Positions 1 to 64,000 of a stretch of 64,000 bases of DNA are shown here, one piece after another. The notes beneath the pieces were generated by a model, which made no database searches, was not told the DNA's origin, and saw only the letters and a program-made list of their open reading frames with translations. The stretch covers positions 1,612,001 to 1,676,000 of the forward strand of contig CP137320.1 in assembly GCA_033182465.1 (NCBI GenBank), given 5' to 3'. The stretch comes from Sanghuangporus weigelae (taxonomy: Eukaryota > Basidiomycota > Agaricomycetes > Hymenochaetales > Hymenochaetaceae). Positions within the stretch are counted from its first letter, which is position 1. Every line of letters starts with the position of its first letter. The position numbers and the translations under genes were made by a program.

Positions 1-370
1 GAGTGATGTGAGTGAGATAGCTTCGACATCTGAACATCGAATGGAATCATAATCTGATCGTTAGTTGCTACAATAGCGATGTGGACGTGTACATACCCAC
101 AACATCCCGGACTTCCCTCTTCAGCTCAAGGAGACCTGCCATAAGCAAGACCTCTTGCCTTGCAGAGCTGCCTGACGCGTCAGAGCCTCCTCCAATGCGT
201 CTGAGGCCCATACTCGCTGCAAGCGCGTCATCTCGAGAATACAGTGGTGTTTGAGCACCGGATGCCCAACGCGAGTTCTTGCGCATGGCAGAGGTGACTG
301 CGAGTATCTCAGAGCATATTATGTGCTTCTTTGACACGGAAAGTATTGCAGATGGTACATTTGCGGCCAT
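1..370 (-). CDS. ARF guanine-nucleotide exchange factor, Gea/GBF1 type (N-terminal exon, partial)
   Basis: This is the first exon of a large Sec7-family exchange factor that would activate ARF GTPases at the Golgi. I place the start at the ATG at 370 (MAANVPSAIL). The next residues match the GBF1/Gea N-terminus: a SEILAVTSAMRKNSRW block, as in human GBF1's EINIVVGAIKRNARW, then LLMAGLLELKREVRDV, matching the GBF1 LKEVLNSITEL segment. A GTATGT donor ends the exon at about 97, after which the frame closes, so the gene continues off the left edge and the Sec7 domain is not visible. The start lies about 215 bp downstream of the proteasome gene on the same strand. The family call rests on the short conserved N-terminus only. 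Confidence 0.6.
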
Positions 371-584
371 CCTCAGCAGATTCTCTCCGATGTGAGATGA
401 GAAAGGTCGAAAATGGCGAGAGGGTAGGACGATCAGTAGTACGCAGTGACGATTTGCCTTCCTTTCTGGACCAAGCGTATAGCCACTGCTCAAGAACACG
501 TGTAACTACATAATTCAACGAAAATTCCGTTTATAACTGCATTTCGTAGAAAACAGAACACAAAAAGTACAGATACAAATGTCT

Positions 585-1854
585 CTATGCGTCCGATGCA
601 GATGCGTCTCCGCCAGCTCGTGAGGCCATGGCTGCTTGTCCAGCAGCCGTAGCTGCCAACCTCGTACGCTTTCTTTCCGCCTCTGCAAGGAAACTCCGTC
701 AGTAAAATGCAACCAATGTGACATGTTTAAATCGATTTACCTGCTTCCTTTTCGTGCTCAATCTCGGAGACAATACTCTCAATCTGCGCAAGGTCCAAAT
801 TCTGATACGAAGAAGCATTCTCAAAACACAACTGACACAAAAGTCATCTGTAATACCCACCGTGACCTTTTCATATCCTTCCATGACACTTATTTCAATG
901 TTTTTGGCGCCAGTCTGGACAACCTCTAACAAACTCTTGACAGTGAGCTTTATTGTCTCTTCCCGAGACATATCGTCCTTATGATTCTTCTCCAGAAATT
1001 CTCGTACGGTTTTGGCTGAACGACCAATCGCGTTAGCCTGCAAAGCGAAGTTTCTCTCAATAAATCAGGCAGTCTGTCTTCATATCAACTCCACGTACCT
1101 TCCAAGCACTATAGATCCCGCTTGGCTCTGTCATATAAAGTCGCGGCTTCGTGTCATAGGGGTCAAATCCAATAATCAGGGTGGAAACACCAAACGGCCG
1201 CACGCCTCCAGATTGCGTGTATCGCTAACAAACATCTAGATCATCGACAGTGCATTAAAAGGAGGGAGCGATTCATACCTGTTGGATTCCCGCTATATGT
1301 CGGGTGATATACTCTACTGTGACAGGGTCTTCTACAGTAAGACGATGACTTTGACACTCGACTCGCGCTTTGTCAATTAATATACGCCCATCGGCGGTCA
1401 GTCCTGGGGAAATTGTATTGCTTCGGCATCACTCCTAGAATGATCGAATATGCGTCCGCACCGGCAAATCCTAAGCAAATATGGTCGTCAAGCATGACAA
1501 CCTTACGGACCGTCCGAGGATCCTGCAGTTGTAGGACGGATTTCTTCTCAACTCCCAGTACTACAACATCCTTCCCGCGTACGCCAACCTATGGAAGAAC
1601 CGATCAGAATCTAGTGACCACACGATAGACCTTCAGTCGCACTCACTGCACATGTTCCCTTTCTGACAGCCTCGTTGGCATATTCAACCTATATGCACCA
1701 TAAGAGCGCTAAAGCATGAATACACCACGATGCAAACTTGCCTGGAACAAGTGCCCATCGGGCGAGAAAACGGTAAGAGCTTAAGACACTTTTAAGTCAG
1801 ACACTCTTCACAGCTATGTCAAAGGAGCTCACCGCGATCATACGAGCGTGACAT
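585..1854 (-). CDS. PRE6: 20S proteasome subunit alpha type-4 (Pre6/PSMA7)
   Basis: Structural alpha-ring subunit of the 20S proteasome. The start at 1854 gives [20 protein letters not shown], the diagnostic alpha-subunit N-terminal signature that gates the ring; it is split after residue 7 by an intron. Visible conserved blocks are [41 protein letters not shown] and, near the C-terminus, [19 protein letters not shown] followed by [19 protein letters not shown]. The last exons encode an acidic helix and an Ala-rich tail ending in DASASDA before the stop at 585-587. I count at least six short introns. The [19 protein letters not shown] block points to alpha-4 rather than another alpha subunit. 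Confidence 0.93.
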
Positions 1855-2009
1855 GGCAGGAAGATGCAAGCAAGAGTGAGTGCGCGATGATGAGAGTGCA
1901 TACGCGGAGGACGCGCGTTCTGAAAGCACATGAACCACGTGACCCCTTTGCTATAATGACGGCGCGCGTGGATTATTGCAACTCAAGCTTGGAGCTGCGG
2001 GCACAGCTC

Positions 2010-3906
2010 ATGGCTATGGACGATGACGACGACGTAGAAATCCTCAGCATAAACGGGTACGCGTCAGTCATGCGATTCATCTGATGCTCTGACCGTAGCA
2101 ATGATCGGGTCTTACAGGCATTCAAACGATGTATTCTGTGAGATCTGTCATGTATCATTGACGAAGCAATCCGTCGACGAGAGACAGTTGCACTACGAGG
2201 AGCATTTTGATCAAATTCCAGATGGTGCGCTCCTTTCTTCGTGGTGAATACGATAAGAGTCTCATATTCTCCAGAACCGAGTGCGGGATCATCAAGGGTT
2301 ATTGACTTGTCAAGTTCCGAGGAATATACGCGCGGTGAAAGTCCATTTGTAACACCCAAGAAAAATAAAACCGCAAGAGAAGCGGGAGGGACGCGAACAC
2401 CACCCTTACCTAAACAGAATGTCTTCTGGTACCAATCTCAAGATTCTCTGCCGCCCTCTAACTTCACTCCTGGTTAGTAATTCTCTTGACAGTGCAGTTG
2501 CATTCAATTAATGCATCGGATTATTCAAGGCCTTATTCCAATATTGAAGCAGGCATTGCTTACGTCTCATTCAAAAGGCCGGACAGTTCGCGCAGCTCTC
2601 TGCTATGCTGGTACAGTACATATCGCGACCGAGCTCTGGGATCTTGGTTGGGGTTGCGGGTAACGTGAATTACTTCGTTCCGCTGTTCATGAACCTGACC
2701 TATTGAGTAGGTATCGGAATTTTCTAATGGCATGCACGGCGCTTATGGACCAGCAAGTCCAACCATTGTACTTCCCGGCTCTTGATCAACCCTCTTCTCC
2801 AGGGGTCAGAAATCTCCAGCAATGGATTGAGGATGCCTGGCATGCAGGATTCGATCCAGAGGGCGCCGCCGATCTTAAAGGCAAGTTGGTCGGGACGAAG
2901 AAATGGATCGGCACCGCTGAACTGCACGTCGCATTCCTATCGCGGGGCATTCCAAGTTGTCTTGTCGATTTTCCGCATGTCGAGTCGGGTGCTACTGCGG
3001 TTTTGGATTGGATCGAATCTTACTTCTCGGAGCCTTCACGCGATGCGACTGACATGCGACTGAAGGCTAAAGTGAAGACGACAGTGGACGAAGCTCTGCG
3101 TGGAGCGAGTCCAGTTGTCGTGACGGATCGTATGCCTCTCGTGCTCCAGCACAAGGGACATTCACGAACAATTGTTGGATATGAGCGAACCAAAGATGGT
3201 TCGATCAACCTCTTATGCTTTGATCCTGCACGGTAAGCAACTCAAGTCAACATAATTGTCATGCTTTGATTTGGGCTTCAGAGGTCCATCATCTTCGATT
3301 CGCAATTCTGCTCTGCAACGATTCAACTCTTCCAGAGCCAAGCGAGAGTCTTCTGCCAATGTACCCTCTACTTCTAAGCGTCATCATAGCCTTTCCCCGT
3401 CGAAAATACTTAATACCGTGCTACATCCTCGATCACATAGAGACAGAGAGTCGTCTCCACATCATCTATTGTCCAGCAGGAAACGAGGCTCCGATGAGAA
3501 CGCTGACCGCCATTCGAAGCGTCCGAGGGGCGGTCTACGCAGTCCTAGAGCCATTTCTTCTCCAAACGACGAAGTAATCGAGATTTCAGATGAGGGTGAT
3601 GACATTGTTGAAGTCGACTCGGAGCCAGTGTCTGGCGCCACCTCATCGAAGAATCCTCCCAAAGCATTTCGACTGGAACTTGATTACACCAAAATCCTTG
3701 AATCCTTTCGACTTAGACCCAAGAAGGTCGGGTAAGTCCCGCTTTTTTCAGTGTCTTCCGCCTCCATTCATGCGAAACATTGATGTTGACTGACCTTGCA
3801 CAGGAAAAACGACCGATACCAGATATTATACTTCCCTCTTGAAGATATCCTCACTGATGAAGACCGTTGGAGACGGAGGATCGTCACGTCTGAAGTCATC
3901 CGTTGA
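2010..3906 (+). CDS. ZUP1/ZUFSP-type C78 cysteine peptidase (deubiquitinase)
   Basis: A papain-fold peptidase of family C78; animal ZUP1 cleaves K63-linked ubiquitin chains. The start at 2010 gives MAMDDDDDVEIL. Exon 2 carries a C2H2 finger (CEIC with a downstream HYEEH, about 2131-2215). The peptidase domain begins near 2530 and has the nucleophile motif GWGCGYRN, cut by an intron between GWGCG and YRN, then KGHSRTIVGYE with the histidine and LLCFDP with the aspartate near 3225. Between that aspartate and the last strand (NDRYQILYFPL) sits a basic, serine-rich insertion of about 150 residues. Three SUMO-interacting-like patches are visible: VIDLSSSEE (about 2300), VIEISDEGD (about 3573) and IVEVDSE (about 3605). 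I count seven exons. The catalytic set is complete, so it looks active. Confidence 0.9.
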
Positions 3907-5592
3907 ACATAATGTTTCATTTCCGGCCATACTCTGTAGTGCCTTCACATTCTAATCGAGAATTCCTCGGTTCTGCTTTTACGACGCTGTTTCTTTGCAA
4001 TTTCCTCGCATTTCTGATGGACGTGCTCTTGTCTTGTTTCACACGCAAAGCTCTACAATAGTATCTGTAGCTGTATGCTTCAATCCTGGCTGTATTTATG
4101 CGTCTAATTACTTACAATAGGACTACATACGAATCGTACCTCTGTAGTATTGCTCCTGTACACTAATGCATGCATCATGCAATACACCAGGATATCCTTC
4201 TACCACAGAATAATTCGAAGCGCTTACAACCAATCCCCCGCCTGTTTGGTGAATAATTCTGCCGATGTCTCAAGGATGCAGTACAATTAATTCTTCTCAA
4301 GGCACCGAACCCCCGAAGCGCCCGACCCAAGGCCAGGTCCACTCAAATCCCAAAAGGTATGCAGTTGGTTTGGTAACTCTATTGGTTTGGTTACTCTAGG
4401 TACTAATAGGTACTTCGGCACTCCTCCGAGTCGATCTTCCAACTGTAATCTTATTGTCTCTCCTAGCTAGACGTCGATCACACGTTGTTCTTCGATGGAA
4501 CTTCGAACCAAGAGGGAAAGCACTTAGACATACCGGCGGCAGCTGTTCTTATTGTTTTTAGCGGACCTACTCAGGACCATTTAGTCGATCGATCTGAGTC
4601 CCAGGTTCATGGGTTGTCAGGGTGATGGACACCCAGTGAATCCGCTAGGTCATAGTCACTTTCAGACAAAGGAATGGAAAACTTCGACGCACTGTAGGAA
4701 GAGAAAGGTCAAAACAAATAATCTACATATGACGAGTCAAGTATCTGCATTACAATCACCAAGCACTAGTTTTCATTCTCGTACGTACCGTACGATCGAT
4801 CCAACGAAACATAAATCAGTAATCGTGAAAGTAATATGTAATCATTCTTAAAGTTCGAACAATAGCGTTCTGTAGGTCCCGAGGACTCCATCTAAATTTT
4901 GATCGCCAAATGAATATATAGGGATACAGGTTCCGCCGGCGCTCTTATTGTCTTGACTTCGCTCTACATTACTCGAAATGACTCGATGGTCCGTGGCCGA
5001 GGAAGAAGTTTCCATACCTGATTGGACACGCAGTTCCGACTGCGGAAATGCGTATAGGATAGGACCGGGACGCCGGCGGTGAAGACACGCCAGTGGGAGG
5101 TGTATCACGAGGCTGAGCTTCCTTGCAGTTGGTTGGTTGGGTTGGATTGGACGTGAAGAATGAACATCTCGACGACGAGGCACAAAGTCCAATCATTTTT
5201 TTTTCTTTATGTAAATCAATTTCTTTATTCACGGGTCGTAAGACACATTCGGGTATCAGGGCATTGATCAAGCATCGTATGGTAATCAATAATAAGGCGC
5301 GCTTGTGCGTTCTGTAAGCGTAAGGTAAATAGAAATGGACGGCAAAGAGAAAATTAATTATAATAAACAACAGGGGAACCCAGGTGGAAAGAGGGAGATA
5401 CAAATACAACACAAGTTCGGTTTGTCCTGAAAGATTCCGATCTCAAAAAAGGTCTGAAAATGCCAATAGAACCGGTCTAAAACAAGAGTTAGAAGCAAGA
5501 GAAGAAAATTAAAGTGAAAAGAACAAACAGTGGAACAAAGCAAAGTATGAGTTATTGGATGCGTGGAAAGAAAATAATGCCAAAGTAGATCA
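3907..5592. other. intergenic stretch without a supported gene
   Basis: This lies between the 3' ends of the C78 peptidase gene and the BTB gene. It holds only short reading frames without recognisable domains. A near-duplicate of about 15 bp (ggtttggtaactctatt / ggtttggttactctagg) sits around 4365-4400. I see no RNA gene or mobile element. Confidence 0.5.
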
Positions 5593-7625
5593 TCAGAAGT
5601 AGTTACCAGAAGGCTTCGCAATCCCCTGCGCACGCAACTGCGAGGCATTGAGGATCTTATTCGTTCGCTGCTGTTGGTTCGGAACCTTAGTCGACAAGTC
5701 AGCATCGCGCTTTTCGCGCTTCGAGTCTGTCGACGCCGTCTTGTTGATCGCAGCACTCGGGGGAACAACAACTCGCGATTCGTGAGTAGGCAGTACGACG
5801 GGGATGTCAACGCTAAGCACAGGTGGGCTGTTCCCCGCGCTCCCGGTCCCAACTTTCTCTTTGGACCTTGTTGTTACTCCGGCAGTGGAGTCGCAGAGTG
5901 TATGTGTACTGTGTACGCTTGATCGACCTCCGTCAGCGACGAGAGGGACCTGGCCTGCGAGCTCCTCGTCGCAGAGCCTCATAAGATCGGTTAGTCCTAG
6001 GTATGCTGCTTCGTCTCGAAGATCGAGGAGCGCCTCCAGGCGCGCCGTTGCAAACGAATGCCGTGCAGCGGGGAACAGGCGTGCTGCGTAAGGTAGCATC
6101 CCCTCAGGATGAGATGATAAGATAGGTGCGCGAAGGTACGCAATAATGTGCGCATATCTGGGACAAAATCAGCACTGTACCGGAAGCTTCGAGTGTAATA
6201 CAACACTCACGGTGCACTTGGTCGATCCAAGAAAACATGAATCAGAGATGTCACATCCGCTTTGCGCTTTGGTTTGCGAGTCTTGATGATGCCAGTCGAT
6301 TTGAGATGATCTTGGAACAGCGAATTGAATCCGGTGTAGTTCTCTTCTGCCTCTGAATCCTCAAATTCGCTATGCTGCGAGTAAATAGACGAGCTGTCTC
6401 TGCTATCATCCATCGGCGTCTGGGCAGACGGGTTCGACGTTGTTGACACAACGAGCTCGTTGAGATAGGTGGCCAAATACGAAGGTCGGGAGGTAAGTGT
6501 CTTGAGCGTACTCTTCATACTCGCGTCACCAGTCTCCAAAACGACAATAACCTTGCCAGGGTCAAGCTTGTTTATGTTTGCAGGAAGGCTAGACATAAGG
6601 ATAGGCTCGAAGGCGGGTTGAGGGAGCGCAGAAGCAAGATCAACAGGCAATTGCGGCGCAGCAGCAAAACAATCGCTTTCGATACGACAGCCGGGGTCTG
6701 AATATGAAGAGAAATGCGTCTTAGACCGAGATGAATCGATGTCTGTTCCTGACTTGCGCAGGACCTGCATCTCGTTTTCACTAGACGTGGTAGAAGTACT
6801 CAAGTGCTCTGGATCGGACTTGGGCCTGGTGACTGGCATAGAACGTGCCTGAGAGTCGACATGCAATTGGACATTTGAATGACCGAGCGGTGAATTTCGT
6901 TGGCCGCCCTTGGCCGAGCCTTGTGAGCGTCGATCAGGCAAGACAGGTCCGAGTCCACGGCTTCCGCTGGCCTGGCTGCTAGCGTTTGATTCACCGGAGC
7001 GTCTCGGGAACGACCTATCTCTTTGCTGAGGCTGTGGAAAGCCTCTCGACTGGAACGCGGGTGACGTGGGCCTGCTAGATGCAGAAACGGGTGTTCGAGG
7101 GGTCCGGGGTAGATTTTTCTCCATTTCGTCACGCTCAGACTGTTCTTCCTCCTGGACTGGAGCAGGGTGCTGCTTGGGAAGCTGGTTTATATGCGAAGGC
7201 GCAGATGCGGCCGCGAGGGGACCACGATAGCCCCCTCTTTGGGCTGAAAGCGCAAGTGCTTCTTGGGGTGTGCCTACTACAATAGCACCAGAGCCTAGCG
7301 GGGCCAGCCGCGTGGACGGCAAGCTGTCTGCGGAGCTAGTAAGCTGGGGCTCTGAGATATATACACCTCTTTGCTCATAGAGTCCGTCAGTGTTGCTACG
7401 GGAGGAACCATTTGACTGGGCCCGACGATGAACGTGTCCATGTACGGCCTGTACATTCTCTTGTATGCGCTCCTTGAGAGAGTCCTTGAACTTGGACATG
7501 TGGTTTGTGAGGGAAGGGCGACGGGCTTTTGAAGATGGCCTAGCGATGGGAGTAACTGGGGGCGAGGAGAAAGAAGTTGCAAGAGGGGAAGATATGGAAC
7601 GCGAGCGCTGGTGGGATGCAAGCAT
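5593..7625 (-). CDS. BTB/POZ (T1/KCTD-like) domain protein with long disordered N-terminus
   Basis: Two exons (7625-6211 and 6157-5593) give 659 residues. Roughly the first 340 are low complexity, rich in Ser, Pro, Arg and Gln, with many SP/TP sites and one basic stretch (SKFKDSLKERIQENVQ). The C-terminal third resembles a BTB fold: KVIVVLETGDASMKSTLKTL and SYLATYLNELV, an acidic Ser-rich insertion, then DVTSLIHVFLDRPSAP joined by the intron to YAHIIAYLRAP, and finally LLDLRDEAAYLGLTDLMRLC. BTB domains of this type form oligomers and often act as adaptors for cullin-3 ligases or transcription complexes. No second domain shows the partner. The domain call is by pattern; the biological role is open. 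Confidence 0.75.
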
Positions 7626-7923
7626 ATTTGCTGCTGCTCACAGCAAAGTAGATGAGTGGTGGCAGTGGGAGTTGCGATGAAAGCAGGAGCTGCGGTGGTG
7701 GTGGTGGTAATAAGGCAAGGAGCGATGAGACTGAGAAAGCGAATTCATGTGCGGACTGAGGATCCGAATCCTGCATTTTGAGAGGATGGGCTGAATGGCT
7801 GGAAAAGGACAACAGACAATAGCATCGTTGTATCCGTAGATTATGTAATGCGCTCAAGAATGCATATCACGTGAAGTGGGATCGACGGACCCTTATCTTG
7901 TCACATGATGCAACTTTTCTCAA
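7626..7923. promoter_or_regulatory. shared divergent promoter (BTB gene / Rpr2-like gene)
   Basis: About 300 bp separate the two divergent start codons. It contains a CACGTG E-box-like core (about 7868-7873). No clear TATA box is visible in either direction. Confidence 0.4.
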
Positions 7924-8742
7924 ATGGACGATACCATCACCACAAAATTCAGGTCGAACGCTGCATACCTCCTGGCCTCTCAAGTCTCGCCATCGCTTGC
8001 AGCTCTTCATGCTCACCGTGCTACAATCCAGTCACGCTTGCCTGTGACTCTGACTCCACTGCATTGCCCACGATGCACGCACGCGCCCATGTTTACACGC
8101 GTCGTAGCGAATGCTTCCAAACAAAGAACAACAAGGAGAAGCACAACAAAGAATGCAAAGCGCGGAAACAACAACAAAACGCAGTCTGTACAAACCAGGA
8201 AATCTCAATCATCTTTGCCTCGTGGGAGTCGCGTGCGCGTTATGAAAAGCTGTGCGGCGTGCGGTTACGTCGGTGAAGAGGCCTTTGAGCGGAGTGAAGA
8301 TTCTTCCTCAAATGAGAACAATGAACAAGCGTCGCGAAGCGCACCTTCTGGCACGGACTTGGACGACGCGTTGTCTTCCCCCTCGGTGCCCGTGTCCCGC
8401 TCGGCCTCGGCAACTCCGGCGTTAGTCAAGGAAACCGAGACGCGATCGAATACACAACAAGACATCTCGATTCAGTCCAGTGCAGCAAAGCTAAAAGCCA
8501 AACAGGCCCAGGCAACAACGACCGTCGCTCGCAACATAGGATCCCCTCTGAGTCAAATTGAGCCACCCGGCGTCAGCTCACCAAGTACGCTCCCAGTGCT
8601 TCAATCCCGCTCAGCGATTAAACGGCAAAAGAAGAAAACAGGATTGCAGGAAATGTTGGCTCGTTCAAAGGTACGGAAGCAAACTGAGGAGGACCACGGA
8701 CAGGACGGAGAACGTCTGGCGGCTTTTCTGAGCGCCCTGTGA
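7924..8742 (+). CDS. Rpr2/Snm1/Rpp21-family RNase P/MRP protein subunit
   Basis: A single-exon gene of 272 residues. The N-terminal helical segment (TTKFRSNAAYLLASQVSP) is followed by two cysteine pairs, HCPRC near residue 49 and SCAACGYVG near residue 111. This is the zinc-ribbon layout of the Rpr2/Rpp21/Snm1 family, which binds the catalytic RNA of RNase P or RNase MRP in the nucleus for tRNA and rRNA processing. The loop between the cysteine pairs is unusually long (nearly 60 residues) and very basic, rich in Lys, Arg, Thr and Asn. The C-terminal half is low complexity, ending in a basic segment (SRSAIKRQKKKTGLQEML). I cannot tell whether it is the RNase P or the RNase MRP version. Confidence 0.7.
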   Translation: MDDTITTKFRSNAAYLLASQVSPSLAALHAHRATIQSRLPVTLTPLHCPRCTHAPMFTRVVANASKQRTTRRSTTKNAKRGNNNKTQSVQTRKSQSSLPRGSRVRVMKSCAACGYVGEEAFERSEDSSSNENNEQASRSAPSGTDLDDALSSPSVPVSRSASATPALVKETETRSNTQQDISIQSSAAKLKAKQAQATTTVARNIGSPLSQIEPPGVSSPSTLPVLQSRSAIKRQKKKTGLQEMLARSKVRKQTEEDHGQDGERLAAFLSAL

Positions 8743-9067
8743 CGCCCGGAATTTGCAAGATGCCGCAATTACTTATTGATTGCTTCCGTATTCGCAACAA
8801 AATGGATTCTAGGGAATTGAAAATGGTAAGGAATCTCAATGTGAAGTCGCGAGGTCTTCATTGTAGATGCCTTTCTAATCTTCATTTCAGCAATTTCTTC
8901 GTCGACTGCAGATTCTGTATTCACATAGACATGTTTGCCATAAGCTTACGGAATACAGAAAAATGAATGAAGACCTGTAATATCCTATAACTCCTTCCGC
9001 GCTTCTACTTACAATGCCGTGGACTGGTTTACTTGTTCAAGCTCATACCGGCATAGACTTTGCAACT
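8743..9067. other. convergent 3' intergenic spacer
   Basis: About 325 bp between the stop of the Rpr2-like gene and the stop of the dioxygenase gene. It is expected to hold both 3' UTRs. I see nothing else in it. Confidence 0.5.
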
Positions 9068-10335
9068 TTATAAACCAAAAGCAATAGTCGGACATCCATA
9101 GACCCCAGAGAGAATCCTCGCCTGTCCTCCTTCCCCTGCACCAGCCGCAACATAAATAGGAATAAAGTGTTCCTCGCGCGGATGAGCCCGTCTGAAATAC
9201 TTGTGCTTCGTGATATTGACAAGTGATTCCTTGAGGTTTTCCTGCGAGTGAGGCAGCAAAATTAGTGCTAAAGCGGCTGAAAAGCACCAAGAGAGGACGT
9301 ACCATGGGCTGTTGCGCCGCTTCTAAGATCGCATTATCGAACTGTTTAAACTCCGGTTTCGCAGTGCTCTCCGCAAACGCGGAGAAATCTCTGAACGTAT
9401 GGATCGTCAATCCACCCGAGAGGATCAGTATTCCCTCCTCCCTCAGCTTCGCGACAGCCTTTCCGACAGCCCAGTTCTTCTCGGGACTCAGGCTCGAATC
9501 AATGCTCGCTTGCACGATAGGAACATCATGGAACGTATGTCCGAACATGATTCGGAAGGGCACGAACACGCCGTGATCGAGTCCGGGACCTTTGAACCCT
9601 CGTCCGTCCTCACCGCGCGGTTCGGTACGAGGTGTAGTGCGAGAGAGAAAGCCGGCGGAGGTGAAGGCTGAGACGACGCGTTGCGAGAGCTCGGAAGAGC
9701 CGTTGGAGCTGAACTTGAGCTCGTACAATTCACGGTCGAATCCGAAGTAGTCCATTAGAAGGGGTTGGTCGTCACCGTAGTCGGTCACTACAAAAAGCTT
9801 AGTCCTGTGTCATCTATGCGGAATGAAATGACATGTCCGCACCTAACCGTTCTCCCATCGTCTCCCAGTGAGCGCTGAACACCAGAATGCCCTTTGGCTT
9901 GTACTTCTCCAACAGCGCTGGTCCGAACAGCTTTAAGAACCGCGCAAGCGGGCCCTTGGGGCCCGTATGCAGTTCCATAGGAGATGTGCCCGTCAGAAGG
10001 TGGTCAGGGAACTGCAAGATGGGCGATCCATGCGCGAAGAAGAACGCTGGGATCTTCTCAGGTGTTGCCGGTAAAGCATCTAGTGCAGCTTTAAACTCTG
10101 CGTCGGTCTTTGGGACTGCGGGTGGTGAGGACGAAGAAGACATGGTAGTACGAGAGTTACTGAATAGATTGAGATTGAGAGAACGAGCAATAGGGAATGT
10201 CAGCTGGAATGGGAAGCGTGCCAGGACGATGGCAAACACGACGGCAAAGAGAGCGAAGAAAGCGCGAGTTGATATAGCAGCCAGGATGAATGCAGTACTA
10301 GTCGAGTCGCGATTATAAGTAAGTAATAGACGCAA
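9068..10335 (-). CDS. DODA-type (LigB-like) extradiol aromatic ring-opening dioxygenase
   Basis: A metal-dependent ring-cleaving dioxygenase of the LigB/4,5-DOPA dioxygenase superfamily. Three exons (to 9848, 9804-9303, 9241-9068) are joined in frame. Conserved segments are FFAHGSPILQF and FSAHWET with metal-binding histidines, VTDYGDDQPLLMDYFGF, GLDHGVFVPF with a third histidine, and SGGLTIHTFRDF. The C-terminus is IYVAAGAGEGGQARIL. Two starts are possible. The ATG at 10335 gives 387 residues and adds a hydrophobic stretch (AFFALFAVVFAIVLARF) that could be a signal anchor. The ATG at 10143 (MSSSSSPPAVPKT) gives 323 residues and a soluble enzyme of typical length. Substrate is not predictable from sequence. 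Confidence 0.88.
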
Positions 10336-10422
10336 ATCACCCGACTCGGACGAAACTTACTCATCGTCCGCATCCACAACGTCCGTCACGGACTGGACTG
10401 GAGCAGCGACACCATTGTTCTA

Positions 10423-11794
10423 ATGTCGAAACCAACCACCTCGAACTGGCTGCGCGGATCAATAGTCCGCAAATCAGCCTTACCGTCCTCCGCACAGAGC
10501 ACACGCTCATCCACACCCGCTCTCGGTCTCAGCAATTCATCCACAGCTGGCTCCTCAACACCAGTCCCGGCAAGCTCGTCGACATTCACAGGAGTCAGCG
10601 CAGGCGGCGGCGTGAAAGACCCCACGAACAAAATCTCCGAGTTCTCCAGCCAGGAAGACCAATGCCCCGTCTGCAAGTCCGACAGGTACCTCAACCCCCG
10701 CCTCCGCCTCCTCGTCAGCGTGTGCTATCACAAAATGTGCGAATCGTGCATCGATAGGCTGTTCACACTGGGTCCTGCACCGTGCCCCATATGCAACAGG
10801 ACACTGAGGAAGTTGGCTTTCATGCCCCAGACTTTTGAGGATTTGACCGTCGAGAAGGAGGTTGCTGTAAGACGAAGACTGGCGAGAGAGTAAGTATCGT
10901 ACTGCTTAGTGAACGATGAATATCATATAACATTTCTTCCAGCTTTAACAAACGTCGTGAAGACTTTCCCGACTTGAAGTCTTACAATGACTATCTCGAG
11001 GAAGTCGAAGACATCAGTACGCTCCTTCCCTTCCTCTTTCTCAATACCCTCAAATTTACAATCCGAACTAACATCTGAACTCCTCCCATCTAGCATTCAA
11101 CCTAATAAACGACATCGACGTCCCCCAGACCGAAGAACGCATCCTCAAATTCCGGCGCGAGAACGCCGCCTTAATCGAGGCCAACATCCAGCGGGACGAG
11201 TCGTACGCCTCCTCGCTCCGGCAGCAAGAAGAAGCCGAGCGGCGCGCGCGCGAGGAACGCGCCCGGCTCCTCGCCCAAGAAGAGGAGGAACAACGCAGGA
11301 CGAAAGAGATGGATAAGATGGAGCTGATCGACGTGCTGGAGAATAGCGCGGAGGACGTGGACGCGAAGAAGCTCGTGGCTGCCGCTGCGCGGAGACAGCG
11401 GGAGAAGGAGCGGAAGGAGCGAGAGAAGAGGGCAGCCGCGCAGCAAGCTGAAGCTGCTAACGCGCTCTCCGCGCGTGGTCAGCGCTCGCGGACCGCTGCT
11501 CAAAGCGCAATCCCCGACGCACCGCACGTGCCGATCCAAGGCGACTGGTACGCGTACGAGGACAAATACTCACTTCGGACTGGGGGCTACTTCGATCCTG
11601 CAAGCGAAGCTGTACGGAGAGACCGAGAGGGAATCATGCGTGCTGGCGGGTACATGGTCGAAGAAGCTTGGGAGCGAGCGTTGCGTTGTGCTGTTGCAGG
11701 ACTCGACATCGGTCCTTTAACTTCATCAGCAGTATCAACTTCGGATCCAATACCTTTACCTACGAATGGGGATGTCATCATGGCTTCTGTTTAG
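10423..11794 (+). CDS. TFB3: TFIIH/CAK assembly subunit Tfb3 (MAT1)
   Basis: Three exons (introns 10890-10942 and 11017-11093) give 413 residues. After a Ser/Thr-rich leader of about 75 residues comes a C3HC4 RING finger: CPVCKSDRYLN, CYHKMCESC, then PCPICNRTLRK. This is followed by FNKRREDFPDLKSYNDYLEEVED, typical of MAT1, and a long charged coiled coil (about 170-310) rich in Glu, Arg and Ala. The C-terminus contains the GGY/AGGYMVEEAWERAL segment used to bind Cdk7 and cyclin H. Tfb3 tethers the kinase module to core TFIIH in transcription and DNA repair. The gene starts about 90-280 bp from the divergent dioxygenase start. Confidence 0.93.
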
Positions 11795-12504
11795 ACGATC
11801 AATACATCTAGGAACTTGGAGATTCAAGACTCAAACAAACGAATTATGCTGCGCAAGGGGTAAACGATAGCATTCAGGTGCTATGAGAGACAGCTAAGTG
11901 ATAAAGCTAGAACATACAATCAGTAGATCAAATCATTCAGAACGAAAGAGAGGCTACACAGCGATAGTAAGTAGATACTAGTAAAAAGCAGGTCAATAAA
12001 AGAAATGGAGGATAAGATGTAACAGAGATATAATCGCCAAGCAGGGATCGCATGAAAATAAGTACTAGAAATAGTCAAAACGAGAAATAAAAAACAGAAT
12101 AAGAAAGAATGAGATGCAAGGAGCAACGCAATGATGCACCATGGAACAGGGGGGAAAGCGAAGAATTAAGCAACAATCGTATAATCAACGGACGCACACC
12201 AAGAGCGAACGAGGACTCAATCAGGCAGCCACAGGCCCAAAGGAAAGACGCGAGGATGTCAACGACGAACATAAAAAAAACAAGCAACGACAGGTATTCA
12301 ATGTCCTATGTAGATGTGACAACAAGAAGGTAGTCGCTCGTATGTCGTCTGTATGTAAATCCAAAACCCAAATCAGGATATCGCAGGCGAGATGAATGGA
12401 GAGGGAAGGCCAAGATCGGTGGCGAAGGCGTGCGGATGCCCATTGTGGCGAGGGCGAAACTCGGCTCTCCACAAGTGAGGTGAAGGGAAGTCGAGGGCCG
12501 AAGA
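11795..12504. other. convergent 3' intergenic region
   Basis: About 700 bp between the Tfb3 stop and the kinase stop on the opposite strand. It is purine-rich on the plus strand. I see no gene. Confidence 0.5.
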
Positions 12505-14166
12505 CTACACAGGAATAGCCTGTGCCTGTGCATACACAGAATAATCATAATGAATGTGCTCATAACGCTGGAGCGGGCGTAGGGACGGCCTCTCGTCGGT
12601 GGGGAAAAGGCCGGGGATATCAGACCTCGGTGGTAACTCCAATCGAGCAAAATGCCGCGTGTCATCGGACGAGCTCGTATGCGGGATAATCGGCGCCTAC
12701 GCACGCAGTTAACATGCACGGAGAAAGAAAAGAAATAGTTTCACTCAGTTGGTAGTTCCACGGACATTCTGAAAGCAAAAAAAAAAAAAAGTGCGATGCA
12801 TACCTTAATCTCGCGCCGCTCAAGCGCGCCCCAATCGACGCCCCTAAACCACGGATGGTCAAGCACGTCCTGGGATCCACCGTTCATATTCCCAAGGCGT
12901 TTACTCAAATCAGGATGTAACAGCGCTTTGATCAGCTCCCGCGAAAGCGGGTCCATATCCCGCGGCCACCATATTCGGCCTTCCAAGATCTTTTTATAAA
13001 TATCAAACGCGTTCTCTGCGAAGAACGGTGGGAACCCGACGAGCATTTCGTAGCACAAGATCCCACACGCCCACCAGTCGGCAGCTTTCCCGTGCCCTTC
13101 TGACCGGATGATCTCGGGCGCGAGGTATTCTGGCGTGCCACATAACGTCCATGTACGGTCGTCGACGAGCTTGGCGAAGCCAAAGTCTGTTAGCCGTAAG
13201 TAACCCCGTGAGTCGAGAAGCAAGTTTTCTGGTTTCAGGTCACGGTAGACGATGTTGAATGAATGTAGATATCTTAGTGCAAGAACTATTGTTGCTAGAT
13301 AGAAGCGCGTAACGTCAGGTGTGAACCGTTGTGCGCGTCGTAGATGTGTGAAGAGCTCGCCGCCTGGTACGTAAGAGAGAAGCATGTAGACACTCTCCTG
13401 GTCTTGGAAGGTTGCATAGAGATCGACGATGAATGGGTGTCGTATCCGAGAAAGAATGTATCGCTCGGCTGCTACGTGCTCAACCTGCCTTAACCGTACA
13501 ATTTCCTTTTTGCTCAGAATCTTCATGGCGAAGTAATTGGCAGAGTCTTGTCGTGCGGGTGCATTTCGCAGGCGAACTAAGAGTACTCTTCCGAATGTCC
13601 CAGTTCCTAACGGAATCAGTAAGCGTTAACCGAAGAAGGAAACCATGCCAACCTAAAGTGCCTCGTACTTCGAAATCCGTCAACTTCACGGTATTTGTTC
13701 GAGGTAAATCCAAGTTCTCCTGAGACAAAGAGCGCACAGGCTGACGAACTATTGATAAGTTCTGCTCATTCTGCGTCATCGGGTCTTCATCCATCGCATC
13801 AGGGTTTTCTGGCGCCTGCGAAACTGGTGTCACGGGATATTCTACCTGCACGGGTTGCGACATATCCTCCATGACAACCTCCAGTGGTTGCTGTTGCTGA
13901 TGCAGCTGCTGGGCGGGAGGCTGGCTCTGATTTTGTGGATGGTACGGGTGGCTCATGTTTACTTCTTCTGGACCTGGTGACTCAGGAGGCGTAATTGGCC
14001 CTTCTGAGAGGACCATTTCTGAGTCGCGGCGGCCGGACATTTTTCTGGGCGGATAGCCCTGTATCGGCGTAGGGCTCAAAAGGGGTTGGAAGAAACCTGG
14101 AGGGAAGACAGTGCCCGGAGACGGCATAGACGCGGAGCGCGGAGGGAGCTCGTACAAGTGATCCAT
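12505..14166 (-). CDS. cAMP-dependent protein kinase catalytic subunit-like AGC kinase
   Basis: Three exons (14166-13653, 13606-12804, 12696-12505) give 502 residues. A Gln/Pro-rich leader of about 170 residues precedes a complete kinase domain. The glycine loop GTLGTGTFGRV is split by intron 1. The rest includes the ATP lysine in YFAMKILSKKEI, catalytic YRDLKPEN, DFGFAK, the activation loop TWTLCGTPEYLAPE with its phosphorylatable Thr, and DWWACGILCYEML. The sequence DPLSRELIKALLHPDLSKRLG is PKA-like. The C-terminal tail (APIIPHTSSSDDTRHFARLE onward) keeps the AGC tail position but ends in AQAQAIPV without the FxxF motif of canonical PKA. It could be a diverged second PKA (basidiomycetes often have two) or a related AGC kinase. 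A poly-A run at about 12779-12791 lies in intron 2. Confidence 0.85.
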
Positions 14167-14807
14167 GTCGGAGCAGATAGACAGACCTTAATATACGACC
14201 TGGTGTTCAGAGTGAAGAGCGGCGAGACAGGGCGCGGTGCCTGCGTGCGCTTAGTTTTATGATGAGAAAGGCCGAAGGGGAGCGGGATATATCACTATAA
14301 CTGGCGTGCATCAGTTGCGGTGATGGACAGGAATAGGGCGAATATACAAATATGGGTGTATGCGAGCAAATGGTAAAACCACGTACCAAAATGCGATCGA
14401 GGCGGTGACAAGTGGACGGCTGACGGAGAGGGCGAGCGCCGTGGCGGACAGGAGGCGGACAGACTAACGAGAACGACGGAGATAGTGAGGGCCAGTCGAG
14501 TGCTCAATGACCGTGCCAGACGGGCGTAAGAGGATATGCCGCCCTTCGAATACGCCCCGACGCAGCAACTACGAAAGAAAAGCACGCAAACGACAGCAGA
14601 GCGCACGACGCCAGATACGTCGGCAGCAACGACAACAACGACAATGACGGCGAGGAGAAAGCAGTGAGAAAAAGAGGGAATTAATGCTGTTGGCAGTGAA
14701 CGAACGAACTTCAATGCGCAGTCACAACGGGCGTCGATCATTCGCACGATCAGCCAATCGTCGCCGCCCAAATTTTATTTTATTTTATTACTTCAGTCTT
14801 CACCACC
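14167..14807. promoter_or_regulatory. divergent promoter region (kinase / Ssf1)
   Basis: About 640 bp between two divergent starts. A repeated ttttatttta run lies at about 14773-14790, just upstream of the Ssf1 start, and could serve as an AT-rich core promoter. An open frame on the minus strand here has no domain support. Confidence 0.4.
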
Positions 14808-16312
14808 ATGGTGAGGCGGAGAAAACACAGAACACACGTAAATACTCCTCAAAACACAGACAACAATGTCCCGAGATCGTTCATCATCAAACACGGCAAC
14901 GTCGGCTCGTCACTATCTCAGCTCGTCAGAGACCTCCGCAAAGTAATGGAACCAAACACCGCGAGCCGTCTCAAAGTGCGCAACTCTCTCAGAATAGTTT
15001 TTGAATGAATCTCACTCTTTACATTGCTGATAGGAACGCGCAAGAAATAAACTGAAAGACTACCTCACGCTCGCACCTGCGTTGCATGTCACTCATCTTC
15101 TTGCGCTGACACTCACACCTATTGCACCCTACCTGCGAATGGTCAGGCTTCCTGCTGGTCCGACTCTCACCTTCCGTATGGAAAGGTACAGTCTATCAAG
15201 AGACATTATTGGCTCTAAAAAGCATGCTCGTAGCATGGGCCTTGAGTACCTCACTCCGCCTCTCGTGAGTCCATTATTCTCTTTCGTCAACACGCCATTA
15301 ATGCATCACTTAATATTTCAGCTCGTCCTGGCCTCATTTCCTCAACCATCTCCATCAACCCCTCCACACCTCACCCTTCTCATGAAATCCTTTCAGTCTC
15401 TCTTCCCTCCTCTCTCACCTCAATCGCTCTCCCTTTCAGCCGCTCGACGCGTCGTCCTCGTGCAATACGATCCAGAGCGCGACACCGTGGACGTCCGGCA
15501 CTATCTCATCACCGTCAAGCCCTACGGCGTCACGCGACGTATACGTAAAATCCTCGAAGGCGCGGCAAAAGCAAAATTCAACAAGTCTCAATCCCGCGCA
15601 TCGTCCAAACCCACCATCACAGGTGTGGTGGACCTCGGAAGGGAACAGGATGTAGCGGATTTCGTACTCCGCCGTAAAGGCGAACCAGGTCCAGACGATG
15701 ATGGTTATGAATCGGCTGCATCTTCCGCATCGAGCGCTGCTGGGGATGATGACGCCGATGCTGTATCCCTCGCTAGTGACTATGTCGGACGGAATAACAA
15801 GAAAGGTACGAAAAGGGCTGTGAGGCTTGATGAAATTGGCCCGAGGATGGGGCTCCGACTTGTCAAAATCACCGAAGGCGTTCCAGGCAAGGACGGAGCT
15901 GTCATGTACCATAGTATCGGTGCGTGTCAACACTTTCTTTCGCGCATTCTTGACGTAGTTACTAAATCAACTTTCAGTCAAAAAATCAAAAGCGGAAGCA
16001 ACGGCACAAAAGAAGGTACACGCGGAGAAGGAGAGGCTGCGACAGCAAAGAAGGGAGGAACAGGAACGGAACGTTGAGCGGAAAAAGCAAGAAGCAGGAG
16101 AGGGAGCGAGCAAGAAGGGTGTACAGTTTGCGGATGAAGATGGCCAAGAGAGGGACGAGGAAGAGGGCGAAAGGGAGGAAGACGTGGGTGAGTGGGACGA
16201 TGAGGAAGAAATCAGCGAAGGTGACGAAAGCGAGCAAGAGGAGCAAAGCGAGAGTGAAGACGAGGAACCAGTTGAGCGTCCCAAGAAGAAGAGGAATCAC
16301 AAAGACCGATGA
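14808..16312 (+). CDS. SSF1: Ssf1/Peter Pan-type Brix-domain ribosome biogenesis protein
   Basis: A nucleolar factor for assembly of the large (60S) ribosomal subunit. The start at 14808 gives MVRRRKHRTHVNTPQ, then VPRSFIIKHGNVGSSLSQL and VRDLRKVMEPNTASRLK, the Ssf1/PPAN signature. The Brix domain follows: RNKLKDYLTLAPALHVTHLL, LRMVRLPAGPTLTFRM, VVLVQYDPERDTVDVRHY, YGVTRRIRKILEG and EIGPRMGLRLVKITEGV. An acidic, low-complexity insertion (about 15700-15790) interrupts the region after ADFVLRRKG. The C-terminal tail is a highly charged Lys/Glu/Arg coiled region ending in RPKKKRNHKDR, typical of nucleolar proteins. There are four exons; the first intron follows K56 (GTGCGC...TAG). Confidence 0.92.
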
Positions 16313-16454
16313 CATTTTCGTGTTTTAGGAAGGATCTGACTGTCTCGTAATACAACTGATGGTCAACTATTTAATTCATGAAAGAACAAGATGATAGCAT
16401 AAAGCTACAAAAGATTCCATAAGATAAACACAATCCATACAGGATCAAACCACT

Positions 16455-17369
16455 CTATTTCGTCGTCTTCGCACCTCCCGAATCATTCACAGCAGCAGCA
16501 TTAGTCCACGGCAACGGTCCGACCCATCGCTCCAAGAACCTCAAGCTGCGCATTTTTACTGCATCCCAATTATCCAACGCAGGTCGTACATCCAAATAAA
16601 ACGACAGATTGCCTGGAGCTGATGACTTGCCGGTGTAGAAGTCTATCACGTAGCGCATGCGTGTCCCGCAACGATCGATGACCCAGTCGTGTCTGTCGAA
16701 GGGTGCTTGGTAGCTATTCATCCAGCAACATATCCATTAGCTCTCTTCACACTCAAAGATTTAAGTATAGACTACGCACCCCAAGAGTGTCTTTACCCAA
16801 GCCTTGGGTGTCCTCTCCCCTGGTCTTCCCTTAAAGCTCACCAACTTCACGCCCCCACACCGCTCGCCGCCCCACCCGCGCTCCCAGGTCATCAGCTCCC
16901 CCCAGCAGCGCTCATTCACGGCATTATGTATGGGCACGATGACGCGCATGTCCGTCGCGCGCGGTGCGTGGTTCTTCCGCGCCATGGCGGCGAAGAACTG
17001 CGCTTCAGACGGGTAGACCCAGTTTTTCTCATCTTCTGTTGAGTCGGAGGAGTCAGAGCGCGGGATTGAGGAGACTTGGCGTGCCGTTGGGAGGGAAGGT
17101 TGTGCAATTGTGTTGGTGCTCGACGACGTGCCTACGCCTGAGGTACTCTCATTGGAAGTAGAGCTCGAGCTGGAGAATAAACCAGATAATCCACTCCACG
17201 TCGAGCGCGTCTTATGATCCACAGGACATTTATCCGCCTCCGCCGCACGAGAAAACTGAGAATGGTCAACGGGGCATTTGTCGCTGCTCGAACTACTCGA
17301 CTTTGGTACTGATTGCGAATCACTTGAGCAAGACGAGCAAGACGAATGGTCGACCGGACACTGCGCCAT
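16455..17369 (-). CDS. CYC3: cytochrome c heme lyase (holocytochrome c synthase)
   Basis: Two exons (17369-16780, 16713-16455) give 282 residues. The enzyme attaches heme to cytochrome c (or c1) in the mitochondrial intermembrane space. The N-terminal 52 residues carry three identical CPVDH motifs, at residues 4, 32 and 48, separated by Ser-rich linkers; CPV motifs in this family bind heme. The catalytic part includes NWVYPSEAQFFAAMARKN, VPIHNAVNERCWGELMTWE with the heme-ligating histidine (residue 148, equivalent to His154 of human HCCS), LVSFKGRPGERTPKAW, and FDRHDWVIDRCGTRMRYVID. I chose the start at MAQCPVDH because the family begins just before the first CPV motif; an in-frame upstream ATG at 17468 would add 33 residues. 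Confidence 0.93.
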
Positions 17370-18286
17370 GGCTTTCTTGCAAGTGACTGCGGTGGACTCG
17401 CGACGAAAATCACATACTTGGCCCGGATCACTCTCGGCATGATCAAAATCCAAACTCAGATCTCTCACGTGCTTACCCGGCTTGTTCCGACGATTCTTCC
17501 ACGTTCGGAACGGAAAATGATAGCGGTCGGAAAATTGCGCTCAGGGCCTAGGCTCAGACAGAAGAACGACGATCCGACGAAATCGCGATCTTCAAGAAGA
17601 TTTGCGCTGTCAATCACAATCAGTGCCAATCTTTTTGATCCCAGGCTCGCGGCAACCAAACTCCGCGTGTAACCTGTTTTATCTGTGCCCCGCAAGGAAT
17701 CTCAAGGAATCCATGGCAACCTTCCCCAATGATAAAGTTAACGCTCAAAACACACAGTCAGAGAATCATGTTTATCCAAGAGTACCAAAGAAGAAACAGA
17801 AACAAATATATATTTTAAAGCAAAGCGTTGCGTATATGAGAGAGTACCATGTCCAGAGGCTGAGGCTGAGGCGGGGGGATAAAGCAACAACGCAACACGG
17901 CCAGAGGTGACACTCTAATGGTCTGTCTCAAAAAAGAAAAACACGTAGAACATCTACCTTACAACCGTGCAACATTAAATGTGTCAGGAACAATAAAGAA
18001 AAGTTGGTAAAGAACCGGAGAGAAAACGAAGCGAATGTACGACAATCACGAAAATTGTCAAAGAGCGGATAATGTCCAGTCGATTTGGTATGTCGCGGAA
18101 CGTGTTGTTCCAAGGCATTGTCTCTGTGAGTGTGTGTTATGAGTGTGAAAGGAACAGGCGATTAGCGGCGAGAACATGCGACATCATCGGTGAGTCGTAG
18201 CGAACATTTATTTCTAAGCGTCAACTGTCGATTGCATTACGTATTTATTTAGTACCCGCGCTTCCTTCGATGCGAGTCGGAGGAGA
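17370..18286. other. intergenic stretch between two minus-strand genes
   Basis: About 900 bp containing the heme lyase promoter and the 3' side of the PriA-like gene. No frame here has recognisable content. I see no RNA gene. Confidence 0.45.
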
Positions 18287-19089
18287 TTACTCACCAACGC
18301 AGACACCACCCAAGCAAGACGCACCAGGGGTAGCCGAGCAATCGGTACCCTGGCCAAGAGAGGCGCATCCACCGCATGAGGTCAGGTCAGACAACGTGTC
18401 GACACTAAATAGCTCATTAGCCTCGCTTTCCGCTTTTCAAGACGGGAAAAAATAGCTCACCATTCAGAGTCGCCAGTGAAAACACCACTAGAGATGATAG
18501 GGCAGGTAGTGAGACCAGTAGGGCAGAACGAAGCGTCCCACTGCTCAAAGCTGCGCTTAACCTTGTCGTAGCTCTTCTTCTCCTTGTATTCTTTGCCCCA
18601 GTCCTTCTTGTCGAAATCCTTGCCGTGCCAGTCCTTCTTGTCGAAATCCTTGCCATGCCAGTCCTTCTTGTCATCATCCTTCTTCGACTTAGGCTTCGGA
18701 GAAGGGACCGAGGTCGGCGGGGACGGTGGGTTGGACTGCGAACAGCACTGAAGATTGGGAATCCAGAGCCATCCTTTCTTCGAGCACGTCGGGGTCGTTG
18801 GCTTCGGCGGCTTGGCTTTCGGTACACAGCATCCCTGGTCATGGCTGAAGTACCAGGAAGACGGGCAGTCGATTCCTTTGGGAGGAGTGGGCGTCTTGGT
18901 AGGACCACCATGTGGAAGACAGCAGCTGCGAGACTCCCAGAAGAACTCCTTCTCAGAACAGTCCTTGCTTGTCTTCGTGCCCTTGCTACCACCGCCGCGC
19001 GCTACGAGAGGAGTGGTTTTAGTCGGCGTGGCGTCTACAAGGCCCGCTGCGAGGGCAGAGATGAGAATGAGCGTGGAGAGGATCTGCAT
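18287..19089 (-). CDS. PriA-like cysteine-rich secreted protein
   Basis: Two exons (19089-18461, 18404-18287) give 248 residues. A signal peptide is clear (MQILSTLILISALAAGLVDA). Three Cys-rich modules of similar pattern follow (CSEKEFFWESRSCC, CPSSWYFSHDQGCC, CSKKGWLWIPNLQCC), separated by Pro/Lys/Thr linkers. Next comes a charged repeat built on DKKDWHGKDF, then the PriA-type C-terminal block: FCPTGLTTCPI, ECVDTLSDLTSCGGCASLGQ and TDCSATPGASC. PriA of the shiitake mushroom is a fruiting-related protein of unknown biochemical role. The frame ends early, in GGVCVGE, where many relatives continue with another Cys-containing stretch; a further small exon cannot be excluded because GGTGAGTAA could also be a splice donor. 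Confidence 0.78.
18601..18672 (-). repeat. 30-bp in-frame tandem repeat, 2.4 copies
   Basis: Units at 18601-18630 and 18631-18660 differ at one base (g/a), followed by a 12-bp partial copy. They encode the DKKDWHGKDF decapeptide repeats of the PriA-like protein. Near-identity at the DNA level suggests recent duplication. Confidence 0.9.
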
Positions 19090-20780
19090 CTTTTCAACTC
19101 AGGACTTGACAAGAGAAAGGAAGGGTATGGGGGACCGTAATCTGAGAGAGAGAGATGAAGCGGGAGCTTGAAGTATAGAAAACCGGCACGGGCTAGACTT
19201 TAAAAGAATGGAGGTGAGCAGAGAGAGGACGCTCCCGCGATCGAGCACAGACTCAGGAATGAGAGGGTTGGAAAAAAGATAAAAGGGGGAATTGACCGTG
19301 GCGCGATAATATATGTGACGCGTGAGAGTCCAGATCCTTATTCGCGCACCGCTTAAGCAGTCCTTATTTTTACAGATACAGAACTTGATTAGCGACCGGC
19401 ATACAAACACCGAAAAAGAGAACATCAGAGAGCAGAAGCCTTCTTTCGTCTTTCTATCACCAGCGGATGTGTACAAAAGCTGGAATCGTTTTCTTCGTTC
19501 GTGACCATTCAGGAAATATAGACTTTCTATAATCCAAGGGGCTATCAATATTAATCGGACACATTTACGAACGCGGTGAAGAGACCGGACGCCGCTTAGT
19601 ATTGACCATTTCCATGTGTGACAACCCCAGCTGGCGGGGGTAGCGGCCTTTTCGAATGTTTGTGGACTTTTCCAGCATGGGTGCCCTCAAAACATTCCAG
19701 CAGCCAATGTAACATCAATTATGTCACTACTTATCGAGAATCTAGAGAGACGAATGTGACAAACCCCCGAATGCAGATGATCCTCCAGGTTCCTTGTTGC
19801 ATTACCTGGAAACGGTTACCCGACAGGAAAGGGTGTTCTGTCAGATCCACAATGGCCCCCGCTGTGGATCGATCGACACCCCAGTCAGGGACTCTCCATG
19901 GCTTCTTATAAGTAGCGATAGTAACGGAGAGTAACGGCCTCTTTGAGTTCCTGAGCTCCTTATCCTCCCTCAACGTCAAGAACCTCAATACATACTTACA
20001 TTTGTCATTTCAGCGAACGTGAACATATCTTCAGGGACGATGGATTCTCACGGATTCGGGGCGCCCGATTAAGGGTTTCCCTTTGCTCACGGCAAAGGCT
20101 CTGTACCCATCCGATCTCATCTTTCACCAGTTGAGGCGCGCCGACAGGATCATCAGACGACTCTCGGCTCCTGTACTTTGTCGAATGAATCGAATACAAC
20201 AAGCGAGCCGGTAGCAAGCCTGAAGATCTCGGACGAGGTGAGAATGGAGCAAAGTTGCTGGGAGGCGATCGAAGAAGAAACGCGCATCAGATGTTCAGGT
20301 TGTTATCGCGACACCTTGTTTAAATACAAGCAGAGACATCATCTTCGCCTTCATCAAAGCTGCTAAACCGTTCGAAGGCAACCCCGCCAGCTCCTCTTGA
20401 AGACCTATCAGCGCATCAAATCTCGTCTCATGCATGGTTTCTGAAGCGCAGTATGTTATTAGTTTATCTCTTGATCATCACTCTGTGACGTGATCACGTC
20501 TCGCACTTCCCAATGAGCTCTGGTGAACGTCGTTTGGTCGACTGTCGAAGGACGCGTTTTCGGATTTCGAGACGTGTTTCGGACACGTGATGCGACTACT
20601 ACACGTGTTTCTCGAGCTCCCCGCGCGTGATGTTAACAATGCCAATTGAAGCACATGATTATCTTGCTTCTCGTCTGTCGGTCTTGAAAGTCGCCGACCA
20701 TTCCTGACCGGGGACTGTTCATTCACCTCTTGTTCTCTCACCACCATCATCTTTCGCTGCTCTGCTCTGTTCTGTCTACA
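19090..20780. other. long divergent upstream region, no supported gene
   Basis: 1.7 kb between the PriA-like gene (minus) and the nitronate monooxygenase gene (plus). It holds a CT-rich stretch on the minus strand just upstream of the PriA-like start, which fits a fungal core promoter. Short frames at 19618-19911 and 20178-20366 have no recognisable content. Confidence 0.45.
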
Positions 20781-22556
20781 ATGCCGTCGTCACCGCAGGT
20801 TTTCAAAACTCCTCTCACGGAGCTCTTCAACATCAAGCACCCCATCATGCTTGCTGGTATGCAGTGCTCTTGTTGATATCCGCTCATTTATGTCTGACGG
20901 TTGCTTGTTCCGGGTGATTGTTTAAACAGGCATGAACGTTGCAGCAGGCCCTAGACTTGCTGCAGCAGTCACGAATGCAGGTATGCGCTGAGTCATTATA
21001 CCATCCGTGAGATATCCGCTGAAGGCCGTTTACTACTCAGGTGGTATCGGTGTCATTGGTGGCTTGGGACAGACGCCTAAGAACCTGCAACGGAGCATTG
21101 ACGAAATTAAGGAGCATCTTGAGGATAAGAATGCGCCTTTTGGTGTCGATCTTCTCATCCCGCAAATTGGCGGCAAGGCAAGGAAGACAAATGTACGTCG
21201 TCACGTTTCTTCCGTATAATGGGCATGGGGATTGAAATTTCTGCTTTCTTTGGGTAGTATGACTATACGAAAGGTCAACTTCCGGAGTTGACGGAGGTAC
21301 TCATCAGGAACAAGATTGCTGTATTTGTGTGCGCTGTTGGTGTGCCTCCGAAAGAAATGGTAGAGAGGCTGCATGCTGCTAAGATTCCGGTGATGAAGTG
21401 AGTTAGACCCGCGTTTTGTCCCTACGCCTCTTTGACATTCGGGAACTAGCATGGTTGGGCACCCGAAGGTATTCCACAGGTCCCCAAGCTTTGAAAAGGA
21501 TCTCACTTTTCTCGTTATAGCACGTACAAAAGGCGCTTGACCAGGGTAAGAATAACATCTTTTTTCCTCAATCCGTGCTGGGTGGGCCTGACGTTGTCTA
21601 AATCAGGTGTTGACATAATCTGCGCTCAAGGGGGCGAGGTGCATAATCTTTTCAAATTAGAACGGAGACATCAACTCAAATTCAAATTTCTCAGGGAGGC
21701 GGACACACGGGCGACACTCCCTTCTCTGTGCTGATTCCAGCGTGCATTGACATTTGCAAAAACGTGAAAAGTCCATTGAACGGCAAGCCTGTTCTCGTCG
21801 TGGCTGCTGGTGGTATCGCAGACGGGCGCGGGCTTGCCGCTTCGCTTGCGTGCGTTCAGCTGCTGTTCAAAACATTCGCTTCGTTCCTTGACCTTCTATC
21901 CAGATATGGGGCCGCTGGTGTTTGGGTTGGCACACGTTTCGTCGCGAGTGTCGAGGCTGGTGCACCAAAGATCCACAAAGAACTGATCGTTTCCTCCGGA
22001 TATGACGATTTCGCGAGGACAATTATTTACACGGGCCGCCCCTTGCAAGTGCGCAAGACGGACTACGTCGAAGATTGGTGAGAGCATCCTTCACTCGCGC
22101 AGAAAAACCGTGCTTGATATGTATTTTAGGGAGGAAAACCGCCGAGATGAGATCAAGAAATTGACAACAGAGGGAAAGATTCCTCATGAGGTTGAACTGG
22201 AGAAGCATCCGGAGAAATCCTTGCCAGGCAGAGCATGTGCGTAATTTGCGTACAACTGTACGTTTTGAATGAAATTTGAAGTAACCTTCTCTTTTTGCGG
22301 AAACAGGGCTCATGGGGAAAGTTGCTGCTGCTATTCACGTACGCCCTGATTGTGAGGTTGAGATTGATTAGAATATGCTAACCATTCACGTTGACAGGAT
22401 ATCAAACCCGCGAAAGAGATGTGCGTACCTCTACTTGCTGCTTATGGGTTTTACAGTATCTCTGACCATGTTTCTAGCGTTGATGAGATGATTACAACTG
22501 CTGCGCAATGCATCAGACAGACCAACTCCTACCTTATCCCTCAAGCGAAGTTGTAA
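20781..22556 (+). CDS. nitronate monooxygenase (2-nitropropane dioxygenase family)
   Basis: An FMN-dependent TIM-barrel enzyme that oxidises alkyl nitronates and so detoxifies compounds such as propionate 3-nitronate. The start at 20781 gives MPSSPQVFKTPLTELFNIKH, then PIMLAGMNVAAGPRLAAAVT and GGIGVIGGLGQTP, a class signature. Later segments are AVFVCAVGVPPKEMVERLH, the phosphate-binding and catalytic loop CAQGGEGGGHTGDTPFSVLI with its histidine (split by an intron after GGE), and LVVAAGGIADGRGLAASLA joined to YGAAGVWVGTRFVAS, which binds the FMN phosphate. The C-terminus (VDEMITTAAQCIRQTNSYLI) is usual for the fungal enzymes. It has about ten small exons; the protein is about 350 residues, normal for the family. 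Confidence 0.93.
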
Positions 22557-22703
22557 GTTTGCAATCACGGACGTCATGAAGGATTTATCGCATATCATAT
22601 ATGCTTTGTATTCTCGCCGTTGGTCAAAGCTTCTCGGGTTAATGCAATGTATACTAGATCAACTCTAGGAATATGAATCTTTGCCTATGGATATTATGAT
22701 AAT

Positions 22704-24387
22704 CTAATCATCGTCCATGAGCTCAGCGAGTTCTGCTTCTTCCTCTGCGGTTAGTTGGTTTGTAGATGCTGGCTTTTCTTCCTGTTTCGATACTGGTTTC
22801 GGTGGCTCTTTAGGCGGTGAAATCAAGTCTAGAAAATCCTTAAAGTTGTCGGATCTAAGAAGCTGTTAGACTGATGCATACCTGCGAGTTTCCATCTACG
22901 GATTGTTTGATCAAGACTAGCGCTGACGATCCAGGGCTCGATGCTGAGCTTGCCATCTTCGGCGGTCCTTCGACGGAACCAAAGGCGAAGAGAAACAACA
23001 TCAAACCAGTGAGCATCCGTCGTGCTGAGAAGTTCGGGAGCTGATGGCTCGTTGACATCGTATAATCGTATCGCGTCACCAGCACCAGTCAATAAGAGTG
23101 ACTCTTCGAGATCGGTCAGAGACAGGGGAAGAAGAGCCTTTACAGCTGCCGGATGGGATATCGGAGAGACTAGCTTGGATGGAGTTTGTTGTTGCGCTGT
23201 TACGAAAAGCGGCCGCTGGGTGAGAAGAACGGTATCATCGGATGAAGCTTGGAGCATTCAATAGGTTTGTTACAATTCAGAAATGCTTCTCCTCATAAGC
23301 ATGACAAGGCGTACCTGTCCATAATTGACCTTGTCCGAACCACATATCATTGATACCCGTCCGATGTGCGATCAACTCTTCCTTTTGTGTCGCCCGACAA
23401 TTCGGAGAATCGCCATACGATCGTTCTAGTTCCCATATCTTAATGACACCCATCGTGTCAGCAGTATACAGCGTCGCTGCAGTTGGTGATTGGACGTCGG
23501 CAGCGATGCATTGTACCGGCCGTGAATGAGCAGAAACAAGGCCGATATTCTTCAATGGTCCTTGGCTCCGCGGATTACTCAGATCCCTACATTTTTGTTG
23601 CGTTATTGTCATTCAGACGGGTTCGTTCCAGAGAAGAATCCAGGAACTCTGAAAGGACGCGCACCAGAATCGCACCACTTTATCTGAGCCGCTCGTAATC
23701 AGTATCTTGAGTTCTGGAACGGAGACGATGCATTTGACGAAATCGGAGTGGGCTTCTGTTGACGATATAATTGATCTATTCTATCGAATTGGTTGCTTTG
23801 AGTAGCATTTCAATTGAATTGAACGCATGAATGAACCTTCGTGTTCCAGATCTTGACGGTCTGAGCAGAAATCCATTTTAGTGAAGCATATTGAAACAGA
23901 AACACATAAGCTCTAGTTACCTTATCCCATGAGCTTGATAAAAGCAGCAACTCGGTATTATTCGAACCACTTGGTTCCTCTAATAAAGCGATGCTGGCCA
24001 CAGGAGCAGTGTGCCCTTTGTATACTTGCAGAGTTGAGCCCGACTATTTTTCTGGATAGGTCAAACAAAGACGACTAATTTTTAACAAAAATGACCTCAA
24101 GATCAATTCTTCGTATGGTTGCATCGCTTTGTCCAATCCAAATCTCGTTGCCTCTGAGGATGACGTCTAACGGTTTTGCTGGAAGATCGAGTGGTTCTCC
24201 CAGGTGCTTTGTTCGTTCGGCTTTCTGTTTCCGTGCCTTGTAGTCTGATTTAGTCGCGTATTCTTTAGAGAAATGGGGAACACACTTCAGCTTCTGCGAG
24301 ACTTGTTTCTGTTCTGAAGAAATGCCCGTTATCCGTGTTCATCGTGGTTCAAGACGAAGCAAGACGTCAATTTGCACGTGAGCGCAT
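22704..24387 (-). CDS. WD40-repeat protein of unknown role
   Basis: Exons on the minus strand encode a beta-propeller. Recognisable blades are LRGNEIWIGQSDATIRRIDL, LQVYKGHTAPVASIAL with SSSWDK then TVKIWNT, AHSDFVKCIVSVPELKILIT with SGSDKVVRFW, AHSRPVQCIAADV with TADTMGVIKIWEL, LLLTGAGDAIRLYDV, and WIVSASLDQTIRRWKL. The tail is acidic (TAEEEAELAELMDDD). The start is uncertain. The frame leading into KLKCVPHFSKEYATKSDYKA has no ATG of its own, but an ATG at 24387 followed by an intron (GTGCAA to TTCAG, about 66 nt) joins in frame and gives MRSQQKQVSQKLKC. That start lies only 67 bp from the divergent neighbour's ATG. I do not recognise the family beyond WD40. Confidence 0.7.
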
Positions 24388-24454
24388 TCAGGCGTTTTAC
24401 GGATTTTTGTTTGTTTATTTTGTCTCCGCCTCCCATCTCGAACTCCAAGCGAAC

Positions 24455-25316
24455 ATGAGCAAAAGACTCGCCTCATTTGCTGGACCCTCTACACCCTCAG
24501 CCTCACCAGTCCAAGTCCGGCAGCAGCCAAGCTCACCCCAATCCCCATCGCGTGCGACGGAGAGCACGTATCACCGCAAGGTTCGAGCCCTGCTGCAGGA
24601 CATACGTACAATTACACGCACTTGGGATGACCTGGTGAAGCATGACGGCCTTAAGGCAGCTACATTGCTGACTGATACGCGGACAGATCTGGAGTGGGTG
24701 GTACTTCCGTGTTCTGAAGTGAACGTGTCTGAATCGCTTAGGTATTAGCAACACCTTGCGGATGCTCTCGGGTGACGCTCAACCACGTTTACGTCTCGTA
24801 ACGCCAAGACTTGCAATTATGGAGAAGTGCATAGGTGATCTGGATACCGTAATACTGAAGCTGGTTTGTTCTTGATTCAAGTCTAAGCTAGCATGCTGAC
24901 TTCCTCGTTCTCGTAGAAAAGGCAGTTCTCGAAGTTAAGTGCCGTCATGGACGGCCTTGACTCGCTTGTATCTGAAGCACACAAAGCGAAAGGCTGGGCA
25001 TGGGTTGAGACTGAACCGCTTTGGTGTACTTGGACGCTGGAGAGATTCGGTATGCTGACAGCAATCTTACGAAATTCTCCCGTATTTACATGACGTTCAA
25101 GCAACTAAAATGCCCGATTTGCTTCCACCTTATCATCGTTCCCTGCAATTACAGACGGAACTGATCGACTCGCTACGGAGCCATTCCATTATCTTCGAAG
25201 AGTCGAGGGGAATACTCGCGAAATGGGTCTCTCAACCTTTTCTTGAAGCAGACGATTGGGTTCAGGAATGGGAAGACTTATGCGCGATTGAAGTGGATAA
25301 ATGGCACAGGAAATGA
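24455..25316 (+). CDS. uncharacterised helical protein
   Basis: I do not recognise this gene. The start at 24455 gives MSKRLASFAGPSTPSASP, a Ser/Pro-rich leader, followed by four exons of mostly helical sequence: YHRKVRALLQDIRTITRTWD, LRMLSGDAQPRLRLVTPRLA, KLSAVMDGLDSLVSEAHKAK, a Trp-rich patch GWAWVETEPLWCTWTLERF, then LPPYHRSLQLQTELIDSLRS and a C-terminal WVQEWEDLCAIEVDKWHRK. Regular hydrophobic spacing suggests a helical bundle or coiled coil of about 220-230 residues. No catalytic motif, signal peptide or membrane segment is visible. It is head to head with the WD40 gene and tail to tail (70 bp) with SYF1, but neither neighbour explains its role. Confidence 0.7.
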
Positions 25317-25386
25317 TGCGTCGCATATCAGTAAGAAAAGGTTGCAACAGTGAGAACAGTGAGGATAAGATACAAAAACAGGAAAT

Positions 25387-28300
25387 CTAGAGGTCCTCGT
25401 CATCAGATATTCGGATTTCGTCTTCGTTTTGCTGCTGCTGTTCCGCCTGCCCTTCAACAGAACTATCCGCTGGTGGAGCAGATGCCATGGCCGCGACGAA
25501 AGTCGTCCCTTTCCCTGCGCTCGCCTGTTTCTCCGCCTGCGCCATCGGATCAGCCGCCTCTTCCGCTTCAACGACCAGATCCTTCTGTCCCTTGCGCGCC
25601 GCTAACGCTTGAGCGGCAAGGAAGGAAGCCTCAGTATTGAACTGAGCCTGCACGCTACGTTTGATACGTAGCATCTCACGGAACGTATCCTCGGAGCCAG
25701 TATCAATCTCAAAGTTGTACCATTCTTTCCAGAATTCTGGGAGAATTCGTGGATCACAAAACTGTGATGCGTGGGCATAAATCGCACGTGCCCGATCGAT
25801 TTCGCCGAGTTTGCGTTCAAGCTGCGCAAAGCGCATGCACATCTGCGCCGTCTGCTTATCTGGTAGCACCTCAATAGCTTTTTCGTAAATCGGACGGGTA
25901 GCCGGAAGACCGAAATTGGCAGAGGCTTTCGCAATGTAGATCGAGAACATCTATGTGCAATGTGTAAGATGTCGTTGATCGCGGAATAAGAAATACAAGT
26001 TACCTCGAATTTGTCCTCGTCAGTAACAGCTTGTGTAGCCCGTTCGAAAATGTTCATCGCGCGCTTGGCCAGACCATGTTCTTCTTCCAGCTTGGCATAC
26101 ATCAGATACAATGGTTTGCAGAACTTTGCAGGGCATTGTTCCAAAGCTTGCTCGAACAGGTCTCGAGCACGCTCTATCTTCGAACCACCCTGTCATCGAA
26201 GAATCAGCACTGCTCAGGCTTTTAAATATAGTTATACTCACGTAACGTTTGACGAACTTTGATAAGTAAATATTCCAGATCTCGAATGCAACGGGATACG
26301 TAAACAATTCAACACCACGTTCGTAAACTTTGAAGCTTTCCTCGAAGTACTTGTTTTCCTCGAGGAAAGCCGCGTAGTTGATGATAATCTGAGCGTTGGC
26401 GATCCGCAACTCAAGAATCTTGTCGTAAACTGCCTTAGTTGTGTCGACTGTGCCGATCGACTCCTCTAGATCAACATAGAACGACCAAAGCTTCAGAGAC
26501 TTGAATAAGCGGGCCTGGACAGGAAGAGACTAAAATTAAGAAGTCAGTAGGTGGGACATCTAGAAATCAAAGAAGGGAACACACATAATCATGATAGTTT
26601 ATTCTTGGATTCTTGGGAATCACTGCGGCACGTTGCATGACACGAATGGCTTCATCATAATTGTCATGCCGCATTTCCATTTCCGCCCATTCGCACCATA
26701 CCTCAGCGAGGTCTTCGACAGTTTTGAAATTGACTTTCGTAGCCTTTTCGAGAATCTTGCGAGCACTGTCAAGATCCTTCTCCGCCTCACCAGTTGTTCC
26801 ACCTTCCTCATAAAACTTGGCGAAATTAAAAAAAAGGCGATGGAAATTGGCCGTGGCTTTCTTCGAGTTGATAGTTGAGAGCGCATTAGTGTATGTCTCT
26901 GCGACCTTGACGATCAATAAGTCAACAGCTGGATTTATAGAAGTATTCGGAGATCATAACCAACCTTTTCATCGTCATTACCCCATAATGCCACTCGCTT
27001 CTCCCATTCTTGTACGTCGTTGGGATTTCGCCTGAGTAGGACATCGTTGACAAGGAACGGTCTACGGTCCATGAGCTGCTCAAGTTCTGCCATACGTTCA
27101 TCCATTTCTTTCTCCATCTCAGTCCTGTCTTCTTCTTCGTCTTCATCCTCATCCGGACTTTCGACTGCAGCCACAAGCGCGTTGATGACTGACTCAGAGA
27201 ATTCGACGTACGCATCAAAGATCTGAGTAAAGTCACGAAGAGTCAATGACGCGGCAATACCAGCCTCAAATGTGCTTTTTGCGCGATCGAACTCGCCCCG
27301 TTTAATCCAGTAAGTAGCGAGGCCCGTCCAGAGGCGTCCGGCTTGGTCTTTGTATACTTCAAGACCGTCTGTGCGAATGATTCGTTCCACATCGAGTTTT
27401 TGGATATTCACCGGGTCCTCATCCTCGTCGTACGGACGCAGAGGTTTACCGTCTTTGTCAACCGGAACGGGGGGTCCAGCAAATCGAATTAGGGGTCCAT
27501 TGAGTGATGCCGCTTCTTGGTTTGCCTTCTCGGCTTCAATGGCCTCTGCATCCGCTTTCTCCTTCTCCTGTCGATTTGAGATGGTCTGTTCCACGCTCAC
27601 ACCAACTTCCTCAGGATATTGTTCAACCACGTCAATCCATTCGCTGAGCAACTGATACGGGCTTTTCCCGTCAGGACTTGTGTATTCTCCTTTCGCAGCC
27701 TTCCTAGCTAGTGACAGAAGTAGCTTGGCCGCTTCAAGAGGTCTAGGCGATGGATTTGACGGTGAGAGGAGAATCGAAACATATCGCTCAGTTACACTTG
27801 GATCAACTGCCAGGTATCGACGGTACACGGCTGCGCATGTTAATCCGCCTCTCGATTCGGCCCAAAGGAGGTATCTGACCCAGACTCGATGGTGCAAGGA
27901 AGGAGGAAGGGTTCGTAAAGCACGGTCGTAAGTATGTCGTGCGTGTGTGTAAGAGAATACCGGAGGACACATAGGATGAGAGAAAATTGAAAGATATAAG
28001 AGCCATAGTCGTGGCAGCTATAATCAGATGGTGGCAAATGTCAAAAGGAAATCATTTAGCTGAGGTAAAAAAAGGTTGAGACGTACGTTAGGCAGCCACA
28101 TAAGAGCTCTCTCAAATGTCGCGACAAGCGATTTCCATTCCTCATAGCCCACGACGCTATCCAATCCTCCCTCCCATCGCTCCAAATCTTCCTTTTCATC
28201 TTCGAGAGCCTCCCCCATTTCTGGGAGCTTTTTCCGACCTCCCGCTCGCTTTTTTTGCACGAATTTACCCAATACATATGACATACGAGTATGAAGGTAA

Positions 28301-28662
28301 GATTTCCATAGCTTGAAGGATCCAGGAAATTGGACGAGCGCAGACTCATAAAGGTACGTCAACCGTTGAAAGCCGAGGCGCGCTTCCGGAGTTGCAAGAG
28401 GACCGAGCAACGAAACGACGCCCGGCTCCAGGTTCGGAGGAGGAGCGGTCTTTTGCAACGTAGTGCATAAGTCTTTTGTTGACTGGATTGCATTCCACCA
28501 GTGCCGAAAGGAAGTTGGATTGCGAAGAAGATCCTCTTCTACTGTTATGTCGGCGGTCGTCAGAAGTCCGGGATGAGTTACAGGACTCGGAGTGGGATTT
28601 GTCAGAGAAACATCGGCTTTCAGTGTATCCAGAGATGGTCGCAATGGAGCGACAGAAGGCAT
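25387..28662 (-). CDS. SYF1: pre-mRNA splicing factor Syf1 (XAB2), HAT-repeat protein
   Basis: A component of the Prp19/NineTeen complex in the spliceosome. The start is the ATG at 28662 (MPSVAPLRPSLDTL). The protein is built of HAT/TPR-like helical repeats: EEDLLRNPTSFRHWWNAIQ, LYESALVQFPGSFKLWKSYL, TFERALMWLPN, HTYDRALRTLPPSLHHRVWV, YRRYLAVDPSVTERYVSIL, DVQEWEKRVALWGN, ESFKVYERGVELFTYPVAFE and PIYEKAIEVLPDKQTAQMCM. The segment RIIRTDGLEVYKDQAGRLW and an acidic patch (SPDEDEDEEEDRTEME) are characteristic of Syf1. The last repeat region (WYNFEIDTGSEDTFREMLRI) is followed by a Gln-rich, acidic tail ending in DDEDL. There are about seven exons; the total length of roughly 1,000 residues is slightly longer than yeast Syf1. 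Confidence 0.94.
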
Positions 28663-28830
28663 GGCGGTCACAAGTGAGTTCAGGTCAACGACACGACACG
28701 ATAGTTGAGGATAAGTAGTAGAGTAGAGGAATCTGATTCTGAACTGAAGAGAAGACGCGATACATTACATAATCACCCATTCGCGTTGACGCGCTGAAAC
28801 GAACAAGTTATTTCAATCCCAGCAACTACG
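28663..28830. promoter_or_regulatory. compact divergent promoter (SYF1 / BET4)
   Basis: Only about 170 bp separate the two divergent ATGs. No TATA box stands out. The spacing implies shared or overlapping control elements. Confidence 0.45.
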
Positions 28831-30339
28831 ATGGTGAGCGGTGTATTTGTTGCTTTCAATGAATGATTAAACCAACGAGCATGCGTGATTAGCACGGCGT
28901 CAAACGTACTCGGTATTCCGCAGAAGACCTAGAGGCGCGTCGTCAGAAGGAGAAATCCAAGCTTGACGCATATCTCAAGCTCACCGATGATGTGCTAGCC
29001 AGAGTACTGTTTTCAGCTTTCGATTCAATCTCCAGGACTGAATTAATGGTCATATGCAGAAAAAGGCCAAAGACTGGAGTCTCAAGTCTCTGAATCTCAC
29101 GACAAGGCTCCTTACTTTGAATCCCGAATTATACACAGTCTGGAATTACCGGCGCGACATATTCACGAATGGCGTCTTTGTTGATCCAGAGTGGTAATTG
29201 AGAGGTATTTGATCGCGAGATTAAACTTCTGACGAAAGCTGCGTCTAAGCTCACTAAACGATATCCATGACATTCTGAACACCGATCTCGACTTAACCAT
29301 GGCTTTCTTGCGGCAGCACCCAAAGGTGTATTGGATTTGGAACCATCGATGTTGGTGCCTTGAACACGTTCCTGAAGGCCCGGAAAATGACCCTTTGGGA
29401 TGGAAGAAAGCGACTTGGGCGATGGAGTTGCGTGCCGTCGAGACAATGCTTGACGTCGATGCTCGGAACTGTGGGTACCAAGTTCAACCGAGAGTCAAGA
29501 AGTATTTGATGAATCCATACATCCGCAGTTCACGCATGGAATTACCGTAGATATGTTCTAGCATCGATGCCTGTGAAGAGGCCAGAATCTACCGAACTCG
29601 CGTATACGAAACACAAGATTGAAGCCAATTTCTCAAACTTTAGTGCATGGCATCAACGATCAAAGGTATACTCCTCCATGTGGAAACAAGGACTTCTCGA
29701 CGAGGCAAAGAGCAAAGACGAAGGTAAGCATCTGATATTGTTATCGTCTGCTGGTATCAAGTTCATTTGGTAGAGTTTGAACTGGTCAAGCAAGCACTGT
29801 ATGTTGATCCATACGATCAGAGCTCATGGATTTACCATCGATGGCTCATCGGAGATGGTTAGCAGTTCACATCACAATGCGAACACACACTGACAGACCG
29901 GTGCCATCCACAGGCAGCGACAAAGCACTGCTTCAGCGAGAAATAAGTGTGATCCAGGAGCTTTCAGAAGTGGAGCCAGGATGCAAGTGTAAGTATCCTG
30001 TACTCCATCGTTCAAGCGTCTCCGGCGGTATACTCCGCTGAACATGCAGGTGTGCTTGCTGATATGTCGCTAGGGTGTCTGGAATCGCTTGTTCACTATA
30101 ACCAGCTTCTAATTGAGAAGCACCTTCGTGGCGACGCTGAGATTACGAAGAGTGAACGGGAGAAGGCTCGAGATAAGTGCCTATCAATGCTACGAACACT
30201 AGTACGGATAGACTCGTTCAGGGCTATGCGATATCAAGAAATAGGTGAGCAATGCTTTCCGGGTGCTGGTCTGGAAAATCTGCTTATTGCTATGTCATGC
30301 TGCTCAGTACAACATTTGGCGTCCACATGCAGATTGTGA
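28831..30339 (+). CDS. BET4: Rab geranylgeranyltransferase alpha subunit (Bet4)
   Basis: Alpha subunit of the enzyme that prenylates Rab GTPases for membrane traffic. The predicted first coding exon is just the ATG at 28831, followed by GTGAGC and an intron ending in TTAG. Exon 2 begins HGVKRTRYSAEDLEARRQKE, the usual Bet4 N-terminus. Prenyltransferase alpha repeats are visible: YTVWNYRRDIF, KVYWIWNHRCWCLEHV, FHAWNYRRYVLASM (across an intron), FSAWHQRSKVYSSM and SSWIYHRWLIGD. The C-terminal helices (ESLVHYNQLLIEKHL, MLRTLVRIDSFRAMRYQEI) end the protein. A last 63-nt intron may or may not be removed; both forms keep frame and stop at 30337-30339. The length is normal for the fungal subunit, which lacks the Ig-like and LRR domains of animals. 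Confidence 0.92.
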
Positions 30340-30546
30340 TTTGGAGAGCAGAAGGGAAGGCACGCTCAGATCTGATAAACTTAGAACTTCAGAGTATCAG
30401 ACAATACATGGCGTTGAATTGGTTTTCTCAGCACATTTTACATGAATACATCAATGCTTTGAAACGTCCCGTCTCCGTAAGTCTGCTCTCGCTTTGGCAT
30501 GATCGACTACTCGAGTGCACCGACGTCGTCGACATGTATAGTGGCC

Positions 30547-30783
30547 TTACGTGCACTTGCACTCGCCTTGCGCGCATTGGCAGCTAAATAAAGCAGAAGG
30601 AAGGTCGCTCAGCCAACGCCAAGACGACCAAGACAATCAACTCACGTTGAACCGCAAGAGCAGGTCTCCTTGCCGCAGCCGTAGTTAACGGGGGTGTTTA
30701 CGTTCTGAAGTCACAAAGGCCCGATTAGCAAAAAAAATGTATGCGACGTTGTAGCAGAGTGTCAGAGGACATACAGCGAGCAT
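30547..30783 (-). CDS. small metallothionein, fungal Cu-MT-like, three exons
   Basis: Three tiny exons, 30783-30775, 30704-30646 and 30583-30547, with GTATGT...TTCAG and GTGAGT...TTTAG introns, add up to 105 nt and encode 34 residues. Cysteines are at 13, 18, 20, 24, 26, 31 and 33. The central CSCGSTCQC block has the same spacing as CNCGSGCSC in the Neurospora copper metallothionein, and a final CKC lies near the end. No aromatic residue other than Tyr11 is present. Seven thiolates in C-x-C pairs would bind Cu(I) or Cd/Zn in the cytosol. The gene is convergent with BET4 and has a TATA box 78 bp upstream of the ATG. All exon joins preserve frame, which supports the model; it is too short for ordinary gene callers. 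Confidence 0.82.
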
Positions 30784-30860
30784 GATGATACGGATTTCTG
30801 TTACAGGTCTTAATGTGGTAAGATCTTTGGGGGCGGACGGACTCAGCTTCGCGCGTGGTG

Positions 30861-30866
30861 TTTATA
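30861..30866 (-). promoter_or_regulatory. TATA box of the metallothionein gene
   Basis: TATAAA on the minus strand, 78 bp upstream of the metallothionein ATG. A TATA box at this distance fits an inducible gene. A GCTGA core lies about 20 bp further upstream in the reverse direction of transcription's start, but I cannot show that it is a metal-response site. Confidence 0.6.
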
Positions 30867-33369
30867 TGCATTCTGGAAGGGACTCCACGTGACAACGTCC
30901 ACTCTTTCGGCCATTTCGGATCGAGTTCCTCTCCTCCAATAATATTGTTCGCGCTCCGCTCCCAACCTGATGTTTCTGTTTCTAGTCATGTTATCTCAAG
31001 TAAGTCCCTAATTCTGTTTCCTTTCCTGTTTTGCTTCTGTCTTTGTCTTACCTTACCACAAATCAGATATAGTATTCTCATTGCGCTCGTTTCTGGACAC
31101 TCGCGGTATTTTCTGAACACCCGCGAGCCGCCGAAACACAGGATGGAAATCAAATGACCTATTCTGAGCTGAGACATCTGTTGCAAATACAATTCCAGAT
31201 CTTTTAGTTAGTTTGATTCCGTGCCTCTGCCTTTCCACCAGCAAGGCGAACTGTGCTTGCAACCCCATTCCAGATATAACCCATATCCGGGGAAGTCTGT
31301 CTTCCTGCCTGGATCTGGGCTGGACTCATACTGACCAGGGATGTACCGCATGCTCTACTGATACGATACGTCAAGAAGGATCTTGTAAGATAGAGGCATA
31401 TCATCCTTTCGATATGTGCTTCTCATTTGATATAACATGACGACACAGGAAAGCTGACCTGACTACGTATGGTATTGGAGCGGAGATGCGTACTGCGTGT
31501 TTCCTGTGTATCAGTGATGTTGAGCCAATACATTTCAGTGTTTGACTCCTTCGGGTTTCCACTACTATCATCTGCTTTTAAAGTGGGTCAACTTTCTTCA
31601 TTTCGACTTTTGTTGTGGATAGGAACAATGAATGATGACAGAGATTGTACCTGCATCCATGTGCGAGTCAGGACGCCGACAGGTTCGATTCGTTTCCGCG
31701 ATCTCGACGACCAGGAAGGAAACTGAAAAACCTTTGATCTGGTTGGTAGCGCAGGTAGCGCTCGGATTTGTATTGACCCCCGGCTTGATGTAGTCTTGAT
31801 GTTAAGTGAGTCTATTCTATACCCGCTCGCCGAGCTCATGCAATATCGGCAAGAAAATTCCCATACATCAGTTTCTTTCGGCGACTGAACTTAAAGGCCC
31901 GCAGGCATCACTCGCCCCTATCTGCGTGGCTTTGGACAACTTGATCTGAAGTGGTACTTTTCCGCGGCACGGTAAATGATATCATGGAGTAGCTGGCAGC
32001 AGAACCCTGTTTCAAATCAACATGGGCTAAATTCGCTGAGCGTAGACGCTCGTTCTGGATGCCATCATGGCCCAGTATTCAGTCGTGGCTTTTCTACTCC
32101 GGTATCAAGCAGACCTGAGTCATAGAAGGTTAGCGATCTGTGCAATATTCTGATTCTGCTTCTCAACGTCGTAACTATTTATGGCAGACTGTTCAATGCG
32201 TTGACTCGGCGAATCTGCCGTAAAGGGCGAACAGGCTCGCGAACATTAAAGTTCTGTGCCCAAGTAAACGTGCATTCGTGTGAACGGTAATACTGAAATC
32301 TTTTTCAGGAGCCGCCGCTCTATATGCATTCAGCAGAGTTTCTTATCCCTCAGAAGAAACTCTGTCTCTTCTATTCAGCGGAGTCTGAGAACTTGCGCCT
32401 TGCGCTTGGAACTTTGATACTTGACAGATGTGAGTTACTCCTATTCATCGACCCCCCATTCTATGTGCCTCCTGCTTATTTTGCTTGGGGAAATAGATTA
32501 CTCTCTTGCGTTGCTACATTGCAATGCCAACGTGAAATGGCCACCGCTCCACAATCATCACGCTCGCCGAGGAAACCTTTCTCCTCAATACTGTGTGTTC
32601 CAATAAATACAAATCAACATCTTGACCTTTCCGGACTCGCGTTGTACAGTTTGGGATATTGGGCAGCTCCACAGACCTGCAGTTTCCCTGCGGATGGCGT
32701 CGAAACCCTGCAGATGTATCTAGATATCGCTTGCTTCTCCGGGAGCTTATTTGAAGTTTGTAGGTCTTCAAGGTACTTTTTTGGCCACGCTCAAGTTTGG
32801 AAAACTCCTGATCTGGATCTTTGCTTCAGAAACTTATGGTGACATTTCGTACTGCCTGTGATAGGTATGATCTTCTTTCAATGAGAAGAGGTACATATCA
32901 CGATCGTGATTGTGATTGACACAACGTGCCTACAGCATTGAGACATCGCTTATCCTGGGGAGCTGACTATCGTAGCCCTGCTCCGGCTGTCTACATCACT
33001 GACATTCCACGGTTGTCGCTGACAAGCACGACTTAAGTTCCTTTATATGCTGGACTGGTTCCGGAATGAAAAGAGGATACAGTGCTTGCATTATGCGCTT
33101 TCTACCGTACTGACCACTTGCAGTGCGGGTGTAGTATCGTGGGCAGTGGTCATGCCCTTCGCCGAATCGAATACACTACGAGAGCCGGAAAGGAGGAATA
33201 TCACATTAGGAGTGCCCAATCACCAAATAGTTATCTGCTCACGAGGACATTGCGAAGCAAACATCTGTACGTATTGGAACGCTCGCTTTCGCCGAAGTAG
33301 AGGATCTGAACGGAGACTCTCAACCCCCTTTTTATCCTCTCCCAAATTGTCACCCATGCATGGACCTTG

Positions 33370-33392
33370 ACTCGCCGACAAGATCGGCGAGT
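33370..33392. repeat. perfect 9-bp inverted repeat with 5-nt loop
   Basis: ACTCGCCGA and its exact reverse complement TCGGCGAGT flank the loop CAAGA. It lies in the gene-poor region. It could be a terminator-like RNA hairpin or a protein-binding palindrome; the function is unknown. Confidence 0.6.
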
Positions 33393-34255
33393 GAACCGAT
33401 AGCGAGGCTAATCATCCGCTTGCATCGACGGACGGTAAGGACGAAATGACGAGAAGGGATGATGTATCTGGATACTGCTGCCACTAGTGACTACACGAGG
33501 ATTTAATGAAGCAGAGTTTTTTCCTCCAAGTTGGGATTCGATACATTCTCGGACACTCGGTATCATCTTATTTGGCGAAAACGGTACACACGAATGGTGC
33601 GTGGATTGCGTCAAGGAAGCGATACCCTTGATTGTGGACGAGCGAAGCCGTAAACTTACGCGGTGAGGTAATGACGGATTCACGAAAACCTGGAGTCCTC
33701 GGCGAGTGGCGTTCGAGATGTCGTTGTTGTGAAGACGAGAAGATGGATAAATACACCGCTTTGAAGGCAGATAGGAGACCAAGGACGAAACTGAGCCGAG
33801 TGGCCGACTGCTCGCGATATGCTCGACGTTTTCGCGTGCCACCTATCATGATCCATGCTATGGAAAAGATAATTCAAAGTACACGCGTTTGCGGGCAAGC
33901 GTGCGCTGGACGCCCAACCATTTTCTTTTCCTTCTTCTTTTTATTTGTTCTCTGCCCTCGTCTGTTTGTGTTCTGCATGCGCTTGAACAGGTTATGTTTA
34001 TGAACGAAGTAGGCATGTAATTAGCAGAAAAAGGCTGAATAATAACAATACAATAATGTGAGAAAATAGAGTTCACTCGCAGTGCCTCATTGCAAAGGCG
34101 TGCCATCTCTCATCTCATACAAACTCGTCCATCGCGTCCCAGAAATCCATCGTCTCCCACATTTTCCTCTCAATCTCTCGTATCTTTCCATCTTCTGTCC
34201 ATAATCTCAGCCGTCCTCGTCCCTATCCTCGTCGTCGACACCAACAGCGACATCG

Positions 34256-37200
34256 ATGGACAGAGCAAACTTCAACGTCATGAGTCTTTTCGCCCGTCCA
34301 GTGACACCTCCCCAAGAGCCTTCCCTGCAGTCTTCTCCACCGCAGCCCCAGCTCTCTCCTACCCACTCATACCGCGAGCATCTGCCCTCGTCTCCGCCAA
34401 AGAACCAAACCCTCGACTCTCTTTTTCGTAGTATGAGCAACAATCAACCGATATCTTCTGACCATACGCCGCCAGCAACTTCAAACATGAACAATCCATT
34501 CCGCACCCAGGCTCCCGCTCAGCCAACGAACAATTCAGGGCCTGGCACCCCGGTTTCGTCTGTTACTGCCGCATCGCATTCGTCGCATGGTTCAGGGAGT
34601 AATCAGCCGCCTGCAGACCGACAGAGCGCATTGCTGTCGTTGCTCGGATCGACGGTCGGAAACAACGGTACATCGGTCAGCGCCAGTTCTGTTGGCTCTG
34701 GCAATCAGCCTCTCATTCCTCACAATCCACCCTCTCCCCCCATTGATATTGATCAGCGATCAAGACTGGCGCCCCAAGGAAGCGAGGCGCAGGGCAAGAT
34801 TTTGCTCGAGCAGCTGATGTCCGGGTGAGTCTATGCCTTGTTTGTCATGACGCGTCTAGTTCTCCCATGTTTGTTTCCAACCGCCATCGTCGCTTGTATC
34901 GCCTCCTAATCACTGATAACTGACTGTCAATTTTTTTTCTTTGCATTTGCTTCCGCTATACTCTCGCTCGTGTTCTTCATATCGTATAGAAATCTCACCG
35001 GACTTGGCGAGATGTCCCAAGGTCAAGGCGCCAACGTCTACCCTTCAACCGCGCCAATGCCTTATCCACCGCAGCAGCCATATGGCCCCTTCCCAGCAGA
35101 CGCTTACCAAAGTCCATATGGCCAGGAGACTCCTCGCGAACTCCCGCAAGGCCCTCAGTCTCAGCCATTGCAGCAGCAGCATCTTCCGCAACAACAGCCT
35201 CCTTCACCAAGCCGAAAGTCCATGTTTGACTTTGTTTCGCCCTTTGATGCTCTTGCCTCCACGGGTGCTTCTGGCGTCAAGAAGAAGCCGGTCCCGGAGG
35301 AGCCTCTTGCACATGACGAACCTTGGGCTCCGTCCACTGCAGACCCGAAGCGCAAGTCGATGGAAAATCTCATGGACCAACTCACGCGCAGTAGTCAAGG
35401 TCCGCCTCCACCGCCTCAACATCAGCTCGACTCGTACAGTCCGGAGCCGGGAAGTCCTCCCTCGGATCCGATGCACTTCCAACAGAAGTCTATGTATGGA
35501 CCAAAACAGCAACAGCAGCTATTAGGATCGCCTCGCGGATCGCCTCCGCGTGCGCACATTCACCAGGCCCAAACGCAACAACGCACCCGTGAATCTCCAA
35601 GCGGATCCATGATGCAGAGCCATGCAGGCAAGGCTAGGTCAGAGTCCTCGCCTGTAAGAAGCAACTGGAAAACCAATCAAGAAAATAGATTACGTGCACC
35701 CAAGTCGAAGGCATTCATCAGCACCCCGTATGTTATTTTATTCAGGATCTGATGATTTTAATCTTACAATGATTATTAGAATTCAGTCGCAGAACATCGT
35801 CTTCGATGTCGCTCAGACTCAGGAGAGCGTACAAGCGTCGCGCGACTGCGTCAAGTCCACCGCGATTGCATTGGTTAAGGTTGACCCAACTTTCCTTCCT
35901 GGAACGACAATTGGCGCGACCCACTGGGTAGCCTACGCGATGACTCGAGGTCGTGTTCGTGTCATCAGCAGATCGAGTGGTGATCGCACTCTGTTGCAGC
36001 TTCCTTCTGTGTTCGGTCCAAGCATTTCCGTCACCGACATGGCTGTCTTCGGTAATCGACTGGCCGGAGTTACCTCAGATGGAGGTTTCGTCGTCTGGGA
36101 ACTTCCTGAAGTGATTACCGATGATGTTCCGTAAGTGGTCTCTTGAAGGGTCGCACTGAATTTAGCACTCATTTTCAATCTAGGGGTAAAATCCTGGTCT
36201 GCATTGTTCCACACAACGACTTTGAGCTCTTGCATTCAGTCAAGTGGCATCCGAAGGATCCTGACACTCTGGCCGTAGCCTCGGACTCTAATATTTATCT
36301 CGTCAATGTGGCCGATGCTGCTAACGTATTCCGCGGCCAACCATTTACTCAGATCGACTTACATCGTGTAGCTCAGACATTCACTGTTTCTTCTGTAAGC
36401 ATTTCGCGCTGATTTGATTCAAACATTTTCATTGATGTACTTTACAGCCTCTTGTTTCATTCGACTTCGACGTTCCTCACCAAGCACTTGCGACTATTTC
36501 AGAAGACTCTGTTTTGACGTTATGGAATATACCTGATAAGCTGCCGTTCTGGTCCCAGAAGATTCAAGGCGACGGTACTCCGTCTTCGTTGACCTTCTTG
36601 GATGGTGGTGTGGTTATCGGAAGGAAAAATGGGACCGTCTTCCAACTTCTTCCTGTTATGGGTGATGTCATCCTCTCTACCGTCAAGTTCCTTAACAATG
36701 GCGCAGAGGACCCCGAAATGTTTGGTCACGTCGCCTATGATAGCCGCATCCAGACCTTGTGGGTGGCCAACAGCAAGCGCGACAGTATCATCGCCTTGAA
36801 AGTGTGCTTTGAACTGTCAACGCCGTCACCGGGCGGAGAGGAGCTCATCAGGGGTGGCTACTTTGAGCAGCTCGTTGAGTTCGTCGGACCGAAGCCGACA
36901 CTAAACTTCGTTATTCTTACTGCGGATTCGGACCCGACTGGTGATGAGGCGAGTGCTGCTTGCATTGCAGCGAAGCTTCCTGCGGGCGAGCTCGCTCTTG
37001 TCGCTTTCTCAGTACACAGCAGTGGAGTTGATCAAGTGCTCATTCGCAAAGAATGGTACGAAAGCGCTTTCTTGTCGACAACTGCGAAGTTCCCGGCATT
37101 CAACCCGACGATGGTGCCGCCGCCACCTCCCGCTGAAGCACGCCAGCGTCCTGTCCAACCTCCTCGCGAACTCTCGCAGCCAATCCCCTCTGTTCCGATT

Positions 37201-39036
37201 AGGTTGAGAACTCCACCCTCAGAGGAGATCGATTCAGAGCAGAACAAGGAAGACGTCCGTCCGCAGGAGGTCAAGAGCAAGGGACCGAAGGGCAAGAATG
37301 TCGGATGGAAAGACAGAGACGAGTCGAATAGTTCAGGCGGCAAGGGGAAAGAGAAGGAGAAAATTGCTGACATTGCTATTATTAGCGAATCTCCTTTGGG
37401 TGTCGCACTCTCAAAGGAACTCCGCAGAGTCGAAGAAAGCCTTCATACGCGTATCGGTCGTCTCGTCGCCAAGGAGCTGGACAAACAACGTAAGTTATTT
37501 TTATTTGCTGATTGTGCCTCATGGTCAACTCAATTGTGATCGCAGAGCAACGCCTTGAAGAAGCTCGTGCAGCTGAGCAAGCTGCAGACTTTACGCGCCA
37601 GGAGAAGATTCTTAAGCTAATCTCTACCGAACTTACGAAGAACACAACTCGTGTTGTCGAGTCGGCTGTCAGGGGTGAAGTCCAGAACTCGGTTCTTCCT
37701 TCACTAGAAGGGATCACCAGGGCGGAAGTGAAGTCCGCAATTAATACCCAGATCAGCAAAGGTGTTAGTGAATCTGTCCGTACGGTAAGTTAAAAACGCA
37801 CGTTGCATGTCCGGTGGATAGCTTACCTTCGCTTATCATAGGCAATGCCTCCCGAGATTGAGAAGATGTTCATCAAGCCTGAAGTTTCGAACCAAATTGC
37901 GCGCAACTTGTCAAGCTCGTTGACGCCGGTCATTGAACGTCATGTGAAGGACATCATCGCGAAGAACTTGCTGCCTGCTTATCAGGCTCAGACGTCAGCA
38001 ATGCACCAGGAGTTGTCGCGTGAGATTCACGCTGAGATGGCGAGCTTGAAGAAGGATGTTCTTAATTGGCAAAGTGAAGCCTTCCGGACACAAGAGGTGC
38101 GAGTGATCAAGGCTATGTGCATTCTTGTTGACTGATTTGATGGCATAGGCCATGATTCGTGATATGGACCAGGCTATCCGGTCTCTGTCGGAGCAGATTA
38201 AGTTTATGACAATGAACATGCCTTCGATGAGCCACCCATCATCTTTACCATCGCACAGCTCGCCTAGTGGATCAGCCGCGAGCTACGTGCCCGCTGGACA
38301 ATCGCCAATGAGTCAGTCGCACCACCGCTCAGGCAACCTCCCTTCGATGGCTCCGACATCGACCTACCAGCCATCATTCCAGCAGGGTCCGCCACCTGCT
38401 TCGGGTGTCCAACACCAGTGGTACGGGCCTAACTTACCCGGACAATCGCACGGCCAACAGCAAGTCGTTCAACAATTGCAGGCGCAGGCAGTTGCTGCAC
38501 CCCCAGCACCGAAGACAGATGAGTGGGACGATACATATCTCGCTGTGCTGAGCACGCAGGACCTCAAACAGCTCCGAGAGTTGTTGGCTCGTTCCAACCC
38601 GGAAATCATCATGCCGTCGAACGGCCCGGGTCCTCTGTCGCAAGCCGTTATCCTAACTCTTTTGCACCGTGTAAGTGTCGCCGAGCCTTTTCTGTTATTT
38701 ATCAATCCTGACGTCGTTGATAGCTCGCGGCTGCCATTGGAGAAACGTCGCCAGTCGATGAGGCTTTTAAGTCTTCTCTTTGGTGGTTGCAACGTGCGGC
38801 AGGAACTTTGAATACTAATGTGAGTGCTGCATATCACTTTTGTGTATGAGTATCTCACATTTCTCCAGGACCCACTTATTTCGCCATATGTCGGGCGAGT
38901 TCTCCCTAATGTTTCCCAGATGCTGAACACCACGAAACAGCGTCTCAGCCTTCTCCCTGGTGGACCTCAACTGGTTGACACGACGCGCCTCATCTCAGAC
39001 ATCCAAGAAACTCTCAACCGCAAGCCCTTGTTGTAA
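34256..39036 (+). CDS. enhancer of mRNA decapping Edc4/Ge-1 homologue
   Basis: A scaffold of the mRNA decapping machinery in P-bodies, linking Dcp1/Dcp2 activities. The N-terminal 490 or so residues are low complexity (Ser, Pro, Gln), including a motif FVSPFDAL. A WD40-like domain follows: IVFDVAQTQESVQASRDCVK, ATHWVAYAMTRGRVRVISRS, ISVTDMAVFGNRLAGVTSDG with FVVWEL, LHSVKWHPKDPDTLAVASDS, and FDFDVPHQALATISEDSVLT with LWNIP. Then come a linker, a coiled coil (LSKELRRVEESLHTRIGRLV onward) and the C-terminal helical Ge-1 domain (WDDTYLAVLSTQDLKQLREL, NPEIIMPSNGPGPLSQAVIL). The order matches Edc4. Start codons at 34256 and 34280 (MSLFARPVTPP) are both possible. About nine exons span 4.8 kb. Confidence 0.88.
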
Positions 39037-40114
39037 ATAATGACGCGATGATATATACGCAGACAGAAGAAACAAAGGCTGTAATAGCTGTTAAACGACA
39101 ACCGGGTGAGCACGCGCAAGTCGCATGCGTCCCACTTATCATCCTATGCACCGCCGCCTACATATGCATCCCGCATTACTTCGGCGTGCGCGCACGATAA
39201 ACAAAAATCTCTCCCGTCGCCGATCTCCCAGTACGTTGTAGTTGAAGATAGATTCTCCTCCTTCTGGTTTGAGCTGGCTAGGCCGGGCTGGCGAAAGATT
39301 GTGTACATACTATGTGTCTGTGCTACCGCTGCCACCCTTTATGCTGATGATTGTATATGCGCTGTTGTGCTACTTCTTCCTTCTCTTCTTGTTCTGTTGC
39401 GCTATTCTTTGCTTTCAGTGATGCTTTTTGTCTTCTGCATGATATCATTTTCGTTTCTTCGTCAATACTGTCCTTTCTTTTCTTCCTTTTCTTTTCTTTT
39501 CTCTGTTGGGCTGTCTGAGACTAATGTACGACAAAAAGATTGTACACCCTTTTTTCATCTCTTCTTTTCTACCTTCACATGTTTCTTTTGCTTTCTTATT
39601 CACTCAACTCTTGCAATTTTTACAGATTTACTTACCGCCCTTCAGTACTTAGTAACGAACGGTATGATCTCCGATTATACATGCGCTGTCTTTAGCACGA
39701 GTAGTCTAGTCTGAGAAATGAAAAGTTACGATCATGATTTTTCTTTTCAAATTTCTCTGTGGTGAGATCGGTAATTAGATGCAATGGACTTCATTTGTGT
39801 CGACGAGTCGAATTCCAAAAATCAAATCATGTTCTATCCAAATTGCTGATTTGAAAAGAATAGAAGCGGGCGAATGTAAAAGAGCAAACGAATAATATAC
39901 ATAGCGTATCCAAAACACAGCTAAGCAGAAGGTCGAATCAAGGAACAACAGCGAATGCATGAAGGAGAGACAACAGAAGAGCATAAATATACACAAAATC
40001 AATCACTGTATCACGACGAAAGTGACAGGCGGGGAAACGCCTGAAGAAAATATTACAGCTCCACAAACAGACTGCGCTTCACGACAAAATGAGGCAATGA
40101 ATTCGGCATACGTA
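39037..40114. other. convergent T-rich 3' region
   Basis: About 1.1 kb between two convergent genes. 39370-39620 is strongly T-rich on the plus strand, as expected of a 3' UTR and transcription end zone. A 202-codon open frame across it is explained by this composition. Confidence 0.45.
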
Positions 40115-41340
40115 TCAACTAGCCAACCCATATTTCAGATTTTTCTGTTGTGTCTCATAGATCTTCTCAAAAAGCGGATCACTGAAACTTCCTTTCGTGA
40201 ACGGGGGTGGAGGTTCCGAGGGATGGTACCTCATCTCAGCAAAATCATCAGCACCATCACCATCGCCATCAGGATCCAAGCTCTCCCGTGATGTCTGCGC
40301 TGCGAGAGGGTGTCGCAGAGGCGGAGGGGGCGCAGTGCTGCGGGGGATGTAGCGATCTCGGAATTCTGCTGAGGCCGGAGTGCGTTTGCGCCGCCTGCGC
40401 CGAAGGAAGAGGATTGCGCCTAGGATGAGGAGAAGAACGAAGACTAGACCGCCAAGGACACCGCCTACGATCGCTCCTGTTTTGTTTGAGCCTGTGGCCG
40501 CTGCGACTTGTGGTGAGTCGGTGGGCAGAGTGTCAGAATTGGAGGTCTCGGAAGCTAGAATATCACTGGAAATCGAGTCTGATGTTGATGTTGTTGGGCC
40601 AGACGCAATGGAAATATCTGTTGCAGATAGCACACTTCCAGTCGTGCTGAAGTTAGATGTGTTACTTCGTTGCAGATAAAAGTGTCAATCCATAGCGTGA
40701 AACGTACCGAGTTGTAATCTCTGTTGACCTTTCATTTGCGGCTGATGTTTCTGGTAATGAAGAACCGCTCTGGCTGGTGTCCACTGGCGAAGCTACGAAT
40801 TACGCTCAGTGAGTGTCTACAAGGAAGTCTAATGCATACACACAAGTTCCGGTAGGACCTGAAATTTCAGAGGTAGGCGAACCCAGACTCTCGGTATTGT
40901 TCCCTGAAGCTTGACATAGAAGACTTTGAGAGGCCTGGACAGCAATGCAAAGAAAAATAACGCTGACCTGGAGAGAGCGTTGTCGGGGTTCCCCCAGACT
41001 CCGGACATGGCTCAGCGAACAATACTCCACAGTGTCCATTTAACCCGCCATTATTATTGTCGCTGCTTCCAGCGCCGTTATCGTCGTTTTGTGGACGGCT
41101 GTCCATTCCTTCGCCCCTGTGACTGTCTCCACGATGAGAAGAGCCGCCTCGTCCACGCTGACGCTTATGAAGTGGTGAATGTATCGAAGAACTGGGAACA
41201 AGCTGGATACGAAGGCATATAAGTGGGAACAAACGATGATGTGGTCGTTTGGCACTCACAGCATCGAGGCCGCCGTCTGTTACATCAAAGAAGGCGTTGC
41301 GCCGCCCAACGCTCGCATAAAGTGCCCTGATGGATCCCAT
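40115..41340 (-). CDS. single-pass membrane protein with Ser/Thr-rich ectodomain
   Basis: An unrecognised protein with sensor-like architecture. After a variable N-terminus come HSPLHKRQRGRGGSSHRGD, an Asn/Asp/Gly-rich stretch with HCGVLFAEPCPESGG, then about 110 residues rich in Ser and Thr (SPVDTSQSGSSLPETSA, SGPTTSTSDSISSDILASE). The transmembrane helix AIVGGVLGGLVFVLLLILGA is followed by LFLRRRRRKR as stop-transfer. The cytosolic tail is Pro-rich (STAPPPPLRHPL, SEPPPPFTKGSF). Four to five exons are joined by clear donor and acceptor sites. The start is uncertain: the ATG at 41340 (MGSIRALYASV) is in frame but gives no obvious signal peptide, while the sequence just upstream (41460-41380) encodes a very hydrophobic stretch in another frame without an ATG. 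It resembles Mid2/Wsc-like wall sensors in layout, not demonstrably in sequence. Confidence 0.65.
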
Positions 41341-41643
41341 GATATTTCAAAAACAGCGACGCGTGCCGATTGCCAAAATTAGCCCGAGGGAGCGGAGGCA
41401 AAAAGCTGGCCAGCAGGGCGAGTATAAGTATAAGCAGGAGGACAAGAAAGAAATTGGGTGGAAGCAAGATGCAACGATGGCCATCTGTGAGACTTGAGGG
41501 AGAAAGCTACGATCAGAAAACATTTTATTTTGTGCAGGTCAACTGCGCTCATCATCAAAAAAGTTTATATCCGAAGATCACATGACTATGACGCGACGCG
41601 TTCTCAGACTCAGAGAAATAAAATAAGTAATCTAATCTCTTTC
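41341..41643. promoter_or_regulatory. divergent promoter (membrane protein / glyoxalase II)
   Basis: About 300 bp between divergent starts. It may include a missing 5' exon of the membrane protein gene on the minus strand. No TATA box is evident. Confidence 0.35.
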
Positions 41644-42723
41644 ATGCTCTCAACTCGTCGTCTCACTTGTCTATTTGGTATTCCAAGACATTTCTCGACA
41701 ACTGGCTCTCTCAAAATGAAGGTCGTTCCCATACCAGTGCGCTCTGATAACTATGCGTACCTCCTCATCGACGACACCACAAATCAAGCAGCAGCAGTCG
41801 ACCCGTACGACATGAAGAAAGTACAAGCAGCCGCTGAGAAAGAAGGTGTTAAGATTGTCGCTAACCTCACAACTCATCACCACTATGACCACAGTGGTGG
41901 TAACAAGGCATGCATATCTATATCTTGATGCACTGCTCTAAACTTACTTCTCACGTATATTCTAGGACTTTGTACGTAGAACACCATAGAAAAACGATAT
42001 ACATCATCATCTGAGCACGTTCTTAGGCTGCTCTGTATCCAAAGGCACCGATTTATGGCGGTTCAGAGATAGGATCAGCAAACACTATAGTAAAGGACAA
42101 GGTCGAGTTCTCCGTCTCAGAACAGCTGAACGTCAAGTGAGCCACCACATCTTATCAGCCAACAGATTCTGATTGCCTCCTTCCTACCATTCTCTTTGAT
42201 AAGATGCCTTGCGACACCCTGCCACACACAGGAATCCATCTGCTACTATGTAACAGACAAGGCTAACCCTGCGCAACCTGGCGCAGTATTCACGGGCGAT
42301 ACGCTCTTCATCGCCGGATGCGGTCGTTTCTTCGAAGGCACCGCAGCTGAGATGCATCGCGCCCTGTCCTACCTCGGAACGTTGCCGGACGAGACTGTTG
42401 TATTGAATGGACACGAATACACGAAGAGCAACTTAGCTTTCGCAAAAAGCGTTGAGCCGAACGCGCCGGGAATGGCAAGGCTGCAGAAGATCGTCGACGA
42501 GAATGCTGTGACGACAGGAAAGACGACGATCGGAGATGAGAAGGAATGGAATCCCTTTATGCGACTCAAGACACCAGAGATACTGTAAGTCGTCTGCGTA
42601 TCTATAATACTCTACTTCTTACCAATCCTTCCCTTACCATGCAGGGCAGCGCTGGGTGAGTATGCGCATACTTCCGAGGAAACCATTATAGACATACTCA
42701 GGACGATGAAGAACAAATTCTGA
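41644..42723 (+). CDS. GLO2: hydroxyacylglutathione hydrolase (glyoxalase II)
   Basis: A metallo-beta-lactamase-fold enzyme that hydrolyses S-lactoylglutathione, the last step of methylglyoxal detoxification. The ATG at 41644 gives a basic, Ser/Thr-rich leader ([20 protein letters not shown]) typical of mitochondrial import; the ATG at 41716 ([19 protein letters not shown]) would give a cytosolic form. Metal ligands are in [11 protein letters not shown], in [16 protein letters not shown], in [20 protein letters not shown] and in [10 protein letters not shown]. To join SGGNK to [13 protein letters not shown] correctly, a 6-nt exon (41966-41971, coding DF) is needed, preceded by a GC-AG intron (41908-41965) and followed by a GT-AG intron (41972-42026). 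The C-terminal helices ([27 protein letters not shown]) are complete. Confidence 0.93.
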
Positions 42724-43023
42724 GGATGCAGCTGAAAGACCTTGTGCGGGCTTGGTTTTTTTGCAGCGGTAGGATGTTGAAGTCTATGATGGTGGCTCAG
42801 TAATGTGTAATTCCGATGTGTCATCGGATGTATTGAATAGTCCAGATTGTAGCAGTACACAATTCAAGTCGAGCAATTTCAATCAATAGCAAGGGAATCG
42901 AAATATAATTAGTGCATTGCAAGCCATTAAAGCCCAACTCTAACAGAACTCGAAGACATGATAGTGTCTGGATGCATAGCGAAGAATACCGTGGCACGTA
43001 TCGGTATACGCTAGACCAAGCCG
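42724..43023. other. convergent 3' spacer
   Basis: 300 bp between the glyoxalase II stop and the SFT2 stop. It is expected to hold both 3' UTRs. I see nothing else. Confidence 0.45.
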
Positions 43024-43982
43024 TTAGGTAGCCGTTCGCTTTACTAGGCCCATTACAACCGTTCGCGCGTATGGGATGTACGAGAGTGTGTACCAAGTAA
43101 ACGCCAAAAATTGAATAATCACGAAAACTATGGCATGAAAGGTGAGCGCAGTGTTTTATACAGAACGGCATAAGACTTACTGATGCAAAGAGCCTGGACG
43201 GTGAGTAGCACGAACATTGAAGGAAGGAAAAGACGGTTTCGTAAGTAAATAGCGGGCCTATAGGTTTGTACGACGTACCCCACTTCCGATGACAATCCCG
43301 CCCACGAAAATCAACGCTATAGAGACAAGGAAGATAAGCGTTGCGGCGATGCGCACGGGCTTGAACATCTGCAAGCAACCACAGTCTGTCACTGGAACGA
43401 ACACAGCTCAACCAATAGAAGGCGTACCAATTTTAATTGTTGCAAGAACTGAACCGAAGCATGGTACAGCGATGAGCGCTTATTCGAAATGAAGATGAGA
43501 GACATGGCGTACCCCAATAACGAAACCAGTCCCGATGAGCGAGACGATTGTGCCCAAACCATACAGAACTTATAATCATTGCAATCAGCTCGCAAACAGA
43601 GCGAAAGGTTGAAAGAATGTGAATACTCACGCCCGAAGCTAACCCATCCACCCAAAATCAAGAAAATAACACCAATAACACTGAGGATGAAGCCGATAAC
43701 CGTGCTATCATACACAATGTTTCAACAGTTTCATTAATTCCGTCAAGTCCAATGCGATGCAACGAGTTGGGGATCATAGCAACAGACACGAAGCAGCGTC
43801 TTTATTCAGCCTCGCTTAGGGCGAAAATAAAGAAACACTGACCATCCAATAAATCCATACAGCCTCGTCGTCTTGCTAAGCTTAAACCCAAACTTGCTGA
43901 ACGCATCCTCGCCCTCGAAGAACTGATTGTCGGGGATCACACCCGCCGCAGACTCGAGGTTTAACCAACCCTTGTTCGACAT
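43024..43982 (-). CDS. SFT2: Got1/Sft2-family vesicle transport membrane protein (Sft2)
   Basis: A four-helix Golgi membrane protein that helps retrograde vesicle fusion. The start at 43982 gives MSNKGWLNLESAAGVIPDNQ, then FSKFGFKLSKTTRLYGFIG. Helices come from separate small exons: VIGFILSVIGVIFLILGGWV, LYGLGTIVSLIGTGFVIG, RIAATLIFLVSIALIFVGGI with VIGS, and FHAIVFVIIQFLAFTWYTLS. The last ends in YIPYARTVV, the family's C-terminal signature, followed by MGLVKRTAT and a stop at 43024-43026. It has about seven exons, several under 80 nt. The size (about 200 residues) and topology are normal. It lies in the same direction as, and 331 bp downstream of, SRP receptor alpha. Confidence 0.9.
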
Positions 43983-44312
43983 GTCTCCTTCCGGACGAAC
44001 ACTTTATATACTGAGGTGGATCGAAAGTAAGCTGCTGCGCGCTTGATTTGCGATGTTGAAGGGCGGGAAACAAGTTGTGAGTGCTGTGCCAGCAGCTAAG
44101 TAACTTGAAACGGGACGGGGCTGTTTGTAAGTTACCAGTTCCCCGCTTGGACTGCGTACGCAAGTCGCGCGACGCGTAATTTCCCACGGTTATAATCGAG
44201 TACAGTCAATTTACAACAAAATTAAGTGTGTAACAGAAATAAATACGAAACAGTGAACCATAGCGGAGCTCTACAATAATACTAGTTCTGGTACGAAAAG
44301 ATGTAGGACATC
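43983..44312. other. intergenic spacer (SRPRA 3' / SFT2 promoter)
   Basis: 330 bp between two minus-strand genes. It must hold the Sft2 promoter. No distinct element is recognisable. Confidence 0.4.
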
Positions 44313-47002
44313 TCAATCACTCAGCAGAGCTTGAACGACATTCGACACGCGGAGCTGGCGCAGGTCGGTGTATGTCTTCCGGGAACAAAAAAGTTAGATC
44401 GAAAGGATCCTCGAAGCAAGAATGTACTTGCCTGTCCACAACCGACAAAGAGGATTGGTTGTCCAGTTACATATGTCATGGAAAGCGCGGCACCAACCTA
44501 AGTACGTAACACAAAGTCCTCAGCAACTTTCTGCAAGCGAACGAAAGGTAGCTCAACTCACTTTGTCGTCAACGGTGTCCCACTTAGTGACAAGCATACC
44601 ATCAATGCCGCGACCTCTTCCCATCGCGCCGGAAGCGGAAGAGAAGTCGCGTAGCGCACGGTCAAACTTGGACAGTTGGTCGACTGCTTCATTGCCTACA
44701 AGTGCCTCGCCGACGAATATAATCTTGTCCGGATTGTTCGTCGCGACGAGCTAAAGAAAGGAAGTATAGGATGAATGATTGAATGTTTCACGGATGCAAT
44801 GAGAGGAGCTACCTTAGCAAGGGCACGCATTAAAGGCTGTAAAATGAGATATTAGATTATGACAGACAGATACTCTGAGAGCTTACCTCGTTGTCCTGCA
44901 TACGTCCAGCAGTGTCGATAAGGACAACGTCAAAATCGTGATCCTTGGCTAATTCAAGGATCTGTTAGTTTGCCTTTTCAATTTAATGGTTGATCGGTAA
45001 GAACGGTTACCATAAGAAATGGCTTCCTTAGCAATGCCAGCTGCATCTTTTCCATATCCTCTCTCGAAAAGCTCGACGCCTCCCTTTCCATCCGGTCCCC
45101 TGACATCCAGCATTCCTAGGTTACGGACATGAACTCGTAGCTGCTCAACGGCACCGCTCCTGAAAGGCAGCAATAGGATATCAGAATCACTCTGGTTAAT
45201 GAACAAATAATGTAACAGCTTCCGCACCGGAATGTATCACAAGCAGCTATCAAGACTTTGAAGCCATTCTGGATCAACCAAAAGCAGACTTTCGACAAGT
45301 TTGTGCTCTTCCCAACCCCGTTGACACCAACGAATACGATGCTATACGGCATGCGCTGTTGAGTCGATGGCAGAGGAGATGACAACTTCGTCCGAATCGA
45401 CAATAGCAGATCAGTTGAAGTATTCGGCGTTAGAATGCGCGTCAGTGATGTGGAAAGTGCTTGTCGCACGGTTGCGCTGATGGCTACATCTGTATGTTAG
45501 TGTTTGCAGTAGCCTTTTGGAAATAAACACTTGCTTTGGAAGCCTCCAACCTTCTTCCCTACCAGCCCCTCTCCGACGCCCTCGCATATCTTATCAGCTA
45601 TCTCCTTTGCTACATTCTTCTTCATGAGATGCTGCTTCATGCTCTCGAGCACTGGTTTCAAGTCGCTTTCGGTAAGGATCTTAGAGCCGGTCAGGCGGGC
45701 AAATATGGAACCAAGGGAACCCAGTGACCCGTTGGATTTCTGCGCTTCCTGAGCTTGCTGTTGAGCAGCTAGTGTACGGGAGACGAAATCGCTGGTATCG
45801 TCACCCTTTGTAAACTCCCAATCCTTCACCTCATATAGGCCATCTTTTCCGCGTGTTCCCAACGAAGCTTTGTCGACGAGCGCAGCAAGGTCTAGAGATG
45901 CAGAGCCCTTGCCGGAATCTGGCTGGGCCGCAAATTTTTCTTCACTGAAATCCAAAGCTTCCATGTCGGCTTTAGTGGGTGCTTGGTCTCCCCATTTACG
46001 CTGTGATTTTGCCTTTGTTTTCTTTTTGGATGGGGTGTCAGAGCTGATCAGACGAATCAGCTGGTATACTCTGCAACCCTATGGGGAGCTACGTACTCTG
46101 ATGCGTGAAGGGTGTCCCTACCACTTCCAGAATCCAAACGCCCCATCCCCCGACGCCGGCCTTTCCCTCTCAGCCTATTCTTCAAAGCCTGCACGTTACG
46201 AGATATCTGTTGTTCATCGAGAGGGGCATTGGCCGAGATGGCGGGCTCTGGAAACATTCAAGTATAGGGTCAAAGCACAAAGTCTCCCCTTAAGACATAC
46301 CGGTAGCTTCATCAGAAGATGGAGTAATTGGAGGTTCGATACGAGCTGTAGATCTCGCTTTCGACTTTCTTTCCTACAGTCAGACTTGATAAGTAGGTCA
46401 AGCAGAGAGGAAGTCAGTACTTACATGCGCGGACTTCTCTTCTAGTCCTCTGAGTACTTTATCAAATACCTTATCCCAACCTTCGAGTGCTTTGGCAAAG
46501 TCCCATGTACTGGTCAGTGAAGACACGCTCCGCGAGGCCTTGTTCAAAGAATGCAGAGAAGTAACAAATGTCGCAAGGAACGGTTCAAATAGCTTTACAA
46601 AAAGAGCTTTGATGGCCGCGAGTAGGTCTTCTACGTAGGTGAGTTGTAAGATGCGCTGGTACGCAACCTGGAAGTGGAGCAATAAGTTCAAGGTAAACTA
46701 AGACAAAATTATCTCCGATAACGTACGACAAAAATGAGCTCAAGCTCGTTCACGAAAGTCCATCGGATAGCATAACCGTCCTTCTCGTATTTATCCTCTC
46801 CACTTCGGCCCTCAATAAGCACCTCACGAATGAGAGAGTTAACTGGTGAAGTCGCTGGATTGGATACAACTTGCGCAGCCATTGGAGTGAATGAACGAGA
46901 CCATAGAACTAGCCCTCCTGCAGTCAAAGTTCAAAACTACAGCGACCAGCAATATTCTAGGAATTACGAACCTTTGTGGGATATCGAGCAATGGTCGAGC
47001 AT
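44313..47002 (-). CDS. signal recognition particle receptor alpha subunit
   Basis: An ER-membrane-associated GTPase that docks SRP-ribosome complexes. The start at 47002 gives [10 protein letters not shown]; across the intron follows [10 protein letters not shown], the start of the longin-like SRX domain that binds SRP receptor beta (then [32 protein letters not shown]). A charged linker follows. The NG domain has the N-domain helices ([20 protein letters not shown]), G1 [15 protein letters not shown]2 [16 protein letters not shown]3 [13 protein letters not shown]4 [16 protein letters not shown] and the closing [12 protein letters not shown]. It has about ten exons. Small departures from the usual TKFDTIDDKVG and GTGQTY motifs are conservative. 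The C-terminus ends QALLSD. Confidence 0.93.
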
Positions 47003-47249
47003 GGTGTGAGCACTGCAAGGACGAGACGCGGCACACACGAGAAGATCGCTGCAGTGGGACCTGACACAGCCACTGAAGCTTTGGAAGCCAATTTTATGGC
47101 AGTAAGCTGAGGTATATGTCACTTTCATGTAGTCAACTCGAAGCGATAAATATTCTACACTGGATAAGAATGCGCGTCTTATTTGATACACAAGGCTTGA
47201 AAGACCTAAGGGATTTTATCGCCAAGAACAAATAATTGTGTTCCCATAG

Positions 47250-48298
47250 TTAAACACCAGCCCCATTGCTCTTCATGTGCTTTTCCAACCACCTCCTAAC
47301 ATCTTTTTTAGACAATAGACCCATCGGTCTTGCAGAATCCTCTACGCTTCTCTGCCGATATAGTCGCATGATATAACCTGCGACACTCCAGACGTCCTCC
47401 CATTCCGCGTCGAAAAGCACCCACCAGCAATTTGGCGGTTGTGAGGGCAAAGAAATGCGGAGATGCCGAGTCGCAAGAAGTATCGCCGCACACACTATCG
47501 TCGGAACGGGATACAGAGCATAGACAGGCGTCTGTAACCTGAAAGCTAAGTATGAGTACAAACACAAGAAAAGCATGTCAATTCTTATACGACGCACGCA
47601 TCGTTGAGATACCCCCATGCCTTTTGCGAGACGTCTTCTCGGTTTATGAGGTTTAGCACACGCAGGTAATTAACTAGTGTGCCATACGGAAGAGTAACGA
47701 GCACGTTGAAGCCGAGTCGCTTGAGGATCTGCATTTCCGCAACGACCAGTGCATCTTTCAAGTCGTAGAATGCTTGAGCAAAATAGCTCATAGGAGTGTA
47801 TTTGAATTCCGGAATCACTGCAGGGACGTCATTAACCGAGTTTGCGATGGCTTTACGTTGGTGAGCAGCTCGTTGAAGGAGGAGATCGTACACATTGATG
47901 AGATCTCGCATTCTGACCGGGCATTCTTCGAGTTTCGAGGCAAGATACAGAGCACCCATACCAACATCCTTAAATCGAGTCGCATGACAACCCTCTAAAA
48001 ATATAGGATCTTATACTTACCGCGATGCCAAAGTTCTTCATCGAGGAAACATACCAGAATCGTTGGAAGAGGATTTGGGCAGTAGCCATAGCCACCTGCT
48101 TTCTGCTTTAATCAGCCCAGCAGGCAGACTGGAAATAAATATTCAGGCTTACTGTTTCAGGAGAACACCAGCTTGTTGTATAAGCTTGCATCCATACGCA
48201 CGCAAGTCTTCTTCAAGTTCAGCTGGGATGCCATCTTCGCGAGATGTTGTGCGCTCTATTTGTGACAAGGAAGCTAATGGATATAGAGCATTCGACAT
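47250..48298 (-). CDS. cyclin L (transcription/splicing-associated cyclin)
   Basis: Start at 48298. The N-terminal block (MSNALYPLASLSQIERTTSR, EDGIPAELEEDLRAYGCKLI, QQAGVLLKQ) and the following AMATAQILFQRFWYVSSMKN, GALYLASKLEECPVRMRDLI and NVYDLLLQR are hallmarks of cyclin L. The second cyclin fold contains MQILKRLGFNVLVTLPYGTL, NREDVSQKAWGYLND and CAAILLATRHLRISLP. The protein ends in LSKKDVRRWLEKHMKSNGAGV. Cyclin L partners CDK11-type kinases in RNA processing. Animal cyclin L has a C-terminal arginine/serine domain; this one lacks it. It starts 365 bp from the divergent arginine-rich gene. Confidence 0.9.
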
Positions 48299-48663
48299 GC
48301 TCTCAGCCTCGTATTATCATCAATAGCACTTGAGCGCTCCGTCCGTACTTGATGTTCACGGTTACGGGAAAACAAAAAAATGCTTTCAATTGGGCGTGTT
48401 TTCAAGTTTACGCCCCACGTCACGTGAGTATCACGCGGCATAAAATAATAAATATGTCCATCCCATCGACTGAAAGTTGCTTTTACATTCTATCTCAATA
48501 TCCAGGATGAATTGAGGGGACTCAAGAAGTGCTCTGGAATTTGAAGATATTCTAAAGTACAGTCTCCAGGTGTACCTGGATCTCTCATCTTAAAGACCTG
48601 CTTCGAGCCACACGACCTTCAAGATTTTGCCATCTACCTGCAGCTTAAAGCTCAACGGATCCG
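48299..48663. promoter_or_regulatory. divergent promoter (cyclin L / arginine-rich protein)
   Basis: 365 bp between divergent ATGs. It contains CACGTGA (about 48421-48427) and an AT-rich segment tttaaaataataaatatg-like at about 48442-48455. Shared regulation is plausible. Confidence 0.4.
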
Positions 48664-50167
48664 ATGTCTAACGACGAGCGAGAAGGAGGGGAAATAACAG
48701 AGCCCGAAATTCCGCGGGAAAAGGACACTCGAGACCAACGCAGTTATAGGGATCGTGATAGGGAACGTCCACCTCGAGATGATGTGTACGTATCTCGGGG
48801 AGCATACGACCGTCAGGAACGTCACTGGGACAAAGAAAGGGACAGAGACAGAGACAGGAGAAGAGATGGCTACTATGACCGCAGAGATGACCGCAGAGAC
48901 AACCGCGAATGGACGCGCGATACAGGTCGAGGAGGATATTATCGCGATGAACGGAGAGGATGGCGGGTTGACAGAGATCGGGATCGTGATATGGGTCGGG
49001 ACAGATATTATGACCGGGATCGAGATCGGGAACACAGAAATACTTATGAACGTCCGCGACACAGAGACGAATGGCCCAGGGAAGACAGAAGACGTGGTGA
49101 CCCATATGAAAGAAGACCAGATCGGGATACATATCGACCAGGTAAATACGTCCTTTCGCGCGTAGCTTTTTTCTTATTTGACGTTATGTGAAGACGTAGG
49201 CATGGAAGATCAATACAGACCTCGTCGGCGTACTTCTCCGGAACCATCCTATCGTAGTGAGCGCAAAAGAAGCGCCAGCAGGACCAGAGACGACGGTGGC
49301 TCACGAAATCAGCGAAGGCGTGAAGAGAGTCTTGACTCTAGACATTCTGGCCCCCGTCGTGGTGGGGATGATTGGGAAAGGCCTAGTCATGTGTACCGGA
49401 AGCGGGAGCGATCTCGTTCTCCAGTGGGCTATGATGGTCGTGCACAAAGACGTCTTAGGACGAACAGTCCGAGTCCCGGTCCAACTACTTCTCGACGAAG
49501 GAGTCCGTCTGCTATGCCCCTGACTCATAGACAAGAGGAAAAGTTGCCTGAACATCTGGTAGCCCAGCCTCAACGTTTTGATGAGCTGCCATCAAAGACT
49601 TCGTCTTCGCCAGATCATTACGTGGTCTCTGCACATATTGACACGAATTTAAGAGAAAAATCGGACAACGGTGAAGCTCCATCTCGGCAGTCGCCTGCTC
49701 CAATCGGTGAAAAGTTTGCGTCAACTGGAAAGGCAAGACGCCCGACAACTGTGATTTCTGTGCGAGCAGAAGATACATCTGTACAGTCTCCGACAAAGAC
49801 ATCGAGAACTCCTATTACTCCGTCGGCTCCTCGCTTTGCTGCGCATGCGCAACCTCCGCGCAAACGTAGTCCGAAGATTCCAGAATGGCCGCGCCCACTT
49901 AAGAGTGATAAATTTCAGCGATTTTCAGTTGTAGGTCATCTTCCTTTGATAGCCTAGGATGCAGGATGCAAGCGTCTGACTAATCATATCACGTAGTTTG
50001 GCCACCACAGGGAAGAACGCCTTGAATTATACGCCGAATACGCACGTTCAAGCGCTGAACTGCATCGGACAAAACTGGAGGCCGAAATTTCGGCAATTGA
50101 GCTCCGTTCTGTCGAGCTACGGAGAATGTTCGCGGAGCAACAGCGACAGCGTGCACTGGAAGCCTGA
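48664..50167 (+). CDS. arginine-rich RD/RS-repeat protein, probably RNA-processing
   Basis: Start at 48664 (MSNDEREGGEITEPEIPREK). The first exon is dominated by Arg-Asp/Arg-Glu dipeptides (RDRDRERPP, DKERDRDRDRRRDGYYDRRD, RDRDRDMGRDRYYDRDRDRE), and the second by RS-type segments (RRRTSPEPSYRSERKRSASR, RKRERSRSPVGYDGR, TTSRRRSPSAMPL). A unique middle part follows (LPEHLVAQPQRFDELPSKT, PKIPEWPRPLKSDKFQRFS). The last exon encodes a long helix, FGHHREERLELYAEYARSSA followed by ELHRTKLEAEISAIELRSVE, likely a coiled coil. No RRM or zinc finger is visible, so the specific factor is unknown. The composition is typical of nuclear splicing or mRNP proteins. It is divergent from cyclin L. Confidence 0.78.
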
Positions 50168-53100
50168 CAACCACCTGCTACATTTGATACGTTGATTATT
50201 GCATTATTCGGGATTTCGGGAGTCCCTACGTACAAACTTTGTTCAGATCGGAGAAAACAAATTCGATGCGATGTGACGTGAGCATTGGATGATTGTGCTC
50301 CAGCTCCATCATGAGAACAGTCTATCTTCGTCTATTGCGTCTCATGCTTCGCGCTGCGTTTTGTAACAACCGTCAGAAGATCCTTCTCTCGTGTGAAGGG
50401 CTATGCTTTACAGAACACTTTCCAGACTCTCCCACTAGGAACGCCTGCAAACTATGTACAATACAGACAACTATCGCCGAAGCGCTGGGCTAATCATTGG
50501 AGTTGTTGATCACAACCTTAGCTGGGCACGACTCTATCCTTGGAAGTCCCAGGTTGCACAGGGCGCAGTCGTCTGCTGATTAAAAACTACGTATAAGTGC
50601 GGCGATAAGACACTGAGGAATCCACGATCGAACTCAATGCCAATGTTCGCCGATTACCCAAAACATCTCAATCTTAGGCCGAGCCTGTGAGCACTGCACC
50701 GCCTCTGAACTTTGAGGTAGTTCACCATTTGATGCTTTAACACGAGAGAAACTTGGCTTGTGAAACTAGGAATCAGACAGCTCTCGGCGAACATATACGG
50801 TCCATAGTGATCTGGACGCATGATACTTGTGCCATGATGGTGATTTCGTGACTACGGATTCTTGATCTTCATGAGTGGCAATGCGGAAAGAAGCAAGAAG
50901 CTCAACCGGGCTGCTCAAGGCACTGCAATTTTTACGGCGCCAGGTTCTTTATGTATATTGAAGAAGCAATAATTGACAGAAGGCGTGAAATGGGTATACT
51001 TGCATGGGATTGCCGATGGAACGGACCAACTACGCACAAGCACGATACACTTTCACCCATTCGAGTATTCGCCTCGAGCACAGGAGCGTCTACGCGGTCT
51101 TCCGCATAGATATCATTTTCATTCTTCTTTAGACACCGTGCGTCAATTATTGTATTGGTATTGCTACAAGTTTCCCCGCCGTGCGGAACTATAACGGTTT
51201 TGGTGTACATTCGATGTGCGTTTGCGAAGGATCTATGGGCAGTACGCAAAAGAAACCATTGTCCTGGATAAGTGATAGGAGTTTCGTCAGAAAGTAGTTC
51301 TCTTGATCCGTCAATTGGTCCAGTCCAAACCAAGCGATCTCTGAACATAAGGCGGTGTTGTTTTGGAATGGAATGGAATCGTGGCAGCAGAAGGAGCAGA
51401 GTCAAGTTGAGAAGTGAAAAGATGCAACTGTAGCAATGATATTGTCGGAGTCGGAGGACAGGAGACGAAGATGATCGCAGCATTGTGAAGCTTCTTCGCC
51501 GAACGAATCCAACTCACCTGCATAGCCTGGAACAGCCTGGTGCTGTGCATCTGAATCTACAGTGACGAGTTCAAGGGGGGGAAATGGAACATCCAAAGAG
51601 AGAGTAAGCAACGTAGGATCATAAACACAAATGTCTCCGCCGCCGACGTGAGTGATGAACGTACCATAATACACTCCTTCTGCCGTTCTCCCTCCTGAGT
51701 TCTGCACAGCTCTGACTGCGGAGCATCGCGTTCGCTATCAAGTGTATACCTTCCTCTAGGCGATTTCTAAGATTGTCAAGTCAGTCGAAAAAAGTCGAGT
51801 AAGCAAGTAATCGTCAATAGTTTCGTTTCGTCGTAGAATCCGAATCGGAATGGGTCCTCCGACTGAAACTAGAGTCTGCACGCACAGCAATGAATTGTTT
51901 GAGGACTTCGTCCGCTTTCTTGCTATTAGGTGCCATTTCCTTGCCTTGCGACTTTCCAGCATTGTCGTTATCGTCGTTACCGGATTTGCCAGTAATCCTG
52001 CAGAAGAGTTTGTTTGCAAGCGACATTTCACCGCTTCAACTGTTGATCTGGTGGTTGTTACGGTGGAAGACGGAAGGATTGGCGCTCTCCTGCCGGTGAC
52101 GTCGTCGCCCCAAATGTGGCGATCGCCTGACTTCTTTCCCAATCTAGGCGCTTACCTTTCTTGACTTCAATCCTCATCTTCATCTGTTGTTCAAACGCTG
52201 GGCGCTTCTCTCCCGTCTAGAGATCACTTCAAAATGATACGAAGATGACGCGATTCTTACCTATCTTCTACGCGCCAAGTTACCTTTGCACCTACTAAAA
52301 TTAGACTCTCGCTTAGATTCTTTTCGCCTTGATTTGATTTGATGCTTGGGATGGTTTGCTCCAAACGAAAGAAAAAGCGAGCGATATTCCGATTCGGAAC
52401 AGAAAATGGCGCATCACATATGCTACCCGCATTACTTTGTTGCAATTATCGCGACAATCAAACCAGCGTGCCACGAACAATATGAATTCTCATGCATATT
52501 CCAAGCGCAAAGAATTCCCTGACCTGCCCTTCAGACGGTTAAGTTTGTAACAACGCCGACTTCGGAAGTCAGGGCAGGAGTGCAGAAGTTACCTGTATCA
52601 TGATTCCTACCCATCCGTTGCATGATGACTCCCATGCGCGCTAGATATTTACAGAGAACGTGAAAGCAATCTGCGCGAACGATGACCGGCTATCGTAGCG
52701 CCTGTTGTGCCTGATACCTACTCCTGTATGTACGTGTGTGTGTTTGAGTTTCGAAGATTCCAGTAAGCGGCGAGGTACTGGTATTCTTCTTCTTTTTCCT
52801 GTGATCATGCTTCTACATACATACAGTAGTACATCCGGGTTCAGGTTCCAAAAGGGCGTCTGCGTCTACTTAATGTTTCGCCGATTGCCGCATTTGGGTT
52901 CTCCCCAAATGCGCGAAGCACCATTCATTCACATTCGGCTTCACCACAAATTCAGTATCAACCCCATCCTAGCCTAGGACGTAGGCGAGTTCCCTCTCTT
53001 TCTTTTTTTTTCTGTTCGCCGTCCGAGCGCCAGATCATCGTACTCGAGTTATCTCCATCCTTCTTCCATCATCTCATCGCGTCGTATCCATCAATATCAT

Positions 53101-55485
53101 CGCACAACGAATATTGATATTCTCAGTTCGATAGATATCAAACCTCCGGGTCCGACGCCGTCCGTCGTCCATTCATTCCGTCTAGCTTCTATCAAACTAT
53201 CTGTTTCTTCTTTTAAAAACTTTGTTAAGAGGGGCGCTCGTATTCATTCATTCATTCAAATATGGGATCCGAATCCGAATCCAAATCCGAGGAGTCAGGG
53301 GTGAAGTCAATCCACAGTACAGCACACCGCTGCTGTGTATGTATGATATCCACGGAAATCGGGCTGTACGTACGAATGACGGTGTGATATCATGGATATC
53401 ACCATCGGCGTCTGATTCATATCTACTTGCTGTGTATCTTTTTTACACTTACGGTGACTACAATATCACGCATGGCATCTCAATTGAATTGGCAAAACCA
53501 AAAGAAAAGATTGCTGTCGAACTTCTTAACTTACATGTACACAAACATTCCTTGCTTGCGGAAAGTAAGAGAAACCTCATCAAACCAAACCCGAATCGTC
53601 TTTTCCAAAAGGCGCCAACGAATAAATAAATTCATCCATACGTACATTTCGACTCGCATCCGTGCAAATTACCGGAATTGCTTTACTGATACTGATACTG
53701 ATACTGATACTAATACTAATACATACATATGTGGATTTGGATACGCCCTTCCCTTTCCCCGGATGTGATTAGTCTGGATCTAAATTGTGCCATTTCCCCC
53801 ATCAGATATCGAATACAAAGATAGTAGAGAACGCCAACTGCCAACGCCCGAACGAAATGAAAATATTGAATAAGTAAGTATGGGAAGGAGGGCCGGATTG
53901 ATTAGAATAATCGGTTCTTCAAATCAGTAGTCCGTTCGTCGCCGAGCTGAGAGGTCAACGGGTCTGGGTCGGGTATGCACATAAGTAGTATGACAGATCG
54001 AGCTGTGGAGTCGAGAAGGAGGGGAGGTTTTCGTGATAGTATAGTATACTTAACAGTAAGAATCGTGCTTCTTCCCCGAACGCCGCGCAAAATAACAACA
54101 CCAGTGGCGAAAAGAAATTTGGCAATAAATGCGATGGATTGATTACTTGATTGATTGATTGCTTCAATTCGATCCGATTCGATTCATGGGCTGCTCGTGC
54201 AATGTGAATGATGACAATGATGGCGATGGGGTAAACTGGTACAAAGAAACAGAACGATGCAATAGGGCTAAGGTAAATTGGGGAAAGGACATGCAATATA
54301 TGCATATTGTGTACAGTATGCGTAGAATATGCGGATATGGCAAGAATGCTGCAATGCAATGCGTATAATGAAAGATAGCGAGACGAAGAAATTTGCGAGA
54401 CAAAGAAAAAAAATCGGCGGGAGATCTAGAAGCATGACACGGTGCGGGGAAAGTAGGCGACACGGAAATTATATCGATTCCGAGTTGGAGAATCAATCCG
54501 AATCCGAGGGTCATGGCACGGAAAAAGCAAGAAGTGCGAAGGAAGGGAAGCGAGACGGCACGACCGCGTCGTTTGGGGTTATCAACTCAACATCATCATG
54601 TGTCAACCCAAACCCCACCTGTGTAAGTAGTAGTAGTCACTTCCCCTCAGTTTCCGTCCGAGAGCGCGCGTGCAGTTCCTTCTCCTGTCCTGTCTTGTGA
54701 TGTCGCATTCAAATACATTCACGCCTATCTTCGGAATTCAGACGTCGAGAATGATATCGTGATTGAGAGTTTCTCCTGGGCGTGATCCATTATTACACTT
54801 CCTCCTGCCAAGAATAGTGTGTCACTTCAATCGAGAGAGGGGCGTCGGCGCAAATACTCCGTGCCGTCTTTACACATGCTGTGTCTTCCCAGACAGACGC
54901 AGTGAGTAAGTAAGAGAAAATGGCGTGTTTCCATTCAAACGGCTCCTCGCATTATCCTATCTCGCTGAGATGAGAACGCGTCGTTAATATTGGGCCGGCG
55001 AAGCCGCATAGCCGCGTGTGCTGGCAACAACGAAATACTGCAATAGCGCGCGGCGCCAGTGTGTGTGCGAGTGTGCAAGTAGCCGTGTGGGCATTGTGGG
55101 CAAAGTGGGCGAGGCGAAATGGTGCCGATGACAATCTAAGAATACCGCTCGTGTTGCATGGCGTGCTTTCTCCCGATCTGCAAGGAACTTCGCGTATCGC
55201 CAATCGTATATTCGTATCGCATTGGATACATGGGGACGTCCCGTCCGCACCGAACCGTGGCTGCGGGCTTTTGGGAACCACTCCCACAGCCCCTTTCTTC
55301 TTCGGATATCATTTCACCCTGGATATATCCTGCCGCACGGAAACCCAGATATGCGTGTTCCTTGCCACTTGATACAGGCGGCCAGTGCAACTGTCTGATT
55401 GGCACATGGTAAAATTAGATCTGCTGGTCGTGAACCCGTAAACTCGAATGAACGAGAGAGAGACTACCGATGGTGGGGAGACGTT
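50168..55485. other. long gene-poor region (5.3 kb)
   Basis: No gene can be supported. On the minus strand between 52445 and 51402 some stretches look protein-like and have good splice consensus (for example a segment TGEKRPAFEQQMKMRIEVKK near 52150-52210), but the frames do not join into a coherent protein. The part from 52980 to 54700 is rich in short tandem runs. No mobile element or RNA gene is recognisable. Confidence 0.45.
53684..53730. repeat. hexanucleotide microsatellite (TACTGA)4(TACTAA)2
   Basis: Four TACTGA units followed by two TACTAA units and a tail acatacatat. It lies in the gene-poor region, close to other short runs such as the ttga tetranucleotide repeat near 54145. Confidence 0.9.
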
Positions 55486-56410
55486 TTAGATCCAACCCAT
55501 GCCCATCATGCCTGCGTAATGTGCGAGTTGCGGATGAAAATAGAACTGGCCGCTGTTGTTGATGAAAACTGCGGGTCCGGGTGCCGGAGGAGGATGGGGA
55601 TGCACGAGTGAAAGTGCAGGAGCAGCGTTTTCGCCGTGTGTCAGACGCCTCCGCTTCTTGGAGAGAATAGTAGAAGCGGAGTGGTCGGAATCCAATTCGG
55701 CATCGGCTCCGGGGTAAGTAGTAGCAGCAGGAGTATTAGGCGGCGGTGCAGGGCGTTTACGCGGATTCTGCTTCTGGAGCTTTGAGTCACCGAGGTGGCG
55801 TCGACTGTGCGTGTATGGAGGGAAGGAGAGGTCCTCGTCCTCATCTGGCAGGCAATCGAATTGCAGAAAGGCTGGTGGTGTGAATGGTAGTGGACGGGGA
55901 GCGAGGAGAGGGACGTCGCATATGGCGACCTGAGTTGTGTTCTCCTGGGCAGGAGTGGTACATGCATCCCGCAAAGAAGATACAGGAGACGCGTCAGGCG
56001 TTTTTGCGTCAGAGTCTAATATAACAGTATGGAGCACAGTTAGGAGCGAGTAAGGGAAATGAATAAGGAAAAGATATGCACTTACGGATGAGGTCAGGAA
56101 GCGTGTCATACATGTCAATCGCAGCAGGCTCTAGTGGAGGCGCGAGCTGAAGTTGACTCTGTGGACTAGTGGTAGTGCTGATGGACGGCACGTCAAACCA
56201 CATCGATGGCCACGCAAACGCCTCGCCGTAACTGAGACCACTGCTGGGTTCCACACAGGGCGACGGCGATGGCGGTATAACAATTGGGTAGGAGAGTGAC
56301 GAGCCCGGCTCTTGTGTTGTGCACTCGCTCTCAGCGACGCGGTGGGCCCGCCTTTGTCTCTGCTGCTGTTGCATATTATACGGATGAGGGATTGTGTATA
56401 GGGCAGGCAT
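55486..56410 (-). CDS. proline-rich orphan protein with basic nuclear-type motif
   Basis: Two exons (56410-56086, 56015-55486) give 284 residues. It is rich in Pro, Ser and Gln (MPALYTIPHPYNMQQQQRQR, IVIPPSPSPC, SQLQLAPPLEPAA). Acidic CLPDEDEDLSFPPY, basic KQNPRKRPAPPPNTP and a KKRRR motif (ILSKKRRRLTHGE) suggest nuclear localisation. The C-terminus is aromatic and Gly/Met-rich (GQFYFHPQLAHYAGMMGMGW). I do not recognise the family and see no structured domain; it may be a regulatory protein restricted to basidiomycetes. The promoter has a long TA repeat and a CT-rich leader. Confidence 0.65.
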
Positions 56411-56420
56411 CGTTGTGTAG

Positions 56421-56474
56421 GAGAGAGGAGAGAGGAGAAGGAGAGACAGAGATGATATATATATATATATATAT
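56421..56474 (-). promoter_or_regulatory. CT-rich leader and (AT)10 TATA-like core promoter
   Basis: Read on the minus strand, an (AT)10 run (56474-56455) is followed by about 33 nt of almost pure pyrimidine and then the ATG at 56410 of the proline-rich orphan gene. TATA plus a CT-rich leader is a common layout of strong fungal promoters. The divergent mL49 gene starts 320 bp away. Confidence 0.65.
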
Positions 56475-56792
56475 TATGCATGGGATGAGACGGGAGTAAT
56501 TAGGGAAGCGCAAACTGGAGGACCGATGCGATGCGATGCAATGCAGTCCTTCCCTTTTCAGGCAATCCATGCCAATCCTCAGGTCCGCAGCTCTCTTTCT
56601 TTTCGCACTAACGCTGCTTTTCACACTTCCCATTCCATCGCTTCACATAACTTTCGCCGTTCGTTCGCCGTCGATCACTACACTGTACTTCGCGCCTGCC
56701 GACGTTTCTAGCTTCCTCGCCACATCTCACATCCCACGTCCTTCTACATCTCGCACATCTGTTCTTGCCTTGCCTTCCTTGGCGATCCTCTC

Positions 56793-57357
56793 ATGTCGCC
56801 CATTCTCTCAAAATCACTTGTCGCAACCTCCTATCGCCTTGTCGCAATATCACGTTCCTATTCATCATCATCCGCGTCCCTTGCATCTCAGGCTGTCTCA
56901 ATCAGTCACCGTCCAGTCAATTCTTTAGCCTATTTCATCCCTCGCAACACCCGGGGCTCTCTGCCCGTCTATACAGACATCCGAAATGGCGGTACGCGCT
57001 ATCTCGTCCTCGTAAGGAACATTCGCGGAAACATCCACGTACGTGTCCCAATTCAATTCAACACAAAGCCCCTTTGTGTCTCATGCGATGATTTTCTTGA
57101 CTGGGCCTTTTTCGCTTCACTTCGCTCTTCTTCTTCTTGTCCATTACTACGTGTGTTTGGACTATACATATTGGAAATGGAAATGAAATAACACAATCCA
57201 GTCACTGCGCGATGACCTGGCTTCTTCGCTCTTTCCGGCTAATTCAGAACAAGCAGCGCGTCTCAAGGCGGAGATCACACGTCCTGATACGCTCGTCGTC
57301 ACCGGTGGCTGTTCGAAGCACGACGTAATGGATTGGCTGCGACGGAAGGGTTTCTAG
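56793..57357 (+). CDS. IMG2: mitochondrial large-subunit ribosomal protein mL49 (Img2)
   Basis: Start at 56793 (MSPILSKSLVATSYRLVAIS), a basic, hydroxylated leader for mitochondrial import. The mature part has NSLAYFIPRNTRGSLPVYTD, GGTRYLVLVRNIRGNIH, then across the intron SLRDDLASSLF, and a C-terminal RPDTLVVTGGCSKHDVMDWL with RRKGF. This is the Img2/mL49 family, which folds like the bacterial translation factor SUI1-type domain and sits near the central protuberance of the mitoribosome. The single intron (GTACGT...TCCAG) falls right after NIH. Length about 130 residues is normal. Confidence 0.9.
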
Positions 57358-58924
57358 AAATTTTTCTTCTTTTCCAAGGGAGCGATTGCCTGTAACGCAC
57401 TTTCCATCTTTCCACTCTGCTACTCACCGAATCACCTCATTGCATCTTCACTTCGTTTCCATTTGCTCATACAGCGGTATATTTATATTTGTTGCATCCA
57501 AGTGCATGCGTATGTGTTGCAATTTAAATTTGCGCCACAACTACTCGCGCGTTTGGGGCTCATGGCTGATCGTTTTCATTTGTTCGGCGCAATCAAAAAT
57601 CAAAATCAGAAACGAGGTGGACAGGGCCAAATTTTTTTTGCCGTCATCAGCAATGTGGAATGTTCTTGTGCTCCTACGCGAGAATTCTCAAGCAAAACCA
57701 CCTACATATATTGTATCAGTATTATGGAATAAGCGCCTACTTGATTGCGATCACTTTGCTCCGGGGACTCGTCTCAAAATATCCAGATGTTACTTATCGA
57801 ATTTGATTGGCGTGAATACCAGTATTAGCAGCAGTTTCGGTTTGTGTCTTATATTCCAGTACTAGTGACGGAACGGCGAAACTAGATACAGAAACGGAAC
57901 TAGTACTGTAGGTAGCGCCGAACAAGCTCAAGGTGATCTCGGTGGCGGCTCAGTGCGGGATGCGTTGTAACAGGAAGGAATCAGTTGGCACAATTACAAG
58001 TAAGATCGTTTACTTTTGTGGTGAAGCGCCTTGCGGGCCTGTCGGCTCTCGTGTACTTTGGTTTTGTTTCTTGTTCTAAACGGGATGCATATGGGTTCCT
58101 TTTTTTTCGCATCATGTAAATGGGTGTGATTCATGCATATGCGTGTGGTTTCAGTATCCGATCCGTCGTCGTTTCTCTCATCCCGCCCATCGAAACCGAT
58201 AAGTAAGAGTAACAGTATATATACATATTCTGATACAACACTAATACTGACATCGAAAAGCTACACGAACGCGAGAATATTCTGCGGCGGAAGCACTTAC
58301 TTATCAGTGAAGCTAGCTCCAAATGTTACCTACCAGCGCGGCAAAGGCACCAGGTCCCCTTGGCAGTAATCTCGGCGCAATTGCCATATGTTGCATGCAT
58401 GCATGAGATGCACACGCCGCCTAGGAACTCCAAAGTTATATTACGCCAATGCCTTCACATCACGTCGAACACGGCGTAAGAGCAGATCTCGCCCTTTTCT
58501 TAGTACCTGAGGATATTTTGCTTCTGTGCATCTATGTGTCTGGGCTCCTGGACCTGGATCACAATGAACACTAATGAGATCCTCGAGTGCCTGTGCCTAG
58601 AGAATCACTTTTGATTCACAGTATATTTGTGATTTCTTGTGTAGCAAGTTCCTTTGATCCTCCAACGTTGTGAAGAAGTTGCGAGTTAATTTGCAAGTAT
58701 TTCCCTAACACTGCGCGTTTCTTATCCAAGCGGAATGCATCTCGATTGCATGTCTCGCACACGCCTTTGTCAAGACAGATCCAAGTTTGATTTAAACCGG
58801 TCTCACCTAGTCTTTGAATTGATTCATTGACTGAGGAGATTCAATCACGAGCATGAGAAAGGATTACATAACCAACGCGAATGTACGCGAATCCCGTGAC
58901 GTTCGTTTGTCGCGTTAGTTGAAC
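57358..58924. other. intergenic region, mL49 3' end to large nuclear gene
   Basis: About 1.6 kb without a supported gene. A TA-rich tract (about 58216-58230) and alternating tgcatgcatgcatg (about 58393-58405) are visible. No RNA gene is recognised. Confidence 0.45.
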
Positions 58925-61900
58925 ATGGGCTTCGGACGTTTCCGAGCGACCACGCTTCAACCATCCCTCCTCCACCCTCAAATGCCCTCGTCGTCGTCCA
59001 AAGAGAACATCCGTTCCACGACGCCCGGCTCAACGTGGCCCATAGCAGTAATGAATGACGGCGATGTGTTTGATTCGACTGCTCAGTCTCACATACTTTT
59101 GAGCCCAAGGGCTGGGGAACAGTTGAGGCATACGAAGAAAAGTGTTGTTAATGTAAGCCACATGAATTCTTGTCTGTTATTTGTTGTTGTCGGTTGCTCA
59201 TTTACGCGGGCATTTTTTCTTTGTTTATTCGTAAAATTATAGACAAATGAAGCGAGCACAGCTTCCCGACCTTTAGTGAATTCGATGCGCTCGAACACAC
59301 AATCTCCTATGTCCAACCAGCCGTCGAAACGAAAGCGCACCGTGACCGGGGCTAGTAATCGGGAATCTCCTAGTATCGTGCAGAATCAGCAGGAAGGTAT
59401 ACAGCATACGCCCAATCCGAGGTTGCGTAAACAGGTTCGGCAGGCGGTTCTGTCGCCCGAACAAGCGTATAATGCTCTTGCCGAGGCATCGTTGGGATCT
59501 CCATCTCGAGGTGGTGGTGGTCAACCTCGACGACATGTACAAGAGGACGCGCCTGTGACTCCAACGCGCAAAGGACAGACTCGGGGTCGTTCAATCGAAC
59601 TTGCTCTCCAAAGTCCGCACGCAACAAATCCTAACGCGGACTACATACACCCCAGCCGTCTCGCGGTCTCTCCACGAGGCGTGAGCATACGTCGGCGCTC
59701 GGTAACGCCAATTCCTCCTTACGAGCCGCCGAAAGAGCGTTATACACCACCACGTGAGGTTGTCGTTTCGCCTCCCGCTGCTGAGCGCAAGCCTACGCGC
59801 CGTGCGACGACAAAGAAGAAGCGTGTCACAGTCAAGACTGAAAAGCCTCCGGTCCAGTTGTGGGTCAAGACAGAGCCGCCTGAAGTGGACCTGACTACTC
59901 CCGCACCTCCTGCCTCGCCTGGTGACGACCCGATTTTGCTTGTCGGCCCGCCTTCGATTCGCGTCCAGAGAGCTTCTTTGCCGCCAAGCGATTCGCGTGA
60001 AGTGAGCCTTGTTGACTTTGAGATGGACATTACCCTTCCGGAGGATGGGATTCGTAGCGGCTCTCGTGAGGCTCGGAATGAGGATGCCGTTGAGGCACCA
60101 GCCGCCCGCTCAAGTTCGGCTATTCCTCCTGCCTTTGATTTCAGTAAACTTGACGATGGAGGAACTGCTAACAATGACCAAGCAAACTCAAGCACCGAAG
60201 TGGACTTTGGTACAGTCTTGGACGACAATGGATTCTCAAGCGTCTATGACGATGGCTGGGCTGACTCTGACAGCGACAATGAAAATGTTGAAGAGGGCGC
60301 GTCTATTGGTGAAGGAGACTTCACAGGTAAATTCTCAGAGTTCCAAGCACCGCTCAAATTGGACCCTCTGGAGAATGGAGATGACAGGATGGAGAAATGG
60401 GCTCGTCCAATCAGTCCTCATCCTAAACGGCTTTCGCTTGTGGAGCCTAAGGAGGAAGACGTTGACGCTGGATTGGATGATGCCAGTGACCAAGCATCTA
60501 GGCAGACAGGCATGGATGACAGCAGCACTTCCTTCGATTCAAGTGTGATCATCTGTGAACCCGAAGCGGCAGAACAAGTCAATGCAAGTCCTGGCTACGC
60601 GGATAGGCGAGGTCGCCGTCTGACTTTGAGCGAGGTGGAGGCGATCAAGTTTGGTCCAAATTACTCAACTCCTGCTTCCGCCGACGTCACGGAAAGTGGA
60701 ACCGCACATGAAATTCTCGGAGATGGTGTCGGCGATGACTTTTTCGAATATGAGGACGATTCTCAGATCCGTGACGAATCTATGCAGCCGCAAGTTCATC
60801 AGGCACGCACAATCTTGGATAGGACCGGCATTTTGGATAAGAATTCGGAAGATCACTTTGATTCAACACACATTGTGACCGACACTTACCGACAAGAGGT
60901 GAGGCGATCATGATAGTTCGCCCAATTTTCTCACAATTCATTATTTGTTAGCATTCACCGACTGATGAAGAGAACGACACCTTCTCGGCTCGATCTGCTT
61001 CGGAACATTCTTCTGGTGAATCCCAGACTACATTGAACAATCCTGATATAACAGGACCTGAATATCAAACCGGGAATGGACAGGTTGGTGATATTACCTT
61101 GGTCGAATGCTTCGTTACGTTTCGACCTAAAACTTCTCGATGAATAGGATGTGCACCTTCTCAAATATGGAAAAGATGCAACACCAGATGAGTTGGTGAC
61201 TCGCGGCGCTTCCTTGCTCAGAGAACCCTCGCCTCCGAATCATCAACTTTCTGACTGCGAAACGGAGATCGCTACAGAGGAAGATCCAGATGGTGACTCG
61301 GAGGATGGCGCTAGTGACTTGAGCGTTGTAAAGATCATGTCCGACGATCCAATGGCCGCTGCACGTGCGGCAGCAATATTGAAGATGGTACGCGTTCCTT
61401 ATTACATTTCACACCTTCCCTTTTTTGCGGCTTGACTGAAATGAATTGGACAGCATGACTACGACATGGTGGCGCGGAGGCTGAGAAGACGAAAGACAAC
61501 GTCTGATGGCATTGGAAAGGCATATAGTACGCCGAAGAACATGCAGACGTGGCGTCGACGGACCGTCGCGGGCCTGACCGCAGAAGATGCCTTATCAGCT
61601 AATATCTCCTTGCCTGAGCTTCTTGAGAAAGCTGAGGATGAACTCAGAAGATCCCCTACGAGAAGTCGTTCTGGAAGTGTCGCTTTAAGCTCCGTCGGAA
61701 GTCCGCAGAAGTCAGGCTGGGGAAATGGCTTCATGTATGAGAATGCGGACGAACCGGGCATTCGTGAATGGACCAAGCCGGACTGGAAGCTCCTGGACAG
61801 CTGCTTCACGGACGAACGATATGATCTTGCCGAGCAACTTAGTCTCGAGCTTGGCTGCCTCGCCGACGTTGATGATGTGCCTTTGGAAAGTGTCGTTGAG

Positions 61901-62988
61901 AGATTCATTGAACTCATGGGCGGTGCAGAGATAGTAGCGAGTCATGGTCCCTCCTGGACTATGTGAGAAACGTTTCATATCTAAACTTGTGACCCTCAGT
62001 GCTGATTTCTCTTTGCAGTGAGAAGCTTATGACTCGGACAAAGGCGCTATGCAAACGCCAGAGATCCGGAAATGGAGCACCACCAACACCGGATGTGTCC
62101 GCGCGATTCTCAACGCCATCGCGCTTCGCAACTTTGAGTCCAACACCGAGTATGGTAGTTCCGGATTTCACTCCCGCATTTGCGGGAAGAACTCGTTTGT
62201 TCGATTCTGGATCTGTCAGCAGGAAAGCCATGCTCCCTCCGCCCTCGTCGGAGTCATTCTTCAAACTACCTTCCACGTTACCGGCGAGGCATTCGCGGTT
62301 AAGACAAGATGTGACGTCGGATGTGCTTGAAACTCCAAGGCCGAGTCGCGCACTCGACCTCTTTGGCTTCGCTACGCCGTCAAGGAATGTACAATATCAG
62401 CAACAACAGCGGGAGGACGACAGTGATGATGAATCAATCGCTCAGGAGGTTGATGCGATGCTGACACCGATCACTGCGTCTCGCGTACGACAATCAAGGC
62501 CTGAATCGGCGGTTAAACGGTCACTGAGCTATATCAGTTCATGGCTCAAGCCGGACATGTACACGACAAAGAAAGAAGAGCCGAAAGAACCGCAATTCCC
62601 CGGATTGCCCGTCCCTCCAGAGGACTTACTCTCAAAGCCTCGCGGACCAGTGGAGACGCCAGCGCCCAAGGCTGCACCTAAACCCGTTCCGCATATAGAC
62701 CTAGTTTCATTGGAACACGTCCCGCCTCCGCAGCCTACCAGGATCCCGTGTGCTCAAAGGCCGCGGCGTCTTATAGACCTCAACCACGTACCCACTCCGC
62801 AGCCCAAGGATGAAATGAAGAAGAAAACCATTTCGCGGAGGTCGAGCGTTAAGGATCTTATAAAGGAGTTCGAGGAGAAGGAGAAGGTTAAGGGTCCGGC
62901 TCTTGCACCGCCCCGCGTTGCGGAGTTGAGGAGGCAGGGTAGCGTAAACTCGCTCAAAGGGAAGGACAAGCCAACTTGGAGACCTTGA
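58925..62988 (+). CDS. large uncharacterised, probably nuclear, protein
   Basis: I do not recognise this gene. Six or seven exons encode roughly 1,200 residues, mostly disordered. The start at 58925 gives MGFGRFRATTLQPSLLHPQM. There are many SP/TP and basic sites (PSKRKRTVTGASNRESPSIV, RRSVTPIPPYEPPKERYTPP, a KKKR motif at about 59813-59825) and a long acidic middle (DDGWADSDSDNENVEEG, DPDGDSEDGASDLSVVKIMS). A likely folded segment spans 61450-61965: HDYDMVARRLRRRKTTSDG, then EWTKPDWKLLDSCFTDERYD with LAEQLSLELGCLADV and ESVVERFIELMGG. The C-terminal part has two similar motifs, PHIDLVSLEHVPPPQPTR and RRLIDLNHVPTPQPKDE, and a short coiled coil (SVKDLIKEFEEKEKVKG). The pattern suggests a CDK-regulated chromatin or nuclear-periphery protein, but that is inference. 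Confidence 0.75.
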
Positions 62989-63295
62989 ATGGAATGTTTA
63001 TTTGATTAACTTCTTTATTTTTTGATTGTACACGTCTTGCTTTCACGTTTTTTATTTGCTTCTATAAACTCGGATATCCCTGTTGAGTGGCTTTTGGAAT
63101 ATTTGGACAGCGCTATAAAAAGATTGTATATTACGTCTAGAGAGGAACAATGCTTTGCTTTTCTGCTGATACTTGCTGCGTGCTGATTATGAGGTCTTTT
63201 GGTCGAAGAAATACAGTAAAGGTACGACACGGCACGTCCGCTCGCAGTAGGTTCGGATGGTGCAAGGTGATGAAGAACAATCAAAGGTAAGAGGA
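62989..63295. other. convergent 3' spacer
   Basis: About 300 bp between the large gene and CBP3. It is T-rich just after the stop, as expected of a 3' UTR. Nothing else is visible. Confidence 0.45.
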
Positions 63296-64000
63296 TCAAT
63301 TCTCAAGAATTTTGCCAAATCTCCCAACACCTTCTCCGTTCATAACAGCCTCGTCAGTGATACCCTCCAGGCGCACGAGCTCCCTCCGAATGTATCGCGC
63401 AAGCGCGTACATCAGCTCAGGATAACGAACATACAAGTTGACATCCTCGCCAACAAAGTCATAAACGCCAGAACCATCATCGCTCTCCTCCAGCCTTTTC
63501 AAGCTCTCTTCCGGATTATCTTGCGACAGCTTCTCCTTTGCGTATTCTCCAGAGATGTTGATTGCACGGCGTAATCGACCGGGTCCAGGGTCGTCAATTC
63601 CGTGCGCCCCGCGCGCGCCAAGGAAGTTTCGCCAGATCGCAGCGGCCATCTCTGCATCACCGTCTCCCGCCTTCGGGCCCGCTACGCTCGCTGCATAGGG
63701 CGAGGAGAGTCCCAGCGCGTAGTCCAATGCGATGCCCAGACCGGCCCATTGCTCGCGTAGGATTTTCATTTGTCGGGTGACGAGGCGTTCGGGGGCCTTC
63801 TTTGAGAGGGCTTGTCGGATGCGGTCTTCGATGTCAAGAAAGAAATGGTCTACGAGACCTGATTCAGTGTATGGGAGTCAGTTTGTATGCCAAATGGTTA
63901 GATAGACCAAGTGCACCGTGCACCTACCCTGCACGAAGTTCTCTCCGTACGGAGCAGGTAATGCACGGAAGCGGACAGTGAGGAGCCAGACGTGCAAGTT
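63296..64000 (-). CDS. CBP3: ubiquinol-cytochrome c chaperone Cbp3 (UQCC1), partial at right edge
   Basis: A mitochondrial assembly and translation factor for cytochrome b of complex III. The visible part starts mid-protein at the right edge with NLHVWLLTVRFRALPAPYGE followed by NFVQ, then across an intron (63926 to about 63862) GLVDHFFLDIEDRIRQALSK, and MKILREQWAGLGIALDYALG. The next conserved blocks are EMAAAIWRNFLGARGAHGID, YVRYPELMYALARYIRRELV and the C-terminus EGVGRFGKILEN with the stop at 63296-63298. These match the Cbp3 domain. The N-terminal targeting part lies outside the window. Confidence 0.9.

Follow-up and report, generated by a model that had tools for sequence, protein, structure and literature searches.

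The 64,000-nucleotide stretch of DNA analysed here (the window) carries on its minus strand a small gene of three exons, whose parts are listed in Table 1 together with the other features recognised around it. Joining the exons in frame on that strand yields a product of 34 residues, MLANVNTPVNYGCGKETCSCGSTCQCAQGECKCT, followed by a TAA stop, and confirms to the base both the position at 30547..30783 and the 9/59/37-nt exon structure that the earlier note on this DNA had proposed. The spliced translation contains the seven cysteines claimed for it (7/34 residues), spaced C-x4-C-x-C-x3-C-x-C-x4-C-x-C, and all four intron ends proved to be standard GT...AG ends. A single tyrosine is present, a residue that is unusual in metallothioneins.

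On the low side, the nearest recognised gene encodes a SYF1-type pre-mRNA splicing factor with HAT repeats, and further genes in that direction encode a protein kinase, a Brix-domain protein and a cytochrome c heme lyase, all ordinary housekeeping neighbours, as well as a protein with a LigB-type ring-opening dioxygenase domain. Between the SYF1-type gene and position 34205, only one open frame of at least 170 aa is listed, and it has no Pfam match. The window yielded neither a tRNA nor an Rfam family at the gathering score, and the short direct repeats found in 30400-31300 form weak two-copy families.

Table 1. Positions of the three-exon gene, its TATA box and neighbouring features in the window
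Feature	Position	Strand	Details
Exon 1, 9 nt	30775..30783	-	ATG CTC GCT = M-L-A; spliced translation
Intron 1, 70 nt, phase 0	30705..30774	-	GTATGT...CAG; CTAAT 24 nt from its 3' end
Exon 2, 59 nt	30646..30704	-	N-terminal stretch and first three cysteines
Intron 2, 62 nt, phase 2	30584..30645	-	GTGAGT...TAG; splits Thr codon after second base
Exon 3, 37 nt	30547..30583	-	last four cysteines and TAA; first base completes Thr codon
TATAAA box	30861..30866	-	0.13 expected in 500 bp, both strands
LigB-type dioxygenase domain	9012-9809	-	
Protein kinase	12744-13625	-	
Brix-domain protein	15034-16074	+	
Cytochrome c heme lyase	16764-17540	-	
SYF1-type splicing factor	25605-28764	-	
Open frame of at least 170 aa	32297-32839	+	

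Exon 2 lacks an ATG, and a TGA inside intron 1, three codons before the exon, closes its frame, so that exon 2 requires a start spliced from an upstream exon; ATG-CTC-GCT|GTATGT is the only in-frame ATG-to-GT first exon compatible with an intron of 45-110 nt. Both donors follow the pattern GTRNGT, which is matched by 239 of 7,193 GT dinucleotides (both strands). A CTAAT in intron 1 fits the branch-site pattern CTNAY, to which intron 2 has no match, the closest sequence in intron 2 being a CTGAG 29 nt from the end. The weak branch-site match in intron 2 is what could be said for a decayed or unexpressed metallothionein copy; however, the frame, start, stop, seven cysteines and four intron ends are all intact and this is the sole copy found in the genome, and we regard decay as very unlikely. 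Protein and DNA searches of the organism's own genome each returned this locus alone, with one candidate scored in each, although such searches are weak against diverged, split paralogues and could have missed copies of that kind. All seven cysteine codons are TGC and GC3 is 26/34 (GC content is 0.47-0.48 in the surrounding 28-34 kb), a usage that fits a selected coding sequence.

The claim that no single reading frame reveals the product was borne out by the genome protein search, in which the sole match covers residues 2-26 only and its open frame is 22 aa long; the whole product is therefore absent from any single frame found. It is plausible that standard annotation would overlook such a gene.

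The locus most probably encodes a short cytosolic metallothionein that has 34 residues and belongs to the heptaCys type of Agaricomycetes, a reading to which we give a probability of about 0.93. PMC12508003 describes the short Agaricomycete metallothioneins as proteins of up to 35 residues with a C-terminal heptaCys motif, C-x4-C-x-C-x2,3-C-x-C-x4-C-x-C, and gives 13-35 mol% as the cysteine content of metallothioneins in general. The cysteine spacing of our product is exactly this motif, in agreement with the metallothionein identity proposed at the outset; the motif lies at the C-terminus, the length of 34 residues falls under the limit of 35, and the cysteine content of 20.6 % lies inside the general range. 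The short members named in the same text are AcMT2 (Agaricus crocodilinus), PiMT1 (Paxillus involutus), AsMT2 (Amanita strobiliformis), PaMT1, LbMT1, CcMT1/2 and ShMT1/2, and their lengths of 32-35 residues bracket the length found here. AcMT2, with 32 residues and seven cysteines, is encoded by three exons separated by introns of ~50 bp (PMC12508003), and the gene in the window has the same three-exon layout with small introns, a layout which the accessible text states in words for this one short member; its introns, at 70 and 62 nt, are longer than those of A. crocodilinus. The placement draws on cysteine spacing, length, cysteine content and exon layout. So placed, the gene is a further member of an already known metallothionein family.

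Scans of the peptide against Pfam and NCBIfam returned 0 families each at E values up to 10. The only matches in a PDB sequence search, to an eggshell membrane protein (the best, E value 0.15) and a ribosomal protein (E value 1.1), were rejected as cysteine/composition matches.

The earlier note had likened the central part of the product to the Neurospora copper metallothionein, and this holds in part. We compared the product with PDB entry 1t2y, which we take to be the Neurospora crassa copper metallothionein: both have seven cysteines and the central C-x-C-x3-C-x-C core (CSCGSTCQC in our product, CNCGSGCSC in 1t2y), and BLASTP of the two found 7/15 residues identical. However, 1t2y has 25 residues spaced C-x-C-x5-C-x-C-x3-C-x-C-x2-C, an overall spacing that the product does not share, and 1t2y was not among the matches when the PDB was searched with the window peptide at E values up to 10. 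Judged by cysteine pattern, the Agaricomycete heptaCys family is supported as a better placement than the Neurospora type.

Exons this small, with splice sites chosen freely, can be joined into many small peptides, and the whole structure could in principle consist of exon-like pieces of intergenic DNA brought together by chance. We assessed this using the heptaCys motif as given in PMC12508003, which was not fitted to the window although the peptide was already known by then, and searched either strand for cases with no intron or with a single GT-AG intron, 45-110 nt long, at any place inside. The real window contains one case across its two strands, which is the claimed gene. Among 20,750 order-2 Markov windows of the same length and with the trinucleotide make-up of the window, there were five cases, only two of them stop-free and both of these in the same window; an initial set of 200 null windows gave 0 cases. 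Scaled to the 33.87-Mb genome (~529 windows), ~0.03 windows with a stop-free case would be expected, a rough figure in that the null sequences do not reproduce the structure of real coding DNA. With a stop-free motif in just 1 of 20,750 null windows, the probability that the motif arose in the window by chance is low. The null rate, moreover, ignores the additional need for an ATG exon, a second intron and a stop right after the last C-x-C, all of which a chance assembly would have to supply as well, and we consider that explanation hardly credible.

The host genome comprises 33.87 Mb in 13 contigs. It contains 57 matches to DUF6533, a domain typical of Agaricomycetes, 14 peroxidase-family matches (counted exon by exon, in a family wider than the lignin-degrading peroxidases) and 9 GH7 matches, several of which are pieces of one gene. 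When two of the 14 peroxidase loci were compared with the PDB, the best matches were manganese and versatile peroxidases, near but, judged by the scores and one alignment, in no case identical; the closest entries to one GH7 fragment were 2xsp/2yg1, presumably Heterobasidion GH7, again near but not identical on that basis. From the DUF6533, peroxidase-family and GH7 matches, and on established knowledge of these families, the gene content of the genome is that of a white-rot member of the Agaricomycetes. The short members that PMC12508003 lists in its Table 1 belong to Agaricales and Boletales only, whereas the gene described here sits within a white-rot gene set.

Two further observations concern these enzyme families. 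Six of the 14 peroxidase-family matches fall within ~153 kb of contig 5 (2445810-2599153), suggesting a cluster, in which some matches may be pieces of one gene. On contig 2, two GH7 cellobiohydrolase genes of equal score (2616213-2617571, minus strand; 2623387-2624745, plus strand) lie ~6 kb apart in opposite orientation, and are perhaps the result of a recent inverted duplication.

Upstream of the gene, the TATA box reported 78 bp before the ATG was located as a TATAAA that ends 78 bases and starts 83 bases before the A of the start codon. A CACGTG palindrome occurs at -108 from the ATG (counted once per strand, 0.2 expected); it is placed between a CCAAT-like site (antisense, -157) and TATAAA, and is a possible regulator site. 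The 500 bp upstream also contain one antisense TGCRCNC (0.46 expected). Using the patterns HTHNNGCTGD for Ace1-type sites and TTTGCTC and TTTGCTG for Cuf1-type sites, we detected neither type in these 500 bp; the promoter therefore lends copper regulation no support. A bacterial-style promoter and terminator scan returned nothing useful for a fungal gene. Elsewhere in the genome there are two matches to the copper-fist domain, which marks fungal copper regulators, and these are candidate copper-responsive regulators of metallothionein.

The metal preference of the product, which the earlier note had left as not known, can be narrowed by analogy with the short relatives, zinc alone staying uncertain. 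In PMC12508003, all nine short members of Table 1 protect yeast against Cd (9/9) and Cu (9/9), while for Zn three are positive, four negative and two not determined; induction in mycelium, tested in seven of the nine, is positive for Cu in 6/7 and for Cd in 4/7. By analogy, the product would be expected to handle copper and cadmium, with zinc uncertain, and buffering of copper and cadmium is probably its main role. As in the characterised relatives, the seven thiolates would wrap a small Cu(I) cluster, and the product could also hold Cd(II), so that metal held by the product would keep free cytosolic metal low. Copper might raise transcription, possibly via one of the two genome-encoded copper-fist proteins; this is the weakest step of the proposal, and copper control of the gene is a guess.

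The same heptaCys metallothionein could instead serve mainly in basal copper/zinc homeostasis or redox buffering rather than in detoxification. Such a role would be in line with AcMT2, whose transcript dominates under basal conditions and which PMC12508003 calls constitutive, and with the failure to find any of the Ace1- or Cuf1-type sites looked for upstream; the protection of yeast against Cd and Cu by every short member, and the induction by Cu of most of those tested in mycelium, speak against it. On balance, we judge a mainly basal function unlikely, though clearly less so than decay or chance, and retain copper and cadmium buffering as the probable main role.

A second family, SlMTa/SlMTb of Suillus luteus, is reportedly that of Nguyen et al. 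2017. According to PMC9320278, SlMT proteins are basidiomycete metallothioneins that occur throughout Agaricomycotina and were found in two wood-decay fungi, and they are set apart, by description, from the sequences known in mycorrhizal species. The same study, which in 2022 compared Rhodonia placenta with Phanerochaete chrysosporium, reports that it did not find the metallothionein sequences already known in mycorrhizal fungi, and proposes as possible reasons either absence or a divergence too great for detection. In one place the text says that neither R. placenta nor P. chrysosporium yielded a metallothionein gene; its discussion names the SlMT type as the sole metallothionein detected in those two fungi (PMC9320278). 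Our own search of titles and abstract openings, with most subscription journals outside its reach, found no white-rot heptaCys metallothionein gene.

One tentative explanation, to which we give rather less than even odds, is that Agaricomycetes in general possess heptaCys metallothioneins, also in their wood-decay lineages, and that the absence reported for wood-decay fungi is an artefact, gene prediction and protein-level searches being unable to cope with exons only 9, 59 and 37 nt long. If this is true, the gene described here would be a first clear case. The host is in itself a mildly novel point, in that a known mushroom metallothionein family would be represented in a genome carrying a white-rot gene set, by a putative metal-buffering gene whose form is hidden as a whole from single-frame searches. 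Whether the heptaCys type is present or absent in such fungi matters for understanding the copper tolerance of wood-rotting fungi.
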